Assembly: GCF_014204715.1 (NCBI RefSeq)
Contig: NZ_JACHLY010000001.1
Coordinates: 2,077,001 to 2,141,000 of the forward strand
Reading direction: 5' to 3'
Length of the DNA: 64,000 nt
Origin: Streptomonospora salina
GTDB taxonomy: Bacteria; Actinomycetota; Actinomycetes; Streptosporangiales; Streptosporangiaceae
The notes beneath the pieces were generated by a model. The model had not been told where the DNA came from. It was given only the letters and a program-made list of their open reading frames with translations, and did not search any database. Position numbers and translations under genes: made by a program. The stretch's first letter is position 1. Every line of letters starts with the position of its first letter. Shown here piece by piece: positions 1 through 64,000 of the stretch.

Positions 1-147
1 CGTCGGCCGCCTCGATCGCTCCCCGAGTTCTTCTCACACTTGGCAAGACGCGGCGGATCCGCGATCGGTTCTCACGAAAAAGTAATGTGGGTCACATTGC
101 TAGTGCTTGTGCCGCATCGGTCACGGTTCTCCCCGCCGCGGCGTAGC

Positions 148-223
148 TCATCGAGCTGGGGAAAATTGGGGTCACGACCGGGGCAGATCTGACGCGGATA
201 CCCCACTTTCCCCAGCTCGATGA
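148..223. repeat. 17-bp perfect inverted repeat
   Basis: The arms at 148-164 (tcatcgagctggggaaa) and 207-223 are exact reverse complements around a 42-nt loop. The repeat lies just past the 3' end of the decayed TauE fragment. It could be a terminator, although no T-run follows, or the ends of a small mobile element (MITE-like). No gene is visible in bases 1-147. Confidence 0.6.
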
Positions 224-274
224 AAACCGGTCAGGATAGGGCAGCCCCTGAGGGAGTGAAAGTCCCGTGGCACC

Positions 275-712
275 GGATCTTCTGACGAGCCCGGCCAGAA
301 CCGTGTACAGCACGGGGCCGACCCCAGCATCGAGGCCGAAGGCGAGGAGGAAGGTGCGTGCGTCGGTGACCACGATGAGCCCGCCGACAAGCGTGCCCAT
401 GACCCGGGCGGGCAGCAGGCGCACCACGTAGGCGGCCAGCGGCGCGGCGAGCACCCCCACCGACGAGTAGCGCGCCGGCGACACGCCATGGGACCTGCGC
501 GGCGTCCAGCCCCAGCAGGAACCCGGCGCTCGCACCGAGGGTGACCAGGAATTCTCCGGCGGCCATGGTGCCGACCACCGTGCGGGGCCCCATACGCCGC
601 GACGCCAGCAGGATGGAAGAGCCCACCGGCCCCAGCCGCCACCGCCGACGGCGTCCATGAACCCGGCAACGGCGCCCAAGGGCGCGAGGAACCAGCGCGG
701 CACGGCACCTAC
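275..712 (-). pseudogene. TauE/SafE permease fragment, frameshifted
   Basis: Translating the minus strand in two alternating frames gives about 140 residues typical of the C-terminal half of a TauE/SafE sulfite-exporter-type permease. The segments are FLAPLGAVAGFMDAVGGGGW, then GTMAAGEFLVTLGASAGFLL, then LPARVMGTLVGGLIVVT. Two frame changes, near 640 and 450, are needed to join them. The N-terminal half is missing and is replaced upstream by an IS21 transposase remnant that runs in the same direction. This is a relic, unlike the intact TauE gene at 13840-14625. Confidence 0.75.
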
Positions 713-741
713 CCGGAGGAGCGCACCCGAGCGGTCGAAGG

Positions 742-1126
742 CGCGGGCGGGAACCACAGGTCGCACTGGGCCAGTTCGCCCGGCCGGTAGGTCGTGCGCG
801 AGGCCGGGTCCACGGGTTGGTAGAGCGGGCGGAGTTGGCGGACGCGGTCTTTGAGTACGGTGAGCGAGCGCTGCCAGCCGATCCGCTCGGCGATGACGGT
901 GGCCGGCATGGCCGGCCACTGCGCCAGTAGCTCGCGGATGCGGGGTTCGGCCTCGTCGACGATCGATCCTTGGGGCGCCCGCTCGTACTTGGGCGGGTCC
1001 TCGCTGGCCAGCGCGCGTTTGACGGTGTTGCGGGCGATGCCCGGGGTGCCGGGCGATAGCCTGGATCGGCATTCCCTCTGACCTGCACAGACGGCGGATC
1101 TCGGCCCAGTCCTCCACAGTGACCAC
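742..1126 (-). mobile_element. IS21-family transposase (IstA) N-terminal remnant
   Basis: The minus strand begins VTVEDWAEIRRL behind a GGAGG ribosome site, as IS21 IstA proteins do. After one frameshift near 1040 it continues with GIARNTVKRALASEDPPKYE, the MPATVIAERIGWQRS region, and YRPGELAQCDLWFPPA, where the first catalytic Asp of the DDE core lies (CDLW). The sequence then stops matching, so the rest of IstA and all of IstB are gone. It is inactive. The junction with the TauE remnant at about 712-742 suggests an old insertion followed by deletion. Confidence 0.75.
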
Positions 1127-1340
1127 CCCTCCGATGATCAATCGGGGTGGCCAGATTTCAACGCGACGTCACCTGGCCAGTATTCGCGCGTCGCCGACAC
1201 CCTGCCCGCCCTTCGCGGAACGTGCGCCAGGTACCCGATTGACGACGTCGTCGCCGCAGCGATGAGGTGCGGCGACCTGCACAAGGAAATCGCCCGTTTC
1301 TCCGGGGCTCCGGGACCACCGGGCGACGGGGAGCCGTACC

Positions 1341-1356
1341 GCATACACTCGTATAC
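1341..1356. promoter_or_regulatory. GntR operator site 1 (autoregulatory)
   Basis: GCATAC-ACTC-GTATAC: two near-palindromic hexamers with a 4-nt spacer, 33 bp before the regulator start. The same architecture (GYRYAC-N4-GYATAC) occurs at 3727-3742 and 8781-8796. Confidence 0.65.
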
Positions 1357-1388
1357 TTTTGTTCGACAGGGGATATGGAGGAGGACAA

Positions 1389-2018
1389 ATGGCCGATGGA
1401 GTCTATGAGCGGCTCCGCAACGCGATCATCTCCGGGGAATGGGAAAGCGACTCCCAGCTCCCCGAACTGACGCTCGCGGAGCACTACGGGGTCAGCCGGA
1501 CCCCCATCCGCGAGGCCCTGCGGCGGCTGGAGCAGGACGGCCTCGTCGAACGCGCCGATCGGGGCATGCGGGTGCGCGGCCGGAGCCCTGAGGAGATCCT
1601 GGAGATCTACGAGGCGCGCATCGTCCTGGAGGGCGCGGTCGCCAGCGCTGCGGCCAAGCGGCGCACCGAGATCGACCTCATCCGGCTGCGCCGGGCGGCC
1701 GACGCGATGGCCGAGGTCGAGGCGACGGACGCCTACGCCGCGGCGACGGCCAACCGGGCCTTCCACGAGACGATGTGGCAGGCGAGCCACAACCGCACGC
1801 TGATCGACCTCCTCACCCGGCTCAACGACCACCTGGTGCGCTATCCCGCGACCACCCTGACCCGTCGGGGACGCTGGGAGAACGCATTGGCCGAACATGA
1901 GGCGATTCTGGCGGCCATCGAGAACCAGCGCCCCGACGAGGCGGCGGAGCGCGCGGAACACCACATGGTGGCGGCGCGCGACATCCGACTGGAGATGTAC
2001 GCGGCAGAGCTGCGCTAG
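1389..2018 (+). CDS. GntR-family regulator, FadR/FCD subfamily
   Basis: 209-aa transcription factor. The N-terminal winged helix-turn-helix (about residues 5-70) carries the LAEHYGVSRTPIREALRRLEQDGL recognition region, quoted here as LAEHYGVSRTPIREALRR. The C-terminal all-helical FCD ligand domain (about 75-205) keeps the metal/ligand histidines in AFHETMW, EHEAIL and EHHM. The ATG at 1389 is chosen because GGAGGAGG lies 6-8 nt upstream; a TTG at 1359 in the same frame has no such site. It is convergent with the flavoprotein gene. Shared operators before this gene and two adjacent operons make it their likely repressor, released by an acid substrate or intermediate of the encoded pathway (inference). 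Confidence 0.9.
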   Translation: MADGVYERLRNAIISGEWESDSQLPELTLAEHYGVSRTPIREALRRLEQDGLVERADRGMRVRGRSPEEILEIYEARIVLEGAVASAAAKRRTEIDLIRLRRAADAMAEVEATDAYAAATANRAFHETMWQASHNRTLIDLLTRLNDHLVRYPATTLTRRGRWENALAEHEAILAAIENQRPDEAAERAEHHMVAARDIRLEMYAAELR

Positions 2019-2149
2019 CCTCCGGCATGCGCGGGGCGTGGCCGCAGAACCCCCTCAGCATGCGTAGGGCGCCGCTGAACCGCGGCGGCGGGCTTCCGCG
2101 GCGCACCCGGTGGCCGCACCGGTCCGCAGCGCGGCCACCGGCTCCCGGG

Positions 2150-3709
2150 TCAGGTGGAACGCCGATCGGTGGCCGCGGCGTCCCCGGCGAGCCGACCGTA
2201 GACCGACCCCGCTGTGAGTCCCGAGCCTCCCGGGTAGTTGCCCGAGAACAGCCCGCCGACGATCTCACCCGCGGCGTAGAGGCCTTCGATGGGGCCGCCC
2301 CCCTCGGTGAGCACCCGTCCGCTGGAGTCGACCGCTAGGCCACCGAACGTGAACGTGATTCCGCAGCTCACCGCGTACCCGTAGTACGGCGGGGTGTCCA
2401 AGGACTGCGCCCAGTTCGACTTGGGCTGCTCGACCCGGGCAGCGCGGCCGTCCTTGACCGCGGGGTCGAACGGCACGTCCACGATGCTCTTGTTGAACTC
2501 GGTCACAGTGGCCGTCAGCCCGTCCGGGTCGATCCCGAGCTGGGCCGCGAGGTCGCGGAGGGTGTCGGCCGAGCCCCCGGTGATCGGTCGCGAGTCGTAC
2601 TCCTCGGTACGGAGGAGTGGCCGGGTCTTGGCGTCGAAGAGCTGGAAGGCCACGCCGCGCGGGCGCGCGAGGATCTCCCGCCCGTACTTGGCGTAGGTGT
2701 AGTTCCGGTAGTCGGCCCCCTCGTCGACGAAGCGCAGACCGTCCCGGTCGACCACGATACCGATGGGGTAGCTCTGCCGCGTGCGCTGATTGGTCAGCTC
2801 GCGGTCCCCGCCCTGCGGCGGCGCTCCGGCGTCCCAGGCGACGCTGTGGCAGGAGGCCCAGTCGCCGTACGGTGCCGCGCCGAGCGCGATGGCGCGCTGC
2901 AGCACCTCGCCGGTGTTCAACGGGTTGCCTCGGACCAGGGCCTGCTCCCACCCCGCACCCAGGTACCGCTGCCGAAGCTGCGGACTGGCCTCGAACCCGC
3001 CGGCGGTCAGGACCGTGGACGCGGCCTCGACGGTGTGCGAGCGGCCGTCGGGGTCGGTGTAGCTCACCCCGCAGACGGCCCCCGAGTCGTCGCGCAGCAG
3101 CTCGCGCACCGTGGCCCCGTAGCGGATCCCGACCCCGCTGTCTCGGGCGATCTCGGTGTGCCGGGCGATGAGCCCCTTCCCGCCGTCGACGGTTCCCAGG
3201 GCGAGCCCGCCGTGGAACACCCACCGGCCGTTCGAGACGTAGGCTTGCCGCTCGTACATCAGCCGCCAGCGCATCCCCTTGGCGTGCAGCCAGGTGACGA
3301 TGTCCCAGCTGTGGTCCACCAGGTTGCGCACCATCCCGGGATCGCAGCGGCCGCCCGTGACGCGCTCCATGTCCGCGGTGAAGTCGTCGGTCGTGTAGGC
3401 GGCGAGGTCCGTTTCGCCCAGTCTGGCCAGCGAGGCGTCGTCGAGGACGCCGGACAGGCCCGCCCCGCCGGGGTGCGAGACCCGGAACGCCCCGGCCGTG
3501 TAGAAGGAGTTGCCGCCGGCCTGGTCGGCACTCCCCTTCTCCAAAACCAGCACCCGCGCTCCGCGGTCCCGTGCCGAGTGCGCGGCGCAGAAGCCGGCGT
3601 TGCCGCCGCCGACGACCACGACGTCGTAGTGCTCGGCACCGGGCGTCGCCGGTCCTGGTTCGGTACCCGTCATGGGATCGGTCGCCCTCGCTTCGCCGCT
3701 CGTGTTCAC
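2150..3709 (-). CDS. FAD-dependent tricarballylate dehydrogenase-like flavoprotein (TcuA/fumarate reductase family)
   Basis: 519 aa. After a roughly 28-residue leader comes the FAD-binding Rossmann motif YDVVVVGGGNAGFCAAHSA and the acidic beta-2 end VLVLEKGS. The GGNSFYTAGAFR stretch is characteristic of TcuA-type flavoproteins, and the C-terminal LYAAGEIVGG...GNYPGGSGLTAG region closes the FAD site. The family oxidises or reduces dicarboxylates and tricarboxylates such as tricarballylate and fumarate. The GTG start at 3709 follows GAAGG; an in-frame ATG at 3673 has a weaker site. It has its own operator (3727-3742) and no TcuB partner nearby, so its substrate and electron acceptor are not established. 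Confidence 0.8.
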   Translation of the reverse strand: MNTSGEARATDPMTGTEPGPATPGAEHYDVVVVGGGNAGFCAAHSARDRGARVLVLEKGSADQAGGNSFYTAGAFRVSHPGGAGLSGVLDDASLARLGETDLAAYTTDDFTADMERVTGGRCDPGMVRNLVDHSWDIVTWLHAKGMRWRLMYERQAYVSNGRWVFHGGLALGTVDGGKGLIARHTEIARDSGVGIRYGATVRELLRDDSGAVCGVSYTDPDGRSHTVEAASTVLTAGGFEASPQLRQRYLGAGWEQALVRGNPLNTGEVLQRAIALGAAPYGDWASCHSVAWDAGAPPQGGDRELTNQRTRQSYPIGIVVDRDGLRFVDEGADYRNYTYAKYGREILARPRGVAFQLFDAKTRPLLRTEEYDSRPITGGSADTLRDLAAQLGIDPDGLTATVTEFNKSIVDVPFDPAVKDGRAARVEQPKSNWAQSLDTPPYYGYAVSCGITFTFGGLAVDSSGRVLTEGGGPIEGLYAAGEIVGGLFSGNYPGGSGLTAGSVYGRLAGDAAATDRRST

Positions 3710-3726
3710 GTGTGCCCTTCCAAGAT

Positions 3727-3742
3727 GTGTACGTCTGCATAC
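3727..3742. promoter_or_regulatory. GntR operator site 2
   Basis: GTGTAC-GTCT-GCATAC, 18 bp upstream of the flavoprotein start. It has the same hexamer-N4-hexamer pattern as the sites at 1341 and 8781. Confidence 0.65.
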
Positions 3743-3796
3743 AAGTTCGGTGCGGCCGGTCCGCCGCTCCAGCGCGACGAGCCGGCCGGCCGGCGC

Positions 3797-4606
3797 CTAG
3801 GCGATGCGCACGGCCAGCCCCGCCAATCCGGGCACCGCCGGGAACCGCTCCCGCACCCGGGGATCGTGTCCTGGAACCACCACTCCGTCCGGCCCCGCCA
3901 GCGATCGGATGGTGTCGAACGCCTCGTACATCGACGGCAGGTGGTTGACCACGCCGTAGGGCCGGTCCTGCTCGATGTTCTCGAAGAAGTGTGTCCCGTC
4001 TGCGGCAAGAACCACGACGCCCTGCGCGGTCTCGACCCGGGTCACCTGCAGTCCGGGGGTGTGCCCGCCGACCCGGTGCACGGTGACACCCGGGACCACC
4101 TCGTGATCTCCGTTCACCAGCCGTACGCGTCCGGTGAAGTTCTCCCGCACCAGGGACGCGATCGCCGCCGGGTCGGCCAGGCGGGCGTGCTCGCCCCTGC
4201 CCGCGTGCCGCGACGTCCAGAAGGCGAGCTCGGCCTCCTGCAGAACGACGCTCGCGGCGGGGAAGTCCGCGACGTGACCCACGTGGTCGTAGTGCAGGTG
4301 GCTGAGGACGACGTGGGAGACGCGGTCGGCGTCCGATCCCAGGGCCGCGATCGTCTCCATGGGCGACCGGAGGTAGTGGCGCTCGCCCCGAGCTCGCGCG
4401 GTCTCCGCCGTGAAGCCCGCGTCGACGAGGACCGTCCGATCGCCGGAGACGACGAGCCACACGTAGTAGTCGATCGGGAACGGCGACTCGGAGCAGGGAT
4501 CGTGCCCGTAGAAGTGCTCGCCCCGCACGGACGCCTCGCGGTGCGCGAAGCGGATCGCGTAGACGCGAACGTCACCTCCGCCGGCGCCGTCGGACTCGAC
4601 CGTCAT
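3797..4606 (-). CDS. MBL-fold metallo-hydrolase, N-acyl-homoserine-lactonase family
   Basis: 269 aa. The metallo-beta-lactamase motif HLHYDH (residues 103-108) supplies the two-metal site. GGHTPGLQ near 180 and the D203/H246-type positions (AADGTHF, VPGHDP) complete it. The family hydrolyses lactones and similar esters. In this setting a lactone intermediate of the catabolic pathway is a likelier substrate than a quorum signal (inference). It is the last gene of the operon that starts at 8750, 64 bp after the dehydrogenase. Confidence 0.8.
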   Translation of the reverse strand: MTVESDGAGGGDVRVYAIRFAHREASVRGEHFYGHDPCSESPFPIDYYVWLVVSGDRTVLVDAGFTAETARARGERHYLRSPMETIAALGSDADRVSHVVLSHLHYDHVGHVADFPAASVVLQEAELAFWTSRHAGRGEHARLADPAAIASLVRENFTGRVRLVNGDHEVVPGVTVHRVGGHTPGLQVTRVETAQGVVVLAADGTHFFENIEQDRPYGVVNHLPSMYEAFDTIRSLAGPDGVVVPGHDPRVRERFPAVPGLAGLAVRIA

Positions 4607-4670
4607 CGTCTCCCCTTCCCGAGGAAGGGGCGCGGCCGACCCGACCGGATCGTCCGCGCCCCCGCCGCCG

Positions 4671-5597
4671 TCATTCGCCGCCGCTTCCGTCGCCTGTCTC
4701 GCTCATAGGGCGCCCGGTCCACTGCTCCCAGAGTGTCGCGATCGCGGAGTAGTCGTAGCGGCCCAGGCCCTGTGCCAATCCCAGCTCGTATACGGTGTGC
4801 GTGCTCTGCAGCGCGAACAGCGGGACGTTCGTCTGCTGGGCGAGGTCCAGGACCAGGGCGGAGTCCTTTCGGGCCGCCTCGGTCGGCATGCCGCCCTCGT
4901 ACTCGGCGCGCAGGATCCGCTCCACGAACCGGTGCGTCAGCGGCCGCGTAAGGCCGGCGTCGGCACCGCCGAGCAGCTCGGCCAGCGCCGTGCCGGAGAC
5001 TCCCGTCGCGGCGGCCAGCGCACCGGCCTCGGAGAGGACCACCATGACCGCGTGCGCGACCGCGTTGTTGAGGACCTTGGCGGACATGCCGCTGCCCAAC
5101 GGTCCGAACCGCCGGATCGACCCGCTGATGGCGTCGAGCACGGGCTCGGCCTTCCGGACGTGGCGGTCCTCTCCGCCGACCAGGAGGGCCGCGGCCCCGC
5201 AACGCATCTGGGAGACCCCGGAGAGGATCGCGGCATCGATGATCCCGACACCGTGGGGCGCGCACACCTCGCCGGCTGCGGCCATGTCGGGCGGGTTGAC
5301 CGTGGAGGTCTCGGCGATGACGCCGTCCGCGCGCATCAGCGGCGCCAGCTCCGCGACGACCTCCAAGGACGCCTTCGGGGTCGGTAGCGAGAGCAGCACG
5401 ACGTCGGCGGTCGCCAGCTCGGCGACACTCGCGGCCGCCGCGGCCCCGGACGCCTCCGCGGCCCGGCGGGTCCGTTCCGCGTCGAGGTCGAAGACGAGGG
5501 CGGGCAGGCCGGCGTCGGTCAACCGCCCGGCGATCGCCGACCCCATGTTCCCCAGGCCGCACAGCGCCACCTGCACGGATTCACCGCAACTCGTCAT
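4671..5597 (-). CDS. NAD(P)-dependent beta-hydroxyacid dehydrogenase (3-hydroxyisobutyrate dehydrogenase family)
   Basis: 308 aa. The N-terminal dinucleotide fold has GLGNMG (residues 14-19), with D37/D39 ending beta-2. The substrate loop reads AILSGV where most relatives have APVSGG. The catalytic lysine is K174 in GSGMSAKVLNN, followed by the all-helical C-terminal domain. The ATG at 5597 overlaps the stop of the upstream transporter gene (ATGA), which indicates translational coupling. It probably oxidises a hydroxyacid imported by that transporter, passing product to the aldehyde dehydrogenase of the same operon (inference). Confidence 0.85.
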   Translation of the reverse strand: MTSCGESVQVALCGLGNMGSAIAGRLTDAGLPALVFDLDAERTRRAAEASGAAAAASVAELATADVVLLSLPTPKASLEVVAELAPLMRADGVIAETSTVNPPDMAAAGEVCAPHGVGIIDAAILSGVSQMRCGAAALLVGGEDRHVRKAEPVLDAISGSIRRFGPLGSGMSAKVLNNAVAHAVMVVLSEAGALAAATGVSGTALAELLGGADAGLTRPLTHRFVERILRAEYEGGMPTEAARKDSALVLDLAQQTNVPLFALQSTHTVYELGLAQGLGRYDYSAIATLWEQWTGRPMSETGDGSGGE

Positions 5598-6952
5598 CGC
5601 TGACTCCTTTGCGTCTGTTTCGCAGCGAGATCCGCCCCCTTGGTCTCCGGCCCCATGAGCGCGCCGGCCACTGCGAGCAACCCGCCGAGGACCACCAGCG
5701 GGATCTGGGCGTACTCGTAGGGCATCAGGTGGCTCAGCCAGACCAGGAAGAAGCTGTACAGCGACGGAATGATCACCGCGAACGTGTAGCCGACCCCGAA
5801 CCCGGAAGCGCGGACCTCGACGGGGAACCGCTCTGGGATGTAGGCGCTGAGGATGCCCCAGGGCGTGTTGGCCACCACCACGACGGTTCCCGCCAGCACC
5901 AGAGTGGCGACGACCCCCTCGCCCGGCTCGGCCGTGGCGGTCAGCAGCCAGTACAGGGCCGGAACCACCGTGGCGGTCAACACCCCGAACAGGATCAGCA
6001 CCGGTCGGCGGCCCCAGGCGTCCGCCACCCGGCCGATGCCCAAGTAGGCACCCATCAGGACCGTGAAGAACACGATCGTGGCGACGGTGACAGCCATGTC
6101 CGGAACCTTCAGTACGCCGGTCAGAAAGCCCGGCATCATCGACACGGCGGTCTGCAGCGACAGCCACATGCCGCTCATCAGCACGAACACCTGCATCAGG
6201 CCGCGCCGGTTCGGCCCTCTGGCGACCAGCTCCTTCAACGGGGACGGTCGGTCCTTGGCGCGCTTGCCCGTCGGGGGCTCCTCGACGCCGCGGTAGTACA
6301 GCAGGAACGCCACCTGGAAGACGACGCTGAGCACGAACGGAGCCCGCCAGCCCCACTCCAGGTAGCTGCCGTCCTCCACGGGCGTGATCTGCAGCATCAG
6401 GGTGGTCACCAGGCTGACCACGATGAAGGCCAGCGGGTATCCCAGCATGATGCGGGTGGACACCCGGGCGCGTTTCTCGGGCGGTGCGGACTCCATGGCC
6501 AGCGGCACCGCGGCCGTGTAGATGCCCCCGAGGAAGATGCCGTTCACGAACCGCAGCAGGATCAGCCCGATGATCGCGAACCAGCCCAGGAGCGCGTATC
6601 CGGGCATGAGCATCATGAGGAACGTGATGACCGTGGAACCGCCCACCGCGACCATGGTCGCCGGCTTGCGGCCGACGCTATCGGCCATGTGCCCGAAGAT
6701 CGAGGCGCCGAGCGGCCGCCCCAGCAGGGTGATCGCGAGCGTGATGTAGTAGATCGTCGAACTCGTCACCGTGTCGAGGTGCTCGGGTTCGAAGTAGACC
6801 ATGGCCGGGGCGAGCGCCATCGTCGGCAGGTAGATGTCGTAGAAGTCCACGAAGTAGCCGTAGAAGGCGCCCCGTATTCCCCCGCGAGCCTGGGGAGGCG
6901 GGTCGTCTTCGGTGCCCGTGGACCTTCTCGGGGCAGTCGGTCGGTTCGTCAT
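5594..6952 (-). CDS. MFS transporter, metabolite:H+ symporter type
   Basis: 452 aa, about 12 membrane segments. The first helix region GFYGYFVDFYDIYLPTMAL-like sequence (AFYGYFVDFYDIYLPTMA) and the loop 2-3 motif GHMADSVGRKP are typical of the metabolite/H+ symporter branch. A second conserved motif, GRVADAWGRRP, starts the C-terminal half. Gene context (dehydrogenases, hydrolase, TcuA-like protein) points to uptake of an organic acid. The stop overlaps the next gene's start. The ATG start is 51 bp downstream of the aldehyde dehydrogenase gene. Confidence 0.88.
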   Translation of the reverse strand: MTNRPTAPRRSTGTEDDPPPQARGGIRGAFYGYFVDFYDIYLPTMALAPAMVYFEPEHLDTVTSSTIYYITLAITLLGRPLGASIFGHMADSVGRKPATMVAVGGSTVITFLMMLMPGYALLGWFAIIGLILLRFVNGIFLGGIYTAAVPLAMESAPPEKRARVSTRIMLGYPLAFIVVSLVTTLMLQITPVEDGSYLEWGWRAPFVLSVVFQVAFLLYYRGVEEPPTGKRAKDRPSPLKELVARGPNRRGLMQVFVLMSGMWLSLQTAVSMMPGFLTGVLKVPDMAVTVATIVFFTVLMGAYLGIGRVADAWGRRPVLILFGVLTATVVPALYWLLTATAEPGEGVVATLVLAGTVVVVANTPWGILSAYIPERFPVEVRASGFGVGYTFAVIIPSLYSFFLVWLSHLMPYEYAQIPLVVLGGLLAVAGALMGPETKGADLAAKQTQRSQR

Positions 6953-7003
6953 AGGCGTAGAGAGTCTCCTCGGTTCTCGTGCCGCGACCGGTGGGGGGCG
7001 GCC

Positions 7004-8488
7004 TCAGGTACGGATGGAGAAGGGGTCCGGAGTCGTCCCGGACAGGTCGATCAGCACGTTCTTCGTGGTGAGGTACTCCTGGAGCGCTTCCTCGCCGCGT
7101 TCCCGGCCGTAGCCGGACTTGCGTGTCCCGCCGAACGGGGCCTGCGCCGCGCTGGCCCGGTAGGTGTTCACCCAGACCGTCCCGGCCACGAGGCGCTTGG
7201 CGACGGTGTGCGCCCGGGTCAGGTCGTTGGTCCAGATTCCGGCTGCCAGCCCGTAGTCGCTGTCGTTGGCGATGGCCACGGCCTCCTCGTCGTCGGCGAA
7301 GGGGATCACGCTCAGGACGGGGCCGAAGACCTCCTCACGCGCGAGACGCGAGGAGTTGTGCACGTCGGCGAAGACCGTGGGCGGTACGAAGAACCCGGCG
7401 GTCGAGGACGGGCTCTGCGCGGCGGAGTCCATGCCGGCCACCGGCCGGGCGCCGGCGCTGACGCCGGTCTCGATGGCCGCCCTGACCCGTTCGTAGTGGG
7501 GGCGGTTGGCGAGCGGACCGAGCTGAGTCTCGGGGAGCAGGGGGTCGCCGAGGCGGATGGCGCGGGCCCGTTCCGCGACCCCCTCGACCACCCGCTCGTA
7601 CACCGAGCGCTGGACCAGCAGCCGGCTGCCGGCGATGCAGGTCTGCCCGCCGGCGGCGAAGATGCCCGCCACGGCGCCGACGATCGCGCGCTCGACGTCC
7701 GCGTCGGCGAAGACGATGTTGGGCGACTTGCCGCCGAGCTCCAGCGTCGTGGGGACCACGTTGCGCGCGGCCGCCTCGGCGATCGCGCGGCCGGTGGGTA
7801 CGCTGCCGGTGAAGCTGATCCGGTCGAGCCCCGGATGCTCGGACAGGGCGATCCCGGCCCGGGTCCCTCCGGTGACGACGTTGACGACACCGGGCGGGAA
7901 ACCCGCACGGGTGACCAGGTCCGCCAGTTCGAGGGTGGTCACCGAGGCGTGCTCGGAGGGTTTGACCACGACGCAGTTCCCGGCCGCGAGCGCCGGCGCG
8001 AGCTTGTTGGCGAGGAGCTGCATCGGTGAGTTCCACGCCGTGATCAGCGCGGCTACCCCGACGGGTTCGGCGATGGTGTAGTCGAAGGTGTCCGGCGAGT
8101 CGAGCGGGACCGTGCGGCCGCCAAGCTTGTCCGCGTAACCGGCGAAGAAGCGGTAGTTGCGGGCGGCGAAGCGGATCTGGCTCGTGGTCTCGCGCAGCAG
8201 CTTGCCGTTGTCCCTGCTCTCCAGGGCGCCTAGCCGGTCGGCGTCGTCCTCCAGCAGCGACGCGAGGCGGTTCAGCAGCTCGGCGCGGCGCACACCGGGT
8301 ACGGCGCGCCATTCGCGCTCGAACGCCGTGCGCGCGGCCGTGACAGCGGCGTCCACATCGGAGGCGCCCGCGTCGGGAAAAGCGGCGAACTCCTCTGCTG
8401 TATAGGGGTTGATCGCGGTCGCGCGGTCGCCGCTCTCGGCGCCGACCCGCTGGCCGTCGATCAGCATTCGGTAGTCAGTTGCGGTCAT
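7004..8488 (-). CDS. NAD(P)-dependent aldehyde dehydrogenase
   Basis: 494 aa, normal family length. Visible active-site residues: N153 (AWNSPM), K176 (KPSEH), E250 (LELGGKSPN) and nucleophile C284 (GQTCIAGS). The FGGTRKSGYGRERG C-terminal signature is present. It converts an aldehyde to its acid or CoA-independent product; the substrate is unknown. Its start overlaps the end of the upstream small gene by 14 bp, so it is the first full enzyme of the GntR-controlled operon. Confidence 0.92.
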   Translation of the reverse strand: MTATDYRMLIDGQRVGAESGDRATAINPYTAEEFAAFPDAGASDVDAAVTAARTAFEREWRAVPGVRRAELLNRLASLLEDDADRLGALESRDNGKLLRETTSQIRFAARNYRFFAGYADKLGGRTVPLDSPDTFDYTIAEPVGVAALITAWNSPMQLLANKLAPALAAGNCVVVKPSEHASVTTLELADLVTRAGFPPGVVNVVTGGTRAGIALSEHPGLDRISFTGSVPTGRAIAEAAARNVVPTTLELGGKSPNIVFADADVERAIVGAVAGIFAAGGQTCIAGSRLLVQRSVYERVVEGVAERARAIRLGDPLLPETQLGPLANRPHYERVRAAIETGVSAGARPVAGMDSAAQSPSSTAGFFVPPTVFADVHNSSRLAREEVFGPVLSVIPFADDEEAVAIANDSDYGLAAGIWTNDLTRAHTVAKRLVAGTVWVNTYRASAAQAPFGGTRKSGYGRERGEEALQEYLTTKNVLIDLSGTTPDPFSIRT

Positions 8489-8750
8489 CGGCTGGCTCCG
8501 GGGTCGGGCGGTGGGTGTCGATCGTGGTGATCGCGTCGGTGAGGTGTGCGGCGAACCGAGGCGGGTTCTCGGCGTGCGGGAAGTGTCCGAGTTCCGGCAT
8601 GACCGTCCGGGCGTAGGTGTCGGTGTCCAGGGCGTAGCTCCCGGGAACGGCGCCTTGGGCCAGCGCGGCCAGTTCCGGGTCCTGCGCGCACCGTTCGCTC
8701 CATCGGTCCACGAACTCCGACCACGCGTGCTCGCTAGCGGAATCGCGCAT
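8475..8750 (-). CDS. Small protein with alpha/beta-hydrolase-like C-terminal tail
   Basis: 91 aa. The last 40 residues (PELGHFPHAENPPRFAAHL) look like the tail of an alpha/beta hydrolase, where the GH would be the catalytic histidine. The first half, rich in charged residues, is not recognised, and the nucleophile elbow is absent. It may be an in-frame deletion remnant or a distinct small protein. The ATG at 8750 is preferred because GGGAGG sits 6 nt upstream; an in-frame GTG at 8786 would lie inside the operator. It heads the operon and overlaps the aldehyde dehydrogenase start. Confidence 0.55.
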   Translation of the reverse strand: MRDSASEHAWSEFVDRWSERCAQDPELAALAQGAVPGSYALDTDTYARTVMPELGHFPHAENPPRFAAHLTDAITTIDTHRPTPEPADDRN

Positions 8751-8780
8751 GCCCAGCCTCCCGTTCACCGCCGATTCCCT

Positions 8781-8796
8781 GTACACAGTTGCATAC
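8781..8796. promoter_or_regulatory. GntR operator site 3
   Basis: GTACAC-AGTT-GCATAC, 31 bp upstream of the first gene of the 8750-to-3797 operon. It matches the pattern at 1341 and 3727 and most likely controls the whole operon. Confidence 0.65.
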
Positions 8797-8800
8797 AGCA

Positions 8801-9185
8801 GAATACGCCAGATGGTTAACGGCGTGTCAAGGGGAGATGAAGGGCGGAGTGCGGCGGATACGCGTGCCGCGACGGCGGCCCGCCGCTCCGACGTGCGCTG
8901 CCGGCGGCTTTAGGCCAAAGCCGTGAAGTTACGAGGTGTCGGGGCCGGCCAGGATCCACAGCGGCACCACTGCCGAGTGGTAGCCCCGGTGTCGAAGTGC
9001 TCGCCCGCTGCCACACCGTGCTGCCCGTGCGGTCCAGAATGCTGCGGCTGGAGGTGCCTATACTCGCACCCCGATGTCGGTGATCTTCAGCAGACGCCAC
9101 GGTGACAGCGGCAACTCGGGCGGAAGGGCTGAAGCCCCGACTCGCCGAGCAGGGCCGCCGGACAACTTCGCGCCGAGGCCCCGCA
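8801..9185. other. Intergenic, no gene recognised
   Basis: Both strands were read. Short open frames exist but none has a ribosome site or familiar motif. The segment separates the catabolic operon promoter from the 3' end of the cobalt transporter operon. A short GGGCT/AGCCC hairpin near 9127 could end the latter. Confidence 0.5.
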
Positions 9186-9974
9186 TCAGGGGCGGTCGAG
9201 GAACGCCGGGTCGAAGCCGAAGGGAAGCTCCAGGCGGTGGGCTCGCATCAGCGTGGCGTCGGAGAGCAGGTCGCGGGTTGAACCGTCGGCGGCAACGGTG
9301 CCACTGCTGAGCAGCAGCGAGCGCGGGCACAGTTCCAGCGCGTAGGGCAGATCATGGGTGACGATGAGGGTGGTCACTTCCACGGAGACGAGGATGTCGG
9401 CCAACTCCCGGCGCGATGCGGGATCGAGGTTCGAGGTCGGTTCGTCGAGCACCAGAATCTCCGGCTGCATGGCGAGCACGGTCGCCAGGGCAACCCGGCG
9501 GCGCTGGCCGAAGCTGAGGTGGTGAGGGGGGCGCCGGGCGTGCCCGGCCATGCCCACCTGCTCCAGTGCGATCTCCACGCGCTCGCGAAGCGCGGAGCCG
9601 CGCAGGCCGTGGTTGGCCGGGCCGAAGGCCACGTCGTCGGCGACGGTCGGCATGAACAACTGATCGTCGGGGTCCTGGAAGACGATGCCCACTCTGCGGC
9701 GGATCTCCTGCAGGTGCCCGCGCCGCACCTCTAGCCCGGCGATCCGCACGTGGCCCGTTGCGGCTGTGAGGATGCCGTTGAGGTGCAACACGAGTGTGGT
9801 CTTGCCCGCGCCGTTGGGTCCCAGGAGGGCGACGCGTTCCCCCCTGTCGACGGTCAGATCGACACCGGATAGCGCCGGGTGCCCGTCGGGATAGTGGTAG
9901 CCCAGCCCGTCGACCTCCAGTGCCGGATACCCCCGCGCCAGGGAGACCGGCTCCTCCGGCGGCAACGCACTCAT
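9186..9974 (-). CDS. cbiO: Cobalt ECF transporter ATPase CbiO
   Basis: 262-aa ABC ATPase. Walker A GPNGAGKT, Q-loop FQDPDDQLF (the DPDDQLF form is typical of ECF/Cbi-Nik ATPases), signature LSFGQ, Walker B ILVLDEP, and H-loop VTHD are all present. It powers the CbiMNQO cobalt importer from the cytoplasmic side. Its ATG overlaps the cbiQ stop by four bases. It is the last gene of the four-gene operon. Confidence 0.93.
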   Translation of the reverse strand: MSALPPEEPVSLARGYPALEVDGLGYHYPDGHPALSGVDLTVDRGERVALLGPNGAGKTTLVLHLNGILTAATGHVRIAGLEVRRGHLQEIRRRVGIVFQDPDDQLFMPTVADDVAFGPANHGLRGSALRERVEIALEQVGMAGHARRPPHHLSFGQRRRVALATVLAMQPEILVLDEPTSNLDPASRRELADILVSVEVTTLIVTHDLPYALELCPRSLLLSSGTVAADGSTRDLLSDATLMRAHRLELPFGFDPAFLDRP

Positions 9975-10753
9975 GCCGCTCCTCCTCGCAGCCGCAGCGT
10001 CCAGGCGGCAGCCCCCACCAGCAGGGCGGAGCCCGGCAGCACCAACGCGCGCGCCCAGGCGCCCGGCGACGCCGCGCCGCCGGTGGGAGCGGTAGGGCCC
10101 CCGGCGTAGCCGCGGCTGAGCATCGCCACGTAGACCCGCTCGCCCCGTTCGTAGGTGCGCACGAACAGGGCGCCCGCCGTGCCCGCGGCGGCGGCCAGTC
10201 GGCGCGGTGATCGACTGTGCAGACCGCGCGAGGCCATCGCCAGGCGCATCCGCGCGAGTTCACCGGAGACGACGGCGACGTAGCGCACCATGAACGAGGC
10301 GATCATGACAAAGGTCGGCGGTATCCGCAGCCGCGCCATACCGCTGAGGACATCGCCGATCGGAGTAGTCGCGGAGAGCAGAACGGCGGCCACCACGCCG
10401 AGCGTGGCCTTGGCCAGGATGTTGAACGCCCCGAATAGCCCGCTGACGCTCAGGCTGACACCGGCGACCACCGTCGCCGGTCCCGACGACAGGAACGGCA
10501 GGGCTACAGCGAACAGCACAAAGGGCGCCTCGACCAGCGCGCGCCGCACGATGAACCCCGCGGGAATCCGCGCTACGGCCGCCACGGCACCCAACAGCAC
10601 CGCGTAAACGGCGAAGGCCCACAACTCCTCGCGCGGGGTGGTTGCGACGACGAGGACGAAGGCGAACACCGCGACCAGCTTGCAGTGGGCGGGAAGGCGG
10701 TGCGCCGGTGTGTCGCCGGGGCGGTAGAGCGCCGCAGCGTGCCCGCCGCTCAT
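9971..10753 (-). CDS. cbiQ: Cobalt ECF transporter transmembrane (T) component CbiQ
   Basis: 260 aa with about five or six membrane segments. The coupling-helix region contains AMASRGL and a later VAMLSRGY, corresponding to the two Ala-Arg-Gly type motifs by which EcfT/CbiQ grips the ATPase. The ATG at 10753 overlaps the cbiN stop (ATGA). The longer upstream frame is antisense-type read-through and is not used. Confidence 0.9.
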   Translation of the reverse strand: MSGGHAAALYRPGDTPAHRLPAHCKLVAVFAFVLVVATTPREELWAFAVYAVLLGAVAAVARIPAGFIVRRALVEAPFVLFAVALPFLSSGPATVVAGVSLSVSGLFGAFNILAKATLGVVAAVLLSATTPIGDVLSGMARLRIPPTFVMIASFMVRYVAVVSGELARMRLAMASRGLHSRSPRRLAAAAGTAGALFVRTYERGERVYVAMLSRGYAGGPTAPTGGAASPGAWARALVLPGSALLVGAAAWTLRLRGGAA

Positions 10754-11100
10754 CCACGGTGGCCCGGACGCTTCTCTCCGGCCTCCGCCGACGCATCGGC
10801 CCGTGGCCTCCGCGGATGCACGAGGAGAAACAGGCCCCACGCGACGGTGAACGCGGCGAGCACGCCAACGGTTCCGGCGATGGCGCTCGACAGCCAGGGC
10901 GCTGTGATCCCCGTCGTTGCGTAGTCGGCGAGCGGCCCGGTGCCGAGCGCGTGGTCCTGCTCGGCTCGGGCGAATCCCAGATCGGCGGCCACGCGGTTCA
11001 GACCGTCGGGCTCGGCGCTGGCGAAGTAGCTGAGGCCGCCGGCCAGCAGCAGCGCTACGGTCAAGCCCGTGATCACAAGCGTTCGGGTGGCAACACGCAC
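10750..11100 (-). CDS. cbiN: Cobalt transport accessory protein CbiN
   Basis: 116 aa. It has an N-terminal membrane helix, an extracytoplasmic segment with the CbiN hallmark AEPDGLNRVA, and a second helix near the C-terminus. CbiN assists metal loading of CbiM and marks the system as cobalt-type rather than the NikMN fusions. The GTG start lies 2 bp after the cbiM stop. The 20-residue charged tail is longer than usual. Confidence 0.88.
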   Translation of the reverse strand: MRVATRTLVITGLTVALLLAGGLSYFASAEPDGLNRVAADLGFARAEQDHALGTGPLADYATTGITAPWLSSAIAGTVGVLAAFTVAWGLFLLVHPRRPRADASAEAGEKRPGHRG

Positions 11101-11102
11101 GG

Positions 11103-11798
11103 CTAGCCTCCTGCCGCAGGTCGGACGGGGGATGCATGTGGCACCGGCGAAGCGAGGTGGCGGGCCGCGAATACGAGATCGGGCCGGACCCTGAGGACGG
11201 CCGCCAGGGTGGCGCCGGTGATGAGTCCTTCACCGATCCCGATGAGCAGGTGGACTCCGCCCATGGCTGCCGCGACCGTGCCGATCGCGACGTCGGTGGT
11301 CCCGCCGAGCGCGTATTCGGCGACGAAGGCCATGGCCGAGACGGGCACCGAGAGCCCGGCCGCGAGACCGCCGGCCGCCACCGCAGCGGACCGGGTCTTG
11401 GGCAGTAGACGGATCAGCACGGCGAAGACTCCGTAGGCGGCGAAGGCGGTGACCACGCCCATGTTCAGCACGTTGAGCCCGAGTGCGGTCAGGCCGCCGT
11501 CGGCGAAGAGGAACGCCTGGACCACCAGGACCACGGTTACGGCCAGCGTCCCCGCGTAGGGGCCGAGGAGTAGCGCGGCCAAAGCGCCCCCGAGGAGGTG
11601 GCCGCTGGTGCCGCCCGCCACGGGGAAGTTGATCATCTGTGCGGCGAAGATGAACGCCGCCGCGAGGCCGGCCATAGGGACGAGCCGTTCGTCGGTGTCT
11701 GCTCGGGCCTTGCGCAGGCACCCGGCGACGGCGCCTACAGCGGCGACCCCGGCGCCGATCGACACCGGAGCGTTGATGAAGCCGTCAGGTATGTGCAC
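11103..11798 (-). CDS. cbiM: Cobalt ECF transporter substrate-binding membrane component CbiM
   Basis: 231 aa with about seven membrane segments. The N-terminus VHIPDGFIN is the metal-binding CbiM signature in which His2 and the N-terminal amine coordinate Co(II). The GTG at 11798 is chosen because it yields this N-terminus and has GAGGAG 7 nt upstream. Histidines in NFPVAGGTSGHLLGG complete the site. Only 96 bp separate it from the preceding persulfide-dioxygenase gene. No cobalamin riboswitch is visible there, so it may be co-transcribed with the sulfur genes. Confidence 0.92.
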   Translation of the reverse strand: MHIPDGFINAPVSIGAGVAAVGAVAGCLRKARADTDERLVPMAGLAAAFIFAAQMINFPVAGGTSGHLLGGALAALLLGPYAGTLAVTVVLVVQAFLFADGGLTALGLNVLNMGVVTAFAAYGVFAVLIRLLPKTRSAAVAAGGLAAGLSVPVSAMAFVAEYALGGTTDVAIGTVAAAMGGVHLLIGIGEGLITGATLAAVLRVRPDLVFAARHLASPVPHASPVRPAAGG

Positions 11799-11894
11799 GC
11801 TATTCTCCTCTGGCTGTCCCGTTTCCCTCCACCCGCGGCACGGCCTCATCGAAATCCGTTTCCACGGTGATCGTCCGGGCGTAGTCCATGGAGT

Positions 11895-13289
11895 TCATCC
11901 CTTCAGGGGCAGGTCGGCGTTCTTCCACGCCGTCATTCCACCGGTGACGTTGAGGACCTCCGAGTGCCCGTTGCGGGCGAGCAGGCTGGTGGCCACCGAA
12001 GAGCGATAGCCGCTCCCGCAGGTGACGGCGAGCGGCCGGTCGTCAGGGACCTCGTCCAGCCGGTCGGCCAGCTCGGCTCCGGTGATATGGAAGGCCTCGG
12101 CGATGTGGCCGCTGTGCCACTCGCTGGGCTGGCGCACATCGAGCAGCCGCACCTCGCCCCGCTCCAGCCGTTCCTTGAGGTCGTACACGGTGATCTGGGG
12201 AACGGTCTCGACGGGGCGGGCAGCGGTGCGCCACCCGGTCATGCCCGCGCGCAGCCACCCGGTCGGCAGCGGGTAGCCGATACGCAGGAGCTGCCAGCTG
12301 ATCTCCCACAGATCGGCGGGATCGTCCATGACGAGCAGAGTCCGGGCCCCCTCCGGAAGCACCGTGCCGGCCCAGGTGGGAAAAGCCGCTCCGGTGCCCA
12401 CGTTGAGGGCACCGGGGATGTGTGAGCCGCCGTACGCCTCCGGCTGGCGGGTGTCCAGGACGATCGCGCCGGCGTCGCGGTGCTGTTGGAACTCGCCGGC
12501 GCTCAACGCCGGCGGCTCGGCGAGCACGCCCAGGGGGTCGACGCCCCGCATGTTCTGCGAGCGCATACGCCTCCAGTACGGAGGCACCGCGGGCAGGTTG
12601 TCCAGGCGGATGCATTCGCGGACGAACTCCTCGGCGGAGTCCGCGTAAGACAAGACGGCGTTGGTCCGACGCTCGTATCCGACCGTGGTCGACAGCCGGC
12701 TGCCGATGTTGCCGCCGCACAGCGAACCGGCCACATGTGTCGGATACACCTGCACGCCGTCGGGCAGCGCGAGCAGCTTGGTCTGGATCGTGTCGCAGAA
12801 GGCCGACGCCGCCTTGCGCGCCTGCTCTTCGCCGCCGAGCAGGTCGGGCCGGGCGAGGTCGCCGACCAGCAGCGCTCCGCCCGATAGCAGCAGCGCGGGC
12901 ACGTCGGCGCTGGTGGTGCGGTCATAGGCCAGCAGGCTCATGTGCTCGGGCGTATGCCCCGGCGTGTGGAGGACCTCGATGCCCACATCGCCGAACTCGA
13001 TGACCTGCCCGTCGCGCAACGGCTCGTGGGGGTAGCCGTACTCGCCGGCGGCTGAGGCCCATACCCGGGCACCGGTAAGCTCGGTCAGCTCCCTGATCCC
13101 CGACAGGTAGTCGTTGTGGCCGTGGGAGTCGGCGGTGTAGGCGATGCGCAGGCCGCTCTCCCGGGCCGCCTGGAGATAGACCTCCACGTCGCGGCGCGGA
13201 TCGAATACCAGCGCCCGCCCCGTCTTCTCATCGCCCACCAGATAAGAGGCATGGCCCAGCGACTGTGCGTAGAACTGCTTGAGGAACAC
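11895..13289 (-). CDS. MBL-fold persulfide dioxygenase-like protein with two C-terminal rhodanese domains
   Basis: 464 aa. The N-terminal metallo-beta-lactamase domain (about 1-225) has the SHGHNDY motif (H56, H58, D60); the usual last His is Tyr. HTPGHTPEH and the later THVAGSLCGG add ligands, as in ETHE1-type enzymes. The first rhodanese domain (about 265-350) lacks an active cysteine (LLVMDDPADL). The second has C424 in CGSGYRS. The family oxidises glutathione or low-molecular-weight persulfide and shuttles sulfane sulfur. It lies 3 bp after a single rhodanese gene, in one operon. Confidence 0.85.
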   Translation of the reverse strand: MFLKQFYAQSLGHASYLVGDEKTGRALVFDPRRDVEVYLQAARESGLRIAYTADSHGHNDYLSGIRELTELTGARVWASAAGEYGYPHEPLRDGQVIEFGDVGIEVLHTPGHTPEHMSLLAYDRTTSADVPALLLSGGALLVGDLARPDLLGGEEQARKAASAFCDTIQTKLLALPDGVQVYPTHVAGSLCGGNIGSRLSTTVGYERRTNAVLSYADSAEEFVRECIRLDNLPAVPPYWRRMRSQNMRGVDPLGVLAEPPALSAGEFQQHRDAGAIVLDTRQPEAYGGSHIPGALNVGTGAAFPTWAGTVLPEGARTLLVMDDPADLWEISWQLLRIGYPLPTGWLRAGMTGWRTAARPVETVPQITVYDLKERLERGEVRLLDVRQPSEWHSGHIAEAFHITGAELADRLDEVPDDRPLAVTCGSGYRSSVATSLLARNGHSEVLNVTGGMTAWKNADLPLKG

Positions 13290-13292
13290 GGG

Positions 13293-13601
13293 TCAGGCCA
13301 CCTTTCCCGGCGTGTCGTTCGCGGGCCTGCGCACGGGCAGCTTCTCCTCGGCCCATACGGCTATGCCGCCGTCGAGATTGTCGGCCTGATACCCCTGATC
13401 GGCGAGGTAGTCGGCCATCCGGCCGCTGCGGCAGACCGTCACCGCAGGGCTGCCTGCATCGCGTTCCCCGAGCCGCTGCGGAAGCGCGTCCATCGGGATC
13501 CAGCGCGATCCCGGGATGCGGCCCACATCCCGCTCCTCGACCTCGCGCACATCGACCACCTGCAGCCGGTCCTGCTGCTCGCTGACGTGTCGCGGCTCCA
13601 T
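13293..13601 (-). CDS. Single-domain rhodanese sulfurtransferase
   Basis: 102 aa, one rhodanese fold. The N-terminal VVDVREVEERDVGRIPGS and the active-site loop CRSGRM (C57) are intact. It should form a cysteine persulfide and pass sulfane sulfur to an acceptor or to the downstream dioxygenase. The ATG is preceded by GGAGGGG. It starts a transcription unit that continues into the MBL-rhodanese gene. Confidence 0.88.
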   Translation of the reverse strand: MEPRHVSEQQDRLQVVDVREVEERDVGRIPGSRWIPMDALPQRLGERDAGSPAVTVCRSGRMADYLADQGYQADNLDGGIAVWAEEKLPVRRPANDTPGKVA

Positions 13602-13707
13602 GGCCCCTCCTTCCCCGGGAACGAGAAAACGGCCTTTCGCAGCCCTGCGCCCTGTCGGCGGCCCCGGCGCTCGGCTGCAACCGGCGAGTTGCGGTGGCGT
13701 CTTATCT

Positions 13708-13727
13708 GGTCTCGCTGTCCCGAGACC
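13708..13727. terminator. Candidate hairpin
   Basis: GGTCTCG (13708-13714) and CGAGACC (13721-13727) form a 7-bp stem with a 6-nt loop, downstream of the TauE gene and upstream of the rhodanese gene. There is no T-run, so function is uncertain. The remaining 13602-13839 interval shows no other feature. Confidence 0.3.
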
Positions 13728-13839
13728 GGTGGCGCAAACCCGCGCCAGGCGCTCCGGATGCGACCGCCGTGCCTGCGCACAGGCGATCGGAGCCGTGTCG
13801 GTTCCGAACAGCGTTCAGCCCTGCCCGTTCAGGCATCGC

Positions 13840-14625
13840 TCACCCGGCGAGTAGGCCGGGCGCCGCGAGGACCGCGGCGGCCATGCCGCCGGCCACGGCC
13901 AGCACCAGGATGGCGAAGGCGCGCCGCAGGGGCACGGCCGGGATGCGCCCGGCCAGTCGACCCGCGGCCAGCGAGGCGGCCACTGCGGCAGTGGCGAAGA
14001 CGGCGATGGTCCCGTAATCCAGGCCGGCGGCCGCGCCTGCGTGGGCGGCCAGTCCCGAGGCGGCGTTGACCGCGACCACCACCAGCGAGGTGGACACGGC
14101 CTCGACCGCGGTCAGTCCGAGGAGCAGTGTGAGCGCCGGGACGACGACGAACCCGCCGCCGACCCCGAACATCCCGGTCAGGAACCCGACCCCGGCACCT
14201 GCGGCCAATGCCTTGGGCAGGCAGCTGCGCCAATCGATACCCCCGGCACGGGTGCGGCAGGCCCCGCCCTCCTCGGATTGATTGCGCAGCATGTGCGCGG
14301 CCACCACCACCATCAGGAGCGCGAAAGCCAGCATCAGCCACCGGTCGGGCACCAGGCGCCCGGCCCCGGTGCCGGCGAAGGCCGCAGGCAGTCCGGCGCC
14401 GCCGAAGACGAGGGCGACCCGCCAGCGGACGGTGCCCTGCCGCAGCCTCGGAACCAGGCCGGCCAGTGCCGAGGCGCCGACCACCACCAGGGAGGCCGGT
14501 ACGGCGGTTGCCACCGGCAGGCCGACGCCCACGACGAGCGCGGGCACCGCCAGGATGGAGCCGCCCGCGCCGAGCAGCCCGAGCAGAAGGCCGATCAAAA
14601 GGCCGAACGCGAGCGCCGCTCCCAT
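13840..14625 (-). CDS. TauE/SafE-family sulfite/organosulfur exporter
   Basis: 261 aa, about eight membrane segments in two homologous halves. Each half opens with the family Gly/Ala-rich motif (LGLLGAGGSILAVPAL and TGMFGVGGGFVVVPAL). It probably exports sulfite or thiosulfate formed by the persulfide dioxygenases. The ATG at 14625 is preferred over a GTG at 14634, because the latter would overlap the GGAGG ribosome site at 14634-14638. It is 48 bp after the YgaP-like gene. Confidence 0.88.
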   Translation of the reverse strand: MGAALAFGLLIGLLLGLLGAGGSILAVPALVVGVGLPVATAVPASLVVVGASALAGLVPRLRQGTVRWRVALVFGGAGLPAAFAGTGAGRLVPDRWLMLAFALLMVVVAAHMLRNQSEEGGACRTRAGGIDWRSCLPKALAAGAGVGFLTGMFGVGGGFVVVPALTLLLGLTAVEAVSTSLVVVAVNAASGLAAHAGAAAGLDYGTIAVFATAAVAASLAAGRLAGRIPAVPLRRAFAILVLAVAGGMAAAVLAAPGLLAG

Positions 14626-14673
14626 CGGCGGCACCTCCCCTCGTCGATGTCGGTGGCTCCGGCGGCGGGCATC

Positions 14674-15258
14674 TCAGGCCCGGTCGGCGGCGGGCTCGGT
14701 CAACGCGCTCAGTGCCGCCGGGCCGTCGCCGGCCGCCGCCCGGTTCCACGGCAGCACGGAGAGCACCCGGGCCATGGCGCAGGTGTCGGTGACGGCAGCG
14801 ACGGTCAGCCCCGCACCGACGGCGGCGGCCAGCCACTTCACCGGCTCGGCGAGCAGGCTGGCGCCCACAGCGAGTAGCACGATCGTTCCGGCCACCAGCC
14901 GTACCTGGCGCTCCATGGACCAGGTGCCGCGTCCCCGTACCAGCGGGGCTCCGGCACCTTCCCAGGCCGCGATGCCGCCCCGCAGCACCTGTACTCCCGC
15001 CAGGTCCGATTCGGCGACCAGCCGGCGGGCCTCCTCGGCACGGGTGCCGCTGCGGCAGACCAGGACGATCGGGTCGTCGTGGTCGGCCTGAAGCTCCCGG
15101 CGGTGCTCGCGCAGCAGATCGAGCGGGACGTTGTAGGACTCGGCGATGTGGGCCCCGGCGAACTCGCCGGGCGTGCGCACGTCGATCAGCCTGGTCCCGG
15201 GACGGTCGTCCATCAGCGTGCGCGTCTGGTCGACGTCGATGGATGCGGGCGCTGTCAT
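14674..15258 (-). CDS. Membrane rhodanese (YgaP-like, rhodanese + DUF2892)
   Basis: 194 aa. An N-terminal rhodanese domain (1-115) has active-site C68 in VCRSGTR. A C-terminal pair of membrane helices (about 120-165) resembles the DUF2892 region of YgaP. It would place sulfurtransfer at the cytoplasmic membrane next to the TauE exporter. The ATG is preceded by GGAG-type sequence. It belongs to the CstR-controlled operon running from 16743 to 13840. Confidence 0.85.
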   Translation of the reverse strand: MTAPASIDVDQTRTLMDDRPGTRLIDVRTPGEFAGAHIAESYNVPLDLLREHRRELQADHDDPIVLVCRSGTRAEEARRLVAESDLAGVQVLRGGIAAWEGAGAPLVRGRGTWSMERQVRLVAGTIVLLAVGASLLAEPVKWLAAAVGAGLTVAAVTDTCAMARVLSVLPWNRAAAGDGPAALSALTEPAADRA

Positions 15259-15348
15259 GAAGTATCTCCTTGATGTCGGGAGTGAACCCTGTGGTCGTGG
15301 CTCTGCGGCGCGCCGGCGAGCCGGGGAGGCCTGCAGCGGTGCGCGTGT

Positions 15349-16743
15349 TCAGACCTCGGCCATGGGCACGCCGCTCGGTGCGGCGTTGGCGAAGAAGTCG
15401 TCGACGAGCACGACATCGCGACCGGCTCCGTCCAGCAGGGACGCCGCCGCTGCGGCGCGGTAGCCGCTGCCGCAGTGCACCCACACCCGACCGGGCGGGA
15501 CCTCGTCGATGCGGCGGGCCACCTCAGGCAGCGGGATGTGCACGGCACCGGCGATGTGGGAGGTGTTCCACTCGTTGTTCAGCCGCACGTCCAGCACGAC
15601 CTCGCGCTGTCGCGCCGGATCCTCGGTTCCGTCGGACAGGATCGCGGCCAGGTCGGCGAAGTCGGCGGAGTCCAGACCGCGCACCTGTCCGGGGTCGGCG
15701 GCGAGGTCCTCCGGCGAACCGCTGGCGGCGGCCTCGATGCGGTCGATGCCGATGCGCACCAGTTCGCGTTGGGCGCGGGCGACCTGGTCGGGCGACTCGC
15801 CCAGCAGGGTCAGCGGGGCGCCCCAGTCGATCATCCAGCCCAGCCAGGTGGGCATCGGGCCGTCCAAACCGAGGCTGACGGTGCCGGCCAGGTGCGAACG
15901 GACGTAGGCCGTGCGGTGGCGCAGGTCGACCACCCATTCGCCCTTCTCCAGCCGGCGACGCAGTTCGTCGGGGTCGGCGTGGCCAGGGAAACGCAGGTCG
16001 ACGGGTTCGGGGCCGGCCAGGTTGGCCACGCCCATGTGCACGTAGTAGGCGGGGTAGGCGTCCAGCCCGGCCAGCGCCTCGGTGACGAACTCCTCGGCGG
16101 CCAGGCGCAGCGCGGGGTTCGTCTGCTTCTCCTGCCCGAGGGTGGAGTCGTCGGTTGCGGCCGGGGCGGCGGTGCAGAAGCTGCCGAAGCCGTGGGTGGG
16201 CCAGATCGATGCGCCGTCGGGCAGCACGTCTGCCAGCCGGAGCGCCGAGGCGTGCTGATGGTGGGCGAGTTTCTCGGCGTGTTCCTTGCCGAGGAGGTCG
16301 GTGCGCCCGGTGGTGCCGAACAGCAGCGACCCGCCGGTGAACACGCCTTCCGCACCGCCGGTGCCTTCCAGCACGTAGGAGAGGTGGTGGAAGGTGTGGC
16401 CCGGCGTCGCCACCACGCGCAGCCGCATGCCCCCGGAGATCTCGACGGTGTCGCCGTCGCTCAGCGGGGTGCGCCGGAAGGGCACATCGTCGTCGGCGGC
16501 GACGCCGTAGTCGGCGCCGGTGAGCCGGGACAGCTCCAGCCCGCCGGAGACGTAGTCGTTGTGGATGTGGGTCTCGACCACGTGGGTGATCTCCACACCC
16601 AACCGGCCGGCCAGGGCGAGGACGCGGTCGACGTCGCGCTGGGGATCGACGACGACCGCGGACTCTCCGTCGGTCGCCAGATAGCTGCGATCGCCCAGGG
16701 ACGAGGTCTCGATCACCTCGACGCGGATCGTGTCCGTGGTCAT
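15349..16743 (-). CDS. MBL-fold persulfide dioxygenase-like protein with rhodanese domains (second copy)
   Basis: 464 aa, a paralogue of the protein encoded at 11895-13289 with the same architecture. The MBL motif is THIHNDY (H59, H61, D63, Tyr in place of the last His), with TPGHTFHH and PTHGFGSFC downstream. The middle rhodanese-like domain has no cysteine (VVDLRHRTAY...TLLGES). The last one has C424 in HCGSGYR. The ATG at 16743 follows AAGGAAG. It heads the operon, downstream of a GC-rich palindrome at 16884-16899 that resembles CsoR/CstR operators. Confidence 0.85.
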   Translation of the reverse strand: MTTDTIRVEVIETSSLGDRSYLATDGESAVVVDPQRDVDRVLALAGRLGVEITHVVETHIHNDYVSGGLELSRLTGADYGVAADDDVPFRRTPLSDGDTVEISGGMRLRVVATPGHTFHHLSYVLEGTGGAEGVFTGGSLLFGTTGRTDLLGKEHAEKLAHHQHASALRLADVLPDGASIWPTHGFGSFCTAAPAATDDSTLGQEKQTNPALRLAAEEFVTEALAGLDAYPAYYVHMGVANLAGPEPVDLRFPGHADPDELRRRLEKGEWVVDLRHRTAYVRSHLAGTVSLGLDGPMPTWLGWMIDWGAPLTLLGESPDQVARAQRELVRIGIDRIEAAASGSPEDLAADPGQVRGLDSADFADLAAILSDGTEDPARQREVVLDVRLNNEWNTSHIAGAVHIPLPEVARRIDEVPPGRVWVHCGSGYRAAAAASLLDGAGRDVVLVDDFFANAAPSGVPMAEV

Positions 16744-16883
16744 GCTGATCACTTCCTTACGGTCGTGCCGTCGGTCGGCGGCGTGCCTGGGTGGATGTTG
16801 CGGGGCGAGCTCCACCAGGACGCGCCTCGGTCGCCGTGCGGGATTACCTACTCTCGGAATCCGAGTCACTACGGGAGGCTTTT

Positions 16884-16899
16884 CACCCCCGGGGGTATC
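16884..16899. promoter_or_regulatory. Probable CstR/CsoR operator upstream of the sulfur operon
   Basis: The sequence contains the 12-bp perfect palindrome ACCCCCGGGGGT followed by AT. It resembles the C-tract/G-tract TATACCCCC...GGGGGTATA operators of the CsoR/CstR family and sits between the sensor gene and the operon it probably controls. Confidence 0.6.
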
Positions 16900-16943
16900 C
16901 AGGCGGCAAAAAGGGGCGCGGCGTGCGCACACGCCGCGCGTGG

Positions 16944-17216
<273 letters not shown>

Positions 17217-17241
17217 TCACCGCCTTTCGCCAATGCCAAAC

Positions 17242-17257
17242 ATACCCCCGCCCGTAT
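17242..17257. promoter_or_regulatory. Probable CstR/CsoR autoregulatory operator
   Basis: ATACCCCCGCCCGTAT has matched ATAC/GTAT ends around a GC-rich centre, 28 bp upstream of the regulator start. It is related to the palindrome at 16884. Confidence 0.55.
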
Positions 17258-17260
17258 CTA

Positions 17261-17813
17261 TTCCGCGCCGACCCTCTCTCCGGCCATCACTTCGAACCCA
17301 ACGAGGTTCCCGAGCCGACCGACAACGGCTACGCCGGGGCCCGTCATGCCCGACGAAGACCATCCCGACCTGCGGTTCCTCAGCGTGAGCGCCGAGAGCA
17401 CCACCCGCTGATCCGCTCCGCGCACCCCTAGCTGCGTCGCCTTCGCCATCGCCCGCCCCGGGGGGCGCGAGCTGGTCGTCCTGCTCGGCGGCGACGCCGC
17501 GCCCGACCGCAGCCGGGCCGCGACCCGCACCACCGCGGCGATCACGGCCAGCATGAACACAGGGGCGATGGTTGTCCAGCGGGACCAGCGGGAAGAACTC
17601 GTAGCCGGTCACCGCCCCGCCAGATCCGGCGCGGCGGTCAAGCGGACCCGTGCGGTGGAGAATACCGAGCGGGCCGAGGGGCCATAGGAATGTGAGTCGA
17701 GTCCCCCTCGGACAGACGTCGTGTCCTGGGATTTTCTTTGTTCTATGTGACCTGGGCGCGCTCAGGGAACGGACTGGGAACGCCCCGAGGCGGGCGGCGA
17801 CGGACGCAGCCGT
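17261..17813. other. Intergenic region with a possible decayed small membrane protein
   Basis: No confident gene. On the minus strand 17612-17258, joining two frames with one shift near 17560 gives GYEFFPLVPLDN, then IAPVFMLAVIAAVVRVAARL, then a low-complexity tail ending in LVGFEVMAGERVGAE. This looks like a short degenerate membrane protein. The single-frame 100-aa version (17258-17560) has no clear ribosome site. Confidence 0.3.
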
Positions 17814-18428
17814 TCATTGCAGGAGGCTCTGCTCGGCAGCGGCGATCAGCGTATCCGCGATCTCTTCGGGCGCGCGCGATCGACCGGTGTGGAGCAGATC
17901 CACTCCTTCGAACGATGTCAGAAGCCAGAGCAGGTCCGTGGCGCGCTCAACCGAAACCTCGGAGCGCAGCCATCCCTGTTCGGCGAGACGACCGGCCAGG
18001 TCGGCCGCACCCGTGAGCCGTCCTTCCTCCATGCGCCGGATCGCCCCTCCGGCAGCGGCCGCATCCAACCGCGCCATGGACGACAGCGCGCGCACCACGT
18101 CGATGTTGGCCGCATAGATGCGGACGACGCCCCGGATCGCCCCGCGCAAGCCGTCGCGCGCGTCCGGCTGGGCCGCTTCCTGGAGCATCTGCGCGAAACC
18201 GCCGCGATACAGAAGGTCCGCACCGAGTGCCTCGAACAGTCCTGCCCGAGAGCCGAACACCTGGTAGACGGTCGGGCGGGCGACACCGGCGAGTTTGGCG
18301 ACGCGATCGATGCTGACCGGCTCGGTCGGGGCTTCGCTCAGGCGCTGATACAGAGCATCGAGGATGCGTCGCCGGGTCCGCTCGGCCGACTCCGCCCGCA
18401 GTCTCTGCTCGTACTTGCGCGACACCAT
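17814..18428 (-). CDS. TetR-family regulator
   Basis: 204 aa. The N-terminal helix-turn-helix (about residues 15-65) reads RRRILDAL...IDRVAKLAGVARPTVYQVFGSRAGLFEAL. The C-terminal ligand domain is not assignable. The ATG at 18428 is the first sensible start; the frame extends further upstream without a ribosome site. It is divergent from the small ABM-like gene with a palindromic operator between them, so it probably represses both. Confidence 0.88.
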   Translation of the reverse strand: MVSRKYEQRLRAESAERTRRRILDALYQRLSEAPTEPVSIDRVAKLAGVARPTVYQVFGSRAGLFEALGADLLYRGGFAQMLQEAAQPDARDGLRGAIRGVVRIYAANIDVVRALSSMARLDAAAAGGAIRRMEEGRLTGAADLAGRLAEQGWLRSEVSVERATDLLWLLTSFEGVDLLHTGRSRAPEEIADTLIAAAEQSLLQ

Positions 18429-18459
18429 GCCGAGAACTCTAACATTTCGATTGACACCG

Positions 18460-18475
18460 TGTATTCTGAAATACA
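18460..18475. promoter_or_regulatory. TetR operator overlapping a promoter
   Basis: TGTATT-CTGA-AATACA is a perfect 6-bp inverted repeat with a 4-nt spacer, between the divergent TetR and ABM-like genes. A TTGACA -35-like box at 18451-18456 points toward the ABM-like gene, so repressor binding would cover the -35/-10 spacer. Confidence 0.65.
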
Positions 18476-18542
18476 GACTGTCATTCGAATCGACCGATGG
18501 CGGCACTCCCTGGGGCAGCCGCTTCACCGAGACGGAGTTCCC

Positions 18543-18839
18543 ATGATGCGGATCATGTTCACCTGCGAACTGAAGCCCGATGCAGTGGACGAGGATCTTG
18601 CGCTGCTGAAGGAGGTCTACGCGGAACTGGAGGTGAAACGCCCCGCCGGGATGCGCTATGACACCTTCCAGGCCGACGACGGCGTCACCCTCGTCTCCTT
18701 GGTAGAGCTGGAAGGCGGTCCGGAGGCCATGCACGGGCTTCCGGCCTTCCAGCGCTACCGGTCCACGCTGGAGCAGCGCTGCGTGCGGCCACCCTCCATG
18801 ACGGTGCTGAACGAACTCGGTACCTACTCGGCACCGTGA
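18543..18839 (+). CDS. Small alpha/beta-barrel (antibiotic-biosynthesis-monooxygenase-like) protein
   Basis: 98 aa. The pattern MRIMFTCELKPD...DLALLKEVYAEL...GMRYDTFQADDGVTLVSLVEL resembles ABM/dimeric alpha-beta barrel proteins, which oxidise small aromatic compounds or act as stress proteins. No family-defining catalytic residues are evident. It is the likely target of the divergent TetR regulator. It is unrelated in direction or function to the broken Fic gene that follows. Confidence 0.65.
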   Translation: MMRIMFTCELKPDAVDEDLALLKEVYAELEVKRPAGMRYDTFQADDGVTLVSLVELEGGPEAMHGLPAFQRYRSTLEQRCVRPPSMTVLNELGTYSAP

Positions 18840-18918
18840 CGTCCCGGGGCCGCCTCGATGGACGGCCGCCCGCATCGTGCCGCGGGTCCCGGCGATCCGA
18901 CAGGGTCAACGGTCGACC

Positions 18919-19806
18919 ATGTCGTCGGGCTCCACCAGTCCCTGCTTCCCGACCAGCCGCGGCACCACGGCCTGCGCTACGTGCAGAACCGGATCGGCGG
19001 CTCGGACTGGAGCCCGATCGGAGCGGACTTCGTCCCGCCGGACCCCGACCGGGTCCCGGCGCTGATGGCCGACCTCACCGACTCTATGAACGGGGCCGCC
19101 CATGCTCCCCCTGATCCAAGCGGCCATCGTCCACGCGCAGTTCGAGACGATCCACCCCTTCACCGGCGGCAACGGACGCGTGGGCCGTGCGCTCATCCAC
19201 ACGGTCTTGGCACGCCGCGGGCTGACCGAACGCGCGGTCCTCCCGATCAGCCTCGTACTCGCAACCCTGCGAGACGCCTACGTCACCGGGCTGAACGCTT
19301 ACCGCCACGATGCGCCTGCTGCGAGCGCGGACGCGAGCGCATCGATCAACGCATGGCTGGCCACCTTCGTTCGCGCCTCTGCCATCGCCGTCGAACAGTC
19401 GAAGACGCTCATGGAACAGATCGAGGATCTACGCTCCGACCGGACCGACCGCTTGTCGACCTATCGGAAATCCGTCGGCCTGCGTGCGATACCGCGCGCG
19501 GATTCAGCCGTTGCGCGCTTGCCGGGCCAGCTTCCCGAGGCGCCTGTGGTTACCGCGACCACCCTGTCGACGATCCTCGGCATATCGTTCCCGGCGGCGA
19601 ACGGCGCCCTCGAGGAGCTCCGCCACGCCGATGTGCTGCGGACCAGGTCGATCGAACGTGGCGCCGCCGCCTATCTCACCCGCGACGTGCTCGATCTGAT
19701 CACGCTGGCGGAGGGCGCCTTGGCGAGCACGAAGTTCGACACCCGTACCGCTCCTCCGAACCGCGCGGTTCCAGCCCGTCCTGAGAACGGAGCGCCCCGG
19801 AGCTGA
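18919..19806 (+). pseudogene. Fic-family protein, truncated and frameshifted
   Basis: The first frame encodes LHQSLL then RYVQNRIGGSDWSPIGADFV, the region before the Fic core. A frameshift near 19095 moves to the frame of PLIQAAIVHAQFETI and the active-site motif HPFTGGNGRVGR (usual HPFx[D/E]GNGRxxR with Gly at the acidic position). A winged-helix C-terminal region follows. The N-terminal 100 or so residues of full-length Fic adenylyltransferases are missing. A 234-aa product from the ATG at 19102 could in theory be made but lacks the upstream fold, so it is called a pseudogene. Confidence 0.75.
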
Positions 19807-20318
19807 CCGCAGAGGGGCCGCACAGCCGCCGGCGGCACGGCCACCGGCCGCGGAGCTGTCCGACTCCGGCCACGGTCCGGGGTGCCCGTGGGTCGCGGAG
19901 CGCCGAGCGGGGGGCCGGTCCGGGAAGCCCCGTGCGGACCGGCCCCGGACCCTGCCCGCTTGCGCAGGCAACGCCGGCACCGACCGCCCCGCCTCCCGCT
20001 TCTCCTGCGCCGGGAGGGCGGGAACCTCCTCGACGGTTGGTTTCGAACTGTCGGGTAGTGGGGGCCGCGGGCTCTGCGCCCGTGGGGCCCGGGTCCCAAA
20101 GCCGCGGGGACTGCCGGCGACCCGCGCGGTGGCACCCTGCGGGAGCGCCGTCCTTCTCCTCGCCACCGGACACACGCCGGCGGGCGCGGATCCCGTTCTT
20201 CACAAAGGCCCACTGATACGGTCGGGGGGTATGTGCGACGCGGTGACACGCAGCGATCGTTCCGCGCTCCGGCGGGGTCCCGCACGGCGGTACGGACCGA
20301 CGGCGGAGGAGGCGTGAG
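19807..20318. other. Intergenic, no gene recognised
   Basis: GC-rich spacer between the Fic relic and the complex I operon. No open frame has a ribosome site plus a familiar motif. It must hold the nuo operon promoter, but no convincing -35/-10 pair is visible. Confidence 0.5.
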
Positions 20319-20669
20319 GTGGACGCGTTCGGGCCTGCGCTGATCCTGCTCGGAGCCGCCTCGGTCGGCGTGGCCCTGGTCTACGGCACCTCGGCGATCG
20401 TCCGGGTGACGCGCCGACCGCTGGCCTCTCCCCCGTTCCTGTCGGGGATGCCCGTCACCGAGCACGCCGTGTCGCGCTTCCACGTCCGCTGGTACGCGGT
20501 GACCATGCTGTTCCTGGCCTTCGACATGGAAATGGTCTTCATGTATCCGTGGGTGCTCGTCGTCGCCGAGAAGGGGACCGCGGCCGTAGTCGAGATGTTC
20601 CTCTTTCTGGCCGTGCTGGTCGCTGCGGTGATCTACGCCTGGCGCGAGGGAGCGTTCCGATGGACGTGA
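20319..20669 (+). CDS. nuoA: NADH-quinone oxidoreductase subunit A (NuoA-like)
   Basis: 116 aa, three membrane helices. The conserved second-helix acidic motif is present in FHVRWYAVTMLFLAFDMEMVFMYPW. It would sit at the junction of the membrane arm and the quinone-binding module. The GTG start follows GGAGGAGGC. It opens a partial nuo operon; its stop overlaps the next gene by 10 bp. Confidence 0.9.
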   Translation: MDAFGPALILLGAASVGVALVYGTSAIVRVTRRPLASPPFLSGMPVTEHAVSRFHVRWYAVTMLFLAFDMEMVFMYPWVLVVAEKGTAAVVEMFLFLAVLVAAVIYAWREGAFRWT

Positions 20670-21904
20670 CCACGTGGCTGCTGCGCCGGGCACGTCCTCG
20701 CCCCTTCGTCGTCACCGCGCTCGGCGGCACCGGTCTGCGCATCGCCGTGGAGGACGAACTGCGCCGGCGTTCCTGGCAGCCGGCACTCACCCCGGTCGCG
20801 GCGGACATGCTCGTGGTGTGCGGCCCCTCCGACGGGGAGCTGGCCCAGGTGCTCGACCGCGTGTGGGAGCAGATTCCCGAACCCCGGGTACGGGTGCTGC
20901 TCGACGCCCGGGACGACGTCGCGCGCTCCCTGAACGAGGGCAGCGCCGCGCTGGCCGAATCCGCGGAGATCCCGCGCCGGGAACCCCCGCTCGCGGACTC
21001 CGCCCACCCGGCGCCCGATCCGTCCGGCCACGGCGGCGCCGGCAGCGGGAGGCACGAGGACTCCGGCGCCGCCGACGCTTCAGCGCACAGCGAGGAGCAC
21101 GGTGCGCACGACCGGTCGGAAGGCGCGGGCAGTGCGGCGGCCGACGAGCACGGCGGCCACAGCGGCCACGACATGCACGGCGGCGGGGCGGAAATGCCCG
21201 GCGGCCTGCCCATGGCCGAGCGCGCGGCCGATCGCGACGGACTCACTCTGGACCGGCTGCACGCGGAACTGGGGCCGGCGCTTCCCGACTGGCCCGCCGG
21301 GCTTCGCGTCTCCCTGACCCTCCAGGGCGATGTGGTCCACGACGCCGCCGCCTCCGTCGTGGGCGCTCCGCCGGCCGATACCGCCCGCTTCTGGACGGCG
21401 CCGCACCTGGGCGGCCGTGAACGGGGCGGCCTCTCTGCCGAAGCGGCCGCCGCGCTGGACGGCATGCAGCGCCTCCTCGCCGTGGCGGGCTGGTCCGACG
21501 CCGCCGCCACCGGGCGCCGGCTGCGCGACGACCTGCTGCGCCGGGGGCCACGGGAGACCTGGCGGGCGCAGTGCCGACGGTGGACCCGCACGGTGCGCCG
21601 GTCGCGGCTGCTGCGCTGGTCCACCGACGGGCTCGGATCCGTCGCGCCGGATGCTCCCGAGGCCCTGCGCGGCGACGTGACGGCGCGGTGGAAGCGGCGA
21701 CTCGACACGATCGAGGCCGCCGCGGCGCAGAAGGGCGCCGCACCGACACCGACCGATGCGGGTACGGCGGCGCAGTGCGCCCTGGATCTGCTGCCGTCGC
21801 TGCTGGCCGGTCAGGAGCTGGCGGCGGTGCGCCTGATCGTGGCCTCCCTGGACCCCGATCTGGAAGCCCCGGTCGCCGACGGCGCCGAGGCGCACCATGG
21901 GTGA
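20660..21904 (+). CDS. Degenerate NuoB-like protein with His-rich linker
   Basis: 414 aa. Residues 15-82 resemble the NuoB core (ADMLVVCGPSDGELAQVLDRVWEQIPEP compares with the NuoB ADLxIVAGT...xxRxYDQMPEP pattern). The four cysteines that hold cluster N2 are absent; only C54 is in this domain. Residues 115-175 form a linker with ten histidines (for example DEHGGHSGHDMHGGG), a possible metal-binding tract. Then comes LPMAERAADRDGLTLDRLH and a helical C-terminal half of unknown fold. It occupies the place of nuoBCD in the operon and overlaps both neighbours. It cannot carry out the usual electron transfer to quinone; a structural cap or adaptor role is inferred. Confidence 0.6.
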   Translation: MDVTTWLLRRARPRPFVVTALGGTGLRIAVEDELRRRSWQPALTPVAADMLVVCGPSDGELAQVLDRVWEQIPEPRVRVLLDARDDVARSLNEGSAALAESAEIPRREPPLADSAHPAPDPSGHGGAGSGRHEDSGAADASAHSEEHGAHDRSEGAGSAAADEHGGHSGHDMHGGGAEMPGGLPMAERAADRDGLTLDRLHAELGPALPDWPAGLRVSLTLQGDVVHDAAASVVGAPPADTARFWTAPHLGGRERGGLSAEAAAALDGMQRLLAVAGWSDAAATGRRLRDDLLRRGPRETWRAQCRRWTRTVRRSRLLRWSTDGLGSVAPDAPEALRGDVTARWKRRLDTIEAAAAQKGAAPTPTDAGTAAQCALDLLPSLLAGQELAAVRLIVASLDPDLEAPVADGAEAHHG

Positions 21905-22823
21905 GCCGATGCCGCTGTGGGGAGTACTGCTGCTCCCCATCGGATTGCTGCTGCTGGGCTACGGTGCGGCCGCCTGGTCGGCGATGCTCACCGCGCGCGC
22001 CGGCGGCGCGCCGGCCTCCGCCGCCGCGTCCGCTCCCGCCCGAGAAACGGCCCGATTGCTGGTGGAGCAGCGCCGGACCATACCGGGCGCCGACACTGTG
22101 CTGTGGCGGCTGGGAGGCGCGGCAGTGCCGGTCGCGGCGATCCTGTCCGTCCTGGTGCTTCCGGTGGCGGGCCGCTCGGCGGCCGACCTTTCGGTCGGCG
22201 TGGTGTGGTTCAACGCCATGGAGGTGCTGATCTGGGTCGCGGTGTGGACGGTCGGCTGGGGCGCCGATTCGGTGTGGGGCCTGGTCGGCGCCTACCGCTT
22301 CCTCGTCCAGGGGCTGGCCTACGCACTGCCGCACATGTTCGCTTTGACCACCGCCGCTCTGGGAGCCGGATCGCTGCGGGTGAGCGACATCGTGCAGGCG
22401 CAGGAGGGTGTGTGGTTCGCCGCCCTGATGCCCGTGGCCTTCGGCGTGTATCTGCTGTCGGCGATGGCCATGGCCTATTGGGGACCCTTCGACCAGGCGG
22501 TGGCACGCGACCTGGCGGGCGGCGCCGGGGCCGAACTCGCGGGCGTGGACCGGCTGGTCTTCCGCGCCGGCCGGTACCTGATGCTCACCGCGGCCGCCGC
22601 GATGGCGGTGCCGCTGTTCCTGGGCGGCGGTGCGGGGCCGCTGCTGCCCGAGTGGACCTGGACCGTGCTCAAGGCCGCTGCGGTACTGGCGCTGCTGGTG
22701 TGGCTGGGCCACCGGCTGCCGACCGTGCGCATGGACCGCTTCACCGAAGTCGGCTGGGTGGTCCTCATACCGGCGACGCTCCTGCAGGCCCTTGTCGTCG
22801 CGATCTTCGCGCTCGTCGTCTAA
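21897..22823 (+). CDS. nuoH: NADH-quinone oxidoreductase subunit H (NuoH-like)
   Basis: 308 aa, about eight membrane helices, near family length. Acidic residues in the membrane region and the GWGADSVWGLVGAYRFLVQGLAYALPHMFAL stretch (quoted as GAYRFLVQGLAYALPHM) correspond to the NuoH GAxRxxAQxxSYE region. Here the highly conserved Glu is replaced by Leu-Pro, so the quinone site may differ. The ATG overlaps the preceding gene by 8 bp. Confidence 0.82.
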   Translation: MGEPMPLWGVLLLPIGLLLLGYGAAAWSAMLTARAGGAPASAAASAPARETARLLVEQRRTIPGADTVLWRLGGAAVPVAAILSVLVLPVAGRSAADLSVGVVWFNAMEVLIWVAVWTVGWGADSVWGLVGAYRFLVQGLAYALPHMFALTTAALGAGSLRVSDIVQAQEGVWFAALMPVAFGVYLLSAMAMAYWGPFDQAVARDLAGGAGAELAGVDRLVFRAGRYLMLTAAAAMAVPLFLGGGAGPLLPEWTWTVLKAAAVLALLVWLGHRLPTVRMDRFTEVGWVVLIPATLLQALVVAIFALVV

Positions 22824-22834
22824 GGAGACCCACT

Positions 22835-23398
22835 ATGGTGCAGGCGGTCGTGTTCGCGATCTGCGCCGCGGCATCGGTGGCCGCCGGAATCGCGGTCTTC
22901 CGTGTCGACTCGATGGCCCGAGCGACCCTGGCGCTGCTCGCCTCCTTCGTGCTCGCCGCGATCACCCTGCTGCTGCTGGACCTGTCGTATCTGGGCGTCC
23001 TGGTCATCCTCATGATGACCATGGAGATGATGATCATGATCGTCTTCATGGTCATGTACATGATGAACCCCGCCGGCCTGATGCCGATGACCATGGTGCA
23101 CAACAACCGGGGCGCCCTGGCGATCTCGATCGGCGTCTTCGCCGTCCTGGCGGCGGGGATCTTCATCGTGCCCTGGCCCGACACCCGGCCGGGCACGCCC
23201 GCGGATCCGACGCTGCAGCTGGCCGAGGCCATCATGGGTTCGAAGATGCTGGTGATGATGGTCGTCGGCATGGTGCTGTTCGCGACGATGGTGGCCACCA
23301 CGGTCCTGTCGACCGACCGCGGCCGCTACGACCGCTACGGCGACGACCTGCGCCGCTCCCGCCCCGACGATCCGATCCGGGGCGGTGCGGGCCGATGA
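22835..23398 (+). CDS. nuoJ: NADH-quinone oxidoreductase subunit J (NuoJ-like)
   Basis: 187 aa, five membrane helices. The third helix is unusually methionine-rich (ILMMTMEMMIMIVFMVMYMM). It contains the acidic residue near the centre of the membrane expected for NuoJ. An extra extracellular loop lies between helices 4 and 5. The ATG has AAGGAG upstream. The stop overlaps the nuoK start (ATGA). Confidence 0.85.
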   Translation: MVQAVVFAICAAASVAAGIAVFRVDSMARATLALLASFVLAAITLLLLDLSYLGVLVILMMTMEMMIMIVFMVMYMMNPAGLMPMTMVHNNRGALAISIGVFAVLAAGIFIVPWPDTRPGTPADPTLQLAEAIMGSKMLVMMVVGMVLFATMVATTVLSTDRGRYDRYGDDLRRSRPDDPIRGGAGR

Positions 23399-23700
23399 GT
23401 CTGGAACCGTATCTGCTGCTGGCCGCGGCGCTGCTGGCCGTGGGGCTGTACGGCGCGCTCAGCCAGCAGTCCGTCGTCATGCTCATGATGGGCCTGGAGC
23501 TCATGCTGAACGGGGTGATCGTGGCGACGGGCGCCTTCTGGTTCTACGTCTCGGCCGATCGCCCTGACGGCCAGGTCCTCGTGCTGGTGGTCGTGACGGC
23601 GATGGCCGTGGAGATGGCGGTGGGCTTCGCCGTAACGACCGCGATCTTCCGTTCCCGCGACGTCGACATGGTCGATTCGGCCACCGACCTGAAGGACTGA
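23395..23700 (+). CDS. nuoK: NADH-quinone oxidoreductase subunit K (NuoK-like)
   Basis: 101 aa, three membrane helices, exact family length. Two membrane glutamates of the proton path are visible, in MLMMGLELMLNGV and in VVTAMAVEMAVGFAV. The start overlaps the nuoJ stop; nuoL begins 5 bp after the stop. Confidence 0.92.
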   Translation: MSLEPYLLLAAALLAVGLYGALSQQSVVMLMMGLELMLNGVIVATGAFWFYVSADRPDGQVLVLVVVTAMAVEMAVGFAVTTAIFRSRDVDMVDSATDLKD

Positions 23701-23705
23701 GGAGC

Positions 23706-25592
23706 GTGTCGGTGCTGCTCGCGATGCTGGTGGGGCTGCCCGCGGCCGTGGGGGGCGCTCTTCTGGCGGCCGGCCACCGCGCCGACCGGGCGGCCGCGCC
23801 GCTGGCCGTGGCCACCGCTGCCGCCGCGGTGGCGCTCGGGGCGGTCGCGGCGGCGGCCCGGCCGCACGTCAGCGTCCCCATGTTGGCGGGCATACCCGCC
23901 GAACTCGCGGTCGACGGGCTGTCCGCGGTGATGGTCGTGGTGATTCCGGCGATCGTCCTGGCGGTCGTGCTGTTCTCCGTGGGCGACATGGGCGAGGACC
24001 CTTCGCGGGCGCGCTTCCACGGTCTGCTGCTGGTGTTCGCCTCGGCGATGCTGGCCACCGTCACCGCCACCGGCATACTGCCCCTGCTCGCCGGATGGGA
24101 GGTGATGGGGGCCGCGTCCTACGCCCTCATCGGCTTCTGGTGGACCGACCGCGATCGGGTGCGTTCGGCGACGCTGGCGTTCCTCACCACGCGCACCGCC
24201 GACCTCGGCCTCTACCTTGCCGCGGGCGCCGCGCTGGCAGGCGGTGCCGCCGCCCTGGAACTGACAGCGCTGGCCGGCCTCGGCGGCGGCTGGCGCGACG
24301 CCGCGGTCGCCGGGGCGATCGTGGCCGCTCTGGGCAAGTCGGCGCAGCTTCCTTTCAGCTTCTGGCTCTCCCGCGCCATGGCCGGCCCCAGCCCGGTCTC
24401 GGCGCTGCTGCACTCGGCCACGATGGTCGCCGCGGGAGGGTATCTCCTGCTGCGTCTGCACCCGGCCCTGGAAGCCGTCGCCTGGGCCGGTCCCACCGTG
24501 GCCTGGGTCGGTCTCCTCACAGCGGTGGTGCTGGCGGCCGTCGCCCTCGCCCAAGAGGACCTCAAACAGCTGCTCGCCGCCTCCACGTGCTCCCAGATCG
24601 GCTTCGTCGTCCTCGCCGCGGGGGCGGGCGCCGTCTCCGGCGGAACCGTGCAGTTCGCGGCGCACGCGGCCGTCAAGGGCCTGCTGTTCTTGGTCGCGGG
24701 CGCATGGTTGGCGGCCCTGGGTGCTCGGCGACTCCCCGACCTGCGGGGCGCCGCCCGCCGCTATCCGCTGCTGGGGTGGCTGTTCACCATCGGAGCGCTC
24801 GCCGTAGGCGGAGCTCCTCCGCTGTCCGTCTGGGTGGCCAAGGACCAGATCCTGACCATGGCGCTGTCGGAGTCTCCGGCGCTGTATGCGGTCGGATCGG
24901 CGGCCGCGGCTCTCAGCGCCGCCTATGCGGCCAAGGCGCTGTTCACCGTGTGGATGCGCCCCGCGGCCGGCACGGCCGACCCCGGCCGCGGCAGGGCCCC
25001 CGCCCGGCTGTCGCCGGCCTTCGTGCTCCCGCTGCCGTTTCTGGCCGCCGCGGCCGTGGGACTGGCCGCCGTCGCGATACCGCCGATCGCCACGTGGTGG
25101 CGCCGCCTGCTCGACGCCACCGACGAGCACAGCCCCTACGTGTGGGAGACCGCGGTTTCGGCCGCCCTCAGCGTGGGCGTCATCGCCGCCGTGGGGGCCG
25201 TCGTGGCGTGGAGCCTCCAGCGCCGGATGAAAGCGGCCGCGGTCCCGCGCACCGCAGCGGCCTGGGCCGCCGACTGGTTCGGGGCGGAGCGGATCGCGAT
25301 CGGTGCGGCGGCCGCTCCCACCATGGCCCTGGCGCGCGGGCTCGCCGCCTTCGACGACCGGGTCGTGGCCGGAACGGTGCGCGCCGCCGCGGCGGCCGCC
25401 GATGCCGCTTCCCGGCTGACCGACGCCCGCCTGGAAGCGTCCCTCGCCCGGGCGGTCGGCGCCGTGGCCCGAGGCGCCCGAACCCTGGGCCGCTGGACCC
25501 GCCGCCCCCAGACCGGGCTGCTGCACCAGTACTACGCCCAGGCCGTGGTCGCCCTGATCGTCCTCGCCGCCGTCCTCGTCCTGATGAGGTGA
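23706..25592 (+). CDS. nuoL: NADH-quinone oxidoreductase subunit L (NuoL-like antiporter subunit)
   Basis: 628 aa, Mrp-antiporter-like. The TM5 glutamate lies in GWEVMGAASYALIGFWW, and the broken-helix lysine in ALGKSAQLPFSFWLSRAM. The SALLHSATMVAAGGYLL motif follows, and a further lysine is in AQEDLKQLLAASTCSQIGF. The long C-terminal segment (about 500-628) would form the lateral helix, with a final membrane anchor. It couples redox or ion gradient to proton movement. The GTG start is 5 bp after nuoK. Confidence 0.92.
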   Translation: MSVLLAMLVGLPAAVGGALLAAGHRADRAAAPLAVATAAAAVALGAVAAAARPHVSVPMLAGIPAELAVDGLSAVMVVVIPAIVLAVVLFSVGDMGEDPSRARFHGLLLVFASAMLATVTATGILPLLAGWEVMGAASYALIGFWWTDRDRVRSATLAFLTTRTADLGLYLAAGAALAGGAAALELTALAGLGGGWRDAAVAGAIVAALGKSAQLPFSFWLSRAMAGPSPVSALLHSATMVAAGGYLLLRLHPALEAVAWAGPTVAWVGLLTAVVLAAVALAQEDLKQLLAASTCSQIGFVVLAAGAGAVSGGTVQFAAHAAVKGLLFLVAGAWLAALGARRLPDLRGAARRYPLLGWLFTIGALAVGGAPPLSVWVAKDQILTMALSESPALYAVGSAAAALSAAYAAKALFTVWMRPAAGTADPGRGRAPARLSPAFVLPLPFLAAAAVGLAAVAIPPIATWWRRLLDATDEHSPYVWETAVSAALSVGVIAAVGAVVAWSLQRRMKAAAVPRTAAAWAADWFGAERIAIGAAAAPTMALARGLAAFDDRVVAGTVRAAAAAADAASRLTDARLEASLARAVGAVARGARTLGRWTRRPQTGLLHQYYAQAVVALIVLAAVLVLMR

Positions 25593-25594
25593 CC

Positions 25595-27097
25595 GTGCTC
25601 TCGGTTGTCGTGTTCCTGCCTTCGGCCGCGGCGGCGGTGCTGCTGGCGCTGCCCCGCCTGCCCGACCGCGCCGTCATCGGCGCCTGGGTCGCGGCCGCGG
25701 CGGTCGACTTGGCTCTGGTGATCGCGTTGTGGGTCGCCTATCCCGGCGGCAGCGGGGTCACCGGCGACATCGCCTACGAGGCCGACCTGCGCTGGATCCC
25801 TACCGTCGGATCCGGATACCACATCGGGGTGGACGGGCTCTCGCTGCCGCTGGTGGCGATGACGGCCCTGCTCTTTTTCGCCTGCGCCGTGTACTCGCTG
25901 CGAGAACAGCGCCGAGTACGGGCCTATGCGGTCCTGTTCCTGTTCCTGCAGACGGTGTCGCTGGGCCTGTTCGTCTCTCTCGACCTGATCCTGTTCTTCG
26001 TCTTCTTCGACCTGTCCATCGTCGGCATGTACTTCGTCATCGCCGGCTGGGGCCACGGCACCCCGATCCGCTCGGCGCTGCAGTTCTTCCTCTACACCTT
26101 CGTCGGCTCGCTCGCGCTGCTGCTGGGGTTCATCGGCCTCTACCTCGCCGCCGACCCGCACACCTTCGACATGGTGGAGCTCGCCCGGAGCACGCCCTTG
26201 GAGGGCGACGCACTCGCCGGCGGGCTGGTCCTGGCGGCCATCGCGGTGGGACTCGCCGTCAAGACGCCGACGGTGCCCTTCCACACGTGGCTGCCGCCCG
26301 CCCACACCGACGCCCCGGCACCCGGATCGGCGATCCTGGCCGGGGTGCTGCTGAAGATGGGCGCCTACGGCTTCGTCCGCATCGCCATGCCGATCCTTCC
26401 GGGCGTCTGGCGGGACTACGCCGCGGTGTTCGTCGTCGTGGGCGTGGTCTCCGTCCTCTACGGCGCGCTGGTGGCGCTGGCCCAGACCGACTTCAAGCGG
26501 ATGGTCGCCTACACGTCGGTCAACCACATGGGCTACATCGTCCTCGGCCTGGGCGCCGCGGGCATGGCCGCCGGCGCCGACCTCCAGGCCAGCACTCTGG
26601 CCGTGACCGGAGCGGTCACCCAGATGGTCGCCCACGGCCTGCTCACCGGATCGCTGTTCCTCCTCGCCGGTGTGCTCTACACCCGCGGCGGCACCTACGA
26701 CATGGCCGCCTACGGCGGCCTGGCCAAAGCCGCGCCGCGGTTCGCACTGGTCACGGCCGTCGCGGCCTTCGGCTCGCTCGGTCTTCCCGGGCTGGCCGGG
26801 TTCATCGCCGAGTTCCAGATCTTCACCGGAAGCCTGTCGTCGGCGCCCGTTCCCACCGCGCTGGCCTTTTTCGGCATCCTGCTCACCGCGGCGCTCCTGC
26901 TGCGTGCGCTGCAGCGGATCTTCCTCGGGCAGCGTGGCCGGGCGGTCCGGGGCGAGCCCGCCGACCTGTCGGCCGCGGAGGCGCTGTCGACCGCCCCGCC
27001 GGTGCTGCTTGCGATCGTCATCGGCATAGCGCCCCGGTTCCTGCTCGACGTCATCGAACCGGCCGCCCGCACCGTCGCCGCCCTGGTGGCGCAATGA
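25595..27097 (+). CDS. nuoM: NADH-quinone oxidoreductase subunit M (NuoM-like antiporter subunit)
   Basis: 500 aa, about 14 membrane helices. FFDLSIVGMYFVIAGWG carries an Asp where the conserved TM5 Glu normally sits, one shift along; VKTPTVPFHTWLPPAHTDAPAPGSAILAG holds the TM7 Lys and the family signature. AQTDFKRMVAYTSVNHMGY provides the TM8 lysine. The GTG at 25595 is preferred, with GAGGTGACC immediately before it; an in-frame GTG at 25589 would overlap the nuoL stop. Confidence 0.92.
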   Translation: MLSVVVFLPSAAAAVLLALPRLPDRAVIGAWVAAAAVDLALVIALWVAYPGGSGVTGDIAYEADLRWIPTVGSGYHIGVDGLSLPLVAMTALLFFACAVYSLREQRRVRAYAVLFLFLQTVSLGLFVSLDLILFFVFFDLSIVGMYFVIAGWGHGTPIRSALQFFLYTFVGSLALLLGFIGLYLAADPHTFDMVELARSTPLEGDALAGGLVLAAIAVGLAVKTPTVPFHTWLPPAHTDAPAPGSAILAGVLLKMGAYGFVRIAMPILPGVWRDYAAVFVVVGVVSVLYGALVALAQTDFKRMVAYTSVNHMGYIVLGLGAAGMAAGADLQASTLAVTGAVTQMVAHGLLTGSLFLLAGVLYTRGGTYDMAAYGGLAKAAPRFALVTAVAAFGSLGLPGLAGFIAEFQIFTGSLSSAPVPTALAFFGILLTAALLLRALQRIFLGQRGRAVRGEPADLSAAEALSTAPPVLLAIVIGIAPRFLLDVIEPAARTVAALVAQ

Positions 27098-27118
27098 CCG
27101 CGAGAAAGGCGTCATGAC

Positions 27119-28549
27119 ATGAATCCCGGCCTGCTGCTGCCCGAAAGCGCGCTCGCGGCCGGCGCGGTCATCGCCCTGCTCGCCGGCAGCTGGACCCCGC
27201 GCCGCCTCCAATGGATCGTGCGCTGTGTCGCACTGCTGTCCCTCGCCGCCGCGGCGGTTTTCGCCGCGGCGGCGATGGCCCGGCCCGCGACGGTCACCCC
27301 CGAAGGCGTCTACGCACTCGATGCGGCCCTCCACCTGGCCCGCGTGGCGGTGCCCGCCGGTGCTGCGATCACGATCCTGCTCGCAGCCGGCCACGTCGCC
27401 GGACACCGGCGCGAAAGCGAGTTCTACGTCCTGGTTCTGCTGGCCGCGCTGGGCACCGTCGTCATGGCCGGAGCGAGCGGCCTGCTCGTGCTCGCGGCCG
27501 GGTACCTGCTGGCGAGCATTCCCGTGTACGCGCTGGTGGGGTTCGGCAAGGACGCCCTCGGCACCGAGGCCGCGCTGAAGTACTACCTGATGGGAGCACT
27601 GTCCGGTGTCCTGCTGCTGACGGGGGTCACGACCGTGTTCGGGGTGGGCGCGGCCGGCGACTACGCCACCCTGGCGCGCACGCTTCCCGACGCGTCGGCC
27701 GGTGTGGTGGCCGTGGGGACCACCGCGCTCGTGGCGGGGCTGCTGTTCAAGTCCGGCGCTGTACCCGTCCACTTCTGGGTTCCCGACGCGACCCAGGGCG
27801 CTCCCGCTCCCGTCGCGGCTTTCATCACCACGGTGCCCAAGATCGGCGCGCTGGCGGCGATCTTCCGGTTCGCCGACCAGGCACTGGGCGAGACCGCGCT
27901 GAACTGGCCGCTGCCGGCCGCGCTGCTGGCGGCCGCCAGCATGACGCTGGGCAACCTCGCCGCGTTCTTCCAGGACGACGTGCGCCGGCTCCTGGCCTAC
28001 TCCACCATCAGCCAGGTCGGCTATCTGCTGGTGGCGGTGGCGGCCGTGCACGGCTCGGACACGGCGCTGTCGAGCCTGCTGTTCTACCTGGCCGCCTACA
28101 CCGCGACGAACCTCGGCGCCTTCGCGGTCGTGTGCGCTCTGCCCCGGGCGCGCACGCTCGCCGACTACACAGGTCTGATGCGGAAGCGGCCCTGGCTGGC
28201 GCTGAGTCTGATCGTCTGCCTGCTGGGCCTGGTGGGCACCCCGCCGACGGCCGTGTTCATCGGGAAGTTGACCGTGTTCACCGCGGCTCTCGACGCCGGG
28301 CTGGTCTGGCTGGTCGTGCTCGCCGCCGTCAACACCGTGGCCAGCCTCTTCTACTACCTGCGCTGGATCCTCCCCGTGTTCCGCACCGCTGCCGACGACG
28401 CGCCCGCGGACCGCGGCGGTGGTGCGGACGTGCCCGTCGTCCGGTGGAGCGCCGGCGTGGCCGTCGTGGCGGCCGCGGCCACGCTCGCCCTGGGGATCGG
28501 CTCCTCCCCGCTCTTGGATCCGTTGCAGACCGGCGTGCTCGTGCGCTGA
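27119..28549 (+). CDS. nuoN: NADH-quinone oxidoreductase subunit N (NuoN-like antiporter subunit)
   Basis: 476 aa, about 14 membrane helices. FKSGAVPVHFWVPDATQGAP carries the TM7 lysine and proline break. FFQDDVRRLLAYSTISQVGY is the TM8 region, with Arg where a Lys is common. EAALKYYLMGALSGVLLL marks TM5-6. It is the last gene of the partial complex I operon. No nuoE, F or G (NADH module) and no nuoC, D or I (iron-sulfur/quinone module) follow. Confidence 0.92.
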   Translation: MNPGLLLPESALAAGAVIALLAGSWTPRRLQWIVRCVALLSLAAAAVFAAAAMARPATVTPEGVYALDAALHLARVAVPAGAAITILLAAGHVAGHRRESEFYVLVLLAALGTVVMAGASGLLVLAAGYLLASIPVYALVGFGKDALGTEAALKYYLMGALSGVLLLTGVTTVFGVGAAGDYATLARTLPDASAGVVAVGTTALVAGLLFKSGAVPVHFWVPDATQGAPAPVAAFITTVPKIGALAAIFRFADQALGETALNWPLPAALLAAASMTLGNLAAFFQDDVRRLLAYSTISQVGYLLVAVAAVHGSDTALSSLLFYLAAYTATNLGAFAVVCALPRARTLADYTGLMRKRPWLALSLIVCLLGLVGTPPTAVFIGKLTVFTAALDAGLVWLVVLAAVNTVASLFYYLRWILPVFRTAADDAPADRGGGADVPVVRWSAGVAVVAAAATLALGIGSSPLLDPLQTGVLVR

Positions 28550-28699
28550 TCGTCCGGGGACGTCTCCGACGGCGGGGCGGCCGTCGTCGCGACGAAGGCG
28601 CGGCGCTGCGCCGCACCCGCCCGCATGGAGCATGCGCCGACCACGGAGCCGCCCCGTCGGCCCCCATGCCATATGTGCCGCTTGTGTAGTCTTCCTCCC

Positions 28700-29748
28700 G
28701 TGTTCGGCCACACCGCGAGAACGCTTCGGCAGTCCCGGGTCCGGGAACTGCTGTCGGTCTTGCTGGTGACCGCCTTCCTCGTCGGCTCGATCTGCCACAT
28801 CGAGAGCGGCTCGGCGCAGGCGTCTGCGGACCGAGCGGCGCCCGTCGCTGCGGAATCCGCCGAAGAGGACGTCGAAGAGAGGATCGAGGAGCTTACCGAG
28901 GAGTCGAGCACCGTCGTCCAGAAGTACAACCAGGCCGTAGAAGACCTGGAGGCCGCGGACAAGCGCGTCGAGTCGCTCGAGGAGCGGATCGGCGACGAGG
29001 AGACCGCTTCACGGAGTTGCGCGGCGACGTCGCCGTTCTCGCCGCGGGTGCCTACAAGTCCGTCGACCTCGGTTCGCCCGCGACCGTCCTGGGCGCGGAG
29101 AACCCCGGCGACGTCCTCGAGCAGTCGGCCGACCTCTCCTACCTCTCGGAGAGCCAGCAGGCCGAACTGGATGAATTCACCGACTCGTCGGAGCGTCTGA
29201 TCAAGCTCGAGGAAGAGGCGGAGGGCACCCGCGACGACGCCGAAGAGCAGAGCGACGGCCTTGAGGAGAAGAAGGAGGAGGTCGAGGACAAGCTCGCCGA
29301 ACAGGAGGAACTGCTCGCCGGCTTCGAAGGCGAGAACCCTGCGGCAGGTTCGGCATCGGACGCCGGCGGCGGCTCCTACACCGGTTCGGCCTCCGGCAGC
29401 GCCCGCACTGCTCTGGACTTCGCCTACAGCGAGATCGGCACACCCTACGTCTGGGGCGGAACCGGCCCCGACGGCTACGACTGCTCCGGTCTGATGCAGG
29501 CCGCCTGGGGCTCGGCGGGAGTCAGCATCCCCCGGACCACCTACGCCCAGTTCGAGTTGCCCAACAAGGTCTCTCGGAACGGTCTCCAGCCCGGAGACAT
29601 CATGTTCTTCTTCGACGACCTCGGCCACAACGGCATGTACGCCGGAAACGGCCAGATGGTGCACGCCCCCAGCAGCGGCAGGACCGTCTCGGTGGTCACC
29701 CTCGCCGACTACTGGGACCAGCACTTCGTCGGCGCCGTCCGGCCCTGA
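28700..29748 (+). pseudogene. Secreted NlpC/P60 peptidoglycan hydrolase with a frameshift
   Basis: A signal peptide (LLSVLLVTAFLVGSICHIES) and an acidic coiled coil (about residues 60-105) are in one frame. From about 29005 the protein continues in the +1-shifted frame from FTELRGDVAVLAAGAYKSVD through a second acidic coiled coil to an intact NlpC/P60 domain with catalytic C in YDCSGLMQAAW, H in GHNGMYAG and H in MVHAP. Loss of one base in GAGGAGACCGCTTC explains the break. It is either a true pseudogene or a sequencing error. The GTG start at 28700 is tentative, with no clear ribosome site. Confidence 0.8.
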
Positions 29749-29750
29749 TC

Positions 29751-29808
29751 CCAAGGCGCCTCAGGCTGAGCCCCGAACGGGCTTCCGTCCCTGCCTGGGG
29801 CGCCTTGG
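29751..29808 (+). terminator. Long hairpin downstream of the NlpC/P60 gene
   Basis: The arms at 29751-29766 and 29793-29808 pair over 16 bp with one G-U wobble, around a 26-nt loop. It starts two bases after the NlpC/P60 stop. There is no T-run. It is a likely transcription terminator or 3'-end stabiliser. The remaining spacer to 30053 has no gene. Confidence 0.6.
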
Positions 29809-30053
29809 CTGCGGCGGCCCCGATGCCCGGGTTCGCGCCGAACGCGGTAACGACGGCCTTCTCCGCTTCCCTCGGTGCCCACGACCGCGGTCCTCGCCGC
29901 GACGGCCCGCGCTCCGGACCGCACGCTGCCTCAGGCGGTCCCCCTCCGCCGCGTCCCAGCCGCCTCCTGCGCGTTTTCGGACGTTCTGGTGCGGTAGGGA
30001 TAGAACAGTGCAGTTTTGCCGCGGTTTCCGAATCTGGGACAGGAGAGGACCCG

Positions 30054-31538
30054 ATGGGCGCAACCAGGCAGCGGCAGCGGACGGCCACGACCGGTCGTGC
30101 CCTGGTGCTCACCCTCGTCTCGGTCCCGGTTCCGGGCCTGGCTCATCTGCGGACCGGGCGGCGACGGGCCGGGGCGGCGCTCCTGGTCCTGTTCGCGGCG
30201 CTCGCCCTGAGCGCCGGCGCCGCGGCGCTGCTGCTGCACGACGACCCGGCGGGCAGCCTCCGGCTCGCCGCACAGGGGCGCTGGCTGCTGGCGACGAGCA
30301 TGGCCGTCTTCGCGGTGGCGGTGCTGTGGATGACCGTCATCGTGCACTCCTGGGTCATCACCCGGCCGCCCGCGGCCGGGCGCCCGGCCCGGTTCACCGG
30401 TGCGGCCCTGGTCGTGCTGCTGTGCCTTGCCGTCGCCCTGCCCTCGGGGGCGGCCATCCGCACGGCCTACACCGCCCACGACACTGTCGACGCGGTCTTC
30501 GGCCCCGAGCGCCCCGATGCACCGCCCCATGACGAAAGCGACCCCTGGGACGGGCGCGAGCGCATCAACGTGCTGCTGCTGGGCGGCGACTCCGGCGACA
30601 GCCGCTACGGACTGCGCACCGACTCGATGATGGTGGCCAGCGTCGATGTGGAGTACGGCGACGTCGTGCTGATCGGGCTGCCGCGCAACCTGGAGAACGT
30701 GCCCTTCCCCGACGACACACCGCTCGCCCGCGCCTATCCGGAGCCGCAGGGGTTCGACGGGCTGCTCAACGACGTCTACCAGACCGTGGCCGAGGACCCG
30801 GAACGCCTGGCGATCGACACCGGCGCCGAAGATCCCGCCGCAGACACCCTCAAGCGCACCGTCGCCGACGCCGTCGGTCTCGACATCGGCTACTACGCGC
30901 TGGTGGACATGCAGGGCTTCGACGACCTCGTCGACGCGATCGGCGGCGTCGACGTGCACATCGACGAACCGATCCCCTACGGAGAGCAGGGCGACGTCCT
31001 CAAGGCCGGCGACCGGCACCTCGACGGCAACGAAGCGCTGTGGTACGGGCGCAGCCGCACCGACAGCGACGACTACACCCGCATGGGCCGCCAAGGATGC
31101 CTGATCAAACATGTCGCCGAACAGGCCGACCCGGTGACCGTGCTCACCAGCTTCCAGGAGCTGGCCGGAGCCACCAAGCGCACCCTGCGCACCGACATCC
31201 CCCAGTCCAAGGCGGGGGCGTTCATCGACCTCGCGGAACTGACCAGCGGCGAAGGCGGCTTCAAGACGCTGCAGCTCTCCCCTCCCCAGGTGGATACCGC
31301 ATACCCGGATTGGGAGAAGATCCGCGGCCTGGTCGACGACGCCGTGGCCGACCAGGAGAGGTCGCAGCCCTCCGACGACAGCGGCGCCGGGACCCCCTCC
31401 GGCTCTCCCGCCTCGCCGGGACCTGCCGAGGACGGGGACGCGGAACCGGGTTCCGCGGACAGCGGCGCGTCCGTCCCCGACACCCCGGGCCGCCAGGTCG
31501 GCGAGGACGCCGCCTCACTCGACAGACTCTGCCCCTGA
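30054..31538 (+). CDS. LCP-family (LytR-CpsA-Psr) glycopolymer transferase
   Basis: 494 aa. An N-terminal hydrophobic section (about 20-145) with three or four membrane helices is longer than the single anchor of most LCP proteins. The LCP domain starts near INVLLLGGDSGDSRYGLRTDS, with LPRNL, the arginine-containing YGRSRTDSDDYTRMGRQ phosphate-binding region and YPDW near its end. A disordered Ser/Pro/Gly/Asp tail follows. It attaches teichoic-acid-like or arabinogalactan-type polymers to peptidoglycan outside the membrane. The ATG follows AGGAGAGGA. Confidence 0.9.
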   Translation: MGATRQRQRTATTGRALVLTLVSVPVPGLAHLRTGRRRAGAALLVLFAALALSAGAAALLLHDDPAGSLRLAAQGRWLLATSMAVFAVAVLWMTVIVHSWVITRPPAAGRPARFTGAALVVLLCLAVALPSGAAIRTAYTAHDTVDAVFGPERPDAPPHDESDPWDGRERINVLLLGGDSGDSRYGLRTDSMMVASVDVEYGDVVLIGLPRNLENVPFPDDTPLARAYPEPQGFDGLLNDVYQTVAEDPERLAIDTGAEDPAADTLKRTVADAVGLDIGYYALVDMQGFDDLVDAIGGVDVHIDEPIPYGEQGDVLKAGDRHLDGNEALWYGRSRTDSDDYTRMGRQGCLIKHVAEQADPVTVLTSFQELAGATKRTLRTDIPQSKAGAFIDLAELTSGEGGFKTLQLSPPQVDTAYPDWEKIRGLVDDAVADQERSQPSDDSGAGTPSGSPASPGPAEDGDAEPGSADSGASVPDTPGRQVGEDAASLDRLCP

Positions 31539-31704
31539 CGTCCGGCGCCGCCCCCACCGTGCGCCGGCTCCCGCGTCCCGCCCCTATCGGTCGGGTTTCC
31601 TGTGCATGGAGCCGACGGGAACCGCAGTGGGAACAGGGTTTCCGTGCGGGATCCGGGGCGCCCGATCACGTCGAAGCACACCCCTGCCGAGGAGGGTTAC
31701 TCCA

Positions 31705-32217
31705 GTGAAATTCACCGTCCGCGACCGGATCTTCGATATCGGCGACGACTTCTGGGTGGAGGACGAGGACGGAGAACGCGTCTTCCACGTCGACGGGAAA
31801 GCGCTGCGGCTGCGCGAGACCTTCGAGCTCCACGACCCTGAAGGCAACGAGCTCGCCGTCATCCGCAAGAAACTGCTCAGCATTCGCGACACCATGCGGA
31901 TCGAGCGCGGCGGCGAGACCGTAGCCACGGTCCGCAAGCGACTGTTCGACCCCATCGTCGACAAGCTCGTCGTGGAGCTCGCTGAGGGCCCGGAGTGGGA
32001 GATCACCGGCGACTTCTTCGACAAGGAGTACACCGTCAACGACGACGACGGCCCCGTCGCCCACATCTCGCGGACGTGGTTCCGGCTGCGCGACACCTAC
32101 GCCGTGGACGTCGACACCCACCGCGACGACCCCGGCGGCGACCCCACCCTCGTCATCAGTGTCGCCGTGTGCGTGGACGCCCTCACCGACGGAAGCGAGG
32201 AGGGCGAGGAGGGCTGA
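31705..32217 (+). CDS. LURP-one-related (tubby C-terminal-like) protein
   Basis: 170 aa. Repeating beta-strand units (FTVRDRIFDIGDDFWVEDE, GKALRLRETFELHDPEGNEL, KKLLSIRDTMRIERGG) match the 12-stranded barrel of LURP-one/YxjI proteins, whose molecular role in bacteria is unclear (membrane or stress associated). It ends in a short acidic tail. The GTG start has GGAGGG upstream. A strong terminator follows at 32293. Confidence 0.75.
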   Translation: MKFTVRDRIFDIGDDFWVEDEDGERVFHVDGKALRLRETFELHDPEGNELAVIRKKLLSIRDTMRIERGGETVATVRKRLFDPIVDKLVVELAEGPEWEITGDFFDKEYTVNDDDGPVAHISRTWFRLRDTYAVDVDTHRDDPGGDPTLVISVAVCVDALTDGSEEGEEG

Positions 32218-32292
32218 CCGGGCCGCCTCCCCGCAGCGCCACCCTGTTCCCGTCGGGCTGGCACTGACCGCCGGGAAGCCGGTATCCGCATG

Positions 32293-32314
32293 GCGGGAAC
32301 CGGTCCCGCTTTTT
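32293..32314 (+). terminator. Intrinsic terminator
   Basis: GCGGGA-ACCGG-TCCCGC followed by TTTTT: 6-bp GC stem, 5-nt loop, five T. It is 75 bp after the LURP-like gene stop. Confidence 0.75.
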
Positions 32315-32392
32315 CGCGCCGTACAACAGGCGCGGTCTGGTGCCCTGCCACGGCTCGGGCTCTCACGCGCCCACCGCGGAGACAGGCCGTAA

Positions 32393-32420
32393 CCGGCGCC
32401 TCTGCCCACCGAGGCGCCGG
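32393..32420. repeat. 10-bp perfect hairpin
   Basis: CCGGCGCCTC (32393-32402) pairs with GAGGCGCCGG (32411-32420) around an 8-nt loop in the spacer before the Spo0M-like gene. It could be a second terminator or an operator. Nothing else is recognised between 32218 and 32598. Confidence 0.45.
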
Positions 32421-32598
32421 CGTGGCTGCGAGGCGGCTTCGCGAGACGCCGGTTCCGGACGCAACAAAGCACCCGCTTGTGCCACAGAACCGGCCCCTGG
32501 CGGGAAACCGGCCTCCGCCCCGAAGCGTTGGCGTGGCGGGCGCCGCCCAGCGCAGCGGCGCCCAGGACCACTCACCGGATTCCCGAAAGAGGAACAGA

Positions 32599-33627
32599 AT
32601 GGGTTTCAAGCGTCTCCTGTCGGTCTTCGGCGTCGGCGGCCCGAGCATCGACACCGTGCTCGCGAACCCGTACACGTACCCAGGCGCGGCCCTGGACGGC
32701 CGCATCGAACTCACCGGCGGAGACGTCGATGCCCACATCGACGGGATCGCGGTCGCGTTGGCCGCCTCCGTCGAGTTCGACACAGAGGAGGACGAAGAGA
32801 CCTCGACCGCCGAGTTCGCCCGCATCCTCCTCACCGGGCCGTTCGACCTCCCGGCGGGTGAACGCCGCTCGATCCCCTTCCGCTACCCGGTGCCGTGGCA
32901 GGCGCCCATCACCGATGCCGGCGGCGGCCCGCTGCCCGACGCGGGGCTGGGGCTGCGCACCGAGGTGGTCATCGACCGCGCACCCGACAAGGGAGATCTC
33001 GACCCGGTACACGTCTGCGCGCTGCCGTCCCAAGAACGGATCCTGGAGGCGTTCTCCCGGCTCGGTTTCCGGTTGAAGCACACCGATGTCGAGGCAGGCC
33101 GCCTCGTCGGGACCCGCCAGGAGTTCCCGGTGTTTCAGGAGATCGAGTTCGGCGCCGCCGCACCCTACGAACACGAGATCAGCGAGGTGGAGGTCAGCTT
33201 CGTCGCCGATACGCAGGGCATGGACGTGATCGTCGAGTTCGACAAGCGCGGCGGCCTGTTCACCGAAGGAGGCGACCTTTACGGCCGGTTCTACGTCGAC
33301 CACTCCGACGCCGACCGCGTCGACTGGACAGCGCAGGTCGAGGCATGGGTCGAGGAGGCGCTCTCCCGCCACCGCGGGCTCTTCGGCGGATTCGGCACCG
33401 CCCACCACGACCACGGGGACCACGACGAGGGCGGAGGCATGATGAGCGGTGCCGCTGGAGTCGCCCTGGGTGTGGCGGGCGGACTCGCGGCCGGCTACGT
33501 CGCCGCCGAGGCCGTCGATGAGATCGGGGACTTCTTCGGAGGCGAGGGCGAGGGCGAGGACGAGAGCGAGCAGGAGGAGGAAGACGAGGGCGCAGAGGAG
33601 GAGGGCGAGGAGGAAGAGGAAGGGTAG
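32599..33627 (+). CDS. Spo0M-like sporulation-control (arrestin-fold) protein
   Basis: 342 aa. The N-terminus MGFKRLLSVFGVGGPSIDTVL and the beta-rich region GRIELTGGDVDAHIDGIAVAL...FDLPAGERRSIPFRYPVPW match Spo0M/SpoOM proteins, which have an arrestin-like fold and influence sporulation or stress morphology. Unusual additions are a His/Asp segment (AHHDHGDHDEGGG), a glycine-zipper-like helix (about 290-315) and a 35-residue Glu-rich tail. The ATG has GAGGAACAG upstream. It stands alone, probably with its own promoter. Confidence 0.85.
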   Translation: MGFKRLLSVFGVGGPSIDTVLANPYTYPGAALDGRIELTGGDVDAHIDGIAVALAASVEFDTEEDEETSTAEFARILLTGPFDLPAGERRSIPFRYPVPWQAPITDAGGGPLPDAGLGLRTEVVIDRAPDKGDLDPVHVCALPSQERILEAFSRLGFRLKHTDVEAGRLVGTRQEFPVFQEIEFGAAAPYEHEISEVEVSFVADTQGMDVIVEFDKRGGLFTEGGDLYGRFYVDHSDADRVDWTAQVEAWVEEALSRHRGLFGGFGTAHHDHGDHDEGGGMMSGAAGVALGVAGGLAAGYVAAEAVDEIGDFFGGEGEGEDESEQEEEDEGAEEEGEEEEEG

Positions 33628-34175
33628 CGGCCCGGTCGGTGTCCGCGCTCGGCACCGCGTGACTCCCGCGCTGGATCCGTTCCAGGGCCCGCGACCGCTC
33701 CCGCGAACTCCGGAAGCGGCTGTGAGCCCGCCGGCGACGGCGCGACGAGGGGACTGCCGCGGGGGCGGGGAGGACACGGCCGCCCCGCCGCCCCGGGCTC
33801 CCAGGGCGGGGATCAGCGGTTCGGCTCACCCCGCCCTCGAAGACGCCTCGGTCCGCAAATGCGGAACTCGCGCACGAGCTGGGCGCAGAACGGCCTCAGC
33901 TGCCGGTCCCCCTCCGTCTATCACGGGGTTTTCGCCCGGTTCCGAGAACGTGGGTTCAGAGGAGAACCCCGCGATAGATCACCCGAGCGCCGACCGGCTG
34001 ACCTCCACTCCGTAGGCATTCACTCTCCTTTCTCGCGCACGAATCCCACGAAGAGCCGAATCGGCGCGTTCGGAAACAGTGGCCAAGGTGACCGTGTGGG
34101 CGGGGAAGCGCTGCCTGCACCGAACCCGGATTCGGTGGCTATCCTGCACGCCTTCAGCCCGTCCGCGCACGTGTT
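33628..34175. other. Intergenic between convergent genes; GC hairpins
   Basis: No gene recognised on either strand. GGGGCGG (33762-33768) with CCGCCCC (33780-33786), and CCGCCC (33788-33793) with GGGCGG (33804-33809), form adjacent hairpins that could stop transcription from both sides. The 33900-34175 part has lower GC than the surroundings. Confidence 0.45.
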
Positions 34176-34880
34176 TCAGCCTGCGACGGTGTCGAGCGGA
34201 ACGGAGCGGAAGCCCTCGACGTGCTCGGGGATAACCAGCGACTTCTGTTTCGCGGACGCGACCACCGACTTCAGCATGGCGACCATCACCTTTTTCAGTG
34301 CGACCGAGTTCTCCTGACCCTTCTCGGCCACAAACGCATCATCCGTCGCAATTCGCCCCAGAACGTCCGCCGATGCGTCGGCGAACCCGTAAGCGATGAC
34401 GTGGGGACGCGGCCGCCATTCCGGATCGCGAAGGTCCGCGGCATCGGCATGCCAGGCACCACCAGGCTTGTCATTCGGCTGGCCGTCGGTCAGCAGAAAT
34501 ACGGCCGGGCGCAGGACCTGGACGTTCCTGGCCGCAATATCCGGGACGTCCTCCTCGATGCAGTTCCGCACCTTACGGAGCATAGGACCGTAGTTGGTCA
34601 GCCCCTGGCAGGCGACCGTGGGCAAGTATTCGATCTCCTCGAACTCGGTGATACGCATAACCAAATGCGGTTCGGTATTAAAAGTGAGAATGGCCAACTG
34701 AATAAATTCTTTCATTTCCGGAGTATTGTCGAATACATCGTGAATCTCCTCTACAGTCCGATTGAGCAGATCCTCGTGCATCTTCATCGATCCGGACGTA
34801 TCCAATACCAGATACACGGGGAGCACTGTTTGAAGCGCATCCTTCTCCGGTTTTTGCGCCACGAAATTTTCGTCGACCAT
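34176..34880 (-). CDS. TerY-like VWA-domain protein
   Basis: 234 aa, one von Willebrand A domain. The metal site DTSGSM is at residues 27-32. A conserved threonine (GLTNYGPML) and LLTDGQPND complete it. The length and the PVYLVLDTSGSM start are as in TerY. Its ATG has GGAGGG 6 nt upstream and it lies 106 bp after the kinase gene. With the adjacent kinase and PP2C phosphatase it matches the TerY-phosphorylation triad known from tellurite/stress loci. Its 5' part is richer in A/T (AAA, ATT, TTC codons) than its neighbours, a hint of recent acquisition. Confidence 0.85.
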   Translation of the reverse strand: MVDENFVAQKPEKDALQTVLPVYLVLDTSGSMKMHEDLLNRTVEEIHDVFDNTPEMKEFIQLAILTFNTEPHLVMRITEFEEIEYLPTVACQGLTNYGPMLRKVRNCIEEDVPDIAARNVQVLRPAVFLLTDGQPNDKPGGAWHADAADLRDPEWRPRPHVIAYGFADASADVLGRIATDDAFVAEKGQENSVALKKVMVAMLKSVVASAKQKSLVIPEHVEGFRSVPLDTVAG

Positions 34881-34986
34881 AACCGACCCTCCGATTCTTG
34901 TTTCCTGAAACGCCGGATCCTCCGATCCGGACCGGCGCGTTCAACCGGCAGCGCACGGCACGTGAACATGGTCGTGCACTGCCGGA

Positions 34987-36261
34987 TCACAGAAAGGCGA
35001 GCACCGCCATCAGAAGGGCGGCCACGGTCGCCACAAGAAGACCGCTCGCAAGTATCGGACGCCTCCGCTGCCTGCGGCCTACGACGGCAGCCGGGACACG
35101 GGCGGACCGTCGTACGGTTCCTGTTCCCCGAGCCCGTTCCACGCCGCCGCGGCGAACCGGCGACAACGGCTCTGTCGTCGTTCTCGCTCCCGCGTTCCGG
35201 TGCCGATCCGTACCATCGGTCGCCCGATCAGACCGGCGGAACGTCCCCGGACGCGTCCTCGTCTCGGTGGAGGAATCCGGCATCCGTTTCGCCGGTGCGG
35301 GTACGCTGCGGCCGCCGACGCGGCGCACCCTGCGATATCCCACGACTCCGCTTCCTACGGGCCGGGACGGTTCCAGCCGGGACTCGGAAGCTGCTAAGGC
35401 GGCGCTGACAGCGCCGATTCCGGGCCGTGCCGCATCCGTATCGGCGTCAAGCATGGCTCGCGCCTGTCGACCGAACTCCCCTCGCCGCAGCGCCGTCGGC
35501 AGAGCCTCCAGCGCCTGGGAAGCGTCCCGCTCACCGGTGAGGGCTCGCAGGGCGAGCAGCGTCAAGCGGTAGTCGTCGGCGGCCCGCGTCAACCGCTTCG
35601 GGTGCGGGAACAGCCGATCCTCCCAGCCGGGCGACTCGATCCAAGCACGGTCGCCCAGCCCGCAGGAGTCCATGTCGATCAGGTAGACCCTGCCCTGCTC
35701 CCCGTCCCACATGGCGTTGCTGTAAGACCAATCGCCGTAAACGACGCCGTGGCGCGCGAGCATGGCACCGATTTCCAAGAAGGACTGTGCGATCCTGCTG
35801 CGCGACGCGGCGGTGGGCCGGGCGACTCCTTTGCGCTCCAGCCAGTCGTCGGACTGCGCAAGGTGGTCGATCCGCAGTTCATGACGTGATGTGCGGCGCG
35901 GCTCACCCTCGCGTCCCTTCTGCGCGAAATCCGCGTAGAAGTGCTCCGGGGCCTTGGCCGTCACGACGCCGACCGTGTGGCCGGCATCCTCGATCCGGGA
36001 CACGGGCCAGGCGATGGAGGCGTCAACGATCTCCCGGTCGCTCTCGTCCATCGATTCCGGAAGGGCGATGAGGCGGCGGAGACGCGTGTCCTCCTCACTG
36101 GACTGCGGATGTCGGTAGATCTTGGCAAGCCACCCCGGACGTTCCGGGAGCTCAGAGACCGACTTCGATTCACCCCCGGCGGTACCGACCTCCCTGCCGC
36201 GGGCACCGACCGCCGACAGACTGACGCGCTGTGCGAACGGACTGTCCGTCCACGTCCTCAT
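34987..36261 (-). CDS. Membrane-anchored Ser/Thr-type protein kinase
   Basis: 424 aa. The kinase-like domain covers about 10-290. A probable ATP-binding lysine is K47 (LAKIYR), the catalytic loop is GVVYGDWSYSN (D177, N182) and the metal loop is LIDMDSCG (D196/D198 in place of DFG). This variant is typical of TerY-triad kinases rather than of PknB. A basic, disordered linker follows and a single C-terminal membrane helix (about 403-424) anchors it. The ATG at 36261 overlaps the phosphatase stop (ATGA). It probably phosphorylates VWA or STAND partners (inference). Confidence 0.78.
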   Translation of the reverse strand: MRTWTDSPFAQRVSLSAVGARGREVGTAGGESKSVSELPERPGWLAKIYRHPQSSEEDTRLRRLIALPESMDESDREIVDASIAWPVSRIEDAGHTVGVVTAKAPEHFYADFAQKGREGEPRRTSRHELRIDHLAQSDDWLERKGVARPTAASRSRIAQSFLEIGAMLARHGVVYGDWSYSNAMWDGEQGRVYLIDMDSCGLGDRAWIESPGWEDRLFPHPKRLTRAADDYRLTLLALRALTGERDASQALEALPTALRRGEFGRQARAMLDADTDAARPGIGAVSAALAASESRLEPSRPVGSGVVGYRRVRRVGGRSVPAPAKRMPDSSTETRTRPGTFRRSDRATDGTDRHRNAGARTTTEPLSPVRRGGVERARGTGTVRRSARVPAAVVGRRQRRRPILASGLLVATVAALLMAVLAFL

Positions 36262-37766
36262 CCGCACTCCCCGCCCACCGGGCACCAGACGACCGCGGCC
36301 GTGCGGTCATCGTGGTGCTGCCGCGCCTCGAAATCGATGTGCCGCAACAATTCCGGTGCCGTCACCGGTGACCTCCACAACTCCGCGAACCGAGTCTCGG
36401 CATCCGGCAACCCTGCGATGGCGTCACTGAAACCGTCGGTGGTGATCGCCAGCACGTCCCCGGCGACCAGGGAGACGGACGACGCTGCAGCGGCCTCGGG
36501 AGTAAAGGGCAAGAAGCACTCCAAACCGCCGGTCCGCAGCCCGCTTCCGCCGCTGATCCCGGTTAGCGGTTCCCATCCCGCCGGATGCCGCCGCCAGGCG
36601 GTCGCGTCACCGACCCGTGCGAGCCACGCCTCCCGTGAGCCTCCAGGGGAGGTGGTTCCGGTTGGCACCACAGCGGCGATCGCGACCGCGCGCACGTCGT
36701 TGTGGTGCCAACCGCGCTGGTGGGCGGTTTGCGCAACATGGCTCGCGGCACCGGTGAAGGCGCTGACGGCGTCCAGCTCGGCCAAACCCAGGCCACCGTC
36801 GAGCTGGTTACGCAGCTCGTTGACGAGCGCGGCGCAGGTCACGGTCGCGGCGAGGTCGGAGTGGCGGCTGTCGGACATCCCGTCCGCGACGGCGACGATC
36901 AGGTGGCGGTACGACGAGTCGTGCCCGATCCGGAAGTCGTCCTGCCGCGGCTGCGCAGGATCGGGAGTCCGGTGCCAGGTACCGACCACCGAGGCCGCCC
37001 GCACTTCGAGATCGCCGATCCTCGCCTGGTCGGCGACCATCGCGGGATGGGCCGGGCGCTCCGGCAAGCGCCACGGTTTGGCGGCGAGCTCGGTTCCCCG
37101 GCCGAAGCTCAAATGCTCGGGCCCGCGTGCAGAACCGCCGTTCCGGTCGGCCGTCGCCTTCGGCCGACCGGGCCAGATCCCCGGGGCGGGTTCGGGCTCC
37201 CGGTCCCGCCCCTCGGGGCCGCGCCGGTCGGCGCTCTCATCCGATCGGCGCAGCCGTGGAGCGGGGAGGGCCGGGGCGCGTTCGGCGTCGCGGTGCGCCG
37301 CGGTCTCAGAGGACCCGGGCGACCACGGCCGCGCAACCGGCCGTCCCGGGCCTCCTCGTGGGTCTGCGGGGAAGAAGCGCTCCTGCTCCGCGATCCGCTC
37401 GTCCCGAGAGTCCCGGCGCACCCCCATGTCAGGCCCCACACGTCCCGGACCGAGCTGTCCGATCGGTCCGAGCGTCCTCCGGGATCGCTGGTCGGGCCAT
37501 ACCGAGAAGAACAGCGCCGCTGGGAGAATGGATACTCCGAACCCGGCGACCAGTCCCGCGGTCATGCCGTTCCCTGTCGTCAAGGCGAGTCCGCCGACTA
37601 CCGGGAGCAGCAGCGCGACAGCGACGACTGCGCCCGTTCTCGTCAACCGCGGTGCGCGCCTGCGTCCGCTACCTGCCCATCCCGGATTCCCCGAGTGCGC
37701 TCGGACGCCGGCGCGACGCTCGTGAGACCTACCGGCCGGATCGGACCACCGGTTCGCGTCAGCCAT
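36258..37766 (-). CDS. PP2C-family protein phosphatase with N-terminal membrane helices
   Basis: 502 aa from the ATG at 37766 (overlapping the SPFH-like gene end by 8 bp); an upstream in-frame GTG at 37823 is possible. Two membrane helices lie near residues 45-95, followed by a 150-residue disordered Arg/Pro-rich linker. The PP2C domain then has the metal motifs VAVADGMSDSRHSD, TDGFSDAI and HHDDRTAAVV. It should reverse the neighbouring kinase at the membrane. It is the phosphatase of the VWA/kinase/PP2C triad. Confidence 0.82.
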   Translation of the reverse strand: MADANRWSDPAGRSHERRAGVRAHSGNPGWAGSGRRRAPRLTRTGAVVAVALLLPVVGGLALTTGNGMTAGLVAGFGVSILPAALFFSVWPDQRSRRTLGPIGQLGPGRVGPDMGVRRDSRDERIAEQERFFPADPRGGPGRPVARPWSPGSSETAAHRDAERAPALPAPRLRRSDESADRRGPEGRDREPEPAPGIWPGRPKATADRNGGSARGPEHLSFGRGTELAAKPWRLPERPAHPAMVADQARIGDLEVRAASVVGTWHRTPDPAQPRQDDFRIGHDSSYRHLIVAVADGMSDSRHSDLAATVTCAALVNELRNQLDGGLGLAELDAVSAFTGAASHVAQTAHQRGWHHNDVRAVAIAAVVPTGTTSPGGSREAWLARVGDATAWRRHPAGWEPLTGISGGSGLRTGGLECFLPFTPEAAAASSVSLVAGDVLAITTDGFSDAIAGLPDAETRFAELWRSPVTAPELLRHIDFEARQHHDDRTAAVVWCPVGGECG

Positions 37767-38976
37767 GGGTGCCGTCCGCGTGGGTACGATCGCGATCGTC
37801 GACCGCCTTCCACGCCACGACACCCCCGCCTGCGGCGCTGTCCGCGTCGCCCGGGGACGCTGCCTGCCCGTTCGGGGGGCCGCCGGTGCCGCTGCCGCCG
37901 CCCGTCGGAGCCGCGCCCGCCGCCCCCTGCGGCTCCGGGGAATCGGCGCCGGAGACCGGAGTGTCCACGGCGGCGGACTGGTCCCCGTCGTCGTACGTAC
38001 CGTCTGCGGCCCCGGTTGCGGTGGCGCCGGGCATAGTCGCCGGATCGATGGACGCCGCCGAGGACGATCCCGGCAGCTGCCCTCCGGGGAAAACCGTCAA
38101 CTGCCTGCCGAGGAAGGAGAAGATCTGGTCGATATCGGCGGGTTGGGCGAAATCCTTGTCGATCAACTGCTCCATGAACTTGAGCTTCTTGTCCGCCGCC
38201 ATATCCTCACGCTGAGCGATACCCGTCAGAGCGGCGCCAAGCTGGTCGGGATGCTCGGCCAGGAACCACAGCAGCAGGCCGGCGTCGCCCTGAGCCGCCT
38301 GCTTCAGCGCCTCGATCCGCTGATCGCGAAGATCGGCCGCGTATTCTTCCTGCATCCGGCTGACCTCCTGTCCGCGTTGCGTCTCCATGACGGTGTGGTC
38401 GTGCTGCGTCTGCGCCTGCGTGGCGGCCCACTCCATCTCCTTCTGCGTGCGGAGGTGGGCCTGGGCGGCGGGATCCAGCCACAAGCCGGCGACGGAGGCG
38501 ACCACCGTGAGTCCGGAGTCGAGCCTCACCGGACCGGCCGAGAGCACGGAACCGGCGTGCTCCTCGGCCTCGCCGGCGTGCTCGATCGCGAAGCGCCGGG
38601 TGAGCGGCCTGACGCGCTCGCTCGCCCAGTCCCGGACCTGGGCGTCTGCCTCGCCCACCGTCGCGATCCTGTTCTTGACGACCGCGCACGGGTCGCTGAC
38701 GCGCCAGGTGAGAGACGCCCGAAGCTGAAACTCGAAGCCGCGCGTCGCGCTGGGCGAGGCACCGGTCCACTGAATGCGGTGCGCAGTGACGTCGACGTCG
38801 TATCGATAGGTGTAGGACATGCCGTGGATCGGCCCCGGCTTGCGGTCGAGAACGACGGGGGTGCCGTCATCGGTCGTGTACACGAGGGCGCGCCCGGGTC
38901 GGGCCGGGACACCGAGTGCCATGAAGCGGACTTCGGCGGGACCCTCGAACAGTGCATTGTGGTTGCTATCAGTCAT
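37759..38976 (-). CDS. SPFH/band-7-like protein with coiled coil
   Basis: 405 aa. The beta-rich N-terminal domain (about 10-200) with FEFQLRASLTWRVSDPCAVVKN resembles SPFH/prohibitin domains, and a helical segment with heptad-like QKEMEWAATQAQTQHDHTVM follows. A short helical domain and a Gly/Pro/Ala-rich tail end the protein. There is no clear membrane helix, so it may bind membranes or partners peripherally. SPFH proteins form large ring scaffolds. The ATG at 38976 overlaps the STAND gene stop (ATGA). The assignment is by pattern and is moderate. Confidence 0.55.
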   Translation of the reverse strand: MTDSNHNALFEGPAEVRFMALGVPARPGRALVYTTDDGTPVVLDRKPGPIHGMSYTYRYDVDVTAHRIQWTGASPSATRGFEFQLRASLTWRVSDPCAVVKNRIATVGEADAQVRDWASERVRPLTRRFAIEHAGEAEEHAGSVLSAGPVRLDSGLTVVASVAGLWLDPAAQAHLRTQKEMEWAATQAQTQHDHTVMETQRGQEVSRMQEEYAADLRDQRIEALKQAAQGDAGLLLWFLAEHPDQLGAALTGIAQREDMAADKKLKFMEQLIDKDFAQPADIDQIFSFLGRQLTVFPGGQLPGSSSAASIDPATMPGATATGAADGTYDDGDQSAAVDTPVSGADSPEPQGAAGAAPTGGGSGTGGPPNGQAASPGDADSAAGGGVVAWKAVDDRDRTHADGTHG

Positions 38977-41177
38977 CGCGTTTTCCCATTCAGAAGGGCA
39001 CGTATTTCGGCGGCCGACCGCGGTGCCGCCGCTTCGCCGGACCGTGTCCAGCGGTCCGCCAGGAACAGCACGATCCGCCGCGCGCGCGGCCGCGCGGACA
39101 CCCGCTCCAACAGCCGGGCGAAGGCCCGCCGGGCAGCGGGATCGGGGTCCGCGGCGCGCGCCCATTCACCGAGGACCCCATAGGCGGTCTCATAGGATCC
39201 GGAGGAGTTGAGCACCGTCTCCCACAGCGCCGCGATCTCCCGTTGGCGGACCGGATCGCGAGCACTCATCGCCAGGAGCGCGGGCCACGAGTGCGGCGCA
39301 CCGTCCTGCTCGTCCCCCCGCCGCTCCTCACGCAGGTCGGCAGCGGCGTAGAGGAAGGCGAGCTCCCCCAGCACACGCCGCCGGGGTTCGCGGGCGGCGG
39401 TCCAGTTGCGCATCAGGGCGAACGCCTGCCTGTGTCGGCTGTCTCCTGCCATGGCAAGACATTCGGCGATGCTCAAGCAGATCGCCTCGACGACCTGGGT
39501 CCCGTCGACGTCGGCGAGCTGGTCGAGCAGGCGAAGCGCCGGCTCGTCGCCCTCGGCACCGTCGTCGAGAAGGACCGTCCACGCACGCGCGGCCGTGGCG
39601 CACAGGGCGGTTGACCCCTGCTCGGCGGCCCAGCCGCGCACCAGGTCGCGCACCGCTTGATCGAGGCACGGCTGCCGGACCGCGGTGCTCAGTGCCGTTG
39701 CCGCAGCGTCGCGCAGGCGCGGGTCCGTGTCGGCTGCCCACTGTTGCAGCACCGTTGTCCGCACGGTGTCGAACGCCGCCTCGGCGAGAACGCCGACCGC
39801 GACGGCGGCACGCACCCGCACGCTCGGCAGCTCGTTGCGCGCGCACTGCCGCAGCCACGCGGGCAGCTCGGCCTGTGCCTGGTCGTACTCGGCCCATACC
39901 TGCTCCAGGACCCGCCGGGGTACTCCGGGATCCAGGTAGCGCACCACCCGTCCCGGAACGCCGCCGTAGCGCGCCGAAACCTCTTCCGCGAAGCGGGCCG
40001 CGTGCAGGCGAGCGAGCCGCTTCTCGCCGGTGGCCGCGAGGGGCGAGGACCGCGGCATCTCCAGGTTGTCCGGGCTTTGCGGAGGTTGGAGCCGCCGTTG
40101 GAGGGCGCGGCCGAGCGCGGCGACCGACTCATGGGGCTCGCCGCCGAACACGGCGACGGAGACCGCCAGGCACTGGGTGTCGATATCGCCGAGTTCTTCG
40201 AACCAGCGGTGGAAGCTGTGGACGTCGTTCAGGGCGAGCCGGTCTGCGACCCGCTTGACCGCCTCGTCGGCCGACCCGGTGGTCTCGGCCAGCATCCGCG
40301 CCGCGTCAGCCGCCCGCACCAGAGGCGATTCGGTCGGGGACCGGCCGGGGATCAGCGAGGCGACATCGTCCACGGCCCCGAACTCGGCTGTGCGCACCGC
40401 CCCGACGCGCCAGGTCAGGTGGGCGGTGAGGACGGCGTCCGGCGACGGGGGGTCGCCGATCTCCCGTACCTGCCGGTGCGTATCCGGGTCGTTCGGCCGC
40501 ACGCCTGCTGGGAAGGTGATGATCAGACGGCAACCGACCGGTGCGAGCAGGCGCTCCAGTCGCTGCACCTCGAAGGCGCCCAGCGTTTCGACCAGCGTCC
40601 GCGGTGCATCAACGAGGAGGTAACCGGCTCCGGGAACGACATCGTCCTCGACGAACCCGGCCAGATCGGTGTCGGGGGCCAGCCGGTAGAGCTCCGGATG
40701 GCCGGCGCCGACCAGAAGCGCCCGCGCGGCTGCGTACTTTCCCGCCCCTTCAGGTCCGGTCAAAAGCGCGACCGACGCGCTCGCCGCCGCAGCGGTCAGT
40801 TCGTCGAAGCCGAGCGGCGCCGCGAACGCCGAGCGGACCTCCTCAAGTTCGTCGCCGAAGAGCCGGTACATTCGAACGCGGGTGCCGTCGGGTTCGACCC
40901 GGAACTCGAAGTGGTCGCCCCCGTAGGCCCGTTCGGAGCGCACTCCGGCGCCGGCGAACGTCGACAACTCCGCGCGCGCACTCTTCTCAGCGCTGATCCG
41001 CTCGTTCGTGCTTCCTGGCCGGGCGGCGAGGGCGGACAGATCGCGCCGGAAATCGCCGAGACCACGCTCGTCGTCCCCCTCGGCTCCGCCTTCCTCCCGC
41101 GCGCCGTCGGCCTCATAGGGCCCCGAAGGCTCACCGGGCGGCGCATCCGGATCGGCCGAGGGCGTGTCGTCGCTCAT
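38973..41177 (-). CDS. STAND-like ATPase with C-terminal helical (HEAT-like) repeats
   Basis: 734 aa. After an acidic disordered start, residues 74-91 carry a motif ending ERAYGGDHFE that is also in the cyclase tail. A P-loop domain (about 115-330) has GPEGAGKY (141-148), where Tyr replaces the usual Ser/Thr, and the Walker-B-like YLLVD (186-190). It may bind nucleotide without hydrolysis. From about 420 onward, paired helices (for example SVRVRAAVAVGVLAEAAFDTV, DPRLRDAAATALSTAV) form a HEAT-like superhelix, a typical recognition or scaffold part. The start overlaps the cyclase stop. Confidence 0.65.
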   Translation of the reverse strand: MSDDTPSADPDAPPGEPSGPYEADGAREEGGAEGDDERGLGDFRRDLSALAARPGSTNERISAEKSARAELSTFAGAGVRSERAYGGDHFEFRVEPDGTRVRMYRLFGDELEEVRSAFAAPLGFDELTAAAASASVALLTGPEGAGKYAAARALLVGAGHPELYRLAPDTDLAGFVEDDVVPGAGYLLVDAPRTLVETLGAFEVQRLERLLAPVGCRLIITFPAGVRPNDPDTHRQVREIGDPPSPDAVLTAHLTWRVGAVRTAEFGAVDDVASLIPGRSPTESPLVRAADAARMLAETTGSADEAVKRVADRLALNDVHSFHRWFEELGDIDTQCLAVSVAVFGGEPHESVAALGRALQRRLQPPQSPDNLEMPRSSPLAATGEKRLARLHAARFAEEVSARYGGVPGRVVRYLDPGVPRRVLEQVWAEYDQAQAELPAWLRQCARNELPSVRVRAAVAVGVLAEAAFDTVRTTVLQQWAADTDPRLRDAAATALSTAVRQPCLDQAVRDLVRGWAAEQGSTALCATAARAWTVLLDDGAEGDEPALRLLDQLADVDGTQVVEAICLSIAECLAMAGDSRHRQAFALMRNWTAAREPRRRVLGELAFLYAAADLREERRGDEQDGAPHSWPALLAMSARDPVRQREIAALWETVLNSSGSYETAYGVLGEWARAADPDPAARRAFARLLERVSARPRARRIVLFLADRWTRSGEAAAPRSAAEIRALLNGKTR

Positions 41178-41977
41178 CGGCTCGCCCTCCCGCCTGTGCC
41201 CTCGTTGTGGTCGCCGCCGTAGACGCGCTCGGCCGAGATCCGCGCGCCGGCGAAGCGGCCGGTATTGGCCTGCGGAAGGTCCGGCCAGGACTCGTCGCCG
41301 CCTTCCCCGCTGTTCTCGTCCGGCTCCGTACCGCCGTCCGCGTCCGGCGAGGGAGCAGTGTCGGGGGCACCGGCGACGGTTCCGGGCGGCAGGGGGTGCC
41401 CGGGAACCGTGATCCACGCGTTCTGCCGGACCTCCTTGGCCGTGAACGGGACCTGCAGGAAGTCATCGGAGATGTCGGGGTGGTTGTGCCGGAGCACGCT
41501 GGAATGCCAAGCCTGCGACACGGCGAGCACGAGGTCAGCGGCGGGGCGGCACTGTTGGAGGCAGGACTTGAGGGGGGCGATGTCGACCAGGCGGCACGCG
41601 GTGTTGAGATCGGTGCCCACCCAGCTCTGGCGGTCGCGCGCCACCTCTCCCGAATGCAGTGCTATTCGCAACCGAAGTTCGGCATCGGCGCTGCTGACCT
41701 GCTTGTACGCGCGCAACTCGGCCCGCAGACACCGCATGAAGTTCGCTGTCAGCTCCACCTTGGGCACCGTTCCGGGGAACAGCCAGAAGGCACCGTCGCC
41801 GCGGTCGGTGGGCGTGGGTGAGCCGCTGAAGTCGATCCCTGACGCGGCCATCGCAGCGTCGGCGATGCCGTACATTCTCTCCCGCAGCCAGTACTGGAGC
41901 GGGTCGGGCCGCCGGCCGAACCCCTCTATGTCGGCGACCATGATCACGTAGTAGCTGGATCTCGTACGCGCCGGCAT
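41174..41977 (-). CDS. Class III nucleotide cyclase (CHD domain), possible PycC-like
   Basis: 267 aa; the cyclase homology domain fills residues 8-195. The two metal-binding aspartates are D16 (VADIEGF) and D61 (RGDGAFWLF), spaced as in active class III cyclases. GTDLNTACRLVD (121-132) holds the transition-state Asn N125 and Arg R129. No membrane or receptor domain is present. A disordered acidic linker leads to a tail motif (242-259) shared with the next gene product. Small free-standing cyclases of this size make cCMP/cUMP in Pycsar systems; product identity here is unknown. The ATG follows AGAGGA. A perfect palindrome lies 102 bp upstream. Confidence 0.8.
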   Translation of the reverse strand: MPARTRSSYYVIMVADIEGFGRRPDPLQYWLRERMYGIADAAMAASGIDFSGSPTPTDRGDGAFWLFPGTVPKVELTANFMRCLRAELRAYKQVSSADAELRLRIALHSGEVARDRQSWVGTDLNTACRLVDIAPLKSCLQQCRPAADLVLAVSQAWHSSVLRHNHPDISDDFLQVPFTAKEVRQNAWITVPGHPLPPGTVAGAPDTAPSPDADGGTEPDENSGEGGDESWPDLPQANTGRFAGARISAERVYGGDHNEGTGGRASR

Positions 41978-42078
41978 TTTTCGTTCCTCTTTCCCTGTCC
42001 GTATCCGATGTGCCGCCGCGCTTCTCACACGGGCACCGGCGGCAGCATCCACGATTAACCGGAACTGCTCGCCGCGTA

Positions 42079-42094
42079 TGCGTCATATGACGCA
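42079..42094. promoter_or_regulatory. Perfect 16-bp palindrome, likely Crp-type operator
   Basis: TGCGTCATATGACGCA lies in the 169-bp gap between the Crp-family gene and the cyclase gene. Half-sites TGCGT/ACGCA with a 6-bp centre match the 5-6-5 geometry of Crp/GlxR sites (TGTGA-N6-TCACA), with substitutions. Confidence 0.65.
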
Positions 42095-42146
42095 GTCGGA
42101 CGTTGATAGTTCCCGCTTCGCCGGAAAAGGGAGAGCCCGCCCCTGT

Positions 42147-42842
42147 TCAGCCGCTCGGCCATCCGTTCAACCGTGTGGGATTCTGCACGAGCAGGACTCC
42201 GCGGTTGCGCGATACGAGCCCGGCGCGTTCCAGCTCCTTGAGCGCGCGCACCACGGATTCGCGCGATGTGCCCGAGGCACCGGCGAGATCCTGCTGGGTG
42301 ACTTGTACCCGGCGGGCGCGGGGGCCCGCGTCGAGTGCAGGGACGCCGTATCGGTGAGCGAGATCGGCGAGCACGCTGGCGATACGCGTGCGCGCGGTGT
42401 GGGCGCCGTTGCCGGCGCGATGGGTGTCGGAGTGCCGCAGTCTCGCGCCGACGCTGCGCAGGACTGCCATGGCGAGCCCGGCATTGCCCTGGAGAAGAGC
42501 CAGGAAGCGGTCGGCCGAGATGACGGTACCCAGCCCGGCGGTGGACGCGGTGACGGTGGCGGAGCGAGGGCGGCCGTCCAGGCAGGCCATCTCGCCGACC
42601 AGTTCGCCCGGTCCGCGCACGGCCAGCAGGCTGGTATAGCCGTTAGAGGCATGGACCGTGGCTTTGATCTGGCCTTCTTCGATCATGATCACGCAGTCGG
42701 GGGCCCCTCCCTCGCAGAGGAGCACGTCGCCGCGCCGCCACCTCTTGTGCGCCCCCGTCTTCCGCAGGGCCCCGATCTGATCCGCTGAGAAATCCGCAGA
42801 TCCAAGGCCCGAAAAAGCGCTCTCCGGATATTGCAAGTCCAT
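42147..42842 (-). CDS. Crp/Fnr-family cyclic-nucleotide-responsive regulator
   Basis: 231 aa. The N-terminal cNMP-binding barrel has an intact phosphate-binding cassette GELVGEMACLDGRPRSATV (79-97; R93 and S94 contact the nucleotide in Crp). The dimer helix follows and the C-terminal winged helix contains VTQQDLAGASGTSRESVVRAL. No Fe-S cysteine set is present. The ATG has GGAGGG upstream. It probably senses the product of the neighbouring cyclase and binds the palindrome at 42079 (inference). It is divergent from the membrane-effector-like gene. Confidence 0.88.
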   Translation of the reverse strand: MDLQYPESAFSGLGSADFSADQIGALRKTGAHKRWRRGDVLLCEGGAPDCVIMIEEGQIKATVHASNGYTSLLAVRGPGELVGEMACLDGRPRSATVTASTAGLGTVISADRFLALLQGNAGLAMAVLRSVGARLRHSDTHRAGNGAHTARTRIASVLADLAHRYGVPALDAGPRARRVQVTQQDLAGASGTSRESVVRALKELERAGLVSRNRGVLLVQNPTRLNGWPSG

Positions 42843-43100
42843 CAGGATCCCTCCAATTGCAGACGCGCGGACTCCGCGCAATTCGGACGGTGGTGGATTC
42901 AGCAGTGCGCTCGCTGGGAACATCACGGATGCCGGAGCCGACGAACGGCGTCGCACGTCACTGTAGAGGGCGCGGTTCGATCTTCGCAGCAGAAGCGCAC
43001 AACTCCGCGGCCGGCATCGGATCGCGAGTACAGATTTCGGACTTCCGCAACAGCAGTGCCCCACAGCAACACCACCGCGTTGGACAAGGACGGCAGAGGC
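42843..43100. other. Divergent promoter region between Crp gene and effector-like gene
   Basis: 258 bp with no gene. It must carry promoters in both directions. No second copy of the 42079 palindrome was found and no other clear dyad stands out. Confidence 0.45.
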
Positions 43101-43694
43101 ATGACGACGGGATCTATTCGGGGACGGATGAAGCGCCGGCACATGTCCGCGCGCAGACTCGCGGTCAAAGGCGGAGGCCCCGTCACCCCGGCGACCGAGC
43201 GTCCCGGCGTGGGGCCTCCGGGCGAGGACGCCCTCTTCGCTATCGACCAGACAGGACAATGGATACGCAGCGCCGATACCAAGGCTGGCCTTCTGGGCGC
43301 CGCCCTCTCCGTTCTCGCCACCGGTGTGGCGGCGGAGGCGGCGAAGTCGGGTGTCCCGGTACTCGACGCGGCCTCAGTTCGCGAATCCCTGTCGGGATGG
43401 CTGCTGATCATTCTCGCGGCATTCTTGGTGATCGCGATCGCACTCACCGTGAAAACGGTATCGCCGCGCATATCTACTCCCCGCTACCGTTCACGCTATT
43501 CCTGGCCGTGGCTGAACGCAATGGACCCGATGGAGCTGAGCCGGTTGGGCAGCACGAATTCGCGGCATGAGGCGTGGGTGCAGGCCATCTATCTCGCGGG
43601 AGTGGCCGAGGCGAAGCATCGGAGCCTGCGGCTCGCGTTGCGCTTCTTCGCCGCGGCGGGGGTGCTGTTCCTCCTGTGGAGTGCTCTGCGGTGA
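43101..43694 (+). CDS. Pycsar-effector-like membrane protein (PycTM/DUF5706 type)
   Basis: 197 aa. A basic N-terminus is followed by LFAIDQTGQWIRSADTKAG, whose ADTKA (58-62) just before the first membrane helix matches the conserved start of Pycsar TM effectors. Membrane helices lie at about 62-80, 100-118 and 180-195, with a cytoplasmic segment between the second and third. In Pycsar defence such proteins damage the membrane on binding a cyclic pyrimidine nucleotide. A free-standing cyclase lies 1.1 kb away on the other strand. The ATG at 43101 is preceded by GGCAGAGG. Confidence 0.7.
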   Translation: MTTGSIRGRMKRRHMSARRLAVKGGGPVTPATERPGVGPPGEDALFAIDQTGQWIRSADTKAGLLGAALSVLATGVAAEAAKSGVPVLDAASVRESLSGWLLIILAAFLVIAIALTVKTVSPRISTPRYRSRYSWPWLNAMDPMELSRLGSTNSRHEAWVQAIYLAGVAEAKHRSLRLALRFFAAAGVLFLLWSALR

Positions 43695-43981
43695 CAGCTC
43701 GGTAGCGCGCTCGCCGGACGTGAGGGCGACTACCTTCTACGCGTACTCCAGCCGTAGATCGTGATCTTGGCAGCGATACCCGCTGTACGCACGCAAGCGG
43801 CCACCGTCGATCATCGCGATCGTGTGGTCTCCTGCCCGACCTGCCCAGCACGAACCGCTGGGCCGTCGCCGAGCACGCGGGAGAAGCGTGCGGTCGAAAC
43901 GCGCCCCGATCCGCCTGCGGGCAGGATGGTGGGGCACGCTGCCCGCCGGACCGGCGGAGCCAGGACGCAGGGAGCCGCGAG
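43695..43981. other. Intergenic, no gene recognised
   Basis: Read on both strands; a 66-codon minus-strand frame (43737-43937) has no ribosome site or motif. The 3' part contains the CAGGGAG ribosome site for the next gene. Confidence 0.45.
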
Positions 43982-44956
43982 TTGCCGCAGGAGCACCAGG
44001 GCCTGGTCGCGAAGCTGGAGCGCCACCAGGTGGCCGTCTATGTGGGGGCGCTGGCGGCGGGGGCCGTCATCGGCCGGGCCGCCCCCGCCGCCGGCACCGG
44101 GGCGGAGCACGCCATCACCCCGGTGCTGGCGGTCCTGCTGTATGTGACGTTCCTGCAGGTGCCCGCGGCCGACCTGGCCCGTTCCCTGCGGTCGGGCCGG
44201 TTCCTGGCCGCAGCGCTGGTCGTGAACTTCGTCGCGGTCCCGCTGGTGGTCGCGGCGATGTTCGCGTTCCTGCCCGCTGACCGGGCGGTCCGGCTGGGCG
44301 TGCTGCTGGTGCTGCTCACCCCCTGCGTGGATTACGTGATCGTCTTCAGCGGGCTGGCCGGCGGCAGCAGCCGGCGGCTGCTCGCGGCGACGCCCGTGCT
44401 GCTCGTCGCGCAGATGGTCCTGCTGCCCGGATTCCTCTGGCTGTTCCTGGGCCCGGACCTGGCCGAGGCGGTCGAAGCCGGCCCGTTCGTCGAAGCGTTC
44501 GCGGTCCTGATCGCCGCCCCTCTCGCCCTGGCCTGGCTCACCCAGGCCTGGGCGTCCCGCCGGCCGGCGGGACGCGCGTTCACCGCCGCAGCGGGCACGA
44601 CGGCGGTTCCGCTGATGGCGGCCACCCTGCTGACCGTGGTCGCCTCCCAAGTGCCCGAACTGGGCGGCGGTCTCGCCGCTGCGGCCCGCGTAGTGCCGTT
44701 CTACGTGCTGTTCCTGGTCGTGATGGCGTTCATGGGGCTCGCCGTCGTCCGCCTGTTCGGCCTGGACGCCCCCGCAGGCCGGGCGATCGTCTTCACCGGG
44801 GCGACGCGCAACTCCCTGGTCGTCCTTCCGCTCGCCCTGGCTCTGCCGGACACGCTTGCCGTCGCGGCCCTGGTGGTCCTCACCCAGACCCTGGTCGAGG
44901 TGATCGGCATGGTGGTCTACGTCCGGGCGGTTCCGCTGCTGCTTCCCGCCCGGTGA
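43982..44956 (+). CDS. ACR3/bile-acid-symporter-superfamily permease
   Basis: 324 aa, about ten membrane segments. LLTPCVDYVIVFSGLAGGSS and TGATRNSLVVLPLALALP match the two conserved discontinuous-helix regions of the BASS/ACR3 superfamily; the Cys in TPCVD corresponds to the ACR3 cysteine region. The substrate may be arsenite or an organic anion. No ArsR or ArsC lies next to it, so arsenite is not certain. The TTG start is chosen because GGGAG lies 8 nt upstream and no better start exists. Confidence 0.7.
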   Translation: MPQEHQGLVAKLERHQVAVYVGALAAGAVIGRAAPAAGTGAEHAITPVLAVLLYVTFLQVPAADLARSLRSGRFLAAALVVNFVAVPLVVAAMFAFLPADRAVRLGVLLVLLTPCVDYVIVFSGLAGGSSRRLLAATPVLLVAQMVLLPGFLWLFLGPDLAEAVEAGPFVEAFAVLIAAPLALAWLTQAWASRRPAGRAFTAAAGTTAVPLMAATLLTVVASQVPELGGGLAAAARVVPFYVLFLVVMAFMGLAVVRLFGLDAPAGRAIVFTGATRNSLVVLPLALALPDTLAVAALVVLTQTLVEVIGMVVYVRAVPLLLPAR

Positions 44957-45002
44957 ACGGGGGCGGCGGGCCGGTGTCGGCGCTCCCGCTTACCGTGGAA
45001 CC

Positions 45003-45602
45003 GTGGCGAACTACACCTGGATGTACCGGCTCGGCGTCACCCCCTGGGAGCGCTACGGCGCTGTGGCCCGGCCCCGGCTCGGAGCACTGCTCGACCGCGA
45101 ACGGGAACAGCTCCCGGCCGCGCCCGGGCGGGCGCTGGACATCGGCTGCGGTCGCGGGCAGTTCACCGCCGAACCGGCCCGGCGCGGGTGGGAGACGGTG
45201 GGCGTCGACGCCGTGCCGGCGGCGATCGACGCCGCCCGGCGCACGGGCCCGGCGGACGTCTCCTACGTCGTGGCCGACGCGACCGACCTGGAATCGGCGG
45301 GGCTGGGCGAATTCGGCCTCTTCCTCGACATCGGCTGCTTCCAGGGCCTGGACACGGATCAGCGGGCTGCGGCGGGCCGGAGTGTGACGGCGCTCGCCGA
45401 GCCGGGAGCCCTCCTGCTGATGCTCGCCTTCGGGCCGTCGCCCTACCGGCGGCTCGTCGAAGGCGTCGCGCAGGCGGAGATCGAAGCCGCGTTCCCGGGG
45501 TGGGACCTGCTCGCGGTCGAGGACGCCGACACCGCCGGCCTGGGGTGGCCGATGAACCGGACCGCGCCGAAGTGGTACCGGTTCCGCCGCACCGGCGCGT
45601 GA
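45003..45602 (+). CDS. Class I SAM-dependent methyltransferase
   Basis: 199 aa. SAM motif I is ALDIGCGRGQFTAEPARRG, motif II VGVDAVP, and the acidic VADATDL and FLDIGCFQGL follow in order. The substrate is unknown; small size and a missing C-terminal lid suggest a small-molecule target. The GTG start is 46 bp after the permease stop, so they could share a transcript. Confidence 0.8.
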   Translation: MANYTWMYRLGVTPWERYGAVARPRLGALLDREREQLPAAPGRALDIGCGRGQFTAEPARRGWETVGVDAVPAAIDAARRTGPADVSYVVADATDLESAGLGEFGLFLDIGCFQGLDTDQRAAAGRSVTALAEPGALLLMLAFGPSPYRRLVEGVAQAEIEAAFPGWDLLAVEDADTAGLGWPMNRTAPKWYRFRRTGA

Positions 45603-45714
45603 TCCGGCGTGCGGTTCCGGGACCGGTCAGCCGGTCACCCCGGCAGCGGCGGCGGGTACCGGTTCCGGCCCGGGCGGTGAACGGGTCCGGTGCGCCGCCG
45701 AGCGGCCGTCGACC

Positions 45715-45742
45715 CGCGGCTCGCGGCTCGCGGCTCGCGGCC
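45715..45742. repeat. Four tandem copies of CGCGGCT
   Basis: A 7-bp unit is repeated four times, with one mismatch in the last copy. It lies three bases beyond the stop of the importer ATPase gene. It is a likely slippage tract, with no obvious function. Confidence 0.7.
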
Positions 45743-45745
45743 GCA

Positions 45746-46549
45746 CTACCGGCGGGGCCGGGGCAGCACGATCGGCGTCCCGGTGAGCGGATCGCTCATC
45801 ACCGCGCACGGCAGCGAGAACACCTCCTCCACGGTCTCGGCGGTGACGACCTCGGCGGGCGGTCCCTGCGCGACGATCCCGCCGTCCTTCATGACGACGA
45901 GGTGGTCGGCGTAGCGTCCGGCGAGGTCGAGGTCGTGCAGCACGAGCACGACGGTGCGGCCGGACCGCGTGTCCGCGTCGGTGAGCAGCTCCAGCACCTC
46001 GATCTGGTGCGCCAGGTCCAGGTAGGTCGTCGGTTCGTCGAGGAGCAGCACGCCGGGGTCTTGGGCGAGCGCCAGCGCGATCCACACCCGTTGCCGCTGG
46101 CCTCCGGAGAGTTCGTCGATCGGCCGGTCGGCGAGCTCGGTCACGCCGGTCGCGGCCATCGCCGCGGAGATCGCCGCGGCGTCGGCGTCGCTGAACTGGC
46201 GGAACCACCGCTGGTGCGGGTGGCGTCCCCGCGCGACGAGGTCGGCGGCCGTGATGCCGTCCGGGGCCACGGGCTGCTGCGGGAGCAGCCCGAGCCGGCG
46301 GGCGAGGTCGGCGGCGGGCATCCGGGAGATGTCGGAGCCGGCCAGCAGCACGGCGCCGCCGCGCGGTTTCAGCAGCCGGGCGAACCCGCGCAGCAGGGTC
46401 GACTTCCCGCAGCCGTTCGGCCCGACGACTACCGTGACCTGCCCGGGCGGCAGTGTCACCGAGACCCGGTCGACGACGGGGGCCCCGCGGTAGCCGAGGC
46501 TGAGGTCGGCGGCGGTCAGCGTGGTCTCTTCGGTCGGCGGGCGGGTCAT
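45746..46549 (-). CDS. Corrinoid/siderophore-type ABC importer ATPase
   Basis: 267 aa. Walker A GPNGCGKS, Q-loop LLPQQP, signature LSGGQRQRV, Walker B VLLLDEP and H-loop VLHD are intact. The closest type is FecE/BtuD/FhuC. The ATG overlaps the stop of the second permease (ATGA). A cobalamin riboswitch heads the operon, so corrinoid (vitamin B12 or precursor) uptake is the preferred role over ferric siderophores. Confidence 0.88.
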   Translation of the reverse strand: MTRPPTEETTLTAADLSLGYRGAPVVDRVSVTLPPGQVTVVVGPNGCGKSTLLRGFARLLKPRGGAVLLAGSDISRMPAADLARRLGLLPQQPVAPDGITAADLVARGRHPHQRWFRQFSDADAAAISAAMAATGVTELADRPIDELSGGQRQRVWIALALAQDPGVLLLDEPTTYLDLAHQIEVLELLTDADTRSGRTVVLVLHDLDLAGRYADHLVVMKDGGIVAQGPPAEVVTAETVEEVFSLPCAVMSDPLTGTPIVLPRPRR

Positions 46550-47601
46550 CCTGTGTGTCCGATCCGGTTGGCGCGGGCGAGGAGGTACAGCAGCACCGGT
46601 GCTCCCAGAACGCCGGTCATCACTCCGACGGGCAGCTCCGCCGGGGTGAACAGCGTCCGGGCGGCGAGGTCGGCGGCGACCACGAGCAGGGCGCCGAGCG
46701 CCGCCGTGGCGGCGAGGACGGGTCCGCGGCCGGGCAGCATCCTGCGGACGATCTGCGGCGCCACGAGCGCGACGAACCCGATGGGGCCCGCTGCCGCGGT
46801 CGCCATCGCGGCCAGCACCACGGCGACGGCGACCAGGGCGAGTCTGCTGCCGCCCGCGCGCCCGGACAGCGTCATGGCCAGGTCGTCGCCGAGTTCGAGC
46901 AGCCGCACCTGGCGCGCCAGTACGACCAGTACGGGAACGGCGACCGCGAGGGTGGCGGCGATGATCGCGACGTGCAGGCCGCCGCGGTTGGCGAGGCTTC
47001 CGGTCAGCCACGCGGCCGCGGCCTGCATGCTGTGGTAGTCCGCCCGGGTGAGCAGGAAGGACACGGCCGAGGTCAGCATCGCCGCGACCCCGATACCGAC
47101 CAGCACGAGCCGGTACCCGCTCACGCCCCGCTTGGCCGACAGCGTGAAGATCGCGGCGGCGGTCGCCGCCGCTCCGGCGAGCGCGCCCGCCGCGGTGTGC
47201 AGGCCCGTGCCGCCGAACACGGTCAGCACGGTCAGGGCCCCGAAGGCCGCTCCGGAGTTCACGCCGATCACGTCCGGGCTGACCAGGGGGTTGGCGGCGA
47301 TGCGCTGCAGGATCGCTCCGGACAGCGCGAAGGCCGCCCCCACGCCGAGACCGGTGAGCGCGCGCGGCAGCCGGTTTCCCACGACGACGTCGTATTCGAT
47401 GAGGGTGCCGCCCCCGCCCAGGACCCGCAGCACGCCGGTGGCCCCGATGTCGTACTGGCCCAGGGTCAGCGACAGCAGGGCCGCGCCGCAGGCGAGCAGC
47501 CAGGCGGCCGCCGCCAGTGCCGTCGACCGGCGCCCGAGCCGGAACACGACGGCGGCCCGCGGGCTGCGCAGGAGGAACGCGTCGCGGTCTCCGGCGATCA
47601 C
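46546..47601 (-). CDS. FecCD/BtuC-family ABC permease, subunit 2
   Basis: 351 aa, about ten membrane helices. RLPRALTGLGVGAAFALSGA and NPLVSPDVIGVNSGAAFGA are the family signatures near the first helices, and GPIGFVALVAPQIVRR is the ATPase-coupling region. The GTG at 47601 overlaps the stop of the first permease. Two different permease subunits imply a heterodimer, unlike the BtuC homodimer of E. coli. Confidence 0.88.
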   Translation of the reverse strand: MIAGDRDAFLLRSPRAAVVFRLGRRSTALAAAAWLLACGAALLSLTLGQYDIGATGVLRVLGGGGTLIEYDVVVGNRLPRALTGLGVGAAFALSGAILQRIAANPLVSPDVIGVNSGAAFGALTVLTVFGGTGLHTAAGALAGAAATAAAIFTLSAKRGVSGYRLVLVGIGVAAMLTSAVSFLLTRADYHSMQAAAAWLTGSLANRGGLHVAIIAATLAVAVPVLVVLARQVRLLELGDDLAMTLSGRAGGSRLALVAVAVVLAAMATAAAGPIGFVALVAPQIVRRMLPGRGPVLAATAALGALLVVAADLAARTLFTPAELPVGVMTGVLGAPVLLYLLARANRIGHTG

Positions 47602-48683
47602 AGCTGCGCCACCTTCCGCTTGCGGACCAGGTGGATGAAGAAGGGGGCGCCGATCAGTCCGGTGACGATGCCCACCTGCAGCTGTTCGGGCCGGATCAGC
47701 ACCCTGCCCAGCACGTCGGCCGCCAGTAGGAGGGCCGGTGCCAGCAGCACGCACCACGGCATGATCCAGCGGTGGTCGGGGCCGGTGAACGCCCGCGCGA
47801 TGTGGGGCACGACGAGGCCGACGAAGGCGACCGGCCCGGCGATCGCCGTGGCGGATCCCGCCAGCAGCACGACGGCGAGGGCGGCCAGAACCCGCGTCGC
47901 CACCAGCCGGGTGCCGAGGCTGCGGGCCATGTCCTCGCCGAGGGCGACCGCGTTGAGGTCGCGGCCGACGGCCGCCGCCAGGCAGAGGCCGGCCAGTGTC
48001 GCGGGCGCGACGGTGGCGAGGTCGGCGGTGTCGGCGCGGGTGAGCGAACCGACGGTCCAGAACCGGAAGTCGTCGAGGGCCGAGGGGTCGAGGAGGGTGA
48101 GGGCGGTGGTCGCGGAACCGACCATGGCGCTGAGCGCCGCGCCGGCCAGCGCGAGCTTCACCGGTGTCGCGCCGGCGGTGCCGAGCGAACCGAGGGCGTA
48201 GACGAAGACCGCCGCCAGTGCGGCTCCCGCGAAGGAGAACCACAGGTAGCCGGTGAGGGCGCTGACGTTCAGCACGGCCATGGCGACCACGACGGCGAAC
48301 GCGGCGCCGGCGTTGACGCCGAGGATCCCCGGTCCCGCCAGCGGGTTGCGGGTCAGCCCCTGCATGAGGGCGCCCGCGACGCCGAGCCCGATTCCGGCGA
48401 GCAGCCCGGTGGCGGTCCTCGGCACGCGTACGTGCCACACGATCCGGTCGGTTTCGCCGCCGGAGGGTGCGGTCAGGGCCGAGACGGCGTCGGCCGCGGA
48501 GACGGCGTAGTTGCCTGTGAGGATCGACGCGGCGCACGCGGCCGCCAGCAGGAGGGCGGCCAGCGCCATGCCGGCCGTCTTCGACGCTCCTCCGGGGAGC
48601 AGGCCTGCGCCGGGCGCGGTTCGCGGAAGGCTGCCGGTCGTGCCTGCGGTCGTGGGAGGGGCGGTCGCACCGGCCGCGGTCAA
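47598..48683 (-). CDS. FecCD/BtuC-family ABC permease, subunit 1
   Basis: 361 aa from a TTG at 48683 that overlaps the binding-protein stop (TTGA). About ten membrane helices follow a roughly 35-residue cytoplasmic start. VPRTATGLLAGIGLGVAGAL, NPLAGPGILGVNAGAAFAV and GPVAFVGLVVPHIARAF match the family. It is paired with subunit 2 downstream. A later start could remove part of the N-terminal extension. Confidence 0.87.
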   Translation of the reverse strand: MTAAGATAPPTTAGTTGSLPRTAPGAGLLPGGASKTAGMALAALLLAAACAASILTGNYAVSAADAVSALTAPSGGETDRIVWHVRVPRTATGLLAGIGLGVAGALMQGLTRNPLAGPGILGVNAGAAFAVVVAMAVLNVSALTGYLWFSFAGAALAAVFVYALGSLGTAGATPVKLALAGAALSAMVGSATTALTLLDPSALDDFRFWTVGSLTRADTADLATVAPATLAGLCLAAAVGRDLNAVALGEDMARSLGTRLVATRVLAALAVVLLAGSATAIAGPVAFVGLVVPHIARAFTGPDHRWIMPWCVLLAPALLLAADVLGRVLIRPEQLQVGIVTGLIGAPFFIHLVRKRKVAQL

Positions 48684-49735
48684 CGTTCGACCAGGTCCGG
48701 GTGGATGCGGGAGGCCACGAGCTCGATGCTGTGGGCCGCCCGGACCCCGGCCGACCGGTCGGCGAACAGGAACGGGTGGACCTCGTCGTCGGCGACGGCC
48801 GTGACGCCCTCCAGCGCGGGATCCGCGGTGATCGCGTCGACGTCGCTCTCGGCGTCCTGCTCGGTCATCCCGGCGTCGCAGCAGGCGCTGGTGAGGATGA
48901 CGTCGGGGTCGCGTGCGACGATCTCCTCCGCGCCGACCTCGATGTTGCGCTTCTCGGTCAGGTCGGCGAAGGCGTTCGCGCCGCCCGCGTGTTCGATGAT
49001 CCGGGTGCTGAAGTCGATCCCGCCCGCCACGCGGTAGCCGCCGTCGTCGCCGGGGGACACGATCGCCACGGACGGTTGCGGAGCTCCTTCGACCTGCTCC
49101 TGCACGGCGGCGATGCGCTCCCGCATGTCGCTGATCACCTGTTCGGCGTCGTCCTCGGCGCCGAACAGGGCGCCGAGGTCGCGCAGGTCCCGGTAGACGC
49201 TGTCGACCGTGACGGACGCCGGGTCGATCGCCCGGTCGGTGAGGCCGTCCTCGCTGGGGCACAGCGGGCTCAGGATCCAGCTCTGCACGCCGAGCTCGCG
49301 CAGGCCGGCGCGGGTACCGACCGAGCGGTCGGAGCCGTTCTCGGCGAAGAAGCCGTTGAATCCGGAGATCACGAAGCCGGGTTCGGTCTCCAGCAGCCCT
49401 TCCCTGCTCGGGAGGGTGGGCACGTAGTCGGTCGCGGCCTGCTCGTCGGCGTATTCGTCCAGCACCTGGGCGTCCAGGAACGCGGTTCCCACCAGGCGGT
49501 CGCTGAGGCCGAGGGCGTGGGCGACCTCGATGCCGGGCTGGTATGCGGCGTAGACGCGCTCGGGCGGCGCGTCCACGGCGACGTCGATACCGCAGTTGGT
49601 GCGGGTGGTGGCGTCTTCTCCCGCCGGCTGTTCGGGGGCGGGTGCGCCGCAGCCGGCGAGCAGGAGGGCGCCGGCGAAGGCGCCCGCGGCGCGGAGCGGA
49701 CGTGCTGAAACACGGGTCATGGGCGAGACCGCCAT
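48680..49735 (-). CDS. Substrate-binding lipoprotein of the corrinoid/siderophore-type importer
   Basis: 351 aa. The signal peptide ends in the lipobox LLAGC (C29), giving a membrane-anchored lipoprotein. The two-lobed TroA-type binding fold is seen in RVYAAYQPGIEVAHALGLSDRLVG and later VEGAPQPSVAIVSP and ARDPDVILTSACCD. The CCD pair in the second lobe is unusual. It is translated 34 bp or so downstream of a cobalamin riboswitch, so corrinoid binding is inferred. The ATG at 49735 follows AGGACCTGG. Confidence 0.85.
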   Translation of the reverse strand: MAVSPMTRVSARPLRAAGAFAGALLLAGCGAPAPEQPAGEDATTRTNCGIDVAVDAPPERVYAAYQPGIEVAHALGLSDRLVGTAFLDAQVLDEYADEQAATDYVPTLPSREGLLETEPGFVISGFNGFFAENGSDRSVGTRAGLRELGVQSWILSPLCPSEDGLTDRAIDPASVTVDSVYRDLRDLGALFGAEDDAEQVISDMRERIAAVQEQVEGAPQPSVAIVSPGDDGGYRVAGGIDFSTRIIEHAGGANAFADLTEKRNIEVGAEEIVARDPDVILTSACCDAGMTEQDAESDVDAITADPALEGVTAVADDEVHPFLFADRSAGVRAAHSIELVASRIHPDLVER

Positions 49736-49769
49736 TTCCAGGTCCTCGTGGAATCGGGTCGTGCGGTGC

Positions 49770-49920
49770 CGTGGCCGGTCTCCTGGCTGACGGGGAAACG
49801 CGCCGCATCATGCCTTCCCGGGGCTCGGACCCCAGTGGCTCGTTCGCCGAACGAACGACACAGCGCTCCCGATCACAGTGGCGAGGGCCGCATCCGGTTT
49901 CCCACCGGATTCCCGTTCAC
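49770..49920 (-). promoter_or_regulatory. Cobalamin riboswitch
   Basis: Read on the minus strand, the order GAACGGGAATCCGGTG, GCCACTGTGATCGGGAGC, GAGCCACTG (B12 box), CCCGGGAAGGCATGATGCGG and GTCAGCCAGGAGACCGGCC matches the conserved core of adenosylcobalamin-type riboswitches. It lies directly upstream of the binding-protein gene and should lower operon expression when corrinoid is plentiful, by masking the ribosome site or terminating transcription. Confidence 0.92.
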
Positions 49921-50038
49921 CACGGCTTTTTCGACGCTAGCACGCCGTACCCGCGCCTCCCGGATCCGGGGCGCCCCGCTGCTGCCTGCGGGAATCGGCG
50001 GCTTTTCCCATCGGGGACGGGGCGGCTGCCCCGGCCGC

Positions 50039-50632
50039 TCACCGATCCGGCCGGCGCAGCCCCGCGATGAGGAGCTCGACCACGCGGCGCGCGTCGTAGC
50101 GGGAGTCCTCCTCCGCGCTGATGCAGATGTTGCCGACCCCGCGCATGAGCTCGTAGGCGCCGATGTCGGAGCGGATCTCCCCGGCTTCGGCCGCGGCGGC
50201 GAGGAGCCGGGCGCACACGGGCAGGAGGCGGTCCAGGAAATAGGTGTGCAGCTCCTCGAACGCGGTGTTGTCGGAGCGCAGCGCCGCGGCGAGACCGTGC
50301 TTGGTGACGAGGAAGTCCACGAAGAGATCGATCCATCGCCCCAGCGCGGCGTAGGGGGTCGGACCGTTCTCCAGCAGGTCCGGTCCGGCCTCGGCGCACG
50401 CCTCGACCTGGTGCCGGTAGACGGCGATGATCAGGTCGGCCCGCGTGGGGAAGTGGCGGTAGATCGTGCCCGTCCCGACGCCGGCCCGGGCCGCGATGTC
50501 CCGTACCGGCGCCTCGACGCCCGAGGCGGCGAAGACCGCGGCGGCCGCGTCGAGCAGCGCGCCCTCGTTGCGGCGGGCGTCGGCCCGCTTGCCCCGGGCC
50601 GCCTGCCGCGTTCCCGTGTCGTCGTCGTTCAC
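50039..50632 (-). CDS. TetR-family regulator
   Basis: 197 aa. The DNA-binding domain (about 20-65) reads LLDAAAAVFAASGVEAPVRDIAARAGVGTGTIYRHFPTRADL, shown here in part as AARAGVGTGTIYRHFPTR. The C-terminal domain resembles regulators of reductase/efflux genes. The GTG start follows GAGAGGGG. It is divergent from the aldo/keto reductase gene, with two tandem operators in the gap. Confidence 0.9.
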   Translation of the reverse strand: MNDDDTGTRQAARGKRADARRNEGALLDAAAAVFAASGVEAPVRDIAARAGVGTGTIYRHFPTRADLIIAVYRHQVEACAEAGPDLLENGPTPYAALGRWIDLFVDFLVTKHGLAAALRSDNTAFEELHTYFLDRLLPVCARLLAAAAEAGEIRSDIGAYELMRGVGNICISAEEDSRYDARRVVELLIAGLRRPDR

Positions 50633-50665
50633 AGCGCCCCTCTCGCAACCGACCGCCTTGCCAAA

Positions 50666-50705
50666 CGGAACAGTGTTCCGTATAGTTTTCCGGAACAGCG
50701 TTCCG
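50666..50705. promoter_or_regulatory. Two tandem TetR operators
   Basis: CGGAACAGTGTTCCG (50666-50680, perfect) and CGGAACAGCGTTCCG (50691-50705, one mismatch) share the same dyad, with centres 25 bp apart. They lie between the divergent TetR and aldo/keto reductase genes. Confidence 0.75.
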
Positions 50706-50801
50706 CTTGTTCATGATGGCAGAGCAGGAGCGCATCCGCCAAGCGGCGCGTGGCCCCCACGCGCCGCCATCCCGCTTCACCTTCGACGGAGGAGATCGGC
50801 C

Positions 50802-51821
50802 ATGCAGTACCGCACCTTGGGCCGCACCGGTGTGCAGGTCAGCTCGCTCGCGCTGGGCACGATGAACTTCGGCGCGATCGGAAGCACCACTCAGGAGGAG
50901 GTCACCGCCATCGTCGACGCCGCCCTTGAGGGCGGGATCAACCTCGTCGACACCGCCGACGTGTACAGCCGCGGCGAATCCGAGGAACTGGTCGGCACAG
51001 CCATCGCCGGCCGCCGCGACGACATCGTGCTCGCCACGAAGGCGGGCCTGCCCATGGGCGAGGACCGCAACCGCCGGGGCGCGTCGCGCCGCTGGCTGAC
51101 CACCGCGCTGGACGGCAGCTTGCGCCGCCTGGGTGTCGACCACGTGGACCTTTACCAGATCCACCGCTGGGACCCCGACACCAGCGACGAGGAGACCCTG
51201 TCCGCTCTGACCGACCTGCAGCGCGCCGGGAAGATCCGCCACTTCGGCTCCTCCACCTACCCCGCCTACCGTCTCGTGCAGGCCCAGTGGGCCGCCCACG
51301 CCCGCGACCTCAACCGGTACGTCACCGAACAGCCCAGCTACTCGATCCTGCAGCGCGGAATCGAGGCCGACGTGCTGCCCGCAGCCCAGGAGTACAAGCT
51401 CGGAGTGCTGGTGTGGAGCCCGCTGGCTTCGGGGTGGCTGTCGGGGGCGATCCGCGAGGACCGCGAGATCGCCACCAACCGCTCGACGTTCATGCCGCAG
51501 CGCTTCGACACCACCGTCCCCGCCAACCGGGCCCGGCTCGACGCCGTCGAGCAGCTGGCCACCGTCGCCGACGAGGCCGGCCTGACCATGATCCAGCTCG
51601 CGCTCGGATTCGCGACCGCCCACCCGGGCGTGACCAGCGCGCTCATCGGCCCCCGTACACCGGACCACCTGCACGCGCAGCTGGCCGCCGCCGACACCGT
51701 GCTGCCCGCCGACGTGCTCGACGCCATCGACGCGATCGTCGCTCCCGGCACCGACCTGGCGGCACACGAGAAGAACGACACCCCGCCCGCACTGCTGGAC
51801 CCGTCGCTGCGGCGCCGCTGA
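50802..51821 (+). CDS. Aldo/keto reductase
   Basis: 339 aa TIM barrel. The NADPH-enzyme tetrad is visible: D in NLVDTADVYSRGESE with its Tyr, K in VLATKAG, and H in DLYQIHRWD. The C-terminal ALIGPRTPDHL NADP-binding region is present. The ATG has GGAGGA upstream. It is likely repressed by the divergent TetR; the substrate is an unknown carbonyl, perhaps an electrophilic toxin. Confidence 0.92.
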   Translation: MQYRTLGRTGVQVSSLALGTMNFGAIGSTTQEEVTAIVDAALEGGINLVDTADVYSRGESEELVGTAIAGRRDDIVLATKAGLPMGEDRNRRGASRRWLTTALDGSLRRLGVDHVDLYQIHRWDPDTSDEETLSALTDLQRAGKIRHFGSSTYPAYRLVQAQWAAHARDLNRYVTEQPSYSILQRGIEADVLPAAQEYKLGVLVWSPLASGWLSGAIREDREIATNRSTFMPQRFDTTVPANRARLDAVEQLATVADEAGLTMIQLALGFATAHPGVTSALIGPRTPDHLHAQLAAADTVLPADVLDAIDAIVAPGTDLAAHEKNDTPPALLDPSLRRR

Positions 51822-51946
51822 CCGCCCGAGCGCGTACCTCTCAACCCCGTCCCGCGGTCTCCGGGCCGGCTTCCCGAGCACGCCCCGCCCCGACCCCGGA
51901 AGCACCCCGGTCGGCGCGGTACCGACGCCGAAAGGACCGCGGTTCC

Positions 51947-52828
51947 ATGCCGCACGCAGCACGGCCGAACTTCGGGATCATGACCGCGCCCTCCCAGGTC
52001 GACTACCCCGACGTCCTGCGGGTCTGGCGCGAGGCGGACGCGATCCCGGAGATCGGGCACGCGTGGTTGTTCGACCACCTCATGCCGATCGGCGGCGACC
52101 CGGACGGTCCGGTTTACGAAGGCTGGACGCTGCTCTCCGCCCTCGCCGCCCGGACCCGGCGGCTGCGGGTCGGCGTACTCGTGACGAGCAACCGGTTGCG
52201 ACCGCCCGCGATGCTGGCCAAGATCGCCACGACCGTCGACGCCGTCTCCGGCGGACGGCTGGAGTTCGGCATCGGCGCCGGCTCCCGCCCCGGCCATCCC
52301 CGGGCACGGCGCGAATACGACGCACACGGCCTGCCCTTCCACGATGCCGAACACGCCGTCGGAAGCCTCGCGGAGGCCTGCACGGTGATCCGGCGGTTGT
52401 GGACCGAGGACGAGCCGTTCGACTTCCACGGCACCTACCACCACCTGACCGGCGCGTTCGGCAGCCCCAAGCCCCGCCAGCGCCCCCACCCGCCGGTCCT
52501 CGTCGGCGGACGCTCGTCCCCGACGCTGCGCGTGGCCGCCGAGCACGCCGACGTGTGGAACATCCCGGGCGGCGACATCGGCGACGCCGTACGCCGCAGC
52601 GCACGGCTGGACCGCTACTGCGCCGAGATCGGCCGCGACCCCGCCTCGGTCACCCGCTCGATCCATCTGCCCGTCTCCTACGAGCAGCCCGGTGCCACCC
52701 GGGACGCGATCGGCGACGCGACCGACGCCGGCTTCGGGCACATCGTCCTCGGCCTACCGGCGCCCTACCCCGCCGGCGTCGCACGGTGGGTCGCCGACGA
52801 GCTCCTCGGCGCACCGCCCGCACGGTGA
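51947..52828 (+). CDS. LLM-class flavin-dependent oxidoreductase
   Basis: 293 aa, luciferase-like TIM barrel. HAWLFDHLMPIGGD, LRVGVLVTSNRLRPPAMLAK and FGIGAGSRPGHPRARREYDA match F420/FMN-dependent LLM oxidoreductases; GGRSSPTLRVAAEHADVWN is the C-terminal flavin site. The ATG follows GAAAGGA. It may be co-transcribed with the aldo/keto reductase 125 bp upstream. Confidence 0.9.
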   Translation: MPHAARPNFGIMTAPSQVDYPDVLRVWREADAIPEIGHAWLFDHLMPIGGDPDGPVYEGWTLLSALAARTRRLRVGVLVTSNRLRPPAMLAKIATTVDAVSGGRLEFGIGAGSRPGHPRARREYDAHGLPFHDAEHAVGSLAEACTVIRRLWTEDEPFDFHGTYHHLTGAFGSPKPRQRPHPPVLVGGRSSPTLRVAAEHADVWNIPGGDIGDAVRRSARLDRYCAEIGRDPASVTRSIHLPVSYEQPGATRDAIGDATDAGFGHIVLGLPAPYPAGVARWVADELLGAPPAR

Positions 52829-52958
52829 GCCCCGGAGAGTGCGACCGCCCGCCCCGGCGAACCCGTCGGACGGCGCCTGCCGCCCGACCGTTCCGCCGCC
52901 GGTCCCCCACGGACCGGCGGGACTCCCGCACCGGCGGGCGCACCGGAATGCGGCCGCC

Positions 52959-53825
52959 TTACACCAGGCGGCGGGCGGCGTCGAGGAGCTGGGAGCGGAA
53001 GCTGCGCCCGAACAGGCACACGTGGGCCAGCAGCGGGTGCAGCTGGTGCAGCGGGACGCGCTCGCGCCAGCCGGCGGCCAAGGGGAACGCCTCGTCGTAA
53101 GCGGCGAGGACCCGCTGCACGTGCGGAGCGCCGAACAGCCGCAGCATGGCCAGGTCGGTCTCACGGTGCCCGCCGTGGGCGGCGGGGTCGATCAGCACCG
53201 CCCCGCCGCGGCCCCACAGCACGTTTCCGGACCACAGGTCGCCGTGGATCCGGGCCGGGGGTTCGTCCGGGCCGGCGAGGTCGCCGATGCGGGCGAGCAC
53301 GCGTTCCAGCTGCGCCACATCCGCGGAGTCCAGGAATCCCCGGTCGCGGGCGTCGCGCAGGTAGGGCAGCAGGCGGCGCCGGGCGTACCACTCCGGCCAC
53401 TGGTCGGCCGGGGTGTTGTCCAGGGGCAGCGTGGCCAGCCAACCCGGCCACGCTGCGCCGAAGGACTGCGCCCCGGCCCGGTGGGTGGCGGCCAGACGCC
53501 GCCCGAGATCGTCGGCCGCCTCCGCGGTCGGGCCGGCTTCGTCGACCTGTTCCAGCACCAGCGCTCCACCGCCGGCGGCGAGGACTCCGGGCACGGCGGC
53601 ACCGTCGGAGACCTCGGCGAACCAGCGCAGCCCGGCGGCTTCGGAGTCCAGCGCTTCGGCGTAGCCGTCGGCGATCTTGGCGAAGAAGCGGCGCCCGTCG
53701 GCCAGCTCGCCGCCGTGCAGCGTCCACGCGTGCGACGAGCCCAGCCGAGTGCAGGAGCGCACGTCGCCGGACACGGCCGCGGCGACGGCGGCGGCCGGTT
53801 CGGGCGCGGGAGTCGTGTGGGGCAT
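52959..53825 (-). CDS. Fructosamine-kinase-family protein
   Basis: 288 aa, aminoglycoside-phosphotransferase-like fold. FFAKIADG carries the ATP lysine, IHGDLWSGNVLWG the catalytic Asp and Asn, and LIDPAAHGGHRETDLAML the metal Asp and the family HGxRExD motif. It should phosphorylate protein-bound fructosamines or ribulosamines for deglycation. The ATG at 53825 is chosen; the frame extends upstream without a ribosome site. Confidence 0.88.
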   Translation of the reverse strand: MPHTTPAPEPAAAVAAAVSGDVRSCTRLGSSHAWTLHGGELADGRRFFAKIADGYAEALDSEAAGLRWFAEVSDGAAVPGVLAAGGGALVLEQVDEAGPTAEAADDLGRRLAATHRAGAQSFGAAWPGWLATLPLDNTPADQWPEWYARRRLLPYLRDARDRGFLDSADVAQLERVLARIGDLAGPDEPPARIHGDLWSGNVLWGRGGAVLIDPAAHGGHRETDLAMLRLFGAPHVQRVLAAYDEAFPLAAGWRERVPLHQLHPLLAHVCLFGRSFRSQLLDAARRLV

Positions 53826-53893
53826 ACGGGTACTCGCTGCGCGGTCGGGGTGACGGTTCGACCACACGGTACTTCCGCCACGCGCGGCACCGC

Positions 53894-54583
53894 TCAGCCG
53901 CGGCTACCTCCGGCGCTGCCGCTCCCGCTGTGCTCGGCGGGGGTGACCGGCGCGAGCCATATGCCGGTGATCGCGTCGACCAGCCCCACGGCGGCGGCGT
54001 GCCAGGTGGATGCCGGGGTGGTGACGCCCTCGGCGAGCCGGCGCTCACGCTCGGCGCACATGTGGATCATCAGCTGGCCGGCCATCTCGCTGCGCTCCAG
54101 GTGCGCGGCCAACGGCAGGTCGGCGCAGGAGCTGAGCCCGTCGAGCACGTCGCGCATCGACGGTGTGGACAGGGACTCGGCGACCATGATCTCCCGAAGA
54201 CCGGGGTCGGCCATGGCCTGGGCACCGAAGCGGCCGTACCACGACGGCACGCCGAGCTCGGCCAGGTGTCCGGTGACCGGGTGGACCAGGAGTCCGACCC
54301 AGTCCCGCACGCTGCCGCACCCGCGTTCCCGGGCGAGCAGAGCGACGCGGGCGCGTTCGATCGGCTCGGCGTGGCGGCGCACGATGGCGCGCACCAGCTC
54401 TTCCTTCGCGCCGAAGTGGTAGCTCACCGCGGTGTTGTTGCCCTGGCCCGCGGCCTCGCTGATCTGCCGGTTGGAGACGGCGACCACGCCGCGCTCGGCG
54501 AACAGCCGCTCGGCCGCCGTGATGATCCGCTCGCGGGTGGCACAGGCCCGCGGCCCGTTTCCTCGTCGACCCGCCATGATCAT
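53894..54583 (-). CDS. TetR-family regulator
   Basis: 229 aa. The DNA-binding domain (about 15-65) contains IITAAERLFAERGVVAVSNR and NNTAVSYHFGAKEELVRAIV. The C-terminal region with SWYGRFGAQAMADPGLREIM is of the kind seen in regulators of efflux pumps. It starts 4 bp after the MFS gene on the same strand and probably regulates it. Confidence 0.88.
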   Translation of the reverse strand: MIMAGRRGNGPRACATRERIITAAERLFAERGVVAVSNRQISEAAGQGNNTAVSYHFGAKEELVRAIVRRHAEPIERARVALLARERGCGSVRDWVGLLVHPVTGHLAELGVPSWYGRFGAQAMADPGLREIMVAESLSTPSMRDVLDGLSSCADLPLAAHLERSEMAGQLMIHMCAERERRLAEGVTTPASTWHAAAVGLVDAITGIWLAPVTPAEHSGSGSAGGSRG

Positions 54584-54587
54584 GTCG

Positions 54588-56024
54588 TCACCGCCGCTCC
54601 GGGACTTCTCTCGATCCGCCGACGATCAGGGCTTCGCCCTCACGACCGGCGCCGAACCGCCTCACGGGGCCGTTCCCGTGCTGGTCGTGACGACCGTACC
54701 GGTTTCGGAGGCGGTGGAGGCGACGAGGTGCCGCCGAACCGCACACAGCGGACCCGACGCCGGAACCGGGCGCGCGGCCGGGCGGAGGCGTCGCGGGCGG
54801 GGTCGGACTCCGCGTGCGGTGGGCGATCGGGACCGCAGCGGCCGCGACCGGTGCGAGCACGGCCGCGGCGGCGCTGAGCCAGGACACCGCGGTGGTCAGG
54901 TCGTAGGACACGGTCAGCAGTCCGACCGCCACCGCGGGGCCGCCGGCGCCGAGGTAGAACGCGAGGTGCAGCGCCGAGCTGATCGCCCCGCGCTGGTCGT
55001 CGGGGGCGGCGGCGTCGACGGCCGCGGCCGCCCCGCCGTACGCCAGCCCGTGCCCGGTGCCGGCGGCGACCGCCGCGAGCAGCGTCGCCGGAAGGGAACC
55101 GCCGCCGGTCACAGCGAGGACGGCCAGGGAGCACGCCAGGGCGCCGAGACCGGCGACCTGCGCCAGGGGTGCGCCGAGGCGGGCGGCGACAGGCTGGGCC
55201 GGTACGGAGCAGGCGAGGACGGCGCCCACGACTCCGCCCGTGACCGCGAGGTCGTCGATTCCGGCGGCGCGTCCGAGCGCCGCCGGAATCACCGCCAGGA
55301 ACAGTCCGGCCGCGGTCCAGGCCAAAAATCCCGTAGCCGCCGCCGAAGCGAACCGTGCCCGCAGGCCGGCGGGGACGCGCGGGCACGAGGGGCGCCAGCG
55401 GTGAACGGGCGGCGCGGCGGCGGACAGCGCCGAAGCGCGGCGGGCCGCCTCCCCCAGCAGAACCAGGTGGATCAGGTACGGCAGCACCGTCGGTGCCGGG
55501 GCGTACTGGGCCAGCGCCCCGGCGGCGACCGGGCCCGCGGCGGTGCCGGCGACGAACGCCATCCCGGCCAGCATCGAGGCCTTCAGGCGCCCCTGTGCCG
55601 GGGCGCTGCGGATCATCAGCGCCGTCGCCGCCCCGGTGGCGGCGCCGAGCGCGAGGCCTTGGGCCGCGCGGCCGGCCAGCAGCAGTGCCGGGCCGTCGGC
55701 GATCGCGAAGCAGGCCGATCCCAGGGCCGCGACGCCGACGCTGCACCGTAGTACCGGCCGCGGGCCGAGCGCGTCCGCCGCCGGGCCGAACAGCAGCAGC
55801 GCGGGCGCACTGACCAGGGCGAACGTGGCGTAGATCAGTGTCATCAGCAGATCGCTGAACCCGAAGGCGTGCTGATAGCCGGGATAGAGCGGGCTGGGCA
55901 GGTAGGCGCCGGCGGTGAGTACGACGAGGAGGTAGGCGGCCGTTCTCCGTTCGCGCGCGCTCCGGCGGAGCGCAGCGCCGGGCTCCGGGGCAGGGACCTT
56001 TCCGAAGGTTCGTTTGATCAGCAC
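54588..56024 (-). CDS. MFS transporter
   Basis: 478 aa, about 12 membrane segments. YLPSPLYPGYQHAFGFSDLL opens helix 1, and PAADALGPRPVLR is the loop 2-3 motif. The C-terminal 75 residues after PIAHRTRSPTPP are Arg/Gly-rich and unlike the family, possibly the result of a frameshift near the end. It may export a drug or metabolite. Its start faces the LysR gene. Confidence 0.82.
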   Translation of the reverse strand: MLIKRTFGKVPAPEPGAALRRSARERRTAAYLLVVLTAGAYLPSPLYPGYQHAFGFSDLLMTLIYATFALVSAPALLLFGPAADALGPRPVLRCSVGVAALGSACFAIADGPALLLAGRAAQGLALGAATGAATALMIRSAPAQGRLKASMLAGMAFVAGTAAGPVAAGALAQYAPAPTVLPYLIHLVLLGEAARRASALSAAAPPVHRWRPSCPRVPAGLRARFASAAATGFLAWTAAGLFLAVIPAALGRAAGIDDLAVTGGVVGAVLACSVPAQPVAARLGAPLAQVAGLGALACSLAVLAVTGGGSLPATLLAAVAAGTGHGLAYGGAAAAVDAAAPDDQRGAISSALHLAFYLGAGGPAVAVGLLTVSYDLTTAVSWLSAAAAVLAPVAAAAVPIAHRTRSPTPPATPPPGRAPGSGVGSAVCGSAAPRRLHRLRNRYGRHDQHGNGPVRRFGAGREGEALIVGGSREVPERR

Positions 56025-56055
56025 GCGCCCCAGCGTGCGCCCTAAGAATCATGTG

Positions 56056-56072
56056 GAAAAGCGAACGTTTTC
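56056..56072. promoter_or_regulatory. Possible LysR-type dyad
   Basis: GAAAA-N7-TTTTC in the short AT-rich gap between the divergent MFS and LysR genes, 26 bp before the regulator start. It fits the loose T-N11-A pattern. Confidence 0.4.
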
Positions 56073-56097
56073 GCATGAGATCGTGCAAAATTATTAC

Positions 56098-57006
56098 ATG
56101 ATCGATCCCAAGCTGCGGGTCCTGCAGCTCGTGCACCACTACGGAACCGTCACCGCCGCGGCACAGGCGCTGCACTACACGCCCTCGGCGGTCTCGCACC
56201 AGTTGCGCCAGTTGTCGACCGAGCTGGGCGTGGACCTGGTGGTCCAGTCCGGCCGGGGGATCCGGCTGACCGCCGCGGCCGCGATCGTGCTGCGCCACGC
56301 CGAAGCCCTGTCCGCCCAAGCCGAGCGCGCACGCGCCGAACTCGCCGTCTCCGTGGAGGAAACCGGCGGCCTGTTCACGCTGTGCGGGTTCTCCACGGCC
56401 GCCACCTACCTGCTGCCGCCCGCGGCGGCCGCGCTGCGGGACCGCTACCCGCAGTCGGACGTGCGCGTCATCGAAGCCGAACCGTCCCGCTGCTTCGATC
56501 TGCTCCTGGCCGGCGACGCCGACCTCGCGCTGCTGATCGCCACCGCCGAAACGCCGCCCGCCTCCGACACCCGCTTCGACCGGCACCCGCTGCTGGACGA
56601 CCCGCTCGACCTCGTCGTGCCCAGCGGGCACCCGTTGGACGGGGGCGGGCGGGTCACACTCGCCGACGCCGCCGACGAACCGTGGATCCTCGGGAGCCCC
56701 GGCAGCACCTACCACCACCTGGTGCGCACCGCCTGCATGTCGGCGGGCTTCACGCCCCGCATCGCCCACTACGCCGACGAGTGGGACACCGGGACCGCCC
56801 TGGTCGCCCACGGGTTCGGCATCATCCTGGTGCCCCGCCTCGCGCGGCTGCCGGAAAGCTCGCCGGTGGTGCGCATCCCCCTGCACGGCGAGCCCGCGCC
56901 CGTGCGCCGCATCCTGACCGCCACCCGCCTCGGCAGCCGCGACCACCCGGTCGTCGAAACCGCCCTGGAATCGATCACGGCGACGGCGACCGGCCTGCAG
57001 CGCTGA
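56098..57006 (+). CDS. LysR-family regulator
   Basis: 302 aa. The winged helix (4-62) reads LRVLQLVHHYGTVTAAAQAL and TPSAVSHQLRQLSTELGVDL. The C-terminal periplasmic-binding-protein-like effector domain covers about 88-295. The ATG at 56098 is chosen as it gives the usual N-terminus; an in-frame GTG at 56014 would add 28 unrelated residues. It is divergent from the MFS gene, its probable target. Confidence 0.9.
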   Translation: MIDPKLRVLQLVHHYGTVTAAAQALHYTPSAVSHQLRQLSTELGVDLVVQSGRGIRLTAAAAIVLRHAEALSAQAERARAELAVSVEETGGLFTLCGFSTAATYLLPPAAAALRDRYPQSDVRVIEAEPSRCFDLLLAGDADLALLIATAETPPASDTRFDRHPLLDDPLDLVVPSGHPLDGGGRVTLADAADEPWILGSPGSTYHHLVRTACMSAGFTPRIAHYADEWDTGTALVAHGFGIILVPRLARLPESSPVVRIPLHGEPAPVRRILTATRLGSRDHPVVETALESITATATGLQR

Positions 57007-57163
57007 GCGCCCCGCCGGATACGCACAGCGCCTCCAGGGGCGGGCCGACTCAGCGGGCCGTCAGCACGACCCGTCCGGCGAGTGCGGTCAGGGAACCGCC
57101 CGGCACCCGGTCCGTGCACGTCGGCCGGGCCGGTCCGATTGACGCCCGCACTCGGGCATGGTG

Positions 57164-57173
57164 ATATCGAAAC
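57164..57173. promoter_or_regulatory. ArsR operator half-site 1
   Basis: ATATCGAAAC immediately precedes the arsR start codon. The 9-mer ATATCGAAA recurs at 58049-58057 (complement) and 59803-59811. Confidence 0.55.
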
Positions 57174-57491
57174 ATGCTGATGTCACCGGAGGACTCCGTC
57201 GCCGAGGCCGCCGTGGGCCTGTTCGGAGACCCGCTGCGGGTCCGGATCGTGCGCCTGCTCGCCACGGAGCAGATGTGCACCTGCCACCTGATCGAGCACA
57301 CCGGCGCCCGGCAGACGACCGTCAGCCATCATCTGCGGCTCCTGCGCCGGGCCGGTCTCGTGGAGACCGAGCCCCGCGGGCGCTACACCTACTACCGGCT
57401 GCGGCCGGAGGCGATCGCGGCGGCCGCCGACGGCCTGCGCGACCTCGCCGGCCAGGCCGAGGAGGCACGCGGGCGCTACCGGCCCTGCTGA
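57174..57491 (+). CDS. arsR: ArsR-family arsenical repressor with CxC sensor site
   Basis: 105 aa. Cysteines C35 and C37 (EQMCTCHLIEHTG) match the ELCVCDL-type As(III) site at the recognition-helix start, and a third Cys ends the protein (RYRPC). The recognition helix is RQTTVSHHLRLLRRAGLV. No ribosome site precedes the ATG, so the mRNA may be leaderless. It faces arsC tail to tail and probably controls the island together with the second ArsR. Confidence 0.9.
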   Translation: MLMSPEDSVAEAAVGLFGDPLRVRIVRLLATEQMCTCHLIEHTGARQTTVSHHLRLLRRAGLVETEPRGRYTYYRLRPEAIAAAADGLRDLAGQAEEARGRYRPC

Positions 57492-57531
57492 ACCGGGCGC
57501 GCCGGCGCGCCGCACGGGGGCGGCCGCGGGG

Positions 57532-57945
57532 TCACTCCCGGGCGGGCACGCCCAGCTCCTCCAGCAGTCCTACGATCCGGCGGCGGATCTCGTCGCGGAC
57601 CGGCCGCACCTGCTCCAGGGGCCGGCCGGCGGGATCGTCCAGCTCCCAGTCGAGGTAGCGCTTGCCGGGGAAGACCGGGCAGGTGTCGCCGCACCCCATG
57701 GTGACCACGACGTCGCTGGCGTCCACGGCGTCGAACGTCAGGGCCTCGGGGCGTTCGGCGGCGATGTCGATACCCAGCTCGGCCATGGCGTCGACCGCGA
57801 CCGGGTTGATCGACTCCGCGGGCTCGGACCCGGCGGAACGGACCTCGACCCGGTCCCCGGCGAGGCTGTCGAGGAACCCGGCCGCCATCTGGGAGCGGCC
57901 GGCGTTGTGGACGCAGACGAAGAGCACACTCGGTTTCTCCGGCAC
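57532..57945 (-). CDS. arsC: Arsenate reductase (thioredoxin-linked, LMW-PTPase fold)
   Basis: 137 aa. The P-loop is CVHNAGRS (C11 nucleophile, R17). Resolving cysteines are C85 and C89 in VTMGCGDTCPVFPGKRY, followed by the DWELDDPAG aspartate. The set C11/C85/C89 is that of S. aureus-type ArsC, which reduces arsenate to arsenite for export by ACR3. The GTG start follows AGGAAGG. It is divergent from the arsenite exporter. Confidence 0.93.
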   Translation of the reverse strand: MPEKPSVLFVCVHNAGRSQMAAGFLDSLAGDRVEVRSAGSEPAESINPVAVDAMAELGIDIAAERPEALTFDAVDASDVVVTMGCGDTCPVFPGKRYLDWELDDPAGRPLEQVRPVRDEIRRRIVGLLEELGVPARE

Positions 57946-58037
57946 GGAACTGGCCTTCCTGTAGGACCTGCAGGACCGTCGACGGCGCGGGCTCCGGTGG
58001 CGCGGCGCCGTCTACGCCAACGTATCAGCCCGTATTG

Positions 58038-58057
58038 ATATCAAACGGTTTCGATAT
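58038..58057. promoter_or_regulatory. ArsR operator 2 (arsC/acr3 divergent promoter)
   Basis: ATATCAAA-CGG-TTTCGATAT is an imperfect dyad (one G missing in the left arm) between the divergent arsC and arsenite-exporter genes. Its right arm is the complement of the shared 9-mer ATATCGAAA. Confidence 0.65.
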
Positions 58058-58102
58058 ATGGTGGCCCCGGAACTTCCCGTCCACCCACAGGAGGACACCG
58101 CC

Positions 58103-59194
58103 ATGGGCGCACCCGGCACCGACGCCGCGGCCCCCGATACGGCCGGACCGCCGAAGCTGTCGACCCTGGACCGGTTCCTGCCGGTGTGGATCGGCCTCGC
58201 CATGACCGCCGGCCTGCTGCTGGGGCGCTGGGTCCCGGGCCTGCAAGGAGCTCTGGACGCCGTGAAGGCGGGCGGAATCTCCGTTCCGATCGCCATCGGC
58301 CTGCTGGTGATGATGTATCCGGTACTGGCCAAAGTGCGCTACGACCGGCTGGACTCCGTCACCCGCGACACGCGGCTGCTGGTCAGTTCACTGGTGCTGA
58401 ACTGGCTGGTGGGGCCGGCGGTGATGTTCGCCCTGGCCTGGATCTTCCTGGCCGACCTGCCCGAGTTCCGCACGGGGCTGATCATCGTCGGCCTGGCCCG
58501 CTGCATCGCCATGGTCATCATCTGGAACGACCTCGCCTGCGGCGACCGCGAAGCCGCCGCCGTCCTGGTCGCCCTCAACTCCGTGTTCCAGGTACTGGCC
58601 TTCGGCCTGCTCGGGTGGTTCTACCTGGAACTGCTGCCGGGATGGCTGGGCCTGGACCAGAGCGGCATCGACGTCTCCCCGTGGGAGATCGCGGCGATGG
58701 TGGTGGTCTTCCTCGGCGTCCCGCTGGTCGCCGGCTACCTCACCCGCATCTTCGGCGAGCGCGCCAAGGGGCGCGCCTGGTACGAGGACCGCTTCCTGCC
58801 CCGCATCGGCCCGCTCGCCCTCTACGGCCTGCTGTTCACCATCGTCATGCTCTTCGCGCTGCAAGGCGAGGCCATCACCTCCGGACCCGTCGACGTCGCG
58901 CGCATCGCCGTGCCGCTGCTGATCTACTTCGTGGCGATGTGGGGCCTGTCCATGCTGCTGGGCCGGGCGATCCGGCTGTCCTACGAGCGTTCGACCACCC
59001 TCGCCTTCACCGCCTCCGGCAACAACTTCGAACTGGCCATCGCCGTGGCCGTCGGCGTCTTCGGCGTCACGTCCGGCCAGGCGCTGGCAGGCGTCGTCGG
59101 CCCGCTGATCGAGGTGCCCGTGCTCGTGGGCCTGGTCTACGTGTCCCTGTGGGCCCGGCGCTTCTTCCCCGCGCGCAGCACCGCCGGCGCCTGA
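58103..59194 (+). CDS. acr3: Arsenite efflux permease ACR3
   Basis: 363 aa, ten membrane helices. The catalytic cysteine lies in VGLARCIAMVIIWNDLACGD, the strict ACR3 motif. The second conserved region is FTASGNNFELAIAVAVGVFG with its Glu. LPVWIGLAMTAGLLLGRWVPG begins the first helix. It exports As(III) using the proton motive force. The ATG has CAGGAGGACA upstream. It is controlled by the dyad 46 bp before it. Confidence 0.95.
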   Translation: MGAPGTDAAAPDTAGPPKLSTLDRFLPVWIGLAMTAGLLLGRWVPGLQGALDAVKAGGISVPIAIGLLVMMYPVLAKVRYDRLDSVTRDTRLLVSSLVLNWLVGPAVMFALAWIFLADLPEFRTGLIIVGLARCIAMVIIWNDLACGDREAAAVLVALNSVFQVLAFGLLGWFYLELLPGWLGLDQSGIDVSPWEIAAMVVVFLGVPLVAGYLTRIFGERAKGRAWYEDRFLPRIGPLALYGLLFTIVMLFALQGEAITSGPVDVARIAVPLLIYFVAMWGLSMLLGRAIRLSYERSTTLAFTASGNNFELAIAVAVGVFGVTSGQALAGVVGPLIEVPVLVGLVYVSLWARRFFPARSTAGA

Positions 59195-59423
59195 GAACGG
59201 CGAAACCGGCGGGGCGGGCCGCGCCCGTCCCGCCGGCCTGCACGTGCACACCCGCTCAGACGTGGGCGGAAGCCCTGCGCCCAACCGGGAAGCCGGCGCG
59301 CCGGGGCGCCCCGGGGCGGCGTACCGGCCCGGGGCGGCGGTCCCGGTCGAGCCGCCGAAGCGGGCCTGTTCCGATGCGGCGGGCGTGCACCGGGCACCAC
59401 GGCGGCGATGCCGTCGTGACGCG

Positions 59424-59780
59424 TCAGCAGCAATACCGCAGGTAGGTCCGGAGCTCGTCCAGCGCCGCCAGGCTGCGGTCGCGATCGGAGCGGTAGAGCA
59501 CGATCTTGCCGTCGCGGCGGGAGGCGAGGATGCCGCCCCTGCGCAGCAGGGCGAGTTGCTGGGACGCGGTGGACTGCCCGATGCCGATCCGTTCGGCGAC
59601 CTCCCCGACCGACAGTTCCGCTCCCTGAGCGAACAGCAGCATGATGCGCTGGCGGGGCGGACTGGCCAGCGCTTTGAGGAAGTCGTGGGTGGCCTCGCTC
59701 AGCTCTGCCGAGGCCTGCCCGCGACATGTCGGCTCGGATTCGGAGACCTCGTCAGCCCCCGCACTCGCCCTTTCGGTCAT
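59424..59780 (-). CDS. ArsR-family repressor with C-terminal cysteine pair
   Basis: 118 aa from the ATG at 59780; an in-frame ATG at 59804 falls inside the operator. The winged helix has the recognition sequence IGQSTASQQLALLRRGG. The usual alpha-3 CxC is absent (GAELSVGEVAE). Candidate sensor thiols are instead C19 and the terminal pair C117-C118 (TYLRYCC). It is divergent from the arsO-like gene, with shared operators between. It is a second, differently built arsenical sensor. Confidence 0.82.
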   Translation of the reverse strand: MTERASAGADEVSESEPTCRGQASAELSEATHDFLKALASPPRQRIMLLFAQGAELSVGEVAERIGIGQSTASQQLALLRRGGILASRRDGKIVLYRSDRDRSLAALDELRTYLRYCC

Positions 59781-59793
59781 GCCCCCATCTTCC

Positions 59794-59831
59794 CATATCG
59801 TCATATCGAAATTTCACGATTTTACGATATG
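59794..59831. promoter_or_regulatory. ArsR operator 3 (arsR2/arsO divergent promoter)
   Basis: CATATCG (59794-59800) pairs with CGATATG (59825-59831), and the shared 9-mer ATATCGAAA lies inside at 59803-59811. Together they fill the gap between the divergent arsR2 and monooxygenase genes. Confidence 0.65.
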
Positions 59832-59839
59832 ATCCGGCC

Positions 59840-60919
59840 ATGAGTACACGCGACGACACCGTCATCATCGTCGGCGGCGGCCAGTCCGGGCAGGCCGCCG
59901 CCCGCGCTGCACGTGACGCCGACCTGCGCCCGCTCATCCTCGAAGCGGGAGAGCGCCCCGTCGGCTCCTGGCCCGGCTACTACGACAGCCTCACCCTGTT
60001 CTCCCCCGCCCGCCACAGCGCGATGCCCGGCGCTCCCTTCCCCGGCGGCCCCGACCGCTACCCGCACCGCGACGAGGTCGCCGCCTACCTGGAGCGCCAC
60101 GCCGCACAGCTCGACGTGGAGATCCGCACCGGCACCAGAGTGGAAGCCGTCGAGGCCGACGCCCCCGGATTCACCGTGCGCACCGCCGACGGCCGGACCC
60201 TCAACGCAGCCGGTCTCATCGCGGCCAGCGGATCCTTCGCCAACCCCCACCTGCCCGCGCTGCCCGGGCACGAGGACTTCCCCGGCGAACTCCTGCACGT
60301 GGCCGACTACCGCAGCCCCGAGCCCTACGCCGGCAAGCGCGTCGTCGTGGTCGGCGGCGGCAACTCCGCGGTCCAAGTCGGCTACGAACTGTCCCGGACG
60401 GCGTCGACGACCCTGGCCACCCGCGCCCCCATCCGGTTCCTCCACCAGCTCCGCAACGGCCGGGACCTGCACGACTGGCTGGTGGCCACCGGCTTCGACC
60501 GCCTCCCGCCCGAGTGGCTCATCCACTACGTGGGAGGCACGCTCGTCGTGGAGACCGGCGACTACGAAAACGCCCTGAACTCCGGCCGGATGGACCGGCG
60601 GGAGATGTTCACCGCATTCGACGGCGACCACGTCGTCTGGGCCGACGGCCGGCGCGAACCCGTCGACGCCGTGCTGTTCGCCACCGGTTACCGACCCGAC
60701 CTCGACTACCTGCGGCCGCTGGGCGCTCTGGACGGCGACGGCGCTCCCCTGCACACCGGCGGCGTCTCGGCCACACACCCCGGGCTGGTCTATGCGGGCC
60801 TGGAGTTCCAGCGTTCGTTCTCCTCCAACACGCTGCGCGGCGTCCACCGCGACGCCGAGCACGTCGTCGCGCCGCTGGCCGCCCACGTGCGCAAGGCCCC
60901 GACCGCAGCCGGACTCTGA
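59840..60919 (+). CDS. arsO: ArsO-like flavin-dependent monooxygenase
   Basis: 359 aa. The FAD motif IIVGGGQSGQAAARAARDA and the NADPH motif VVVVGGGNSAVQVGYELSR are both intact, with ATGYRPDLDYL near the end, as in group B flavin monooxygenases. The GSWPGYYDSLTLFSPARHS segment is typical of ArsO proteins from ars operons. It probably oxidises an arsenical. No strong ribosome site precedes the ATG. It shares the divergent operator region with arsR2. Confidence 0.85.
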   Translation: MSTRDDTVIIVGGGQSGQAAARAARDADLRPLILEAGERPVGSWPGYYDSLTLFSPARHSAMPGAPFPGGPDRYPHRDEVAAYLERHAAQLDVEIRTGTRVEAVEADAPGFTVRTADGRTLNAAGLIAASGSFANPHLPALPGHEDFPGELLHVADYRSPEPYAGKRVVVVGGGNSAVQVGYELSRTASTTLATRAPIRFLHQLRNGRDLHDWLVATGFDRLPPEWLIHYVGGTLVVETGDYENALNSGRMDRREMFTAFDGDHVVWADGRREPVDAVLFATGYRPDLDYLRPLGALDGDGAPLHTGGVSATHPGLVYAGLEFQRSFSSNTLRGVHRDAEHVVAPLAAHVRKAPTAAGL

Positions 60920-61010
60920 CCGAGCGTTCACCGCGGAACAGCCGTGCCCACCCGCGGGCCTCCACCGGGCGGGCACAGCCGCATCAGGGCCGAACCGACC
61001 GACGGGCCGC

Positions 61011-62237
61011 CTACGCGGCCCGCTCCGGCCGGGTGAACGCGACCGTAACCGCGGCGATCGCGCCGACGACGGCCAGTACTGCGAACAAGGCGGGGTAGCC
61101 GCCGAGGGGGCCGGCCATCGCCGAACCGGCCCATGGAGCCAGGGCCACCGCCAGCATGAGCGGGGTGTGCAGGACGCCGTTCAGCGTGGCGTAGCGCTCG
61201 ATGCCCCACCGGTCGCTGACGGCCGTGGCCTGCAGCAGCGTGAAGATGCCGCGCGCCATCCCGGCCAGCAGCGCGATCACCATGACCAGCGCCACCGGAG
61301 CGCCCACTGCGGCGAGCAGCGCAGTCGTCGCAGCGCAGGCCGTGAGCACGAGCACCGACCGGGTCTGCGGCCCGGCTCGGCGCTCCAGCGGAGCGTAGAC
61401 CAGCCGGCCCAGCACCTGGCCGATCCCGCCGATCCCCAACGCCCACGCGGCGGTGGTGGCGTCCCAACCGCGGGTGTCCAAGAGAGGGACGAGGTTGACC
61501 ACGACCGCATACACGCCGAACGCCCCCAGTGTCAGTGCGGCGGTCAGCGCGAGGAACGCAGGGCTGGCGATCACCGGACCGACCGTGTTCGAACCGGAAC
61601 TCGGGCGGTCGGTACCGGTGGTGCGGTGCCACGGCGGCGTCAGGACGAGGGCGTGCAGCGGAATCACCAGGACACCGAGCAGAGCCGCCAGCGCCAGGTA
61701 CGCTCCGCGCCACCCCAGAGCCTGCTCCACGGCTGCGGCCAGCGGGGCGAAAATCGTGCTCGCCGATCCGGCCGCCAGCGTCAGCACGGTCAGTGCCCTG
61801 GTGCGCCTGGGCCCGTACCAGCGGGTGAGAGCGGCGAACGCCGGGGGATAGAACAGCCCCGCCATCGCGACCCCCGCCACCAGCCATGCGGCGAAGAAGG
61901 CCCACAGTTCCGGCGCCCACGCGATACCCGCGATCGCGGGCACGGCGACGACGGCCGCGCAGGTCATGACCACCCGCGGACCGGAACGCTCCAGCCACCG
62001 GCCCACGACCGCACCGCCCAGCCCCGCGACGACCTGGGAAGCCGAGAACGCGGCCGTCAGATGCGCGAGCGGCCAGCCGGTGTCCGCGCTGATCGCCGGC
62101 GCCAACACCGGAAACGCGTAGAACAGCACTCCGTAACTCGTAGTGACGGTGATGGACAGCGCAATAAGCGCCCGGCGCGCCCGCGGCGCGACGGCCGCCG
62201 CGGACGCGCCGGGCGCGGTCAGGGTCCTGTGCCTCAC
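61011..62237 (-). CDS. MFS transporter of the arsenic island
   Basis: 408 aa, about 12 membrane segments. The start region ALIALSITVTTSYGVLFYAF and GGAVVGRWLERSGPR are typical of monocarboxylate/OFA-like MFS permeases. The GTG at 62237 overlaps the flavoprotein stop (GTGA), so the pair is translationally coupled. It may export a product of the flavoprotein, perhaps an arsenical conjugate. ArsJ is unlikely, as no GAPDH partner is present. Confidence 0.82.
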   Translation of the reverse strand: MRHRTLTAPGASAAAVAPRARRALIALSITVTTSYGVLFYAFPVLAPAISADTGWPLAHLTAAFSASQVVAGLGGAVVGRWLERSGPRVVMTCAAVVAVPAIAGIAWAPELWAFFAAWLVAGVAMAGLFYPPAFAALTRWYGPRRTRALTVLTLAAGSASTIFAPLAAAVEQALGWRGAYLALAALLGVLVIPLHALVLTPPWHRTTGTDRPSSGSNTVGPVIASPAFLALTAALTLGAFGVYAVVVNLVPLLDTRGWDATTAAWALGIGGIGQVLGRLVYAPLERRAGPQTRSVLVLTACAATTALLAAVGAPVALVMVIALLAGMARGIFTLLQATAVSDRWGIERYATLNGVLHTPLMLAVALAPWAGSAMAGPLGGYPALFAVLAVVGAIAAVTVAFTRPERAA

Positions 62238-63571
62238 TTCACAACGGGCATGGCCGGGTGCGTGGACTCGGCCGGCTCGGCACCGCCGCCGCAGCAGCCG
62301 CCCGCGGCTTCCTCCTCCTCGGTCGCCTCGTCGACTCCCGGGCCCTGGCACACGCCGGTCTCGGGCAGGGTCAGCTCCACCTTCGCGGCGGACGCGTGGT
62401 CGCCGGCGATCGCGGCGGCGATGCTGCGCACCTGCTCGTATCCGGTCAGGGCGAGGAACGTCGGCGCACGGCCGTAGGACTTCATCCCCGCCAGGTAGAA
62501 GCCCGGCTCGGGGTGGGCCAGCTCCGCGGCGCCGTGCGGGTAGACGGTCCCGCAGGAGTGCACGTTCGGATCGATCAGCGGGGCCAGCTCCACGGGCGCC
62601 TGCAACGTGGCGTCCAGGCCCAGGCGCACCTCCGACAGCGGCGCCAGGTCGGGGCGGAACCCGGTCAGCGCGACGACCTCGTCGACGGGGTCGAGGGCCC
62701 GGCCGCCGTCGTCGACGAGCACCACCGCGCTGCCCTGGCGGCGCACCTCGGCGGTGCGGAAGCCGGTGACGACCTCGACGCGTCCGGATTCGACCGCCGC
62801 GCGGGCACGGTCCCCCAGCGCGCCGCGGGCGGCGAGCTGGTCGTCGTCGCCGCCGCCGAAGGCGTCGCCCACCTCGCCGCGGCGCAGCACCCAGACCGCG
62901 CGGGTGCCCGGCGCCTGTTCGGCGAGCCCGGCCAGCTCCACCAGCGCCGTCAGCGCGGAATGGCCGCTGCCCACTACGGCGGTGCGGCGGTCGGCGTAGC
63001 GGGCGCGCTCCCGGTCGTCGGCGAGATCGGGGATGCGGTAGCCGATCCGGTCGGCGGCGTCCTCCCCCGGCGCGGGAAGCCCGTCGCCGCCCAGCGGGTT
63101 GGGCGCGCCCCAGGTTCCCGACGCGTCGACCACCGCGCGGGCGAGCAGGCGCTCCTCGCCGCCGGATGCGCGCACCCGCACGGTGAACGGCTGCTCGTCC
63201 CGGTCGGCGTCGACGACCCGGTCCCGGCCGCGGCGACTCACTCCCAGGACCTCGGTTCCGTAGCGCACACGCTCGCCCAGCGCGGCGGCGAGCGGGTCCA
63301 GGTACTCCTGCGCCCACGCGTCTCCGGTGGGGTAGGCGGCGTCGTCGGGGCGGGTCCATCCGCGCTCGGCGAGCAGCTTCTCCGCAGCTGGGGCCACCAG
63401 ATCGCGCCAGGCGGAGAACAGGCGCACGTGCCCCCATTCGCGCACGGCCGCACCCGGCCGGTCGCCCTGCTCCAGCACCACCGCCGGCAGTCCCCGGCCG
63501 GCGGCCTCCGCGGCGGCCGCCAATCCGACCGGACCGGCGCCGATGACCACAACCGGAAGCTCGTCGTCCAT
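62234..63571 (-). CDS. FAD-dependent oxidoreductase with Cys-rich tail
   Basis: 445 aa. FAD motif VVVIGAGPVGLAAAAEAAGRG, NAD(P) motif TAVVGSGHSALTALVELAG and ALTGFRPDLAPL are present. The C-terminus has a single Cys in ETGVCQGPG, an acidic run, and a Cys pair in EAAGGCCGGGAE, which could bind As(III) or another soft metal. The ATG at 63571 has AAAGGG 6 nt before it. An upstream dyad of a different type from the ATATCGAAA sites suggests separate control. It is coupled to the MFS gene. Confidence 0.8.
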   Translation of the reverse strand: MDDELPVVVIGAGPVGLAAAAEAAGRGLPAVVLEQGDRPGAAVREWGHVRLFSAWRDLVAPAAEKLLAERGWTRPDDAAYPTGDAWAQEYLDPLAAALGERVRYGTEVLGVSRRGRDRVVDADRDEQPFTVRVRASGGEERLLARAVVDASGTWGAPNPLGGDGLPAPGEDAADRIGYRIPDLADDRERARYADRRTAVVGSGHSALTALVELAGLAEQAPGTRAVWVLRRGEVGDAFGGGDDDQLAARGALGDRARAAVESGRVEVVTGFRTAEVRRQGSAVVLVDDGGRALDPVDEVVALTGFRPDLAPLSEVRLGLDATLQAPVELAPLIDPNVHSCGTVYPHGAAELAHPEPGFYLAGMKSYGRAPTFLALTGYEQVRSIAAAIAGDHASAAKVELTLPETGVCQGPGVDEATEEEEAAGGCCGGGAEPAESTHPAMPVVK

Positions 63572-63584
63572 GACACACCCTTTC

Positions 63585-63600
63585 ATCGATTCACTTCGAT
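63585..63600. promoter_or_regulatory. ArsR/SmtB-like dyad before the flavoprotein gene
   Basis: ATCGA-TTCACT-TCGAT is a perfect 5-bp dyad, 14 bp upstream of the start codon. Further ATCGA copies occur at 63614 and 63624. The pattern resembles ArsR operators but differs from the 9-mer of the other ars promoters. Confidence 0.5.
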
Positions 63601-63766
63601 CAATCAGTACTTTATCGACACAGATCGATGGATGCAATCACCGGAACCGTCTACCGCGCGGTTTCGACGACGGTGCGCCCGTGTCGGCGGTGAAACCCAC
63701 GCGCCGGATTCACCGCGGGACGCGGGTGGGCGGGCGCGGGTGCTTCAGCAGACTCCCGTCGACGAT

Positions 63767-64000
63767 CTATGGGGCGTGGCCGCTGTCTCGCCACGTCTTC
63801 CACGCTGCGTCCTGGCCGATGAGCCATCCGCGAATCCATGCAGGCGACGCGTAGCCCTCCCAGCCGGCTTCTACGCCGAAGACGGCGGCACCTGCCGGGA
63901 CCGGGCTCCGACGACTGAGACGCCAATGCCAGTCGCCACCTGGCACGAGCACCCCTCGGACCTCCCAGACGCTGCGGTAATACTCGGCGAGGAGTCCGAC
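63767..64000 (-). CDS. 3' end of an unidentified gene (partial)
   Basis: Seventy-seven codons are open from the window edge to a stop at 63767, reading AEYYRSVWEVRGVLVPGGDW, then HWRLSRRSP and SPAWIRGWLIGQDAAWKTW. The start lies outside the window. Aromatic-rich, soluble-looking sequence; family not recognised. Confidence 0.45.
   Translation of the reverse strand, partial: VGLLAEYYRSVWEVRGVLVPGGDWHWRLSRRSPVPAGAAVFGVEAGWEGYASPAWIRGWLIGQDAAWKTWRDSGHAP

What the first reader, a model, noticed from the sequence alone, without database searches (positions are those of the whole stretch)
40895..41254. Cyclase tail and STAND N-terminus share a YGGDH motif
The cyclase ends with FAGARISAERVYGGDHNE (residues 242-259) and the next gene's STAND protein has FAGAGVRSERAYGGDHFE (74-91): 12 of 18 identical. 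In both it sits in an otherwise disordered region outside the enzyme domain. This looks like a homotypic interaction tag or common beta-hairpin that brings sensor and cyclase together.
Basis: seen in the sequence. Interest (0 to 1): 0.72.

Follow-up and report, generated by a model that had tools for sequence, protein, structure and literature searches.

The report
Matched tags pair cyclase with NLR-like ATPase
Two neighbouring bacterial genes, one for a signal-making cyclase and one for an immune-receptor-like ATPase, end and begin with the same short tag, and in relatives the tag changes but still tends to match its own partner, which suggests a private plug-and-socket by which the receptor switches on the cyclase.

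Summary
In detail: 12 of 18 residues match, and no other window ORF scores comparably. The stronger finding is comparative. In actinobacterial relatives the cyclase C-tail and the next protein's N-terminus again share a motif, but a different one by lineage (e.g. YGGDHFEF, VVGGDEITY, GRDQHNHYY). In 24 pairs found by enzyme homology, not by tags, cognate similarity averages 64.2 against 36.6 for mismatched pairs (0 of 20000 permutations). Control segments show nothing. Tag similarity tracks tag similarity beyond ATPase-body similarity (partial Mantel r 0.53, 0 of 5000). In five usable genomes with two systems, cognate beats cross pairing in 5 of 5. These are co-diversifying homotypic tags, laid out like bacterial amyloid signalling sequences (BASS) of NLR-effector pairs, but the client is a class III cyclase (in some relatives a SARP/BTAD regulator). 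A CRP-like gene is in the operon and a PycTM (Pycsar effector) gene beside it; PycTM lies within 6 kb of the ATPase gene in 9 of 34 genomes. Best reading: an NLR-controlled, Pycsar-like module. Tag binding, amyloid formation, trigger, cNMP identity and anti-phage activity are untested.

The parts
41201..41254 (-). C-terminal tag of the cyclase (residues 242-259, FAGARISAERVYGGDHNE)
   Evidence: pLDDT under 50
40905..40958 (-). N-terminal tag of the NLR-like ATPase (residues 74-91, FAGAGVRSERAYGGDHFE)
   Evidence: pLDDT under 50
41174..41977 (-). class III nucleotidyl cyclase (267 aa; an in-frame GTG start at 42052 is possible); keeps D16, D61, N125, R129
   Evidence: Foldseek to CyaC 1wc1 E 1e-8; residues mapped by motif
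38973..41177 (-). NLR-like P-loop ATPase with HEAT-like repeats; its ATG overlaps the cyclase stop by 4 bases
42147..42842 (-). CRP-like cNMP-binding transcription factor, upstream of the cyclase
   Evidence: Pfam cNMP_binding 6.1e-18, HTH_Crp_2 7.4e-15
43101..43694 (+). PycTM (Pycsar effector) gene, divergent from the CRP gene; start codon uncertain
   Evidence: Pfam PF18967 31.8 bits, cut-off 27.2; PADLOC PycTM 1.2e-12
37759..38976 (-). SPFH/Band 7-like protein (weak Pfam match)
   Evidence: Pfam Band_7 E 0.011, below cut-off; conserved neighbour
36258..37823 (-). PP2C-type phosphatase
   Evidence: Pfam PP2C_2 8e-13
34987..36285 (-). kinase-like protein
   Evidence: Pfam APH 1.6e-4, just below cut-off

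Best explanation
The two motifs are a matched pair of homotypic interaction tags that work like bacterial amyloid signalling sequences: the NLR-like ATPase carries the tag on its disordered N-terminal leader, the cyclase carries the same tag on its disordered C-tail. Shown by sequence: the tags exist, lie at the client C-terminus and receptor N-terminus of overlapping genes, and co-diversify pair by pair. Inferred: on sensing a trigger the ATPase oligomerises, its clustered tags recruit or template the cyclase tags, and the cyclase (class III enzymes work as dimers; recalled) is activated by clustering. Inferred: the cNMP made is read by the operon's CRP-like factor and by the neighbouring PycTM membrane protein. 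The tag stands in for the covalent cyclase-NB-ARC fusions seen in relatives.
For: 24 pairs chosen by enzyme homology: cognate 64.2 vs non-cognate 36.6, 0 of 20000 permutations; 9 representatives under 40% identity 69.1 vs 33.9, 0 of 20000; 17 of 24 beat all 300 shuffles. 17 representatives: 64.0 vs 32.6, with null controls on the ATPase C-terminus (24.3 vs 24.7) and the cyclase domain (30.8 vs 30.2). 21 representatives 63.7 vs 31.8, 0 of 20000. Close operon group n=14: 0 of 20000; partial Mantel r 0.53 given ATPase body, 0 of 5000. Two systems in one genome: cognate sum above cross sum in 5 of 5 usable genomes. Covalent cyclase-NB-ARC fusions in 3 of 3 long cyclase ORFs scanned. CRP directly upstream in 18 of 28 cyclase-ATPase loci; PycTM within 6 kb of the ATPase in 9 of 34 genomes.
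Against: No physical data. Of the 24 pairs, L032, L037 and L103 do not beat shuffles (155, 68 and 61 of 300 as good), and L073, L035, L075, L093 had 12, 5, 2 and 1; only 11 of 24 cognates are best in their row, as near relatives share tags. Pairing is not significant within 5 loci of the Actinomadura subgroup (2643 of 20000). The metal-binding aspartates are lost in 5 of 37 relatives and unreadable in 1, and all four catalytic residues are kept in only 5 of 37, so in some members the client may not be an active cyclase. The P-loop Lys is Arg in 18 of 45. PycTM was not found near the ATPase in 25 of 34 genomes.
Confidence: 0.72

Rival explanations
1. Stronger version: the tags are true functional amyloid motifs (BASS proper). 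The receptor tag forms a cross-beta nucleus that templates the cyclase tag in prion-like fashion.
For: Same layout as published BASS pairs: short motif at NLR N-terminus and effector C-terminus of adjacent or overlapping genes in multicellular bacteria (PMC7889193 passages; PMC8086366 passages). Tags are Gly/Asp/Asn/His-rich with alternating hydrophobics and disordered as monomers.
Against: No amyloid predictor or experiment was run; published BASS3-type peptides show no consistent similarity (z above 3 in 2 and 7 of 90 segments). A non-amyloid homotypic beta or coil contact fits the data as well.
Confidence: 0.45
2. The tags do not bind each other but are two copies of a docking site for a third protein (for instance the SPFH scaffold), or a shared localisation signal.
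For: SPFH, PP2C and kinase-like genes follow the ATPase in 13 of 48 loci.
Against: Tag pairs also occur in loci without detected SPFH/PP2C/kinase genes; no third window ORF carries the tag. A third partner would have to co-diversify with both.
Confidence: 0.12
3. The similarity reflects common descent or gene conversion of adjacent sequence without a protein-protein role.
For: The genes are adjacent, so local duplication is possible; near relatives share tags.
Against: Tags sit as conserved islands at fixed places in otherwise variable leaders and tails, and the match is kept across loci whose ATPase bodies are under 40% identical.
Confidence: 0.06
4. Chance or biased composition.
For: Tails and leaders are compositionally biased; 3 of 24 pairs do not beat shuffles.
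Against: Pairing permutations with row and column means removed reach the observed value in 0 of 20000.
Confidence: 0.01

Closest known systems
BASS (bacterial amyloid signalling sequences) in NLR-effector gene pairs (Dyrka 2020, not read; seen through PMC7889193, PMC8086366 and PMC12261475 passages)
   Same: Short matched motif at receptor N-terminus and client C-terminus of adjacent or overlapping genes; many motif families; multicellular actinobacteria
   Different: The client is a class III cyclase or SARP regulator, not BELL, CHAT or TIR (the effectors named); the ATPase lacks a Pfam NACHT/NB-ARC match; amyloid formation unknown
Pycsar (PycC cyclase plus PycTM or PycTIR effector)
   Same: A class III cyclase and a PycTM gene in one neighbourhood; a cNMP-binding protein present
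   Different: The cyclase matches the PADLOC PycC model only weakly (E 0.002); it has an extra tag and a dedicated NLR-like ATPase; the cNMP reader in the operon is a CRP-type transcription factor
Cyclase-NB-ARC(-TPR) fusion proteins (L005, L008, L011) and AfsR-type SARP-NB-ARC proteins (recalled)
   Same: The same functional halves, client plus STAND-type ATPase, in one chain
   Different: Here they are separate proteins joined, we infer, by the matched tag
NTP-dependent conflict systems with effector-associated domains (EADs), Kaur 2020 (PMC7159879, passages)
   Same: Adapter elements shared by an NTPase and an effector; cNMP cyclases among the effectors
   Different: EADs are described as folded domains reused among systems; these tags are short, disordered as monomers, and differ from locus to locus

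Membership tests
BASS amyloid signalling pair | Matching short motif at NLR N-terminus and effector C-terminus of adjacent genes | tested here: met
BASS amyloid signalling pair | Receptor is an NLR (NACHT/NB-ARC STAND ATPase with repeats) | tested here: inconclusive
   P-loop AAA+-like domain plus HEAT-like repeats; weak Foldseek match to SAMD9, TM 0.16; no Pfam NACHT/NB-ARC
BASS amyloid signalling pair | Effector is BELL, CHAT or TIR | tested here: not met
   client is a class III cyclase or SARP/BTAD protein; BASS are reported mostly, not only, with BELL, so this is a departure rather than an exclusion
BASS amyloid signalling pair | Motif belongs to one of the families BASS1-10 | not testable with these tools
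   BASS profiles not held; two published BASS3-type peptides show no consistent similarity; 0 of 8 tag peptides hit Pfam
BASS amyloid signalling pair | Motif forms amyloid or prion and cross-seeds its partner | not testable with these tools
   needs peptide and prion assays
Pycsar | Class III cyclase with catalytic residues | tested here: met
   window protein: fold, D16, D61, N125, R129
Pycsar | PycTM or other Pycsar effector in the neighbourhood | tested here: met
   window PycTM over cut-off; within 6 kb of the ATPase in 9 of 34 genomes
Pycsar | Cyclase is a PycC-type pyrimidine cyclase making cCMP or cUMP | tested here: inconclusive
   weak PADLOC PycC match, E 0.002; T57 and S118 at the presumed base-recognition positions; product unknown
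Pycsar | Anti-phage activity | not testable with these tools
   needs phage challenge in a laboratory strain

The most novel reading that the evidence does not exclude
An NLR-gated Pycsar-like immune system in which a variable, locus-private amyloid-like tag is the wire between receptor and cyclase. The tag acts as an insulation code that keeps paralogous systems in one cell apart, and one receptor family is wired through such tags either to a cyclase or to a SARP transcription factor.
Probability: 0.42. Interest if true: 0.87.

Novelty: new variant of a known kind. Interest (0 to 1): 0.75.

Why it matters
If true, tag-templated NLR signalling in bacteria reaches second-messenger enzymes and transcription factors, beyond the BELL, CHAT and TIR clients named in the text I saw. 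It would join two immune logics, NLR sensing and Pycsar-type cyclic-nucleotide signalling, in one operon. The naturally matched but mutually different tag pairs (43 cyclase pairs collected here) form a ready-made set for testing what sets partner specificity in homotypic or amyloid signalling motifs.

Tried and rejected
Fixed-motif search: the YGGDH codon pattern occurs 4 times in the genome, two of them ours; as the motif varies by locus, this was dropped for pair tests. A scan of genome contigs with the ATPase alone found no relative; with an alignment it found 12 loci.

RHIM/BASS3 identity: two BASS3-type peptides and one sigma peptide, compared with 90 tag-bearing segments, gave z above 3 in 2, 7 and 1 of 90; no family membership is claimed. 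Isolated tags against Pfam: 0 of 8 with a hit at E up to 10. Beta-hairpin: monomer models leave both tags below pLDDT 50. STAND chains do not lead the VIA-align rows; that does not exclude the fold.

CRP operator: no exact TGTGA-N6-TCACA in the window; the 16-bp palindrome at 42079-42094 does not recur in the CRP-cyclase spacers of the 16 relatives listed.

Rows handled apart: 24 of 48 loci gave no automatic cyclase-ATPase pair. From these, 3 diverged cyclase pairs (L084, L091, L106) and 8 SARP pairs were added; L071 is the same contig as L109, which was used instead; the others were not used. Of the 10 newly fetched second-copy loci, six entered; L144 (partner family not identified), L143, L146 and L152 (no clear tagged partner) were left out, so G288, G187, G110 and G093 drop out of the two-systems test. 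The 19 cyclase pairs added after the first 24, and the SARP pairs, were located largely by tag strings seen in candidate lists ranked by tag similarity, so they are biased towards matching; the first 24 are not. In the Mantel test the fixed 32-residue tail of L032 cuts off most of its tag.

Literature: the searches listed no report of a tag-linked cyclase-NLR-CRP module; the library holds open-licence papers only, and Dyrka 2020 was not read (recalled, and seen cited).

Full report
What is in the window. On the minus strand an operon reads: CRP-like regulator (42147-42842), class III cyclase (41174-41977), NLR-like P-loop ATPase (38973-41177, overlapping the cyclase stop as ATGA), SPFH-like protein, PP2C phosphatase, kinase-like protein. 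Divergent from the CRP gene is a PycTM gene (about 43101-43694, plus strand), over the Pfam cut-off and matched by PADLOC PycTM models.

The cyclase ends in FAGARISAERVYGGDHNE (242-259) and the ATPase has FAGAGVRSERAYGGDHFE (74-91), 12 of 18 identical; shuffled termini gave at most 10 of 18 in 400 trials, and only these two of 543 window ORFs score high with either motif. AlphaFold2 models built on 11 and 13 sequences fold the enzyme bodies well but leave both tags below pLDDT 50.

What the flanking domains are. The cyclase model matches adenylyl cyclase CyaC (1wc1, Foldseek E 1e-8) and many other class III cyclases. Mapped by motif, it keeps both metal-binding aspartates (D16, D61) and the Asn-Arg pair (N125, R129) (the roles of these positions are recalled). 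Across 37 cyclases, window included, both aspartates are kept in 31 and all four residues in 5; L070, L075, L109, L111 and L113 lack one or both aspartates, and L135 could not be read. A missing Asn need not mean inactivity: Ma1120, titled an adenylyl cyclase in the PDB, reads VAMAYRV in that stretch. The ATPase has an AAA+-like domain (for instance FtsH 4ww0, Z 11.3 over 199 residues) and HEAT-like repeats from about 316. Its first Foldseek row is human SAMD9 (E 6.3e-6, but TM only 0.16), with the bacterial SIR2-STAND EfAvs5 at rank 40. Pfam sees no NACHT or NB-ARC, so I call it NLR-like. By a simple pattern the P-loop Lys is present in 12 of 45 relatives and Arg stands there in 18; the other 15 did not fit the pattern or had Gln.

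The comparative result. Relatives of the cyclase occur in 175 of 297 genomes of the same GTDB order, relatives of the ATPase in 65 of 297, and in 8 of 396 genomes drawn across the phylum, own genome included. From 48 loci, 24 gave an adjacent cyclase-ATPase pair found by homology to the two enzymes, not by the tags. Most show a shared motif, but the motif differs: VVGGDEITYITV, GRDQHNHYYGG, GGDAFxGDKVxGxKxIH, VVNNFxxxVxVSxGxIG, AAGRDxN and others. Smith-Waterman scores of 60-residue tails against 200-residue leaders average 64.2 for cognate and 36.6 for non-cognate pairs; 0 of 20000 permutations reach this. For 9 representatives below 40% identity the means are 69.1 and 33.9, again 0 of 20000. 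Singly, 17 of 24 pairs beat all 300 shuffles; L093, L075, L035 and L073 had 1, 2, 5 and 12 as good, and L103, L037 and L032 had 61, 68 and 155 and so do not stand on their own.

Controls and extensions. With 17 representatives the contrast is 64.0 against 32.6 (0 of 20000), while the same test on the ATPase C-terminus or on the cyclase domain shows nothing (24.3 vs 24.7; 30.8 vs 30.2). With 43 cyclase pairs and 21 representatives it is 63.7 against 31.8, 0 of 20000; the cognate is best in 16 of 21 rows and 16 of 21 columns. Rows where it is not best: L037, L133 (a tie), L136, L137, L151. Among all 43, the cognate is best in 21 rows and 17 columns, since near relatives share tags. The 19 pairs added after the first 24 were located largely through their tags and are biased towards matching. 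Inside the close operon group (n=14) pairing is still significant (0 of 20000), and tag similarity tracks tag similarity after removal of ATPase-body similarity (partial Mantel r 0.53, 0 of 5000); within 5 loci of the Actinomadura subgroup it is not significant (2643 of 20000).

Two systems in one genome. I fetched second copies from eight genomes; with G665, five genomes had two usable systems (G665, G195, G210, G279, G227; in G227 one is of the SARP type). The cognate sum exceeds the cross sum in 5 of 5, as expected if tags insulate paralogous circuits. Four genomes dropped out because a second tagged pair could not be defined.

Clients and fusions. Among the loci without a cyclase pair, 8 have upstream of the ATPase a protein with the look of a SARP regulator; the two that were scanned (L088, L101) carry Trans_reg_C and BTAD domains. 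Their C-terminal motif (of the type VFNxxVxVSGDFxI) resembles the ATPase leader (LFNDSVxIGGGF); pairing within this set is weaker (45.0 vs 33.7, 107 of 20000, n=8). Three cyclase relatives with long ORFs (L005, L008, L011) were scanned and 3 of 3 carry NB-ARC in the same chain, so cyclase and NLR-type ATPase are also found covalently joined.

Output genes. A CRP-like gene lies directly upstream of the cyclase in 18 of 28 cyclase-ATPase loci; a few of the other ten lie near a contig end and could not show it. SPFH, PP2C and kinase-like genes follow in 13 of 48 loci. PycTM was sought in 34 genomes chosen from those with the ATPase: 18 have a match (17 over the cut-off), and in 9 genomes a copy lies within 6 kb of the ATPase gene (G000, G185, G081, G424, G007, G097, G531, G319, G489; against positions). 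By my arithmetic (26 listed copies, about 14 kb of target per genome of about 8 Mb) roughly 0.05 would be expected at random. This ties the module to Pycsar-type signalling better than the single copy in the window would; 25 of 34 genomes show no such copy.

Interpretation. The best-supported reading is a matched homotypic tag that couples an NLR-like sensor to a cyclase. The layout equals that of bacterial amyloid signalling pairs: PMC7889193 (passages) names BELL as the main effector and CHAT and TIR as rarer ones. 'Cyclase' occurs 0 times in the main text of PMC7889193, PMC8086366 and PMC12261475. Kaur 2020 (PMC7159879, passages) describes cNMP cyclases in other conflict systems and holds 'amyloid' 0 times. 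Pycsar was seen only as an abstract in a listing (PMC11224242) and otherwise recalled. Shown here: tag identity, position, pair-specific co-variation, gene order, predicted folds. Inferred: tag-tag binding, clustering, cyclase activation, reading of a cNMP by CRP and PycTM, defence role.

Verdict. It is a new variant of a known kind (BASS-like NLR-client pairing) with a new class of client, joined to Pycsar-type output.

Noticed in passing
window 43101-43694; L072:10778-11341; L084:5019-5630: PycTM (Pycsar effector) genes next to the CRP gene of the module, over the Pfam cut-off in all three scanned.
   Followed up: yes
window 42079-42094: Perfect 16-bp palindrome TGCGTCATATGACGCA between the CRP and cyclase genes; the only exact copy in the genome. 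A candidate CRP operator, not conserved in the relatives listed.
   Followed up: partly
L081, L085, L088, L089, L090, L099, L101, L102: SARP/BTAD-like regulators whose C-terminal motif resembles the N-terminus of the adjacent ATPase: looks like AfsR split in two and rejoined by a tag.
   Followed up: partly
L073-L078, L082, L096, L098, L100 and others: P-loop Lys of the ATPase replaced by Arg (18 of 45 by a simple pattern), suggesting altered or lost ATP hydrolysis.
   Followed up: no
L070, L109, L111, L113: Cyclases that lost both metal-binding aspartates yet keep the tag: possible pseudo-cyclase clients.
   Followed up: no
L070, L071 (same contig as L109), L111, L119: A second CRP-cyclase gene pair lies a few kb downstream of the tagged operon.
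   Followed up: no
L086, L092, L097, upstream of the CRP gene: A Gln-rich protein of about 200 aa divergent from the CRP gene; no Pfam hit for the L086 copy.
   Followed up: no
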